Assembly (NCBI GenBank): GCA_029560805.1
Contig: JAKQKE010000159.1
Coordinates: forward strand, 1 to 33,107
Reading direction: 5' to 3'
DNA: 33,107 nt
DNA from: Spirochaetota bacterium
GTDB taxonomy: Bacteria > Spirochaetota > Spirochaetia > Treponematales > UBA12059
This document shows, piece by piece, positions 1 to 33,107 of this stretch. The position numbers and the translations under genes are program-made. The notes beneath the pieces are model-generated. The model did no database searches. It worked only from the letters and a program-made list of their open reading frames with translations, and had not been told where the DNA came from. Position 1 is the first letter of the stretch, and each line of letters starts with the position of its first letter.

Positions 1-162
1 CACGGCGATGTCCAGGTCGCCCCATCGGGCGAGGGCGTCGAGGAGGCCATGCTCACCTTCATCCGCCGACACGGCTCGACGATCAGGCCGTTCGGCTTCG
101 ACGCGCCTTCGGACGAGCGCCGAGGAGAGGCCGTCTCCTCCGGGGCCGCATGGAAAAGGTAG
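1..162 (+). CDS. C-terminal end of an unidentified protein (partial)
   Basis: Frame 1 is open from the window edge to a TAG at 160-162 and encodes 53 residues ending GAAWKR. It has the same codon style as the genes that follow, and it overlaps the next start codon by 13 bp, so it is probably the upstream member of the same operon. I do not recognise the sequence. In Bacillus the gene before yaaR is yaaQ/darA, but this fragment does not resemble the C-terminus of that PII-like protein. No function is assigned. Confidence 0.5.
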   Translation, partial: HGDVQVAPSGEGVEEAMLTFIRRHGSTIRPFGFDAPSDERRGEAVSSGAAWKR

Positions 163-653
163 GCCTCCCCGACAACCTGATCTCGAGCCTCGTTCCCGGG
201 CTGTCGGGCCAGCGCGCCGATAAGAAGAAAGAGGCCACCAAGGCGTCTCCCAAGGCCCTGCGCTTCAGGTCGGCCCTCAAAGAGGCCGAGGAGATCGACC
301 GTACGCCGGCCGCCGAGGGGCTGCCGTTCTCCGAGGCGGAGGCCGCCGAGCTGCTCGATGCGGTCCACGCCTCCGGCGAAGAACTCAAGCGCGATCCCGA
401 CCCCGCCCGTGTCAAGGCGTACAAGGCGGCGGTGCGGGACTTCGTCCACTACGTCGTCGGCCGCGCCTACGATGTGGTCGAGAAGAGTTCGGGCGGCAAT
501 ATCCTGAAACGGAAGAAGTTCACCACCGTCGTCGTGATAGACGAGAAGCTCGAGCGCCTGGCCGCGGAGGTACTCTCGGCCCAGCGCGACAAGCTCGACA
601 TTCTGCGGCGCCTCGACGAGATCCACGGCTTGCTCGTGGACCTCCTGCGCTGA
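150..653 (+). CDS. yaaR: YaaR family (DUF327) protein
   Basis: The 167-residue product has the make-up of the YaaR/DUF327 family: a charged N-terminal third, then an all-helical domain with the conserved stretch around FVHYVVGRAYDVVEK (about residues 97-111), a KRKKFTTVVVIDEKL segment (about 120-134) and a leucine-rich C-terminal helix. YaaR proteins are small cytoplasmic proteins of unknown biochemical role. In Firmicutes they lie between tmk/yaaQ and holB/ricT. Here ricT follows directly after 32 bp, so the link to ricT is kept but holB is absent. The ATG at 150 lies inside the upstream reading frame, suggesting translational coupling. Family assignment is from sequence pattern and neighbourhood. 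Confidence 0.8.
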   Translation: MEKVGLPDNLISSLVPGLSGQRADKKKEATKASPKALRFRSALKEAEEIDRTPAAEGLPFSEAEAAELLDAVHASGEELKRDPDPARVKAYKAAVRDFVHYVVGRAYDVVEKSSGGNILKRKKFTTVVVIDEKLERLAAEVLSAQRDKLDILRRLDEIHGLLVDLLR

Positions 654-685
654 ATCGGCCGTCAGGGCCGCTAGGAGAGACGATC

Positions 686-1627
686 ATGGATGACGATATG
701 GACTATATGCAGGGCGACGAGGACCTCAGCCACCTCGAAGACGACGCCGTACCGGCCGCGGACGCGGGCGTTCACTGCGGCGAACTGCCCGATCCCCTGT
801 ACCGGCTCCGGGCCGATCCCTACAACGAGTCGTACTACGCCTGCTTCGATACCCCTCTCGAGCCGGGCGCCCGAGTCGTCGCGCCGACTCGCTACGGCAA
901 GGACATCTGCACCGTGCTCGGCACGGTCAAGGCGCCCGGCTTCGTGCGCGTCGACGACATCGTCCGGATAGACCGCGTCTCGACGCCAGAGGACGAGGCT
1001 CGCAGGGTGGCCGATGAGCAGAAGGAGAAAAAAGCCTTCGAGCTGTGCCAGGAGAAGATCAAGGCCCATAACCTGCCGATGAAGCTCGTCTTCGCCCACT
1101 ACCTGTTCGACGAGCAGAAGGTGCTGTTCTTCTTCACCGCCGACTCGAGGGTGGACTTCCGCAACCTGGTCAAGGATCTGGTATCCATTTTCAAGATGCG
1201 TATCGAGCTACGCCAGATCGGCGTGCGCGACGAGGCGCGGGTCGTCGGCGGCTGCGGGGTCTGCGGGCGGGTGCTCTGCTGTCACAGCGTCACCGACAAG
1301 CTCGTGCCCGTGTCGATCAAGATGGCCAAGGACCAGAACCTGTCGCTCAACTCGCTCAAGATATCCGGCCCCTGCGGGCGCCTGCTCTGCTGCCTCGCCT
1401 ACGAGTACGGCTTCTACCGCGAGGCCAGGCGTGGCATGCCGAGCGAGGGCGTCAGGATCCCGTACGATGGCACGGTTTTCAGGGTCGTGGAGGTGAATGT
1501 GCCGGCGGGACGGCTACGCTTGTCGGGAGAGGACGGCCGCTACGTCGAGGCTCCGTCCTCCCGCTTCGTGCAGCGCGACGGCCGCTGGGCCATGCTCGAC
1601 GAGGAGGCGGCCGAGTCCGCGGACTAA
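686..1627 (+). CDS. ricT: PSP1 domain regulator, RicT (YaaT) family
   Basis: The 313-residue protein carries the PSP1 C-terminal domain typical of RicT/YaaT. The hallmark cysteines are visible as CGVCGRVLCC (about residues 191-200) and CGRLLCC (about 230-236). In B. subtilis RicT joins RicA and RicF in an iron-sulphur protein complex that steers RNase Y cleavage; this cytoplasmic role is family knowledge, not something seen here. The acidic N-terminal extension (about 40 residues, rich in Asp and Glu) precedes the conserved PLYRLRADPYNESYYACFD start of the domain. AGGAGA 8 nt before the ATG at 686 supports the start. The gene follows yaaR by 32 bp and ends at a strong hairpin. Confidence 0.88.
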   Translation: MDDDMDYMQGDEDLSHLEDDAVPAADAGVHCGELPDPLYRLRADPYNESYYACFDTPLEPGARVVAPTRYGKDICTVLGTVKAPGFVRVDDIVRIDRVSTPEDEARRVADEQKEKKAFELCQEKIKAHNLPMKLVFAHYLFDEQKVLFFFTADSRVDFRNLVKDLVSIFKMRIELRQIGVRDEARVVGGCGVCGRVLCCHSVTDKLVPVSIKMAKDQNLSLNSLKISGPCGRLLCCLAYEYGFYREARRGMPSEGVRIPYDGTVFRVVEVNVPAGRLRLSGEDGRYVEAPSSRFVQRDGRWAMLDEEAAESAD

Positions 1628-1642
1628 CGCCTGCCGTATACG

Positions 1643-1682
1643 CGACGAGGCCCCGGATCCGTTTGGTTCCGGGGCCTCGTCG
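1643..1682. terminator. Strong hairpin between convergent ricT and PPIase genes
   Basis: A perfect 15-bp inverted repeat (1643-1657 with 1668-1682) flanks a 10-nt loop. It lies 16 bp after the ricT stop and 14 bp before the stop of the opposing gene, so it can serve both strands. There is no clear T-tract on either side. Confidence 0.75.
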
Positions 1683-1696
1683 TATCGTCGCTCAGG

Positions 1697-2719
1697 CTAC
1701 TCGGTGTAGCCGGTCACCTCGAGTTCGAAGACCAGGTACGAGTTCGGGGGGATGACGCCGCCTGCGCCCTGGGTGCCGTAGGCCAGCTCCGGTGGTATGG
1801 CCACCAGGCGGCGCTCGCCCTTCCTCATCTGCTCGATGGTCAGGTCCCAGCCTACGATTACCTGGCCGGTGCCCAGCTCGAACTCGATCGGCCCGCCGTG
1901 TAGGATCGACTGGTCGAAGACGCGGCCGTCCGGAAGCATGCCCTTGTAGGAGACATTGACGAGGTAGCCCCTGCGCATCGTCGGTCCGGAGCCTTCTTTG
2001 AGCACCTTCGAAAGGATGCCCGTGGGCTGCCGCTCGAGGCCCGGCCACTTCTCGAGTATCCTGTCCACGCTGGTCTGCCTCGAGGCCAGGGCGCGCAGCT
2101 TCGAGGCCTCCGCCGCCGGTCCGTAGTAGCGGTTCCAGGCGGCCTGGTCGGTTTCGAAGGCCTTCGCCGCGTCGCCGACCCTGCGTATCGTCACCTTGGT
2201 CATGACGTCGCCTGCGGCTATCCGCTGGACGACGTCCATCCCGTCGACGACTCGGCCAAAGGCGGTATACGAGTCGTCGAGAAAGGGGGCGGCGTCGAGC
2301 GTTATGTAGAACTGGCTGCCGTTCGTGTCCGGCCCGTGGTTGGCCATCGCGACGACGCCGGGCGCGTCATGCCGGACGGCTGGGTCGAACTCGTCCGGGA
2401 AGTTGTAGCCCGGGTCGCCCGAGCCGTCGCCGAGCGGGTCGCCGCCCTGTACCACGAAGCCTGGTTCCACGCGGTGGAACGACAGGCCGTCGTAGAAGCG
2501 CTTGCCGGCGTTCGAATCGAGGGTACCCTCGGCCAAGCCGACGAAATTTGCGACCGCGAGGGGGGCGCGCTCGTAGTCGAGCGATATCGTGAGCGATCCT
2601 TTGACCGTATCGATCACGGCGTAGAGGCCGTCGGGTAGCTTGGGGCCCGACTGGCATGATACGGCCGAGGCGAAAGCCAGGAGAACCGCCGCCATGGCGC
2701 CGGTCTTGATGAAGCGCAT
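1697..2719 (-). CDS. Cyclophilin-FKBP dual-domain peptidyl-prolyl isomerase lipoprotein
   Basis: The 340-residue protein has an N-terminal signal with lipobox AVSC (Cys22), so it should be a lipid-anchored exported foldase. Residues about 32-190 are a cyclophilin-type isomerase domain, with FHRVEPGFVVQGGDP (including the catalytic Arg), GVVAMANHGPDTNGSQFYI and AFGRVVDGMDVV. A linker of about 45 residues leads to an FKBP-type domain (about 235-340) with VNVSYKGMLPDGRVFD, FELGTGQVIVGWD, GERRLVAIPPELAYG and FELEVTGY. The two isomerase families are structurally unrelated. Such cyclophilin-first fusions (CFBP) have been described in treponemes and a few protists. A GGAGGT Shine-Dalgarno lies 7 nt before the ATG. 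It is a single-gene unit facing ricT. Confidence 0.93.
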   Translation of the reverse strand: MRFIKTGAMAAVLLAFASAVSCQSGPKLPDGLYAVIDTVKGSLTISLDYERAPLAVANFVGLAEGTLDSNAGKRFYDGLSFHRVEPGFVVQGGDPLGDGSGDPGYNFPDEFDPAVRHDAPGVVAMANHGPDTNGSQFYITLDAAPFLDDSYTAFGRVVDGMDVVQRIAAGDVMTKVTIRRVGDAAKAFETDQAAWNRYYGPAAEASKLRALASRQTSVDRILEKWPGLERQPTGILSKVLKEGSGPTMRRGYLVNVSYKGMLPDGRVFDQSILHGGPIEFELGTGQVIVGWDLTIEQMRKGERRLVAIPPELAYGTQGAGGVIPPNSYLVFELEVTGYTE

Positions 2720-2782
2720 CGATGTACCTCCGGAATGAACGTGACGACGCTACCATAAAACGGCCGCGGGGGCAAGGTTCAT

Positions 2783-2820
2783 CGCCTCACTCCGTTCGTC
2801 GCGCCTCACTCCGTTCGTCG
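2783..2820. repeat. Two perfect tandem copies of a 19-bp unit
   Basis: Copy one spans 2783-2801 and copy two 2802-2820; they are identical, with unit CGCCTCACTCCGTTCGTCG. The repeat lies in the divergent intergenic space between the PPIase gene and the dCMP deaminase gene, just upstream of a -10 box. Function is unknown. It may be a short repeat of a type dispersed elsewhere in the genome. Confidence 0.85.
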
Positions 2821-2863
2821 CGCGGGTGCTCGTCCTAGGCTGGCGCGACGGCCGGCGCGGCCG

Positions 2864-2869
2864 TATAAT
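2864..2869 (+). promoter_or_regulatory. -10 box TATAAT before the dCMP deaminase gene
   Basis: A perfect TATAAT occurs in otherwise very GC-rich sequence. Transcription would start near 2876, after the in-frame GTG at 2875 but before the Shine-Dalgarno and the ATG at 2887. The -35 region at 2841-2846 (TGGCGC, 17-bp spacer) is weak. Confidence 0.55.
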
Positions 2870-2886
2870 GCTCCGTGGAGGAACCC

Positions 2887-3378
2887 ATGCCTGAAATCGC
2901 GTACTCGAGGCCGACCTGGGACGAGTATTTTATGGAGGTCTGCCGTGCGATCGCGAAGCGCGCCACCTGCGACCGAGGGCGCTCAGGCTGCGTGATCGCC
3001 AAGGACAACCAGATCCTGGCCACCGGCTACGTCGGTTCTCCATCGGGCCTGCCCCATTGCGACGAGCTTGGCCATCAGTTCAGGAAAACCGTCCACGAGG
3101 ACGGCTCCGAGTCCACTCATTGCGTGCGTAGCGTCCATGCGGAGCAGAACGCCATCTGTCAGGCCGCTCGTAGGGGCATAGCCATCGAGGGCGCCACGCT
3201 GTACTGCAAGATGACGCCATGCCGCGCCTGCGCGATGATGATCATCAACTGCGGCGTCGTCCGCGTGGTCTGCGAACGCAAGTACCACGCCGGCGCCGAG
3301 AGCGAGGAGATGTTCTCGAAGGTCGGGATACTCGTGGAGTACGTCGAGGACGAGGTGGAGCGCTACGAGCGCCAGTAG
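2887..3378 (+). CDS. dCMP deaminase (ComEB-like cytidine/deoxycytidylate deaminase)
   Basis: The 163-residue protein is a zinc-dependent deoxycytidylate deaminase, converting dCMP to dUMP for thymidylate synthesis. The catalytic zinc site is clear: HAE at residues 84-86 and PCRACAMMI with Cys112 and Cys115. The family's extra N-terminal metal/structural residues appear as ATCDRGRSGCVI and PHCDE. The ATG at 2887 was chosen because GGAGGA ends 4 nt upstream; the in-frame GTG at 2875 would place that Shine-Dalgarno inside the gene. The preceding TATAAT points to its own promoter. Next downstream, after 47 bp, is the YmdB-family gene on the same strand, possibly co-transcribed. Confidence 0.92.
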   Translation: MPEIAYSRPTWDEYFMEVCRAIAKRATCDRGRSGCVIAKDNQILATGYVGSPSGLPHCDELGHQFRKTVHEDGSESTHCVRSVHAEQNAICQAARRGIAIEGATLYCKMTPCRACAMMIINCGVVRVVCERKYHAGAESEEMFSKVGILVEYVEDEVERYERQ

Positions 3379-3425
3379 GCGCGTTCCGGCTTGAACCCCG
3401 GTACCGTTTCAGGTACCTTGTCCGC

Positions 3426-4253
3426 GTGGGTATACGCATCCTGTACATAGGCGAGATAGTCGGCCGCGCCGGCGTCTTCGCCGTCAAAAGACTCCTGCCG
3501 ACGCTCAGGCGAGAGACTGCCGCCGACTTGGTCGTCGCGTGTGCCAACGGCGCCACCGGTGGTTCCGGCATAGGCAAGGCGCATTCGGTCTACCTGCGCA
3601 AGCTGGGCATAGACGTGCTGACCACCGGCGAAGCGGCGTTCTACAAGAAGGATATCGTCGAGGCTTTTCCGAAGTCGCCATGGCTGCTGCGGCCGCTGAA
3701 CTACCCGCCCGGCGTGCCTGGCAGGGGCTTCCGGGCCTACCAGACGCCCAAGGGCCCGGTCGTCGTCGCGCAGCTGCTCGGCCAGGCGGGCTTCCCGCGG
3801 GTACACCTCGAGAACCCGTTCCATGTGCTCGACGCCGCTCTGCCGACCCTGTCGGAGGGATCGAAGGCGGTACTGCTCGACTTCCGCGCCGCCACGACCG
3901 CGGAGCGCCGGGCAATGGCCAGGTACGCGGACGGCAGGGTCAGCGCCGTGCTCGGCTCCTATGGCCGCGCGTTGAGCGCCGACGCCGAGGTGTCGGCAGC
4001 CGGTACCGCCAGCATGACCGATACCGGCCGGACCGGCAGCCTGATGTCAGTCGGGGGAATGGACGCCGCTACGAGGATTCATGAGTACCGGAGCGGGGTA
4101 CCCGTCTGGGCCAAGGACTCGTCGGAGGCACCCGAGCTTCAGGGCTGCGTCATCGAGCTAGGAGCGGACGGGCGCGCCGTGTCGATCGAGACGCTACGCG
4201 TGCCGTGCGAGGAGGAATTCGTTGAGGGAACGAGGCATAGTGACCAAGGTTGA
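3426..4253 (+). CDS. YmdB/TIGR00282-family protein lacking the metal-binding residues (likely pseudoenzyme)
   Basis: The 275-residue product aligns by eye along its whole length with YmdB, a calcineurin-like phosphodiesterase of B. subtilis: RILYIGEIVG start, NYPPGVPGRGF, DGRVSAVLGS, AGTASMTDTGRTG and the closing VWAKDSSEAPELQG region. The usual dimetal ligands are replaced: GD to GE at the first motif, GEN to ANG, GNH to GEA, DFHAE to DFRAA, and GTHTH to GSYGR. It therefore keeps the fold but very probably not the phosphodiesterase chemistry. The GTG at 3426 gives the canonical N-terminus; a longer in-frame start at 3219 would run inside the dCMP deaminase gene. Its 3' end overlaps the RseC-like gene by 32 bp. 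Family placement is strong; loss of activity is inferred. Confidence 0.82.
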   Translation: MGIRILYIGEIVGRAGVFAVKRLLPTLRRETAADLVVACANGATGGSGIGKAHSVYLRKLGIDVLTTGEAAFYKKDIVEAFPKSPWLLRPLNYPPGVPGRGFRAYQTPKGPVVVAQLLGQAGFPRVHLENPFHVLDAALPTLSEGSKAVLLDFRAATTAERRAMARYADGRVSAVLGSYGRALSADAEVSAAGTASMTDTGRTGSLMSVGGMDAATRIHEYRSGVPVWAKDSSEAPELQGCVIELGADGRAVSIETLRVPCEEEFVEGTRHSDQG

Positions 4254-4629
4254 CGGTAGCGACGTCACCGTCCGTATTTCCGGCGGAGAGGGCTGCGCGT
4301 CCTGCACCGCCGGCCATGATTGCTCGATCGTCGGCAAGGAACTGGTCGGCGACGCCGCCGCGGGTTACGCTTTCACCGCGGGCGACGAGGTGGAGCTGCT
4401 GGTGCCGGATTCGGCCAGCGCGGCCGGGGCGCTCTGGCTGTTGGCGGTGCCGCTCGGGCTGTTCTTCGCTGGCTACGCCGCGGCGGGCGCGCTGTGGCCT
4501 GGCCGCGGCGAGGGGCTCCGAGCGCTGCTCGGGCTCGGGGCGATGGCCCTCGGCCTCCTGTTCGCCGCCGTCGTGGCGCGCCGCGGCCGCATGTCCAGGC
4601 GGCCGACGGTCGTCCCCCTCGTCGCCTAG
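4222..4629 (+). CDS. SoxR-reducing system / RseC-family membrane protein
   Basis: The 135-residue protein has the RseC/MucC plan. A short cytoplasmic N-terminal domain has three clustered cysteines (Cys25, Cys28, Cys34 in GCASCTAGHDC). It is followed by two hydrophobic helices (about 70-92 and 101-121) and a basic tail. In proteobacteria RseC proteins modulate envelope-stress signalling, and in the rsx/rnf context they assist SoxR reduction. Related proteins in other phyla sit near Rnf complexes, but no rnf genes are visible here. The TTG at 4222 is chosen because GGAGG lies 6 nt upstream. This start is inside the preceding YmdB-like gene, so the two are translationally linked. The stop codon overlaps that of the opposing DJ-1 gene within CTAG. 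Confidence 0.8.
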   Translation: MRERGIVTKVDGSDVTVRISGGEGCASCTAGHDCSIVGKELVGDAAAGYAFTAGDEVELLVPDSASAAGALWLLAVPLGLFFAGYAAAGALWPGRGEGLRALLGLGAMALGLLFAAVVARRGRMSRRPTVVPLVA

Positions 4630-5177
4630 GACAAAAGTACGCCGTCGGCCAGCTCGTCGGCCTTTTCGTCGCCGACGAGGGCCCTGGCTATCGCTACGGC
4701 GAATTCCCCGGCGCAGCCCGGTCCCCTGGCCGTTATGAGCTCCCGGTCGACGACGACGCGGCTTGGTTCGAACCGGCCCTCGGGGACCCGGCCTTCGAGC
4801 CCGGGATAGCAGGTAAAACGGCGCCCGGCCAGTAGCCCGCAGGCCTCGCCGAGCACCAGGGCCGGGGCGGCGCAGATCGCCGCTATCGGCTTGCCGGCGA
4901 CAGCCTGGCGCTTGAGCATGGCGATCGCCACCATGCTTCCGGCTATGGCCCGGGCCCCGCCCCCGCCGCCCGGCACGACGATGCAGTCGAACTCCTCATC
5001 GTCGATGTCGTCGAGTACGGCGTCGGCCCCGATGATCAGGCCGTGCGCCCCGACGGCCTCGCGGCCGTCCAGCCCGGCCGCCACGACCTCGACGCCGGCC
5101 CTACGTAGGTAGTCGATCGGGGTGATAGCCTCGACTTCCTCGCAGCCGTTAGCCAGAATCACGCAAGCCTTCTTCAT
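4626..5177 (-). CDS. DJ-1/PfpI family protein (ThiJ/YajL type)
   Basis: The 183-residue cytoplasmic protein closely follows the DJ-1 pattern: KKACVILANGCEEVEAI with the conserved Glu16, DYLRRAGVEVVAAGLDG, IVVPGGGG, and the nucleophile elbow AAICAAP with Cys102. DJ-1 relatives are redox-sensitive proteins credited with glyoxalase, protein deglycase or chaperone-like activities; which applies here cannot be read from sequence. The ATG at 5177 has GAGGAG 5 nt upstream. A longer in-frame start at 5255 would cross the divergent promoter and has no family support. The gene is monocistronic and convergent with the RseC-like gene, the two TAG stops sharing 2 bp. Confidence 0.9.
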   Translation of the reverse strand: MKKACVILANGCEEVEAITPIDYLRRAGVEVVAAGLDGREAVGAHGLIIGADAVLDDIDDEEFDCIVVPGGGGGARAIAGSMVAIAMLKRQAVAGKPIAAICAAPALVLGEACGLLAGRRFTCYPGLEGRVPEGRFEPSRVVVDRELITARGPGCAGEFAVAIARALVGDEKADELADGVLLS

Positions 5178-5214
5178 GCTCTCCTCCTCGGCGAGGTCCG
5201 GGCCTCGATCAAGA

Positions 5215-5243
5215 TGGACAAGTGCTACTCGTCGGAGTATACT
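5215..5243 (+). promoter_or_regulatory. Sigma-70-type promoter for the small membrane protein
   Basis: TGGACA (5215-5220), a 17-bp spacer and TATACT (5238-5243) form a good housekeeping promoter. The predicted start near 5250 gives a leader of about 35 nt with AGGAG before the ATG at 5285. The palindrome AGTATACT (5236-5243) also supplies a TATACT -10 on the minus strand, so the DJ-1 gene may be transcribed from the same spot. Confidence 0.65.
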
Positions 5244-5284
5244 ACGATCCGACATCTCCAGATACGTAAAAGGAGTCGATTGCC

Positions 5285-5566
5285 ATGGAAACCAGGAACG
5301 GCTTGATCAATTTCACACTCTTCATCTTTATCTTTGTCTTCTCGTTCGTATTCTCGCTCGACGCCCTCGCCGCGCCTAGTACATTCTACGGCGTACTCGC
5401 CCTGCTAGGCTTCGTCGTCTGCCTAGCCGGCTCCCTGTTCAATGGCCTGCTCTCCAAGCGCGACGGCGAGGCCCTGGCGATCTGGTATTTCTCCTACGCG
5501 GTCGTCGTCGGCATCGTCACCGTCTGGTACATGACCCGCTGCGGCACCGCCTTCGGCTGGTGGTAG
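5285..5566 (+). CDS. Small three-helix membrane protein, unknown function
   Basis: The 93-residue product has three predicted membrane helices (about 9-30, 33-56, 63-83) joined by a short loop and a charged hairpin (SKRDGE), with a short C-terminal tail rich in Gly and Trp. No family was recognised. The first helix is unusually rich in Phe. The gene looks real and self-contained: promoter at 5215-5243, AGGAG 9 nt before the ATG, and a strong terminator 29 bp after the stop. It may be a small envelope or stress protein, but nothing in the sequence says which. Confidence 0.75.
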   Translation: METRNGLINFTLFIFIFVFSFVFSLDALAAPSTFYGVLALLGFVVCLAGSLFNGLLSKRDGEALAIWYFSYAVVVGIVTVWYMTRCGTAFGWW

Positions 5567-5595
5567 TCGGCCAACGATCGGGTTAAGCCAGAAAC

Positions 5596-5630
5596 GGAGG
5601 GCCGCCGGCGATTATCGCCGGCGGCCCTCC
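5596..5630. terminator. Strong bidirectional terminator hairpin
   Basis: A perfect 16-bp inverted repeat (5596-5611 with 5615-5630) closes on a 3-nt loop, with TCGTTT following on the plus strand. It sits between the convergent small membrane protein gene and the transketolase gene. Confidence 0.85.
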
Positions 5631-5674
5631 TCGTTTATGCGGCCGCCCCGGGCGTAACCGGGGCTGCCGCTTCG

Positions 5675-7633
5675 TTATGCGTTAATCAGCGCAGCCAAGG
5701 CCTCGAGCGTCAGGCCGAGGTGGGCAGCGACCTTGGCGCCCGGACCCGACTCGCCGAAGCGCTCGATGCCGAGGAAGCCGTCGGCCACGCCGTTCCAGGG
5801 CATGGCCCGTCCGGCCTCGCAGGCGACGATGCGGGCCTCGGGCGGCGCGATCGTGTCGCGCAGGGCGTCGGGCTGGGCCAGGAAGGTCTCGAGCGACGGT
5901 ACCGACACGACGCGCACCGACTTGGACGAGGCGAGCTCCGCCGCCTTGAGCGCCAGCTCGACCTCGCTACCGGAGGCGAGCACGACGACGTCCGGCTCGC
6001 CCCTCGTGGTGCGCGCGACGTAGGCGCCTGCCCTAAAGGTGTCGCGCCACATCGGGTCGGCCTTCTCGAAGACCGGTAGGTTCTGCCTGGTCAACGCTAT
6101 GACGGTCGGGCCGGTCGTCCTGGCCATCGCCCAGGCCCAGGCCTCGGCGGTCTCCTCCGCGTCGGCCGGCCTGAGCACCAACACGTTCGGGATGGAGCGT
6201 AGCGAGGCCAGGTGCTCGATCGGCTGGTGCGTCGGGCCGTCCTCGCCGACGAAGACCGAGTCGTGGGTCATCACATAGACGACCGGCAGGCCCATCAGGG
6301 CCGCCAGCCTGAGGCTTGGCCGCAGGTAGTCGGCGAATACGAGGAAGGTGGCGCAGAACGGCTTGAAGCCGCCGTGCAGGGCCAGGCCGTTTGAAATAGC
6401 CGCCATCGCGTGCTCACGGATGCCGTAGTGGATCATCCTGCCTGAGCGGTCCGCCTTCGAGTACGGCGCGCAGGGCAGGGCGGTGACGTTCGGGCCGGTC
6501 AGGTCGGCTGAGCCGCCGACGAGGCCCGGCCACGCGGAGAAGGCAGCCTTGAGAGCGGCGCCAGAGGCGTTGCGCGTGGCAACCGAGTCGCCGACCTTTG
6601 CCTCGGGCCATGCCGGCGCGGTGAGCGGCTTGCCCGCGAGCATCGCCTCGAGCTCGGCCGCCTTGGCCGGGTTCTCTGTCTTCCACGCTGTAAATTCGGC
6701 CTGCCATGCGGTGCGCCCGGCCGAGAGCTCACCGCGCCTGGCCGCGAAGAAGGCCTTGGCCTCGGGTGACACCCAGAATTCGGCGTCGGCCGGCAGGCCC
6801 ATCGCGGCCTTGGCCTTGGCTATCTCGTCGGCGCCGAGAGGGGCTCCATGCACCTTGTGCGAGCCCTGCATGGTCGGCGCGCCCTTGCCGATCACGCTCT
6901 TCAGGATGATCAGGCTCGGCTTGCCCCTCTCGGCCTTGGCTTCGGCTACCATGCGGCGCACGGCCGCGGCGTCGTACATGTCGCCCTTCAGCACCTGCCA
7001 GCCATAGGCCTTGAAGCGCGCGCCCACGTCCTCATCGAAGGATAGCGAGGTGCCGCCGTCTATGGTTATGGCGTTGTCGTCGTAGAAGACGATCAGCTTG
7101 CCGAGGCCAAGGTGGCCGGCGAGTGACGCCGCCTCCGCGGAGACGCCCTCCTGCATGCAGCCGTCACCGGCGAGTACCCAGGTGTAATGGTCGACGATGG
7201 AGCGGCCGGCGACGTTGAAGCGGGCGGCGAGCATGGTCTCCGCCATGGCCATACCGACGGCGGTCGCCAGACCCTGGCCGAGCGGGCCGGTCGTCGTCTC
7301 GATGCCGGGGGCCATGCCGTACTCGGGGTGGCCGGCGCACTTGGACCCGATCTGCCTGAAGGACCGGATGTCGTCGAGCCCGACCCCGTAGCCGGAGAGG
7401 TGGAGCAGCGAATAGAGCAGCATCGAGCCGTGTCCGGCGGACAGCACGAAGCGGTCGCGATCGAGCCAGGCCGGGTCGGACGGGTCGTGTCTCATGAACT
7501 CGCCGTACAGCATCGCGCCGAGCTCGGCGCATCCGAGCGGCAAGCCCGGGTGGCCTGAATTGGCCTTCTGTATGGCGTCCATCGATAGGCACCTGATCGA
7601 TTTTGCGGTCTCGTCTATGATGCGTTGCTCCAT
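5675..7633 (-). CDS. tkt: Transketolase
   Basis: The 652-residue protein is a full-length thiamine-diphosphate transketolase of the non-oxidative pentose phosphate pathway, moving two-carbon ketol units between sugar phosphates. Visible landmarks are [12 protein letters not shown] near the N-terminus, the substrate His in [10 protein letters not shown], the thiamine-diphosphate/Mg motif starting [14 protein letters not shown], the pyrimidine-domain [12 protein letters not shown], and [17 protein letters not shown]. The C-terminal transketolase domain is intact to the end. AAGGAG lies 8 nt before the ATG at 7633. It appears monocistronic, ending at the shared terminator at 5596-5630. Confidence 0.97.
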
Positions 7634-7660
7634 TATAGGCTCCTTGCGGGGTATGGTGGC

Positions 7661-7672
7661 GGGCGATCGCCC
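7661..7672. repeat. 12-bp perfect palindrome upstream of tkt
   Basis: GGGCGATCGCCC lies 28 bp upstream of the transketolase start, within its presumed leader or promoter region. It could be an operator or a short hairpin in the leader. It contains GCGATCGC, which is a common palindrome in GC-rich genomes, so it may mean nothing. Confidence 0.35.
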
Positions 7673-7736
7673 GAGCTCTCAGGATACTAGACTACTACGG
7701 CCGGTCGAGCGCGGCAACAGGCCGGCGCGGCTATCC

Positions 7737-8474
7737 ATGGATCTCGTGAATCGGTATATACTGGACGCCATGGTGCATCTTGCCGTGCTGATAGGCGGGG
7801 CCGCGCTACCTGCCGCGATACTCGTCATCCTGTTCCGCCGCGCCGACCGCGCCAGGCCCGAGCCTGTCGGGCTGATAGGCCGTAGCGTGCTGTACGGCTT
7901 TCTGGCGACCATACCGGCCATAGCGCTCGAGCTGCTCGTCGGCATACCCGCGGCCTACCTGCCGGGCTTGGCGGGGGCGGCCTGGTCGGCCTTCGTCACG
8001 GCCGCCCTGGTCGAGGAAGGCGTCAAGTATTTCTTCCTGAGCCGCTACCTCCTGCGCAACGAGGCGTTCGACGAGGTGATGGACGGCATCGTCTACGCGG
8101 CCTGCGTCAGCCTCGGTTTCGCGTTCGCCGAAAACCTGATGTACGGCGTCGGGGGCGGCTGGGTGTTGCTCTTCCGGGCGTTCACCGCGGTGCCGATGCA
8201 CGCGGCCGCCACGGGCATCATGGGCTACTGGCTCGGCCTGTCCAAGCGCGAGTCCGATAGCGCGCTGGCCGCGTCCTGCCGGCGCAAGGGTTTTATCGCG
8301 GCGGTGGTCGTGCACGGCTTCTATGACTTCTTCCTGTTCGCCGGCCCGCCGCTGGCCGTCGGCGCCATCCTGACGCTGTTCGTGGCTGTGCGGGCGCTCA
8401 GGCGCTTGGTACGCAGGGCCAAGGAACTCGACGACGCGGCCGCCTCGACGCGGCGAGCCCTGGGCCTTTCCTGA
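7737..8474 (+). CDS. PrsW-family intramembrane metalloprotease
   Basis: The 245-residue integral membrane protein has seven to eight hydrophobic stretches and the family's conserved polar residues: EE in LVEEGVKYFF (93-94), AEN in GFAFAENLMYG (131-133), His155 in RAFTAVPMHA, and His193 in VVHGFYDFF. PrsW proteins belong to the CPBP/Abi superfamily. In B. subtilis PrsW starts the regulated destruction of the anti-sigma factor RsiW; the substrate here is unknown. The ATG at 7737, a GTG at 7746 and an ATG at 7770 are all possible. The last follows a TATACT -10 box (7757-7762) closely and gives the usual family N-terminus. A longer in-frame extension to 7494 overlaps tkt and is rejected. The C-terminus is basic and cytoplasmic. 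Confidence 0.85.
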   Translation: MDLVNRYILDAMVHLAVLIGGAALPAAILVILFRRADRARPEPVGLIGRSVLYGFLATIPAIALELLVGIPAAYLPGLAGAAWSAFVTAALVEEGVKYFFLSRYLLRNEAFDEVMDGIVYAACVSLGFAFAENLMYGVGGGWVLLFRAFTAVPMHAAATGIMGYWLGLSKRESDSALAASCRRKGFIAAVVVHGFYDFFLFAGPPLAVGAILTLFVAVRALRRLVRRAKELDDAAASTRRALGLS

Positions 8475-8486
8475 TCCCGCCGCGGC

Positions 8487-10475
<1,989 letters not shown>

Positions 10476-10479
10476 GGAG

Positions 10480-11844
10480 CTAGCGGTACCGCTTGAGGGA
10501 CGCGATCGGCTCGAGGCCGTCAGGGGCCTCTACGACGGCGTTGCGCGTCGAGCCCGGAGGCAGGTAGGCCAGGAGCAGTTCGTCGCCGGCCATCGCGTAC
10601 GCGAAGGAAACCGCCGGCCGCTTCTCGCCGTCGAAACGCAGCGTGAAAGCGCCGTCCCAGTCGACGGATAGTTCCGGTGACAGGTACAGGTCCATCGATA
10701 TGGAACCGATCTCCCCCGCGCCTTCGGGGATGACGTCAGGCGTCAGGGCGCCGTAGGCGGCCCAGGTGAAGCGGCCGGAGCGGGTAATGATCAGCGCTCC
10801 GTAGGGCTCGCTCTCGAAGCGCTCGCCATCGGCGACGAAACCGGCCAGGACCGACATGCGCCGGCGCTCCTCGGCGGCGACGACGGACTGGACGTCTTGG
10901 GCGTGCCGCACGAACTCGTAGGATAGCTCCGCGTCCGGCCCACGGTCCTCCCTGAGCCTGGCGGCCGCTTCCTGCGACAGGTCCGACGCGGCCGGGACGA
11001 AGACGAGCCGACCGGCTTTCGTAAAGCGGAAGGAGGCGCCTCCGGGCAGGATGGTGTACGACCCGTCATCGCGCGCCTCGATAGAGTCGTAGCGGTAGAT
11101 TCTCGAGAAGCCGGGCCTCTCGACGCGGATCTGGTTGCGCAGGGGGTCGGTGAAGATGCCGTAGCGTGGCTGGTAGGCCGCCAGGTCGAGGCGCCCGGCA
11201 GCGACCATCGCGTCGAAGTAATCGGGGCGCCAGACATTGTCGAACAGGAGCGACAGCGACTCGCTCGATATGGACGAGCCGGCCGCCAGGTCGGGTATGG
11301 GCTCCTCCTCGGCGTTCCAGAGCCTGAGCTGATTGGAGAATACGTATCCGGTCGAGCCGTCCTCGGCGAGCGCCAGGTACCAGTCACCCTCGAGCCGTTC
11401 GCCGCCGGTCTCGACAGTCGCTCCTTCGACTCGGCGGAGCAGCTTGACCGGCTGGCCGAGTCTGAGGCGGTAGACCTGCTCGGAGCGGACGTTCGACGGC
11501 TCGGTCCTGAGTATGAGCCCGTCGCGCATGGCCACGCCGAGCACTGGCGCCAGATCGCCGTAGCCGTCCGCGGCCTCCCGGGCCTTCTTCTTGGACGGGT
11601 AGCGCTCGACCCGCCACAGTTCGAGCTCCTCCTTGGCGTCCGAGTCCGGAACGCCTACGGCGTACGTCTTCGTGATGTTCGACTTGAAGTGTATGGGAGC
11701 CACGTCCCCGTAGCCGAGCGCCGAGCCTTCGGGCGGCCAGAGTACGAGGGCCCAGCCCTCCCGGCCGGCGCAGGACGAGGCGAGCGCCGCTAGTAGGACG
11801 GCCGATACGATAGCCAGCCTTGCATGTACGTTCATCGATGCCAT
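10480..11844 (-). CDS. SH3-like domain lipoprotein, unknown function
   Basis: The product of 454 residues begins with a lipoprotein signal (lipobox ASSC, Cys25 counting from the first ATG). A bacterial SH3-like region follows at about residues 100-175, containing GLILRTEPSNVRSEQVYRLRLGQPVKLL and DGSTGYVFSNQLRL. The rest, about 270 residues, is mixed alpha/beta of no recognised family, including a section rich in Tyr and Arg that looks like a scaffold for repeated strands. It is probably a periplasmic or surface lipoprotein. Two ATGs (11844 and 11835) are possible; a TATAAT box ends 5 nt before the first, so the message may be leaderless or nearly so. It is followed by the ABC-F gene after 4 nt. 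The link between the two is not obvious functionally. Confidence 0.78.
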   Translation of the reverse strand: MASMNVHARLAIVSAVLLAALASSCAGREGWALVLWPPEGSALGYGDVAPIHFKSNITKTYAVGVPDSDAKEELELWRVERYPSKKKAREAADGYGDLAPVLGVAMRDGLILRTEPSNVRSEQVYRLRLGQPVKLLRRVEGATVETGGERLEGDWYLALAEDGSTGYVFSNQLRLWNAEEEPIPDLAAGSSISSESLSLLFDNVWRPDYFDAMVAAGRLDLAAYQPRYGIFTDPLRNQIRVERPGFSRIYRYDSIEARDDGSYTILPGGASFRFTKAGRLVFVPAASDLSQEAAARLREDRGPDAELSYEFVRHAQDVQSVVAAEERRRMSVLAGFVADGERFESEPYGALIITRSGRFTWAAYGALTPDVIPEGAGEIGSISMDLYLSPELSVDWDGAFTLRFDGEKRPAVSFAYAMAGDELLLAYLPPGSTRNAVVEAPDGLEPIASLKRYR

Positions 11845-11849
11845 GCTAC

Positions 11850-11880
11850 ATTATATAACGAAGGGCACCCGCCTTGTCAC
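11850..11880 (-). promoter_or_regulatory. Promoter for the SH3-like lipoprotein gene
   Basis: On the minus strand GTGACA (11880-11875) and TATAAT (11855-11850) are separated by 19 bp. Transcription would start at or within a base or two of the ATG at 11844. There is no Shine-Dalgarno, so translation may begin on a leaderless message. Confidence 0.5.
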
Positions 11881-11886
11881 GCCCGC

Positions 11887-11915
11887 TTGCGCTCCGGTCC
11901 GGGCTCGGGCATACT
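11887..11915 (+). promoter_or_regulatory. Promoter for the ppx-ppk operon
   Basis: TTGCGC (11887-11892), a 17-bp spacer and CATACT (11910-11915) predict a start near 11922. This is after the ATG at 11918, which supports the GTG at 11936 as the real start. It overlaps the divergent promoter region of the SH3-like lipoprotein. Confidence 0.55.
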
Positions 11916-11935
11916 AGATGGCTCGAGGAGGTTCC

Positions 11936-13468
11936 GTGAGCGTCAGGACAGAGGCCGTCATCGAGATCGGCTCCACCGGGATCAGGGTCCTCGTGGCCAA
12001 CGTCTCGGACGACGGGACCTACGAAATCCTCGAACGGGCGGGCAAGCCGATCGCCCTCGGCCGTGACGTCTTTACGACCGGCCTCGTCAGCCGCGACTTG
12101 GTGGGGGAGTGCATCGCGGTGCTCCGCTCGTTCCGCGAGCTCCTGCGCGCCTACGGAGTCGAGCCGACGGCGGCCCGCGTCGTGGCGACGAGCGCCCTGC
12201 GCGAGGCGGAGAATCGCGACGCCTTCGTCGACCGGGTAGCGATGCGCACCGGCTTCCGCGTCGACGTCATCGAGGCGATCGAAGAGAGCCACTACATGTT
12301 CCTGGCCGTCCAGCGGGCCCTCGGGGGCGACGCCCGCTATCTTTCCAGGACCAACTCCATGATCATCGAGGTCGGCGGCGGCTCTACCGAGCTGATGCTG
12401 CTCCGCAGGGGGCGGATCGTCGCGGCCCACTCGCTCAGGCTCGGCACGGTCCGCGTCGACGAGCAGTCCAAGGCCGTCATGGGTTCGTCGGGCTACCTGA
12501 TGCGCTTTCTCGCCGACAACGTCAGGACGGCCTGCGACGGGCTCGAGGACGACCTGCCGCTGTCGGGCGTGCGCTCGTTCGTCGCCATCGGCAACGACGC
12601 TCGCTTCGCCGCCTCCGTCGCTGGGGTCGAGGCGCGGTCCGACTACACGATCGTGCCGCGCGAGGCCTTCCTTGGCCTCGTCGACCGGCTCAAGGGCCTG
12701 ACGGTCGACGACATCGTCTCGTCGTACCGCGTGCCGTACTCGGACGCCGAGGCGCTACTGCCAGGCCTCGTGATCCTGTCGCTGTTCATCGAGCGCACCG
12801 GCGCCGAGGAGCTGGTCGTGCCCAGGGTCAGCCTACGCGACGGCCTCCTGATAGCCATGTCCGGAGGCTCGAGCGACGACATCCAGGCCGAGCTCCATAA
12901 GCAGATCATGGCGTCGGTCATCGGACTCGGCCGCCGCTACCGCTTCGACGAGGACCACGCCTCCCACGTCGTCGAGCACGCGCTGTTCCTGTTCGACCGC
13001 CTCGGTGAGGCCCACGGCATGGGCCGCAGGGAGCGCCTCCTGCTCGAGGCCGCCGCCTACCTGCACGACGTCGGCAACTTCATCCGTACGAGCGGCCACC
13101 AGCGCCACTCGGAATACATCGTCATCAACAGCGAGATCTTCGGGCTGCAGCGCGACGAACTGACCATCGTCGCCAACCTCGTCCGCTACCACCGCAAGGC
13201 GGGCCCATCCCCGTCCCACGCCAACTACATGAGCCTGCCGCGCGAGGACCGGGCGGTCGTACTCAAGCTGTCCGCCCTGCTCCGCGTCGCGGACGCTCTG
13301 GACCGGGGCCATACGCAACGGATCAAGCTCGTGGACCTGGAGATGAAGGAGGATCACCTGGTCCTCCATTCCGATAGCTCCGGCGACCTGTCCCTGGAGC
13401 GGCTGTCGCTCGCGGAGAAGGACGACATGTTCGAGGACGTATTCGGCCTCAAGGTGGTGCTGATATGA
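11936..13468 (+). CDS. ppx: Ppx/GppA phosphatase with C-terminal HD domain
   Basis: The 510-residue protein joins an N-terminal sugar-kinase-fold Ppx/GppA domain (about 1-300) to an HD-type domain (about 320-500). Family motifs are VIEIGSTGIRVLV, ATSALREAENR, the catalytic-Glu region VIEAIEESHYMF, and IIEVGGGSTELML. The HD part has LHDVG preceded by HASHVVEHA. Such enzymes degrade polyphosphate from the ends or hydrolyse pppGpp. The first motif has Glu where Asp is usual (DLGSNS in E. coli). The start at GTG 11936 has GAGGAGG 4 nt upstream. The stop overlaps the ppk start as ATGA, so degradation and synthesis of polyphosphate are coupled in one operon. Confidence 0.9.
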   Translation: MSVRTEAVIEIGSTGIRVLVANVSDDGTYEILERAGKPIALGRDVFTTGLVSRDLVGECIAVLRSFRELLRAYGVEPTAARVVATSALREAENRDAFVDRVAMRTGFRVDVIEAIEESHYMFLAVQRALGGDARYLSRTNSMIIEVGGGSTELMLLRRGRIVAAHSLRLGTVRVDEQSKAVMGSSGYLMRFLADNVRTACDGLEDDLPLSGVRSFVAIGNDARFAASVAGVEARSDYTIVPREAFLGLVDRLKGLTVDDIVSSYRVPYSDAEALLPGLVILSLFIERTGAEELVVPRVSLRDGLLIAMSGGSSDDIQAELHKQIMASVIGLGRRYRFDEDHASHVVEHALFLFDRLGEAHGMGRRERLLLEAAAYLHDVGNFIRTSGHQRHSEYIVINSEIFGLQRDELTIVANLVRYHRKAGPSPSHANYMSLPREDRAVVLKLSALLRVADALDRGHTQRIKLVDLEMKEDHLVLHSDSSGDLSLERLSLAEKDDMFEDVFGLKVVLI

Positions 13469-15600
13469 GCCATAAGCCCGACCGCGAATTCTACCTGAGC
13501 CGCGAGCTGTCCTGGCTGGAATTCAACGCCCGCGTGCTCGAGGAAGGTCTCGATGGGGCGAACCCCTTGCTGGAGCGCCTACGCTTCCTTTCCATCGTCT
13601 CGAGCAACTTCGACGAGTTCTTCATGGTGCGCGTGGCGGCCGTCAAGGCCAGGGCCCGCTCCGGCGATGCCGACCAGGACTACGCCGGGCTCGGGCCCGA
13701 GGAACTGCTGTCGGCCATCTCGCGTAGGGCCCGCGAGATAGCCGGCAAGCAGTACGCCGCCCTGACGAGCGAGCTGCTGCCGGCCCTGGCCGCCGAGGGC
13801 CTCTGGCTGATGCGGCCGGCCGAGTACGATGTCGAGTCGAGGCGCTGGCTCGAGGATTACTTCATGGGCCAGGTAGCGCCGGCCCTGACGCCGCTGGCCG
13901 TACCGGTCCCGGAGGAAGGTTCGCCCGTCGCCTTCCCGACGACCGGCAACCTGCGCATTCACGCCGCCTTCCTGCTGCGTTCGCCCGGCGGCGAGGAGGA
14001 GCGCCTGGCCATCGTCCAGGTGCCTCCCAACCTGGGGCGCTTCGTCCGGCTGCCTTCCGGTCCGGGAGCTCGCTACGCGTTGCTCGACGACCTGGTGATG
14101 GACTTCGGCCACCGGTTATTTCCGGGCTACGCCGTGACGGAGCGTTGCCTGTTCAAGGTGACCAGGGACGCCGACATCGGCGTCGATGAGGACCGTGACG
14201 ACGACTTCGTCGCGGCCATGGAGGAGGTCCTCGTCAACCGGCAGAATTCGTGGCCGGTCAGGCTGACCATCTCCTCCGACTCCGAGGAGCTCGAGGCGCG
14301 GCTCCGGGAAGCGCTCGGCCTGGATCAGGACGACGTGTACGCGTTGCCCGGCCCCATCGACCTTAAAAGCTTCATGGAGATCGCCAACCTGAAGGGCTTC
14401 GACCGGCTGCGCTACAAGCCCAGGAGCCGGTTCTCGCCGCTGGCCCTGTCGGAGGACAATACCGTTTGGGACGAGATACGCAAGCGAGACCTGGTGTTGC
14501 ACCTGCCCTACGAGTCGTTCCAGCCCATCGTCGACTTCGTCGAGGCCGCGGCCTCCGACCCCGACGTGCTAGCGATCAAGGCTACCCTATACCGGACCTC
14601 CGGCGACTCGCCCGTGGTCAAGGCGCTCACGCGGGCCGCGAGGGCCGGCAAGCAGGTCACGGTCGTCGTCGAGCTGAAGGCGCGCTTCGACGAGGAGCGC
14701 AACATCGTCTGGGCGTCCAGGCTGGAGCAAGCCGGCGCGATCGTCGTGTTCGGAGCTGCCCGGCTCAAGGTGCACGCCAAGGCGATGCTGGTCGTCAGGC
14801 GCGAGGAGGACGGGCTGGTCCGGCGCTACGTGCACCTGTCCACCGGCAACTACAACGACAAGACCGCCCGGCTGTACGGCGACCTGTCGCTGTTCACGGC
14901 CAACCCGACCATCTGCGCGGAGACCGGGGCGTTCTTCAACATGATTACCGGGCTGTCCGCTCGTACCGAGCTGCGGAACCTATCGATGGCGCCGTTCGAC
15001 CTGAAGCGCCGCGTCATATCGATGATAGAGCGCGAGGCCGAGCGGTCCAGCCCGGAGTCGCCCGGGCTCATCGCCGCCAAGATGAACTCGCTGTGCGACA
15101 AGGAGATCATCGACGCGCTGTACCGGGCCTCCGCGGCCGGCGTACGCGTGATGCTCAACGTGCGGGGCATCTGCCAGCTCGTGCCGGGGCTCAAGGGCCT
15201 GTCCGAAAATATTACGGTCGTGTCGATCGTCGGGCGATACCTGGAACACGCGCGCGTCTGCTACTTCCGCAACGGCGGCTCCGAGGAGCTGTACCTATCG
15301 AGCGCCGACTGGATGCCGCGGAACCTCGAGAAGCGCATCGAGCTGATGTTCCCCGTGTTCGGCGAGGAGGCGCGCGATCGAGTCTACGACGCGCTGATGT
15401 CGTACTTTCTGGACAACGTCAAGGCCAGGGCGCTCGGCCCGTCGGGGCACTGGCGACGAGTCAAGCCGCTCGAGGGCGAGGCGCCCTTCTCGGTGCATGA
15501 CTATTTCTACGAGGACAGCCTCAAGCGGCTGGAGCGGGCGAGCGCGACGAGCGCGACGAGCGACGCCAAGATGATACAGGTCAGGCGCAGGGCGCCGTAG
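13465..15600 (+). CDS. ppk1: Polyphosphate kinase 1
   Basis: The 711-residue protein is a complete PPK1, which polymerises the gamma-phosphate of ATP into polyphosphate reversibly. It starts with the family's YLSRELSWLEFNARVLEE and SNFDEFFMVRV motifs. The autophosphorylated histidine is His437 in RLKVHAKAMLV, next to LSTGNYNDKTARLYGD. The second catalytic histidine is His595 in IVGRYLEHARVCYF, near LYLSSADWMPRNL. The ATGA overlap with ppx marks translational coupling. The last 20 bp overlap the end of the convergent malQ gene, and a short GCGACGA repeat near the 3' end encodes ATSATS. No separate terminator is visible. Confidence 0.97.
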   Translation: MSHKPDREFYLSRELSWLEFNARVLEEGLDGANPLLERLRFLSIVSSNFDEFFMVRVAAVKARARSGDADQDYAGLGPEELLSAISRRAREIAGKQYAALTSELLPALAAEGLWLMRPAEYDVESRRWLEDYFMGQVAPALTPLAVPVPEEGSPVAFPTTGNLRIHAAFLLRSPGGEEERLAIVQVPPNLGRFVRLPSGPGARYALLDDLVMDFGHRLFPGYAVTERCLFKVTRDADIGVDEDRDDDFVAAMEEVLVNRQNSWPVRLTISSDSEELEARLREALGLDQDDVYALPGPIDLKSFMEIANLKGFDRLRYKPRSRFSPLALSEDNTVWDEIRKRDLVLHLPYESFQPIVDFVEAAASDPDVLAIKATLYRTSGDSPVVKALTRAARAGKQVTVVVELKARFDEERNIVWASRLEQAGAIVVFGAARLKVHAKAMLVVRREEDGLVRRYVHLSTGNYNDKTARLYGDLSLFTANPTICAETGAFFNMITGLSARTELRNLSMAPFDLKRRVISMIEREAERSSPESPGLIAAKMNSLCDKEIIDALYRASAAGVRVMLNVRGICQLVPGLKGLSENITVVSIVGRYLEHARVCYFRNGGSEELYLSSADWMPRNLEKRIELMFPVFGEEARDRVYDALMSYFLDNVKARALGPSGHWRRVKPLEGEAPFSVHDYFYEDSLKRLERASATSATSDAKMIQVRRRAP

Positions 15601-17140
15601 GCGCGGGGAGCCGGCTATAGAGCCGCGTCATGGCGCGTAGCTCGTCGGCCAGGTCCGGGCCCGGTAGGCTCTCCAGCCGCCAGGCCCAGTTGCCTCCGGT
15701 CGCGCCCGGACGGTTCATCCTGGCCTCCGAGCCCAGGCCGAGCAGATCCTGCATCGGGAAGACCGCCAGGCCGGCCGCGCTCTTCATCGCCTCGCGCACG
15801 AGCGCGCGTACCGGGTCCGGCGGATCGTAGCCCAGGTAGCCGGAGACGAAGGCGCGCTCCGCTTGGCTGGCCGACGCGAGCCAGCCGGCCAGCGTATCGT
15901 TGTCGTGGGTGCCGGTATAGGCTACGCATCCAGGAACGTAGGTATGGGGCAGGAACGGGTTGTCCGGGTCGAGGCCTCGGCCCGATTCCCTGGCGTCGAA
16001 GCCGAACTGCAGTATCCTCATGCCCGGTAGCCCGAAGCTATCGCGTAGCGCGACGACGTCGGGGGTGATGAGGCCGAGGTCCTCGGCCAGTATCGGCAGC
16101 TCGTCGCCCAGCCTAGCCCTGAGCGCGGACAAGAGGGCCGCGCCGGGAGCCGCCTTCCACTCGCCGCGCCTGGCCGTCTTGCGTCCGGCTGGTACCGCCC
16201 AGCACGCGGCAAGGCCTCTGAAGTGGTCGACGCGGACCATGTCGTAGAGCGATAGCGCCGCCTCCACCCTCGCTATCCACCACGAGAACCCGGTCGCCTC
16301 GTGGCGCTCCCAGTCGTAGAGCGGGTTGCCCCAGAGCTGTCCGTCCCTCGAGAAGTAGTCGGGCGGAACGCCGGCCACCTCTATCGGCCTGCCCGAGGCG
16401 TCTAGCCTGAACAGCTCGGGATGGGCCCAAGCGTCCGCCGAGTCCGGCGCCACGAAGATGGGCAGGTCGCCGACGATGGACAGCCCGCGGCCCGCGGCCC
16501 GCTCGCGTAGTTCGTCCCATTGCCGGCGGAACAGGAACTGCTCGGCCTCGATCAGCGACAGCTCGCGCCCATGCCCAGCGCGAAAGGCCGCGATGGCCTC
16601 CGGCTCGCGCCTGGCGAGGGTGCGCGGCCAGTACGCGTTCCACGACGAGTCATCGACGCCGGCCGCCGCCGCCGCGACGTCGCGCTCGCGCTTGATAACC
16701 GTGAATAGGCAATAATCATCGAGCCAGCCCGCGTTCGCCAGCCTGAAGGCGTCGAGCTCCGAGGCGAACCTTCCGGACGAGAGGAGCCGTTCAGCGGCCA
16801 GCCGAGCCAGGCGCTCCTTGGCCGGGATGACGCGCCCGTAGTCCACCGGCCCGCCGCGGGTATCGCGCGCCGCCTCGAGTTCCTCGTCGCGGAGGAGCTC
16901 GTCGCGCCTCAGGGTCTCCGGTGACAGGAGGAGGATGTTGCCGGCGAAGCTCGAGAACGGCGCGTATGGCGAGTCGCCGTAGCCCGTCGGCCCGAGCGGC
17001 AGTACCTGCCAGACCGACTGGCCCGCTTCGGCGAGCCAGTCGACGAAGCGGCCGGCCTCGGGGCCGAGGTCGCCGATGCCGAACGGCCCGGGTAGCGAGG
17101 TGGGGTGCAGTAGTACTCCGCTCGATCGTCTCAGTCGCAT
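15581..17140 (-). CDS. malQ: 4-alpha-glucanotransferase (amylomaltase, GH77)
   Basis: The 519-residue protein matches GH77 amylomaltases, which transfer glucan segments between maltodextrins in the cytoplasm. Landmarks are the N-terminal SSGVLLHPTSLPGPFGIGDLG, VLPLGPTGYGDSPYAPFSSFAGN, LPIFVAPDSADAWAHPELF, the nucleophile Asp in MVRVDHFRG, the acid/base Glu in ILAEDLGLI, and the third carboxylate in THDNDT. Length is normal for the bacterial short form. A GGAGGG Shine-Dalgarno precedes the ATG at 17140, and a near-consensus promoter lies just upstream. The 3' end overlaps that of ppk1. Beyond shared storage metabolism nothing links them. Confidence 0.97.
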   Translation of the reverse strand: MRLRRSSGVLLHPTSLPGPFGIGDLGPEAGRFVDWLAEAGQSVWQVLPLGPTGYGDSPYAPFSSFAGNILLLSPETLRRDELLRDEELEAARDTRGGPVDYGRVIPAKERLARLAAERLLSSGRFASELDAFRLANAGWLDDYCLFTVIKRERDVAAAAAGVDDSSWNAYWPRTLARREPEAIAAFRAGHGRELSLIEAEQFLFRRQWDELRERAAGRGLSIVGDLPIFVAPDSADAWAHPELFRLDASGRPIEVAGVPPDYFSRDGQLWGNPLYDWERHEATGFSWWIARVEAALSLYDMVRVDHFRGLAACWAVPAGRKTARRGEWKAAPGAALLSALRARLGDELPILAEDLGLITPDVVALRDSFGLPGMRILQFGFDARESGRGLDPDNPFLPHTYVPGCVAYTGTHDNDTLAGWLASASQAERAFVSGYLGYDPPDPVRALVREAMKSAAGLAVFPMQDLLGLGSEARMNRPGATGGNWAWRLESLPGPDLADELRAMTRLYSRLPAPTAPCA

Positions 17141-17155
17141 CCGCCCTCCGCTTTA

Positions 17156-17184
17156 GGTATAGGCTCGTCCGGGCCGCGTGTCAA
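17156..17184 (-). promoter_or_regulatory. Promoter for malQ
   Basis: On the minus strand TTGACA (17184-17179), a 17-bp spacer and TATACC (17161-17156) form a near-consensus promoter. The predicted start is about 10 nt before the malQ ATG, leaving a leader just long enough to hold the Shine-Dalgarno. Confidence 0.7.
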
Positions 17185-17284
17185 AGGGGCCGCGGCCCGA
17201 CGCCGGCTCGCCGAGTTCCGGTGCCGCCGCTACAAGCGCGTTTTGTGTTATGAAACGAGTTTAACAGAAAAGTATCTGGCACGC

Positions 17285-17313
17285 TTGCGCCTAGTCGGAT
17301 ACGGTGGTACCAT
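17285..17313 (+). promoter_or_regulatory. Promoter for the 5'-nucleotidase gene
   Basis: TTGCGC (17285-17290), a 17-bp spacer and TACCAT (17308-17313) are the best-spaced pair upstream. The start near 17320 gives a leader of about 65 nt ending in AAGGGAGGT, a strong Shine-Dalgarno, 4 nt before the ATG at 17386. Confidence 0.5.
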
Positions 17314-17385
17314 TATCGGCCTGAACGGCGATCGTCGGTCGCCGTTTCGCGTCCCATCACCGTTCCAATTCTTAAGGGAGGTTCT

Positions 17386-18945
17386 ATGAAACGTTTCGCC
17401 TTGGTACTGGCAGTGGTCGCCGCCATCTTCGCGGTCGGCTGCGTCAGCCAGCCCGCGGCTCCGGCCGGCGGAGAGGTCAAGATAGCCGTTCTGCACGTGA
17501 ACGACACCCACGGTCACCCGATCGCCTTCGCCAATAGCCCGCACCTCGCGGTCGGCGGCCTGCCCGCCATGGCCATGTTCGTCGGCCAGACCCGCGCCGA
17601 GTACGACAACGTGCTCGTTCTTGACGCCGGCGACTATAACACCGGCCTCTCGGAGTCGAATTTCTTCAAGGCCGAGCCGGACGTCGTCGGCCGCAACATG
17701 ATCGGCTTCGACGCAGTCGCCCTCGGCAACCACGAGTTCGACAACGAGATCTCCGTGCTCGAGGCCCAGAAGGCCCTCGCCGAGTTCCCGATGATCTCCG
17801 CCAACGTCAAGACCAAGGCCGGCGCCTATGTCGCTGACGCTCCGTATATCGTCAAGGAATTCCAGGGCGTCAAGGTCGGCATCTTCGGCCTGATCACCAA
17901 GGAAGCCGAGACCGTCGGCAACCCGGCCATCGTCAAGGACCTCGTGTTCGCCGACGAGATCGAGACCGCCAAGGAAATGGTCAAGATCCTCCGCGAGAAG
18001 GAGAAGGTCGACGTCGTGGTCGCCCTCGTCCACCTCGGCATGGACGACGTCTACGTGCCCGGCTCCAAGGGCCTCGCCGCGGCCGTCTCAGGCATCGACC
18101 TGATCGTCGATGGCCACAGCCACACCCTGCCCGCGGCCCCGGTCGTGGTCAACGGCACCCCGATCGTCCAGGCCGGCCAGTGGGGCATGCAGGTCGGCAA
18201 GGGCGTCCTGACCGTTAAGGACGGCAAGGTCGCCGCCTTCGACTGGGAAGCCGTCACCATCAACCATAACGACAAGGACAAGCGGCCGGTCGGCCCGCAG
18301 TTCGAGCAGCACCCGCTCATCCAGCCCGTGCTGTCCGACTACGCCGACAGGGTAGAGGGCCTGCTCAAGGAGAAGATCGGCGTAGCCGCCGCTGCCTTCC
18401 CGAACGCGATGACCCGCAAGGCCGAGACCGCCATCGGCGACCTCGTCACCGACGCGATGAAGTTCATCACCAAGGCCCAGGGCGTCGACTTCGCCATGAA
18501 CAACGGCGGCGGCATCCGCGCCGACCTGCCCGCCGGCGACGTCACCCTCAAGTCGATCTACACGGTGCTGCCCTTCGACAACTCCGTCACGGTCATCAAG
18601 CTCAAGGGCACCGACGTGCAGGCCATGTTCGACTACATCGCCACCACCATCGGCAAGGGCGCCTACGCCCAGGTCTCCGACGGCGTCAGCTACACGATCA
18701 ACGTGAAGGCCGGCACGTGCGAGAACATCCTCATCGGCGGCAAGCCCCTCGACCCCGCCAAGGTCTACACCATCGCCACCAACTCCTACCTGGCGACCGG
18801 CGGCGACGGCTACGTCATGTTCAAGAACGCGCTGTCCTCCTACGAGACCAGCATGTTCCAGCGCGACGCCCTCATCGCCTACGTCCGCCAGCTCGGCAAG
18901 GACCTGACCCCGGTCATCGCCGGCCGCGTCACCATCGTCGAGTAA
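17386..18945 (+). CDS. 5'-nucleotidase / UshA-type metallophosphatase lipoprotein
   Basis: The 519-residue lipoprotein (lipobox AVGC, Cys19) has the two-domain UshA layout. The N-terminal calcineurin-like domain has the metal motifs LHVNDTHGH, DAGDYNTG, GNHEFD, VHLGMD and DGHSH. The C-terminal substrate domain has NNGGGIRAD, TVLPFDNSV and YLATGGDGY. Such enzymes remove phosphate from nucleotides or UDP-sugars outside the cytoplasm to feed nucleoside and phosphate uptake. Codon choice is much stricter than in its neighbours (almost only C-ending Ile, Val, Gly and Arg codons, hardly any ATA or AGG), which suggests very high expression. It has a strong Shine-Dalgarno and a classic terminator, so it is a single-gene unit. 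Confidence 0.95.
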   Translation: MKRFALVLAVVAAIFAVGCVSQPAAPAGGEVKIAVLHVNDTHGHPIAFANSPHLAVGGLPAMAMFVGQTRAEYDNVLVLDAGDYNTGLSESNFFKAEPDVVGRNMIGFDAVALGNHEFDNEISVLEAQKALAEFPMISANVKTKAGAYVADAPYIVKEFQGVKVGIFGLITKEAETVGNPAIVKDLVFADEIETAKEMVKILREKEKVDVVVALVHLGMDDVYVPGSKGLAAAVSGIDLIVDGHSHTLPAAPVVVNGTPIVQAGQWGMQVGKGVLTVKDGKVAAFDWEAVTINHNDKDKRPVGPQFEQHPLIQPVLSDYADRVEGLLKEKIGVAAAAFPNAMTRKAETAIGDLVTDAMKFITKAQGVDFAMNNGGGIRADLPAGDVTLKSIYTVLPFDNSVTVIKLKGTDVQAMFDYIATTIGKGAYAQVSDGVSYTINVKAGTCENILIGGKPLDPAKVYTIATNSYLATGGDGYVMFKNALSSYETSMFQRDALIAYVRQLGKDLTPVIAGRVTIVE

Positions 18946-18974
18946 TTCCAGGTCGACGATAGACTTCGTATGAT

Positions 18975-19003
18975 AAGGCCGCCCCTCGGGGCGGCCTTCT
19001 TTT
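18975..19003 (+). terminator. Rho-independent terminator of the 5'-nucleotidase gene
   Basis: An 11-bp perfect stem (18975-18985 with 18988-18998), effectively closing on a CTCG loop, is followed by CTTTT. It lies 29 bp after the stop codon. Confidence 0.92.
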
Positions 19004-19123
19004 CGTCCATGGCGCGGCGTCGGCTTCGTCGCTAGCCCGGGGCGCGCCTCGACATGCACGGAGCATGCCGTCGGCGCTCCCCGGGCGTCGCTCCTCGCCG
19101 TCATCCACGCCATGGACGAAAAG
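18999..19123. repeat. 125-bp element bounded by 16-bp perfect inverted repeats
   Basis: CTTTTCGTCCATGGCG (18999-19014) is repeated exactly in inverse orientation at 19108-19123. Inside, a second imperfect inverted repeat pairs the region around 19033-19055 with the region around 19067-19087 (both hold CCCGGGG/CCCCGGG and a GCATGC-like end). The whole could fold into one long branched stem. The left arm overlaps the T-tract of the terminator. No coding frame is convincing. It resembles a REP/MITE-like intergenic element or a structured RNA. Confidence 0.7.
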
Positions 19124-19170
19124 CCCGGTTCATCGGGCGCGGCGGCGGCTTCGCCGCTAGCCCGGGGCGC
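19012..19170. repeat. Pair of 34-bp near-identical direct repeats
   Basis: Positions 19012-19045 and 19137-19170 match at 32 of 34 bases; both begin GCGCGGCG and end GCTAGCCCGGGGCGC. The two differences (T to G at the ninth base, T to C at the eighteenth) turn the second copy into a perfect small hairpin, GCGGC-TTC-GCCGC. A short hairpin GCCCG-GTTCAT-CGGGC (19123-19138) immediately precedes the second copy. Confidence 0.8.
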
Positions 19171-19351
19171 TTATGGTGTCATGAAGCTTGTAGGTGATGC
19201 ACGTGTACCCATTTCTATTGCACCACGGCCATCAGTATGGAGACCCGGCGTCTGCGTACGGGCTATGAGATAGTCGTCATCCGCCTATAGAATGAAACCG
19301 CTAAGATTCGTGACACTAAGATCGGCCTGCTCGTTAGGCGCAGTTCGGTAG
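19171..19351. other. Remainder of a 406-bp intergenic region, no gene seen
   Basis: Between the repeat element and the cobS stop there is a stretch visibly lower in GC than its surroundings. It has no frame with coding character, and no tRNA or riboswitch core is visible. A 7-bp direct repeat CTAAGAT occurs at about 19304 and 19315. I see nothing else in it. Confidence 0.6.
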
Positions 19352-20125
19352 CTAGGCGACGGCGACGGCTAGTAGCAATACGGCCAGCTCGCCGAGCTCG
19401 ACGGCGGCTCCGAGCGCGTCTCCCGAGTAGCCGTCGAGGCGCTTGCCGTACCAATATCCGACGAAGGCCGCCGTGGCCACGGCCGCTAGGCCTCCGGCCA
19501 GCATGGCGGCGGCCGCGCCGATCGGTCCGTAGGCCGCGCCGAACAGTAGCGCGGCCGGCGCAGCCGCCACCGCGTAGCCGACAGTCGATGACACCGGAGA
19601 CGGGCGCCCGATCATGGCGGCGAGGCCGCCGCCCGGGTAAGGCTCGCAGAAGGCCGTTACGAGCATCGAACCGAAGCGTCCGGCGACCGGCGCTAGGCAG
19701 AGGGCGCCCCAAAACACCGGGCCGCCGCGCTCGGCCAGCGCCGTGACGGCGCCGAGCCTCGCCGCCAGGGCGGCGAAACCGGCGAACAGGGCGAACGAGC
19801 CGACGCGAGGATCCTTGAGTACCGTGCGCCTCCGCTCCGCGTCGCCGTTCACGCCGGCGGCGTCGGCCGTATCGAGGAGCCCATCCAGGTGGAACAGGTT
19901 GAAGGCCAGGTATTGGGCGACGATCGAGGCGAGCGCCGCCAGGGGCCCCGGGCCGAAGGCCAGCGAGCCGAGCCAGGCGCCGGCGCAGGCGACGGCCGCC
20001 GCGCATAGCCCGACCAGGGGCATCCAGAATCCAAGTGCGCTATAATCCGGTTCGGAGCGGAGCGGCGCCGGTATCCTGGAGGCTAGGGCGAACGCGCTCA
20101 GGAAGCCGCGCAGGGCCGCCCTCAT
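19352..20125 (-). CDS. cobS: Adenosylcobinamide-GDP ribazoletransferase (cobalamin synthase)
   Basis: The 257-residue integral membrane protein is CobS. It joins adenosylcobinamide-GDP to alpha-ribazole(-phosphate), the last assembly step of cobamide synthesis. The diagnostic acidic motif is present as FHLDGLLDTADA, followed by DPRVGSFALFAGFAAL. Several hydrophobic helices make up the remainder, as expected. The start at ATG 20125 matches the family N-terminus (RAALRGFLSAFALASRIPAP) and overlaps the TGA of the upstream cbiR-like gene as ATGA; the longer frame to 20245 is only read-through of that gene in another frame. It is the last gene of the cassette. Confidence 0.93.
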   Translation of the reverse strand: MRAALRGFLSAFALASRIPAPLRSEPDYSALGFWMPLVGLCAAAVACAGAWLGSLAFGPGPLAALASIVAQYLAFNLFHLDGLLDTADAAGVNGDAERRRTVLKDPRVGSFALFAGFAALAARLGAVTALAERGGPVFWGALCLAPVAGRFGSMLVTAFCEPYPGGGLAAMIGRPSPVSSTVGYAVAAAPAALLFGAAYGPIGAAAAMLAGGLAAVATAAFVGYWYGKRLDGYSGDALGAAVELGELAVLLLAVAVA

Positions 20126-20823
20126 AGAGCGCCCCACGCGTCGCGGAGTACGGCCGATCCCGCCTCGGCCTCGGCCCACGAGAATAGCTCCAGCTCGACA
20201 ATGCCGTCGAAGCCGCGCGCGAACGGGGCTAGCTCGAGTATCCACGGCTCGTCGGCGGCGAAGCCGACGTGGTCGCGCGAGCCGTCGAAGCCGTGGACAT
20301 GGAGCTCGCCGACGCGATCGGCCCGCTCCGCGATCCAGGCGGCCGGGTCGCGCCCCTCGGCGCGTAGGTGCCCCACGTCGGCGCAGACGCGCGGAGGGCC
20401 GTAGTTCGAGTCGGCGGCGGCGGTGTCAGCCGCGTCGAACCTGGCCAGCGTCGTGTTCTCGATCAGGAAGCGATCCGGTCCGTAGCGTCCCCGCCACTCG
20501 TCGAGCAGGGCGACGAAGGCCCGGAGGCCGTCGTCGGCGCGCGGGGGGTGCACGATGAACGCCGACGCGTAGTCCGCCGTGCGTTCGAGCAGCTCCTCGT
20601 GCCCGGGCTCGATGGCGTCGGGCATATGCACCGTGTAGCCGAAGTCTGCCGAGTACGACTCGATCTCCCGGGCCTCGCTACGTAGCATGGCGCGCGCATC
20701 GTCGTCGTAGATGAAGAACAGCAGCTCTACCTGCCGCTGGCTCGTGCGCTCATAGAGGAAACGTAGGTTCTCGACGTAGCTCCCGGGGATCACGTAGGAC
20801 GGCACGGAGACGCGGGAGCTCAT
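20122..20823 (-). CDS. cbiR: Probable cobamide-remodelling phosphodiesterase CbiR (AP endonuclease 2/TIM-barrel superfamily)
   Basis: The 233-residue cytoplasmic protein has the sugar isomerase/AP-endonuclease-2 TIM-barrel pattern. Candidate metal or catalytic residues lie at strand ends: Glu33 (VELLFFIYD), His66, His92 (IVHPP), Glu122 (LIENT), Asp149 and His152 (ADVGHL), His175 and His177 (ELHVHGFDG), Asp184 and His185, and Glu210 (IVELELFSW). The opening SYVIPGSYVENLRFL is what I associate with CbiR, which cleaves the nucleotide-loop phosphodiester of cobamides so that the lower ligand can be exchanged. Its place between cobU and cobS, overlapping each by ATGA, fits that job exactly. Naming rests on family pattern and context; activity is inferred. 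Confidence 0.82.
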   Translation of the reverse strand: MSSRVSVPSYVIPGSYVENLRFLYERTSQRQVELLFFIYDDDARAMLRSEAREIESYSADFGYTVHMPDAIEPGHEELLERTADYASAFIVHPPRADDGLRAFVALLDEWRGRYGPDRFLIENTTLARFDAADTAAADSNYGPPRVCADVGHLRAEGRDPAAWIAERADRVGELHVHGFDGSRDHVGFAADEPWILELAPFARGFDGIVELELFSWAEAEAGSAVLRDAWGAL

Positions 20824-21302
20824 TTGACCTTCATCGGGATCCCCGCGACGAGGAGCTCCACCGAGTCGACGGCGGCGGCCAGCTTGGCGTTGGCGCGCCC
20901 GAGCGCCATGCCGTAGCGGCGGCTCGTCGGGTCGGCGGGGATCACGCCCATGCCTATCTCGTTGGTGACGATGACGATATCGCGCGGCAGGCGCGCGATG
21001 AACCGGTCCAGGATGGGCTCCCAGTCGTCCTCCCTGTCGGCGAAGAAGAGGTTGTTGAGCCACATCGGTACGCAGTCGACGACCATGCGCTCGCGCACCG
21101 CGGCGTCTATGTCTATAGGCTCCTCGACGGTGACGAAATCCGTGGCCCGCTCCGCCCTGTGCCTGCGGATGCGTTCACGCATCTCGTCGTCGAAGGGCGT
21201 AGCCGTCGCCAGGAACCATCGGTCCGGCGCGAAGTCCCTGGCTAGCTCGAGCGCTCGGCTCGACTTGCCCGACTTCACGCCGCCGGTCAGTAGTACTCGC
21301 AT
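20820..21302 (-). CDS. cobU: Adenosylcobinamide kinase / adenosylcobinamide-phosphate guanylyltransferase
   Basis: The 160-residue protein is a CobU/CobP homologue that phosphorylates adenosylcobinamide and then attaches GMP. The P-loop is GGVKSGKS near the N-terminus. The family's FLATATPFDDEMRERIRRHR region carries the guanylylated-histidine motif, followed by VDCVPMWLNNLFF and VTNEIGMGVIP. Length is slightly under the usual 170-185, with a shortened C-terminus. The start codon follows the TetR gene's stop by 44 bp, with no clear Shine-Dalgarno or terminator between. The stop overlaps the cbiR start as ATGA. With cbiR and cobS it forms a salvage and remodelling route; no de novo corrin genes are in view. 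Confidence 0.93.
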   Translation of the reverse strand: MRVLLTGGVKSGKSSRALELARDFAPDRWFLATATPFDDEMRERIRRHRAERATDFVTVEEPIDIDAAVRERMVVDCVPMWLNNLFFADREDDWEPILDRFIARLPRDIVIVTNEIGMGVIPADPTSRRYGMALGRANAKLAAAVDSVELLVAGIPMKVK

Positions 21303-21346
21303 GACTCGACAGTAACGGCCGCTCCCGGGCGCGTCAAGCCGACGGG

Positions 21347-22030
21347 TCAGCGCTTCTTGGCAGCGCCCTTGGTCTTGGCTGGAGCCTTGGCGCCGGACGA
21401 GGCGGCCCGGCCAGGGTTCCTGGCGATAGCCAGGTAGGCCCGAAAGGCTTTCATGCCGTCTCTATGGAGGCTGTAGCCCTCGACGTCGTCGACCCAGGCG
21501 TAGAGTACCTGGTAGAAGAGGCCCAGGGCCGCCGAGGCCAGCGCCGAGGGGTCCGCTCCGGGCAGGAGGCTGCCATCGGCCTTGGCGGACTTGAAGCAGT
21601 CGGTGAAAGCTTCAGCCAGGGAAGCGTACATCCCGGCGTCCTTCTCCTTGAGCCTCGGGTACTGCCTGAAGATCGGGTCGGGCTTGGCGACGACGTACGC
21701 GAAGTCGGCGTTGGCGGCCAGCGAGTCGAATATACGGCTGACGCCGGCCTCGAGCCTGTCCATGCCCGTCGGCTCGTCGCCCTCGAGGCAGGCCGTGAAT
21801 CGCGCGTAGAATAGCGCCGCCACGGCGTGCAACGACTCGAACATGCCGTCGACGCCGTCGAAGTGCCTGAATATGGCGGGTTCGGTCACCCCGGCTCTAC
21901 CGGAGATATTCTTGAGGGTAGCCGAACGGGGGCCCTGTTCACGTATAACGATGGCCGCCGAACGGAGTAGGGACGACTTAGCCTTCGAATACGGCCAATC
22001 GTCGCCGAAAATGGTCTCTTCCTTGCTCAT
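21347..22030 (-). CDS. TetR/AcrR-family transcriptional regulator
   Basis: The 227-residue protein has a TetR DNA-binding domain at about residues 17-65 (LLRSAAIVIREQGPRSATLKNISGRAGVTEPAIFRHFDGVDGM, with helix-turn-helix AGVTEPAIFRHF). It has an all-helical ligand domain of normal length and a Lys/Ala-rich tail that resembles a nonspecific DNA-contacting tail. The ligand is unknown. It is 44 bp upstream of cobU on the same strand and may head that transcript or regulate it, though TetR proteins more often control a divergent gene. A TATAGC -10-like box lies 8 nt before the ATG and no Shine-Dalgarno is seen. Confidence 0.9.
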   Translation of the reverse strand: MSKEETIFGDDWPYSKAKSSLLRSAAIVIREQGPRSATLKNISGRAGVTEPAIFRHFDGVDGMFESLHAVAALFYARFTACLEGDEPTGMDRLEAGVSRIFDSLAANADFAYVVAKPDPIFRQYPRLKEKDAGMYASLAEAFTDCFKSAKADGSLLPGADPSALASAALGLFYQVLYAWVDDVEGYSLHRDGMKAFRAYLAIARNPGRAASSGAKAPAKTKGAAKKR

Positions 22031-22221
22031 GCCGATATGCTATAGACATCCGCGGCGAATGAGAAGCGAGATCGCCACAGTACAGGTACAATTTACTGGT
22101 TCTTTACGAATATCATATTCCTATAGCAACAAAAATGAACGCTCCGCACGGTTCGTCCGCAAGGCCGGGCGACGCCGGCGTGGCGCGGGCCGGTCCCCAA
22201 GGCGGCCGCCCCGCTCCGCGC

Positions 22222-22932
22222 CTAGAGGCTCTCCCCGAGATAGGCCCTACGGACCCCGTCGTCGGCGAGCAGCTCGCGGCCCGGCCCCGACATCGTGATG
22301 CGGCCGGTCTCGAGCACGTAGCCGAAGTCGGCTATCTCGAGGGCCGCCTTGGCGTTCTGCTCGACGAGCAGGATCGTGGTGCCCTCGGCGTTGATGGCCT
22401 TGACGATGTCGAAGATCATCTTGACGATGAGCGGGGCCAATCCGAGCGACGGCTCGTCCATCATCAGGAGCTTGGGGCGGGACATCAGCGCCCGCGCCAC
22501 GGCGAGCATCTGCTGCTCGCCGCCGGACAGGGTGCCGGCCTTCTGCTTGCGGCGCTCTTCGAGCCGCGGGAACAGCGCGTACATGCGTTTCTTATCCGCG
22601 GCCACGCCGACCTTATCGTCGCGCATGAAGGCGCCGAGCTCCAGGTTCTCCTCGGTGCTCAGGTCCGGGAAGATCCTGCGTCCCTCGGGCGCGAGTACCA
22701 CGCCGCGGCGCACGATGTCCCTGGTCGCCAGCCCGGATACGCGCTCCCCGTCCAGGCTGATCGATCCGCCGCTCGGCTTGACCAGGCCGACGACGGACTT
22801 GAGCGTCGTGCTCTTGCCCGCGCCGTTCGCGCCGATCAGCGTGACGATCTTGCCCTCCGGCACTTCGAACGAGATGCCCTGCAGGGCGTGGATGCCGCCG
22901 TAATGTACCGACAGGTCGTCTATCCTGAGCAT
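22222..22932 (-). CDS. livF: Branched-chain amino-acid/amide ABC transporter ATPase, LivF type
   Basis: The 236-residue protein is the LivF-type ATPase of a HAAT-family importer. It has Walker A GANGAGKST, the LivF-typical region VLAPEGRRIFPDLSTEENLELGA, signature LSGGEQQMLAVARAL, Walker B LLMMDEPSLGLAP, and the H-loop region LLVEQNAKAALEIAD (Gln-Asn in place of His, usual for LivF). It powers import together with LivG. The ATG overlaps the livG stop by one base (TGATG). It is the last gene of the liv operon; no clear terminator follows in the AT-rich stretch down to the TetR gene. Confidence 0.95.
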   Translation of the reverse strand: MLRIDDLSVHYGGIHALQGISFEVPEGKIVTLIGANGAGKSTTLKSVVGLVKPSGGSISLDGERVSGLATRDIVRRGVVLAPEGRRIFPDLSTEENLELGAFMRDDKVGVAADKKRMYALFPRLEERRKQKAGTLSGGEQQMLAVARALMSRPKLLMMDEPSLGLAPLIVKMIFDIVKAINAEGTTILLVEQNAKAALEIADFGYVLETGRITMSGPGRELLADDGVRRAYLGESL

Positions 22933-23687
22933 CAGTCCACCCCCAGATAGGCTTCGATGACCTTGGGATCGCGGCGGATCTCGTCGGGAGTCCCGTGGGC
23001 TATCGTCACGCCGTAGTCGAGGACGTACATGCGCGTGCAGACGCCCATCACCACCTGCATATGGTGCTCGATCAACAGTATGGTCAGGTCGTAGCGGTCC
23101 CTGATGGAGCCGATGAAGTCCATGAGTTCGAGCGACTCCTGCGGGTTCATGCCCGCTGCCGGCTCGTCGAGCAGGAGGAGCGAAGGCTCGGTGGCCAGCG
23201 CCCGCACTATTTCAAGCCGGCGCTGCTTCCCGTATGGTAGCGACGTGGCCGCCTCGCGCGCCTGGTCGGCCAATCCGACCGACTCGAGCAGCGACATGGC
23301 GAACTCGCGCGAGCGTCGTTCCTTGACGCGGTAGCCGGGCAGATGCAGCGTCGAGGCGAACACCCCGACGTCCATCCTAAGGTGGCAGGCGACGAGCACG
23401 TTCTCGAGCACGTCCATGTCCGTCCAGAGCCGTATGTTCTGGAAGGTCCTCGCGATGCCGAGCTTGGTGATCGCGTGGGGCTTCTGGCCGGTGATGTCGC
23501 GGCCCTTGAAGACCACCCGCCCCTCGGTCGGCCTGTAGACGCCGGTGATGGCGTTGAAGGCGGTGGTCTTGCCCGCGCCGTTCGGGCCGATGAGGCCGAC
23601 AATCTCGTTCTTCTGGATCTCGATGTTCAGGTCGGACACGGCGGTCAGGCCGCCAAAGCGCATCGAGACGTCCCTGGTGCTTATCAC
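22932..23687 (-). CDS. livG: Branched-chain amino-acid/amide ABC transporter ATPase, LivG type
   Basis: The 251-residue protein is the LivG-type ATPase: MRFGGLTAVSDLNIEI, Walker A GPNGAGKTT, TGVYRPTEGRVVFKGRDITG, GIARTFQNIRLWTDMDVLENVL with the long LivG insert after it, signature SLPYGKQRRLEIVRAL, Walker B LLLLDEPAAGMNP and LLIEHHMQVVMG. The insertion between Walker A and the signature is typical of LivG. The GTG at 23687 is chosen: GGGAGG lies 6 nt upstream and the codon overlaps the livM stop as GTGA. A longer in-frame start at 23747 would run inside livM. Confidence 0.95.
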   Translation of the reverse strand: MISTRDVSMRFGGLTAVSDLNIEIQKNEIVGLIGPNGAGKTTAFNAITGVYRPTEGRVVFKGRDITGQKPHAITKLGIARTFQNIRLWTDMDVLENVLVACHLRMDVGVFASTLHLPGYRVKERRSREFAMSLLESVGLADQAREAATSLPYGKQRRLEIVRALATEPSLLLLDEPAAGMNPQESLELMDFIGSIRDRYDLTILLIEHHMQVVMGVCTRMYVLDYGVTIAHGTPDEIRRDPKVIEAYLGVD

Positions 23688-24742
23688 GAGCGGCCTCCCG
23701 CGCTCGACGCGCCCTTCCGCCGGAAGATCCCGATGAAGCCGTCCCAATCGAATTCCTTGTTACCCATGAGCCCCCGCTGCCGGTATAGCACGACGATCAT
23801 CAGCAGTATCGAGAAGATGACCATGCGGAGCCCCGGTAGCCCGTTCGTCTTGATGAACAGGAAATTCATGGGCATGTCCAGGAATCGGAGCGCCTCCATC
23901 AGCACGGTGACGACGATGGCTCCTATCACCGAGCCGGTGATCGAGCCGTTACCGCCGAGCACGACGATCAGCAGGATGTTGAAGGTGAGCGTCAGCGTGA
24001 ACATCTTGGGGTCGATGGTTGTTATCATGTGCCCGAGCAGGGCGCCGCCGACGCCGGCCATGAAGCTGGAGATGACGAAGCTCGTCGACTTGACCTTGAA
24101 CACGTTGACGCCCATGGCCTCGGCGGCCACCTCGTCGTCCCGCACCGCCTTCATCGTGCGGCCGTAGCTCGAGCGCACGAGGGCCAGCATGAACACGACC
24201 GATAGGGCCGCTACCGACCAGACCACCCAGGTCGTCGAGTACTTGGTGATGGCCTTGAGGCCCTGGGCACCGTTCGTCAGGCTCTGCGCGTTCGTGATGA
24301 GCACCCGGATGATCTCGGCGAAGCCGAGCGTCGCGATGGCCAGGTAGTCGTCCCTGAGCCGGAGCGCCGGTACGCCGATGACGACGGCGACCAGGCCGGC
24401 GCAGGCCCCGGCGGCCAGGAGGGCCAAAGGGAACGGCAACTGGATGTCGCGCAGGAAGGGCATGATGGGCTCCAGGAAGAAATTCATGTCCTTCTGCGCC
24501 GGGCTCATCGTCAGGAGCGCGCTTACGTACGCGCCGACCGCCATGAAGCCGGCGTGGCCGAGCGAGAAGAGGCCCGTGAACCCGTTGAGCAGGTTGAGCG
24601 ACAGGGCTAGCACGATATAGATGGCCGAGAGGTTGAGTATCCTGACCGAGAATCTGCCGAGCGTCGCGTCGGCCGCGGCAATGGCTCCGACCAAAAGGGC
24701 GAGGCCCGCGAGGGTTAGTAGCGTGTTCCGCTTGATCTTCAT
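23684..24742 (-). CDS. livM: Branched-chain amino-acid/amide ABC transporter permease, LivM type
   Basis: The 352-residue membrane protein has about nine hydrophobic segments and the LivM hallmarks: LNLLNGFTGLFSLGHAGFMAVGAY, PALRLRDDYLAIATLGFAEIIR, MKAVRDDEVAAEAMGVNVFKVK (the cytoplasmic coupling loop), and ILLIVVLGGNGSITGSVIGA. It forms the membrane channel with LivH. A basic C-terminal tail is exposed to the cytoplasm. The start lies 4 nt after the livH stop, and the end overlaps livG. Confidence 0.95.
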   Translation of the reverse strand: MKIKRNTLLTLAGLALLVGAIAAADATLGRFSVRILNLSAIYIVLALSLNLLNGFTGLFSLGHAGFMAVGAYVSALLTMSPAQKDMNFFLEPIMPFLRDIQLPFPLALLAAGACAGLVAVVIGVPALRLRDDYLAIATLGFAEIIRVLITNAQSLTNGAQGLKAITKYSTTWVVWSVAALSVVFMLALVRSSYGRTMKAVRDDEVAAEAMGVNVFKVKSTSFVISSFMAGVGGALLGHMITTIDPKMFTLTLTFNILLIVVLGGNGSITGSVIGAIVVTVLMEALRFLDMPMNFLFIKTNGLPGLRMVIFSILLMIVVLYRQRGLMGNKEFDWDGFIGIFRRKGASSAGGRS

Positions 24743-24746
24743 AGTG

Positions 24747-25640
24747 TCACACCTTGACCGCTTGATGCTTGCCGAGCAGGCCCGACGGCTTGACGAGGAG
24801 TACGACGATCAGTAGCACGAACGCGAACGCGTCGCGGTAGCCGGTCAGCTCCGGCAGGAACGCCACGATCATGATCTCGAGCACGCCGAGCAGGAAGCCG
24901 CCGAGCACGGCGCCGGGAATGTTGCCTATGCCGCCGATCACGGCGGCGATGAAGCACTTGAGCCCGGGCATCACTCCCATCAGCGGGTTCAGCTGGGGGT
25001 ACTTCATCGTCCACATGATGCCGCCGAGGCCGGCCAGCAGCGAGCCGATGCCGAAGGTCAGCGAGATCGTCCTGTTCACGTCGATGGCCATCAGCCTGGC
25101 CGCGTCCAGGTCGGTGGAGACGGCGCGCATGGCCAGCCCGGTCTTCGTACCGTTGACTATCCAGAGTAGCGCGACGAGTATGGCAGCCGTGATGACCGGG
25201 ATGAACAGGCTGACCGACAGCACCGACACCGGGCCGAGGTGCAACACCGTGTCGAACAGCGGGATGCTCGGGAAGCTCTTGGGGCGGCCGCCGAACACGA
25301 CGATGCCGACGTTCTCGATCAGGAAGGACGCGCCGATCGCGCTGATCATCACCGAGATCTTCGGCGAGTCACGGAGCGGCCGGTACGCGACCCGCTCCAG
25401 GCCCATGCCGAATATCGCCGTCAGGCCGATCGCCACGATGAAGGCTACCCACCACGGCATCGCGAGCGAGGTCGCGGCGTAGAACGCGAAGTACGCGCCG
25501 AGCATGAAGACGTCGCCATGGGCGAAGTTTATCAGGCGTAGGATACCGTAGACCATCGTGTAGCCTATCGCTATGAGGGCGTAGAGGCTACCGAGGCTCA
25601 ACGCGTTGGTCAGTTGCTGGAAGAAAGTCGATAGTTCCAT
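24747..25640 (-). CDS. livH: Branched-chain amino-acid/amide ABC transporter permease, LivH type
   Basis: The 297-residue membrane protein carries the LivH signature LYALIAIGYTMVYGILRLINFAHGDVFMLGAYFA at residues 19-51, later VAYRPLRDSPKISVMISAIGASFLIEN, MRAVSTDLDAARLMAIDVNR (coupling loop) and FIAAVIGGIGNIPGAVLGG. It pairs with LivM. The gene is separated from the binding-protein gene by 137 bp containing a long hairpin, which probably lowers its expression relative to the binding protein. GAGG lies about 10 nt before the ATG. Confidence 0.95.
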   Translation of the reverse strand: MELSTFFQQLTNALSLGSLYALIAIGYTMVYGILRLINFAHGDVFMLGAYFAFYAATSLAMPWWVAFIVAIGLTAIFGMGLERVAYRPLRDSPKISVMISAIGASFLIENVGIVVFGGRPKSFPSIPLFDTVLHLGPVSVLSVSLFIPVITAAILVALLWIVNGTKTGLAMRAVSTDLDAARLMAIDVNRTISLTFGIGSLLAGLGGIMWTMKYPQLNPLMGVMPGLKCFIAAVIGGIGNIPGAVLGGFLLGVLEIMIVAFLPELTGYRDAFAFVLLIVVLLVKPSGLLGKHQAVKV

Positions 25641-25682
25641 TGGTTCGGGTCCTCGGGCGCCGCGATCGCGGCTGTAAACGAG

Positions 25683-25720
25683 GACGGGCGCCTCCGTCGG
25701 CGTGGACGGCTGCGCCCGTC
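25683..25720 (-). promoter_or_regulatory. Long hairpin between binding-protein gene and livH
   Basis: A 9-bp outer stem (25683-25691 with 25712-25720) and a 5-bp inner stem (25694-25698 with 25705-25709) are separated by a symmetric CT/CT internal loop and close on a 6-nt loop. Neither strand has a T-tract. In ABC-importer operons such a structure between binding-protein and permease genes usually acts as partial terminator or mRNA stabiliser; that role is inferred. Confidence 0.75.
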
Positions 25721-25777
25721 GCGCGTCCGGCCGTCGCGAAGCGGCGGACCGGCTACGCTATCTATGGATGGCGGCCG

Positions 25778-26935
25778 TCAAGGGGCTACGGTCGTCTTGA
25801 ACACGAACTTGCCGCCCTTCACTTCCTTGATGACGGCGCTCTTGATCGGGTCGCCGTTGGCGTCGAGGGTCACGTAGCCAGCGGCGCCGGCGAAGTCCTT
25901 GGTGGCCGCGATGGCGTCGCGGATCTTGAGCGGGTCGACGCTGTCGGCGCGCTTGATCGCGTCGATCGCGAGCAGGTAGCCGTCGAAGCCGAGCACCGCG
26001 GTGCCCGAGGGCAACTTGCCGTACTTCTTTTGATACGACTCGACGAAGACCTTGGATAGCGGGGTCAGCGGGGCGTCGTTGTCGAAGAAGGCCGACATGA
26101 CGGCGCCCTCGACGGCCTGCTTGCCGACGTTGATGAATTCGGCGATTTCCCAGGTGTCCCCGCCGAGGAAGGGCGCCGTGATGCCTAGCTCGCGGGCCTG
26201 CTTGATGATCAGGGCGCTCTCGGTGTAGTTGCCGGGGGCGAAGATCACGTCCGGCTTGAGGCTCTTGACCTGCGTGAGCTGGGCCGAGAAGTCCTGGTCG
26301 TTGGTGTTGTAGTTGAGTTCGGCGAGTATCGCGCCCTGGTCGCCGGTAAGGGACTTGAAGCTGTCGGCGAAGAACTTGGCCAGGCCGACCGAATAGTCGT
26401 TCGAGACCTCGCGGATGATGACCGCCTTGCGCGCCTTGACGTCCTTGAAGGCGTAGTTGGCCATGACGGTGCCCTGGAACGGGTCGAGGAAGCAGACGCG
26501 GAAGTAGAAGGGGTTGTCCTTCGTGACCAGGGGGTTGGTGCACGAGAGGCCGATGGCCGGGATCTTAGCGTCTTTGAAGACCGGACCGGCCGCCATCGAG
26601 AGGCCCGAGCCCCATGAGCCGAGCACGACCTGAACCTTATCGCTGTCGACCAGGCGCTGACCGGCGTTCGCGGCCTCGACCTTGTCGGACTTATTGTCGG
26701 CTATCGCCAGCTCGATCTTATATTCCTTGCCGCCTACGGTGACCGTCGGGTACAGCTCCTGAGCCAACCTGACGCCGTCGAGCTCCTCGGCTCCGCCGGC
26801 CGCGTTCGCGCCCGTGAGGGGCTCGAAGACGCCGAACTTCACGACGTTCGCGTCCGTCTTCGTCTCCGCCTTGGAGCAGCCGACGATGGACGCGACCAGC
26901 ATGATCGCGACGATGACCAGAATCGCTTTCTTCAT
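25778..26935 (-). CDS. livJ: Branched-chain amino-acid/amide substrate-binding lipoprotein (LivJ/K, AmiC-like)
   Basis: The 385-residue protein begins with a lipoprotein signal (lipobox SIVGC, Cys20) and is a type I periplasmic binding protein of the leucine/amide family. Visible stretches are VKFGVFEPLTGANAAGGAEELDGVRLA, IADNKSDKVEAANAGQRLVDSDKVQVVLGSWGSG, IPAIGLSCTNPLVT and FFADSFKSLTGDQGAI. It would capture the ligand outside the membrane and hand it to LivHM; branched-chain amino acids, amides and urea are all possible. The ATG at 26935 has AAGGAGGA 8 nt upstream and the expected signal peptide; the longer frame to 27127 crosses the promoter. It is first in the operon. Confidence 0.94.
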   Translation of the reverse strand: MKKAILVIVAIMLVASIVGCSKAETKTDANVVKFGVFEPLTGANAAGGAEELDGVRLAQELYPTVTVGGKEYKIELAIADNKSDKVEAANAGQRLVDSDKVQVVLGSWGSGLSMAAGPVFKDAKIPAIGLSCTNPLVTKDNPFYFRVCFLDPFQGTVMANYAFKDVKARKAVIIREVSNDYSVGLAKFFADSFKSLTGDQGAILAELNYNTNDQDFSAQLTQVKSLKPDVIFAPGNYTESALIIKQARELGITAPFLGGDTWEIAEFINVGKQAVEGAVMSAFFDNDAPLTPLSKVFVESYQKKYGKLPSGTAVLGFDGYLLAIDAIKRADSVDPLKIRDAIAATKDFAGAAGYVTLDANGDPIKSAVIKEVKGGKFVFKTTVAP

Positions 26936-26993
26936 ACGTATTCCTCCTTGGACGGATGCGCGGCGGGCCCTTGACGGCTCTGAGCGTGCATAC

Positions 26994-27022
26994 ATCGTAG
27001 GAACAGATATATCCGTTGTCAA
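26994..27022 (-). promoter_or_regulatory. Promoter of the liv operon
   Basis: On the minus strand TTGACA (27022-27017), a 17-bp spacer and TACGAT (26999-26994) predict a start near 26987 and a leader of about 50 nt. The spacer holds the palindrome GATATATC, a possible operator half. The region is sharply AT-rich compared with the genes. Confidence 0.7.
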
Positions 27023-27077
27023 ATATTTTATCAAGAGAATTCTACAAAAAGAAACAAAATGGCTAGTTGTATGGTTT

Positions 27078-27090
27078 CTATTGACAATAG
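27078..27090. promoter_or_regulatory. Candidate operator palindrome in the liv-iclR intergenic region
   Basis: CTATTGACAATAG is a perfect 6+1+6 palindrome that contains a consensus -35 hexamer TTGACA (27081-27086) for the plus strand. Part of it recurs as an inverted repeat, GTTTCTAT (27074-27081) with ATAGAAAC (27151-27158), the latter 9 bp before the IclR start. It is the best candidate for IclR binding, autoregulation or both; a matching -10 for this -35 is poor. Confidence 0.5.
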
Positions 27091-27166
27091 TGCGAAAATG
27101 CAAGTACGTTGTAAGTTGCCGTTTCATTTTATACGCAATCTATTTTGGCCATAGAAACGTGGAGAT

Positions 27167-27994
27167 ATGAGCGAATCAGCGATCAAAGCTTTCGATCTAT
27201 TGTTTCATCTATCACGAGCTGGGAGCTCGTCATTGGCCCGCCTGTCCCGAGAGACCGGCTGGGATAAGGCGACCGCGCTGCGATACTTGACCGCGATGGA
27301 GAAGCGTGGCGTCGTCGAGCGCAGGGATGGCGACTGGACCCTCGGCCTGGCCCTACTCGAGTTGGCCAGCCGCGTGCCTATCACCGAGAATATCGCCAAC
27401 CGGGTCAAGCCGGTGCTGAACGACCTGGCCAAGGCCACCGGCGAGACGGCCAATCTGTCGGCGCTGACCGGCTCCGAGCTGATGTACCTAGCCAAGGCCG
27501 ACGGCGGCCGCGCCCTCCGCCTCCGATCCAACCCGGGCGACCGTATGCCCCTCTATTGTACGGCCGCCGGAAAGTGTATCCTGTCTCGATTCTCGGTCCC
27601 GCTACGCGCTCAGTACCTGGCCGAAACGCACCTGTCCGCCATCGCGCCCAAGACCATCGTCGATCCGGAGAAACTAGCCGAGGACATCGAGCGGACCATC
27701 CGCCGCGGCTGGGCGATAGACGACGAGGAGCTCGAGTCCGGACTCATCTGCTACGCCATGCCGCTCGACCTACCGCGCTATGGCTTCTCCGGGGCGATCA
27801 GCATTTCCGGCCCGTCGGGCAGGATGCTCCAGGCCCAGGAGGAGATCCTGTCTTCGCTCCGCTGGGCGGTCATGACACTCCAGGAAGACCTAGGCGGGGG
27901 CATAGGCGACGAAGGTCCGCAGCTGTTCAGCCCCGCCCGAGGCGGCTTCAAGAGCACCGACTGGCACAGACCCGGCTCGGAAACCTACGAGTGA
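27167..27994 (+). CDS. IclR-family transcriptional regulator
   Basis: The 275-residue protein has an N-terminal winged helix (about 1-60: IKAFDLLFHLSRAGSSSLARLSRETGWDKATALRYLTAMEKRGVVER) and the IclR effector domain (about 75-245), with LRSNPGDRMPLYCTAAGKCILS and RGWAIDDEELESGLICYAMPL typical of the ligand pocket. A tail of about 25 residues follows. It is divergent from the liv operon and the most likely regulator of it, with the transported compound or a breakdown product as effector. GGAG lies 5 nt before the ATG. The stop overlaps the start of the ferredoxin gene as GTGA. Confidence 0.93.
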   Translation: MSESAIKAFDLLFHLSRAGSSSLARLSRETGWDKATALRYLTAMEKRGVVERRDGDWTLGLALLELASRVPITENIANRVKPVLNDLAKATGETANLSALTGSELMYLAKADGGRALRLRSNPGDRMPLYCTAAGKCILSRFSVPLRAQYLAETHLSAIAPKTIVDPEKLAEDIERTIRRGWAIDDEELESGLICYAMPLDLPRYGFSGAISISGPSGRMLQAQEEILSSLRWAVMTLQEDLGGGIGDEGPQLFSPARGGFKSTDWHRPGSETYE

Positions 27995-28173
27995 CCCCCG
28001 CCCGCATCGAGCGGGCCAGGTGCGTAACCTGCCGCCGTTGCGTCGCGGCCTGTCCCGAGGGCGCCATATCGGTCGACGGCGACGCCTGCGTCGTCGACCG
28101 GGGGCGTTGCGTCGCTTGCGGCCGCTGCGCCGCTGCCTGCAGGACCGACGCCGTCCGACTCGTCTGGGCCTGA
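27991..28173 (+). CDS. Small two-[4Fe-4S] ferredoxin
   Basis: The product of 60 residues has two complete cluster motifs, CVTCRRCVAACPEGA (Cys11, 14, 17, 21) and CVACGRCAAACRTDA (Cys40, 43, 46, 50), plus an isolated Cys33 between them. This is the classic clostridial-type layout in which the fourth cysteine of each motif serves the other cluster; the second motif lacks the usual Pro after its last Cys. It is Arg-rich, unlike most such ferredoxins, which are acidic. It starts with GTG inside the IclR stop (GTGA), so it depends on translation of that gene. It could be an electron carrier for a partner elsewhere, or a redox cofactor for regulation. Confidence 0.8.
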   Translation: MTPARIERARCVTCRRCVAACPEGAISVDGDACVVDRGRCVACGRCAAACRTDAVRLVWA

Positions 28174-28177
28174 GCCG

Positions 28178-28199
28178 GCGACCGAGACGGGACGGTCGC
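28178..28199. terminator. Hairpin between convergent ferredoxin and ssb genes
   Basis: A 7-bp perfect stem (28178-28184 with 28193-28199) with an 8-nt loop begins 5 bp after the ferredoxin stop. There is no T-tract, so terminator function is tentative. Confidence 0.4.
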
Positions 28200-28209
28200 T
28201 TCCCGCCGC

Positions 28210-28614
28210 TTAGAATACCGTCTCGGCCTCCGTGTCCTCTGCTACCATCGCCGCCTTCTCCGCTCCGGCTTCGTCGTCGCGCTTGAAAACGGGCTTGAAC
28301 TCGACGTGCTCGGCGACGATCTTGATTCGAGCCTGCGTCTTGCCGTTCGGGTCCTCCCAGCGGTCCTGCTTGAGGCGCCCTACGACCCGGACTCCGCGGC
28401 CCTTCTTGAGTACCTCGCCGCAGGTCTGGGCGAGCTTGGACCAGGTCTCGACCTCGAAGAACGACACCTCCTGCTCGGTCTGGTCGTTATGCCGGTAGTA
28501 GCGGTTCGACGCGACCGCGAACGAGCAAACCTGGTTGCCGTTCGGGATCGTCTTGAGCTGGGGGTCCCTCGTCAGGTTGCCTTCGATGATGATGGAGTTC
28601 AGGTTGTTCAACAT
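28210..28614 (-). CDS. ssb: Single-stranded DNA-binding protein
   Basis: The 134-residue protein has the SSB OB-fold: MLNNLNSIIIEGNLTRDPQLK, CSFAVASNRYYR, SFFEVETWSKLAQTCGEVLKKGRGVRVVGRLKQDRW, KIVAEHVEFKP. It coats single-stranded DNA during replication and repair. The C-terminal tail is short and acidic, but it ends EDTEAETVF instead of the widespread DDDIPF-type tip: only the last Phe is kept, without the Pro. The ATG at 28614 is chosen over an in-frame ATG at 28650 because GGGAGGA lies 3 nt upstream and it matches the family N-terminus. It is monocistronic. Confidence 0.93.
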   Translation of the reverse strand: MLNNLNSIIIEGNLTRDPQLKTIPNGNQVCSFAVASNRYYRHNDQTEQEVSFFEVETWSKLAQTCGEVLKKGRGVRVVGRLKQDRWEDPNGKTQARIKIVAEHVEFKPVFKRDDEAGAEKAAMVAEDTEAETVF

Positions 28615-28798
28615 GCTTCCTCCCTCGACCGACCCTAGGTCGATCGCCAACGCTTTGATCGGCGCAACCCGCGCCTCGGGCCGACGCGCTCGGCGTCGAC
28701 GGCTCGGATACGCCGCTTCAAGCCACGGCGCTTGCGCGCGTCGGCCGTTTTGCCATAGGATTGGCCGGTTCCTGGCTATACCAGATTAAGAGGGTGCG

Positions 28799-29581
28799 AT
28801 GATCACATACGGGGAAGGCTTCGGTCCGATTACGCCTCGATCGCTCAAGGACGAATTCATCGAGCGCTTCGAGGCGTTGATACTTTCCGGCAAATTCGCC
28901 CCGGGCGATAAGGTCCCTTCGGAGCGCGACCTGGGCGTATTGTTCGGCATATCGAGGCCTGTCGTCCACGAGGGGCTACGCGCCCTCGAGTCCAGGGGAC
29001 TCGTTACGATCGAGAGCCGCAAGGGAGCGCGCGTCAACGACTATCGTCGCGAAGGCTCGATAGAGATGCTGCTGTCGATACTGAACTACACCGGCGGCAA
29101 GCTGTCGCAGTCGCTGCTCGACGGCATCCTGGAGCTGCGCCTCCTGTTCGAGGTGGAGACCTCCCGGCTCGCGGCTCTGCGACGGTCCGCGTCTCACGTC
29201 GACGAGCTACGGTCCATCGTCGCCCGCGAGCGCTCGATGGTCGAATCGGACGCGGACGGCAGGGCCGCTTCATCGCGCGTGGCGTCACCTCGCGCTGCGT
29301 CGGCCCGCGAGGTGGCCGATATAGACCTCGAACTGCATATATCGATAGCGATAGCCAGCGGCAACGAGATCTATCCACTCCTGATGAACAGCTTCAGGCG
29401 CATCTACCTCGCGATACTCGAGGAGTTCTACGCCGACGCCTCGGTCGTCGGGCCGGTGTTCGAATACCACGAGCGCCTCGTCGAGGCGATCGCCGCGAGC
29501 GACGAGGACGGCGCCCGCGGGGTGATGCTCGAGATGCTCGGCTACAGCGAGCGCAACCTGCGGCGCATCCTATTCGGCTAG
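28799..29581 (+). CDS. GntR-family regulator, FadR subfamily (FCD domain)
   Basis: The 260-residue protein has a GntR winged helix (about 15-80, with LILSGKFAPGDKVPSERDLGVLFGISRPVVHEGLRALESRGLVTIESRKGARV) and a helical FCD effector domain. The FCD metal-site pattern is seen in DIDLELHISIAIASGN (Asp and His spaced by four) and in the later YHERLVEAIAA. FCD regulators sense small acids such as hexuronates, lactate or amino acids; the ligand here is unknown. An Ala/Arg/Ser-rich insert (about 152-170) enlarges one loop. AGAGGGTG lies before the ATG. The 3' end overlaps the opposing gene by 12 bp. Confidence 0.92.
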   Translation: MITYGEGFGPITPRSLKDEFIERFEALILSGKFAPGDKVPSERDLGVLFGISRPVVHEGLRALESRGLVTIESRKGARVNDYRREGSIEMLLSILNYTGGKLSQSLLDGILELRLLFEVETSRLAALRRSASHVDELRSIVARERSMVESDADGRAASSRVASPRAASAREVADIDLELHISIAIASGNEIYPLLMNSFRRIYLAILEEFYADASVVGPVFEYHERLVEAIAASDEDGARGVMLEMLGYSERNLRRILFG

Positions 29582-30697
29582 GCTTCCCCAGCCGGAGTAA
29601 CGAGTGCCGTCGGACCAGTCTATCGTCACGGTCAGCGGATAGGTCGCTCCGTCCGGTGCGACGGCTGGGCGTTCCAGTATCGTGATCCTATAGCGGTGGC
29701 TCCAGCCGCCGACCTCGCCGGCGCCGTCTATGACGAGGCCCGCCTCTCCGTCGGAGATCGACGTGTAGCGGATGACGGCCGGACTCGCTTCCGACGCTAT
29801 CTGTAGCAGCGCGTAGGGCGGTAGCACGGTCAGGGTCCAGAAGGGGTTCTCGCCCTTGAGCACCGCGCCATCGAAGCGGGCGTGCCTGGCGAAGTCCGGA
29901 AAGGCCGGGGGCTCGGCCAGGTCGAACTGGGCGGCGGACCAGAGGCGCGCGGCCTCGCCGCGGATCGCCGCTGGCAAGGCGGCCCAGCCCTCGCCGGCCA
30001 CCGCGCTCGGGGTTAGCCGGGGCGCGTCGGCCGGATCGTAGCGCGTCGAGCCGTCGACGCTGGCTATAGCGCCCGCCGTGAACGCCAGGAGGGATAGGCG
30101 CTTTGCTCCGGCATCAGGGGACTCGTCTATCCAGTAGGCCGCGAGCGCCTCGCCGAGGCCGTCGCCGTCGAAGTCGCCGGTCCAGGGCGCATCGCCGTAG
30201 TACCCGGCCATGGCGCCGGCCGGCATCGGGTCGAATCGCTCGGCGGCCAATGCCCAGCCGGAGCCGCCGAGGAGGTAGCTACGCGCCTGGACGCCGGAAT
30301 CGGCGGCTTCGGCGGTTTCGGTAGTTTCGGCAGTTTCGGCGGACGATACCGCGGCCGAGGCCGGTCCGTCCGCAGGCCGTAACGCCGACAGGATGACGAG
30401 GTGCTCGCCAGCGGTGTCCAACCAGCGCGCGTAGGCCAGTAGCTCGCCGTCGTAGGGCGCCTCGCTACCGGGAGCCGGCCCTCGGACGGCCGAGTAGCCG
30501 GCGGGGGCGGACGGCTCGGATGCCGCGGCGGGAGCGTCCTCGACGATAGCCTTCTCTGCCTCGCGAGCCGGCATGAAGCGTATCATCGCCCAGATCGCCG
30601 CGGCCGCGAGCGCCAAGCCGATGATCACGCCAGCGGCGACCGCGGCGCCTGAGCCGCTACGGGCGTTCTTGTTCGTTCCGTTCTTTCCGGCTTTCAT
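29570..30697 (-). CDS. Membrane-anchored extracytoplasmic protein, unknown function
   Basis: The 375-residue product has a basic N-terminus (KAGKNGTNKNARSG), one membrane helix (about 17-41) and a large exported domain. A low-complexity Glu-Thr-Ala linker at about 120-135 comes from a 9-bp DNA repeat. A DFDGDGLGEALAAYW segment resembles a calcium-binding DxDxDG loop as in FG-GAP or dockerin-type repeats. The C-terminal 100 residues look beta-rich, ending SGWGSLAE. No family is recognised. The ATG at 30697 overlaps the stop of the upstream hydrolase gene (ATGA) and has GAGAGGGA before it, so the two proteins are made together. Longer starts lie inside the hydrolase gene. Confidence 0.75.
   Translation of the reverse strand: MKAGKNGTNKNARSGSGAAVAAGVIIGLALAAAAIWAMIRFMPAREAEKAIVEDAPAAASEPSAPAGYSAVRGPAPGSEAPYDGELLAYARWLDTAGEHLVILSALRPADGPASAAVSSAETAETTETAEAADSGVQARSYLLGGSGWALAAERFDPMPAGAMAGYYGDAPWTGDFDGDGLGEALAAYWIDESPDAGAKRLSLLAFTAGAIASVDGSTRYDPADAPRLTPSAVAGEGWAALPAAIRGEAARLWSAAQFDLAEPPAFPDFARHARFDGAVLKGENPFWTLTVLPPYALLQIASEASPAVIRYTSISDGEAGLVIDGAGEVGGWSHRYRITILERPAVAPDGATYPLTVTIDWSDGTRYSGWGSLAE
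30305..30340. repeat. Four tandem copies of a 9-bp unit within a gene
   Basis: Units at 30305-30313, 30314-30322, 30323-30331 and 30332-30340 follow the pattern (G/A)G(C/T)TTCGG(C/T). They encode the Glu-Thr-Ala linker on the minus strand. The unit length keeps the frame, so copy number can change without breaking the protein. Confidence 0.85.
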
Positions 30698-32067
30698 AGT
30701 CCCTCTCCACCTTCTATCGTGTCCAGGTCGATGAGGGCGTATAGCAGGCCCTCGACCGCGGCCAAGCCGTGGCTCTGGCTCTCCAAACGAACGAGCGAAA
30801 CATCGGCCTCCGCATCCTCCGCCTTGATCCACTCGTAGGCCCGAGCGCTGGTCTCGAACGGCACGAGCTCGTCCGAGGGAGCGGCCGCCAGCACGAGGCG
30901 CAGGCCTTGGGGCGGCGCCCAGCGGTCGAGACGGGCCTTTTCCTGGGCGGAGAAGAAAGCCGACGACGACGGATCCTCGGCTATCGCCGTCCTATACGCT
31001 GGCGCGTAGAGGTCGATGTCGCGCACCTCGCCCGCCTTACGCCCGAGAGCCTTGGATAGCTTCCAAAGGAGTTCGTCGGTGTCCCTGGTACCATCGAAGA
31101 GCGGCACGACGCGCTCGATCGCCCGCTCGGACAGAATCTCGTCGAGCTTGATCGAAGAGGGGTAGGCGCGGGACCAGCCGATGGCCAGCAATACCGCGAA
31201 GTCCGGCCGCTCGACGGTGACGCCGTCGTCGGCGAGGAAGGGTATGCCGGGCATCAGGTCGAGCGGAGCGCCGAGTGGATACGCGGCGACGATGCGCAGG
31301 CCGGGGATGGGAATGTCGCCTCCCGTCGCCGCCTTGAGCGAGGCCATCGTCGCTATGCCGCCCTGCGAGTAGCCGATGATATACAGCCTGCCCGACTCGG
31401 CGTACTCGTCGCCTCTGTCGGCCAGGTAGGCCCTGGCCGCGGCCAGCCCGTCGAGGGCGGAGGCGGCCATCGACTCGGGCACGCAGTATTCCTGGGCTCC
31501 CTCGGCGTCGCCCATACCCGCGTAGTCGGGAGCCCATACCGCGTAGCCGAGGGCGGCGGCAGCGTCCATGAGGGCGGACTCGTTGGCGCCCCTACGTGAC
31601 GGAACCTTGTCGCGATGGTGCTCGGAGCCTTTCAGGAAGACGATCCAGCTCAGCTCGCGCCTTCCGCCGCCGGACGGAGCAGGGATCGACAGCATGCCGC
31701 TCTGACGCTCGACTCCCCCCTCCGGAAGCCTGGCCGAGAAGCCTATTCTGACCTTGACCACGTCGGACAGAGCCTCGCTACGCGACAGCCTCCAGGTCGG
31801 ATAGCCCTTCTCCTCGAGGACGCCCATGCCGATGGCCTTACCGAGCACTCGCGGCGAGGCTATGGCCAGCATGGCGCGCGGCTTTCTGGCCGGCACGCGC
31901 CTGGCTTCCTTCGAGTCGAGCAAGAGGCCCGCGACGAGGGCGCCGCCGGCCATGCCGCCAGCGGTTCCGGTGTCGCCGTCCAAGGACCCCGATGATGGAG
32001 CGCTCGCGCAGGAGTAGGCGGCGGCTAGGGCGATGAACGAGATGATGAAGCCGGATGCTTTTACCAT
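30694..32067 (-). CDS. Alpha/beta-hydrolase lipoprotein (secretory lipase-like)
   Basis: The 457-residue protein has a lipoprotein signal (lipobox AAYSC, Cys20) and an alpha/beta-hydrolase fold. The nucleophile elbow is GYSQGG with Ser234; likely partners are the Asp near 399 (APSDELVPFETS) and His433 (SQSHGLAAVEG). WAPDYAGMGDAEGAQEY (about 178-194) resembles the oxyanion and lid region of secretory lipases of the LIP family and of related Xaa-Pro-like esterases. Substrate is unknown; a surface esterase or lipase is the likeliest. A TATATG box (32081-32076) precedes the ATG by 8 nt, with no Shine-Dalgarno. The 3' end overlaps the start of the unknown membrane protein (ATGA). Confidence 0.83.
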   Translation of the reverse strand: MVKASGFIISFIALAAAYSCASAPSSGSLDGDTGTAGGMAGGALVAGLLLDSKEARRVPARKPRAMLAIASPRVLGKAIGMGVLEEKGYPTWRLSRSEALSDVVKVRIGFSARLPEGGVERQSGMLSIPAPSGGGRRELSWIVFLKGSEHHRDKVPSRRGANESALMDAAAALGYAVWAPDYAGMGDAEGAQEYCVPESMAASALDGLAAARAYLADRGDEYAESGRLYIIGYSQGGIATMASLKAATGGDIPIPGLRIVAAYPLGAPLDLMPGIPFLADDGVTVERPDFAVLLAIGWSRAYPSSIKLDEILSERAIERVVPLFDGTRDTDELLWKLSKALGRKAGEVRDIDLYAPAYRTAIAEDPSSSAFFSAQEKARLDRWAPPQGLRLVLAAAPSDELVPFETSARAYEWIKAEDAEADVSLVRLESQSHGLAAVEGLLYALIDLDTIEGGEGL

Positions 32068-32128
32068 TGGATGAACATATAGCGCGACGACGACGATCGT
32101 CCATAGCGCTGCACCGGGTAAAAATAAC

Positions 32129-32157
32129 TTGACGATACGGTATTCATGGATTATAAA
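32129..32157 (+). promoter_or_regulatory. Near-consensus promoter before the FAD oxidoreductase
   Basis: TTGACG (32129-32134), a 17-bp spacer and TATAAA (32152-32157) lie in a short AT-rich stretch. The predicted start is about 32164, which is the first base of the in-frame ATG, so the message may be leaderless. Confidence 0.7.
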
Positions 32158-32163
32158 ACTGGT

Positions 32164-33107
32164 ATGCTGGTAATACCAAGAAGGTGTACCGATAGAGTTT
32201 GTACCGCAGACCCCGACTCGAGGCGGCTGGAGCGAGCGCGCTCGTCGCTTCGGAGGAGTTTCGGTGCCTGGATCGAGGCGTCAGCCGATCGCGGCTCGAT
32301 ACGGCTCGAGGGTGAGGCGCCGAGCTACGATGATAAGGTACGAGCCGGTTGGCTGGCGGCCCGCTACGGGTTCAAGGGCGTCGTGAACGATGCCCGCTCC
32401 CCGGAAGAAGCCGCCGAGCGGCTGACACCGCGCGGCGCCGCCGCCCCATCGCTCGACGGCTCGTATTACGACGTGGCCATCGTCGGCGGCGGCGTGATCG
32501 GCTGCGCGATAGCCAGGGAACTGTCGCGCTGGGATCTATCCATCGTCCTCCTCGAGAAGGAGAGCGACGTGGCGGCCCATACCTCGAGCCGTAACGACGG
32601 CATGATCCACGACGGCTTCGCGGCGAAGCCCGGATCGAAGAAGGCCGCGTACAACGTCCGGGGCAACCGGCTCTGGGAGCCCCTGTGCATCGAACTCGGC
32701 CTGGACTTCAAGCGGCCAGGATCGCTCGTATTGTACGGGAACGCGGCTGCCGCCGCCCTGTATCCAGCCATGGCCGCCCGGGCGCGCCGCAACGGGGTGG
32801 ACGGCTGGGAGTTCTGGAGCCGCGCCAGGGTGGCGGCCGAGGAACCGAACGTGACGCCTGACCAGCATGGCGCCTTGTTCTTACCGAGCGCCGGCATCCT
32901 GTCGCCGTACCGCGCCACGGTCGCCCTAGCGGAGAGCGCCGCGATGAACGGCGCGCGCGTGGCGCTCGGCGCCTGCGTACTCGGCATGGGGCTCGAGGGC
33001 GGCTCGATATCGTCGCTGACCACCGATCGCGGCACGTTCCGAGCCGGTATCGTGGTCAACGCCGCGGGCAACTGGGCCGACGTCGTGGCCGGCATGGCCG
33101 GCGACCG
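32164..33107 (+). CDS. FAD-dependent oxidoreductase with N-terminal extra domain (partial, 3' end missing)
   Basis: The frame is open from 32164 to the window edge (314 codons). After about 95 N-terminal residues comes an FAD/Rossmann domain: YDVAIVGGGVIGCAIARELSRWDLSIVLLEKESDVAAHTSSRNDGMIHDG, typical of the DAO family near glycerol-3-phosphate dehydrogenase (GlpA) and LhgO-like enzymes, with VVNAAGNWADVVAGMAG further on. The N-terminal part holds GSIRLEGEAPSYDDKVRAGWLAARYGFKGVVNDAR, which resembles a BON-like fold found ahead of such dehydrogenases in some anaerobes. Substrate is not determined. No Shine-Dalgarno fits 32164 or the in-frame ATG at 32146; the start rests on the leaderless promoter. 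Confidence 0.8.
   Translation, partial: MLVIPRRCTDRVCTADPDSRRLERARSSLRRSFGAWIEASADRGSIRLEGEAPSYDDKVRAGWLAARYGFKGVVNDARSPEEAAERLTPRGAAAPSLDGSYYDVAIVGGGVIGCAIARELSRWDLSIVLLEKESDVAAHTSSRNDGMIHDGFAAKPGSKKAAYNVRGNRLWEPLCIELGLDFKRPGSLVLYGNAAAAALYPAMAARARRNGVDGWEFWSRARVAAEEPNVTPDQHGALFLPSAGILSPYRATVALAESAAMNGARVALGACVLGMGLEGGSISSLTTDRGTFRAGIVVNAAGNWADVVAGMAGD

Follow-up and report, generated by a model that had tools for sequence, protein, structure and literature searches.

Gene organisation at the locus

The window, by which we mean the whole 33,107-nucleotide stretch of Spirochaetota DNA analysed here, carries an intact open frame with a GTG start at positions 3426-4253 that encodes a 275-residue paralogue of YmdB. 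The features considered below are as follows.

686..1627, + strand: RicT (PSP1), 1.8 kb upstream of the paralogue
2875..3378, + strand: ComEB-like dCMP deaminase, directly upstream of the paralogue, a conserved neighbour in families f1 and f4
3426..4253, + strand: YmdB paralogue with a remodelled site free of metal ligands
3453..3455, + strand: codon 10, Glu for metal ligand Asp8; Glu in 60/60 representative paralogues
3546..3551, + strand: codons 41-42, Asn-Gly for Glu39-Asn40 (alignment)
3582..3602, + strand: His53-Tyr56-Lys59 on one helix, new near-invariant residues of class Spirochaetia paralogues
3630..3635, + strand: codons 69-70, Glu-Ala for ligand Asn67 and catalytic His68 (alignment)
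3783..3806, + strand: loop QAGFPRVH, residues 120-127, with paralogue-specific Q120, F123, R125 and inserted H127
3885..3893, + strand: codons 154-156, Arg-Ala-Ala for His150-Ala-Glu152 of DFHAE (alignment)
3960..3968, + strand: codons 179-181, Tyr-Gly-Arg for His175-Thr-His177 of GTHTH (alignment)
4211..4215, + strand: GGAGG ribosome-binding site of the RseC-like gene, within the paralogue gene (sequence)
4222..4629, + strand: RseC/MucC-like membrane protein gene, TTG start at 4222

A first-pass annotation of this DNA had described an intact gene for a YmdB-family protein with its fold-defining motifs kept, overlapping an RseC-like gene by 32 bp and lying 1.8 kb from ricT, and the frame, the overlap and the distance all agree with the coordinates above. 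The frame at 1697-2719 on the reverse strand encodes, as read from its translation, a predicted lipoprotein with apparent cyclophilin-type and FKBP-type peptidyl-prolyl isomerase domains in one chain.

A profile search with the 275-residue protein gave 233 bits against Pfam YmdB PF13277 (cut-off 27), with the match spanning positions 1-252 of 253, a full-length match above the gathering score that places it in the YmdB family by homology. Against NCBIfam TIGR00282, the hypothetical equivalog model for YmdB phosphodiesterase, it scored 164 bits, below the cut-off of 254.15; seven further paralogues, six from class Spirochaetia and L148 from a second class of the phylum, scored 158-221 bits, and the canonical YmdB of Borrelia 368 bits. 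Its sequence relatives in the PDB are only the four solved YmdB-type structures. An AlphaFold2 model (pLDDT 79.8) superposes on B. subtilis YmdB (4b2o) with a Z-score of 34.0 over 255 residues and an rmsd of 3.6, confirming the YmdB fold, and the two proteins share conserved glycines and the R89-P-x-N92 stretch.

Replacement of the dimetal site

The Fe(II) site of YmdB is formed by D8, E39, N40, N67, H150, H175 and H177, with H68 and D71 as catalytic residues (PMC10406935, the source of the ligand list). In the column alignment, positions 8/39/40/67/68/150/152/175/177 read E N G E A R A Y R in the window protein and D E N N H H E H H in B. subtilis YmdB. All nine are replaced (D8E, E39N, N40G, N67E, H68A, H150R, E152A, H175Y and H177R), so that every dimetal ligand of the YmdB phosphodiesterase is gone together with the catalytic H68, and D71 has also changed, to Tyr. 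The five substitutions that the first-pass annotation had listed by eye were thus all correct. The alignment to 4b2o is gap-free around every motif, which implies that the ligands have been replaced; the alternative, ligands that are shifted but present, was rejected, there being no indels near the motifs. The window protein is therefore a YmdB homologue, yet it is without the tested defining features of a YmdB phosphodiesterase.

A paralogue family in Spirochaetota

Most of the related genomes searched carry two YmdB-family genes. In one alignment, all nine positions are kept in 44/44 canonical spirochaete copies and none to three in 46/46 paralogues, indicating that the substitutions go beyond chance. 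The paralogue is present across class Spirochaetia, including Borrelia-like and T. denticola-like Treponema genomes (organism names of this kind are inferred assignments, made partly from gene order), and is nearly always accompanied in the same genome by a canonical YmdB with all nine positions. A quick tree search, from which the nine site columns were left out, recovered the paralogues as one monophyletic group (SH-aLRT 99). If the canonical copies contain the root, this grouping means that the family arose only once, by one old duplication in Spirochaetota.

In Borrelia-like genomes, with a linear chromosome of about 0.9 Mb, the site reads E N F E N D N/S G R, and the gene is flanked by a 75-aa frame that follows lspA and by a gene of the EPSP-synthase/MurA type. 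From this gene order we take it to be BB_0471. Our search of the literature on the spirochaete YmdB paralogue, TIGR00282 and BB_0471 turned up only a mention of BB_0471, called a hypothetical protein, with an indel (PMC6711536).

The paralogue was not seen in the Leptospira-like genomes read (L152 and L161), which have the canonical form only. The second class of the phylum (L148, L158, L159, L160, L162 and L164) has a divergent paralogue with the site EDGDxHGHR and without the H53/Y56/K59 helix signature, and no RseC gene adjoins it in the stretches read. In the g19 genomes, which belong to one Treponema genus, the match to the paralogue is broken into two or three pieces and contains an insertion, and at G617:C1:1759980-1760871 the paralogue is split between frames, possibly as a pseudogene.

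Evolution of the site within the family

Site residues were counted in 60 representative paralogues. Glu8 is found in 60/60 and Lys or Arg at 177 in 59/60, His68 is kept in 1/60, and 58/60 combine acids at 8 and 67 with Lys/Arg177. This combination suggests that a salt-bridge network of acid8, Lys/Arg177 and acid67 takes up the room of the metals. Virtually no paralogue retains the second-metal ligands D8, N40 and H177 or the catalytic His68; in their places stand Glu, Gly/Ser, Lys/Arg and a variety of residues, respectively, and the losses would already have occurred in the ancestor of the family.

The other metal set (39, 67, 150 and 175) survives as two acids and two histidines in 34/60, and both histidines (150 and 175) are absent in 13/60. 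The minimum number of changes on the tree is 6 at position 39, 1 at 67, 4 at 150 and 11 at 175, and the end states of the window genus and its near relatives (N39/R150/Y175) and of Borrelia (N39/D150/G175) are independent. This set has been lost repeatedly and is fully gone in the window lineage, and, judged by these residues, function in the window lineage and in Borrelia cannot depend on a metal held there. A mononuclear metal as a conserved feature of the family, a candidate that we considered, is weakened by the repeated loss of H150 and H175.

Purifying selection and newly invariant residues

Comparison of the window gene with those of four congeners gave dN/dS values of 0.05-0.15. Several residues absent from canonical YmdB are near-invariant in the paralogues of the class, namely K59 (54/54), H53 (52/54), R202 (51/54), R/K125 (51/54), and Q120 and F123 (46/54 each); H127, which lies in an insertion, was found in 43/46 paralogues of the first alignment set. 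A charge reversal of R216 to Glu was dropped as an interface signal, being near-invariant in the first set and present in only 36/54 across the class. Purifying selection together with gained invariant residues points to changed constraint, not decay, and the persistence of the family across the class without the catalytic residues is the pattern of a pseudoenzyme paralogue. Selection for a non-catalytic role, suggested in the first-pass annotation, is accordingly well supported by the class-wide paralogues, the dN/dS values, the new invariants and the fact that metal ligands were lost repeatedly while the gene was retained.

Gene neighbourhood and co-retention with canonical YmdB

At 49/64 loci of the class the paralogue has an RseC-like gene in the same orientation no more than about 134 bp downstream of it, and the products of these neighbours have, as a group, three near-invariant Cys residues in common. 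RseC proteins are membrane proteins for which positive regulatory roles have been reported, and RseC in Clostridium ljungdahlii activates RNF genes (PMC9124969). The two genes are also found apart: Borrelia has the paralogue and no RseC, some families keep the paralogue with RseC at a distance, and RseC persists in Treponema where the paralogue is missing, so RseC cannot be an obligate partner.

Through most of the class, the genus of the window and Borrelia among them, canonical YmdB directly follows rny. In T. denticola-like genomes (L044-L047) both YmdB copies are kept and neither adjoins rny. Counted by eye, a YmdB-family match was found in 335/395 genomes of the class and none in 60; 297 of the 335 positive genomes have two or more places, not every second place having been classified. 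The 38 genomes with one place are mostly drafts, with no single-contig genome among those listed. Within Treponemataceae, two or more places occur in 26/27 positive genomes, and 98 genomes have none. On the RNase Y tree of this family the YmdB pattern needs three changes, and at least two joint losses are forced by the starred branches. Genomes that have neither YmdB still carry RNase Y, as many Treponemataceae do, and mostly RseC as well. The distribution of the paralogue thus follows that of canonical YmdB and not that of RNase Y or RseC.

The genome of the window itself is missing canonical YmdB. Its rny (G000:C232:22234-22877) is truncated where the contig stops at 22877, and in the nearest congener the canonical gene comes immediately after rny; an assembly gap is therefore more likely, and we rejected biological loss of the canonical copy.

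A proposed binding function for the paralogue

We favour, with moderate confidence, a model in which the protein is a catalytically inactive YmdB paralogue with a binding role. It would most likely serve canonical YmdB as a structural or regulatory partner, with the RseC-like protein as its tether to the membrane. An old duplication of YmdB would have produced a second copy that was held by purifying selection; D8, N40, H177 and His68 would have been replaced in the ancestor, and the network of acid8, Lys/Arg177 and acid67 probably stabilises the empty site. The remaining 39/67/150/175 set, once perhaps holding a single ion, would then have been lost repeatedly, leaving a protein that may work through binding and not hydrolysis, with the co-encoded RseC-like protein possibly tying it to the membrane. 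The complex with canonical YmdB is putative and proposed from co-occurrence, and we infer the partnership with RseC from gene order. Several observations weigh against this explanation: the predicted inactivity is weaker for the family at large, 34/60 of which could bind one metal as MslH does, the co-loss amounts to few events and may reflect genome reduction, and the distribution of RseC given above is not that of an obligate partner. A wider proposal, which we put forward only tentatively, is that the YmdB pathway of class Spirochaetia would depend on an obligate pair, in which an active phosphodiesterase encoded in the rny operon would be bound and controlled by a metal-free pseudo-YmdB, itself co-encoded with the RseC-like Cys membrane protein; in Borrelia the latter YmdB would be BB_0471.

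Comparison with known systems separates what the paralogue has kept from what it has changed. It resembles B. subtilis YmdB (PF13277, TIGR00282; 4b2o) in full-length homology and fold, and differs in its replaced metal and catalytic residues, in a score below the TIGR00282 cut-off and in an operon with an RseC-like gene, not rny. Canonical spirochaete YmdB is its sister family, co-retained in the same genomes but, unlike the paralogue, with 9/9 positions kept and a place in the rny operon in most genomes. Vps29, a subunit of the eukaryotic retromer outside the YmdB family, has a metallophosphoesterase fold that serves as a protein-binding scaffold, and offers a general analogy with no direct comparison behind it. 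MslH, a lasso-peptide epimerase, is a YmdB-like fold turned Ca-dependent peptide epimerase; it has likewise lost the second metal site (D8, N40 and H177), and its other site holds one ion at the equivalents of paralogue positions 39, 67, 150 and 175 (PMC10406935). MslH differs in keeping its ligands and a His/Asp dyad, in its 16 percent identity to YmdB and in its unrelated context.

The match of the MslH Ca ligands to the set kept in 34/60 paralogues is one reason to consider neofunctionalisation, in which the old pocket would bind a new ligand or catalyse a new reaction with one metal or none, through H53, Y56, K59, Q120, R125, H127 and R202; the new near-invariant residues, several of them His, Lys or Arg, are another. 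We regard this as rather unlikely, since His68 is lost in 59/60 and the single-metal set has been lost many times, including in the window, while the gene stays, which makes a conserved metal-dependent reaction improbable.

The first-pass annotation had proposed a scaffold or regulator of RNase Y and RicT, which appears less likely still. Besides lying 1.8 kb away here, ricT is also near in related genera, the paralogue is 6-7 kb from rny in some Treponemataceae, and its apparent partner, canonical YmdB, belongs to the rny operon. However, ricT lies near the paralogue only in f1, the window's own family, and in one f4 genome, rny is kept in the many Treponemataceae that have neither YmdB, and the constant neighbour of the paralogue is the RseC-like gene. 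What stands of the proposed link is an indirect one, through co-retention with the canonical copy to which the rny operon belongs. A functionless decaying duplicate or a sequencing artefact would account for the loss of all metal ligands but is highly improbable, and random decay of one gene in a metagenome-assembled genome was rejected, given the open frame in independent genomes, the family-wide substitutions, class-wide retention, low dN/dS and invariant new residues.

The molecular target of YmdB in B. subtilis was reported as still undefined (PMC6123443). For the apparently dead copies of the YmdB family the annotation as metallophosphoesterase would be wrong, and an uncharacterised, putative pseudo-phosphodiesterase kept across a bacterial class that includes Borrelia and T. 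denticola-like Treponema offers a direct handle on how YmdB acts.
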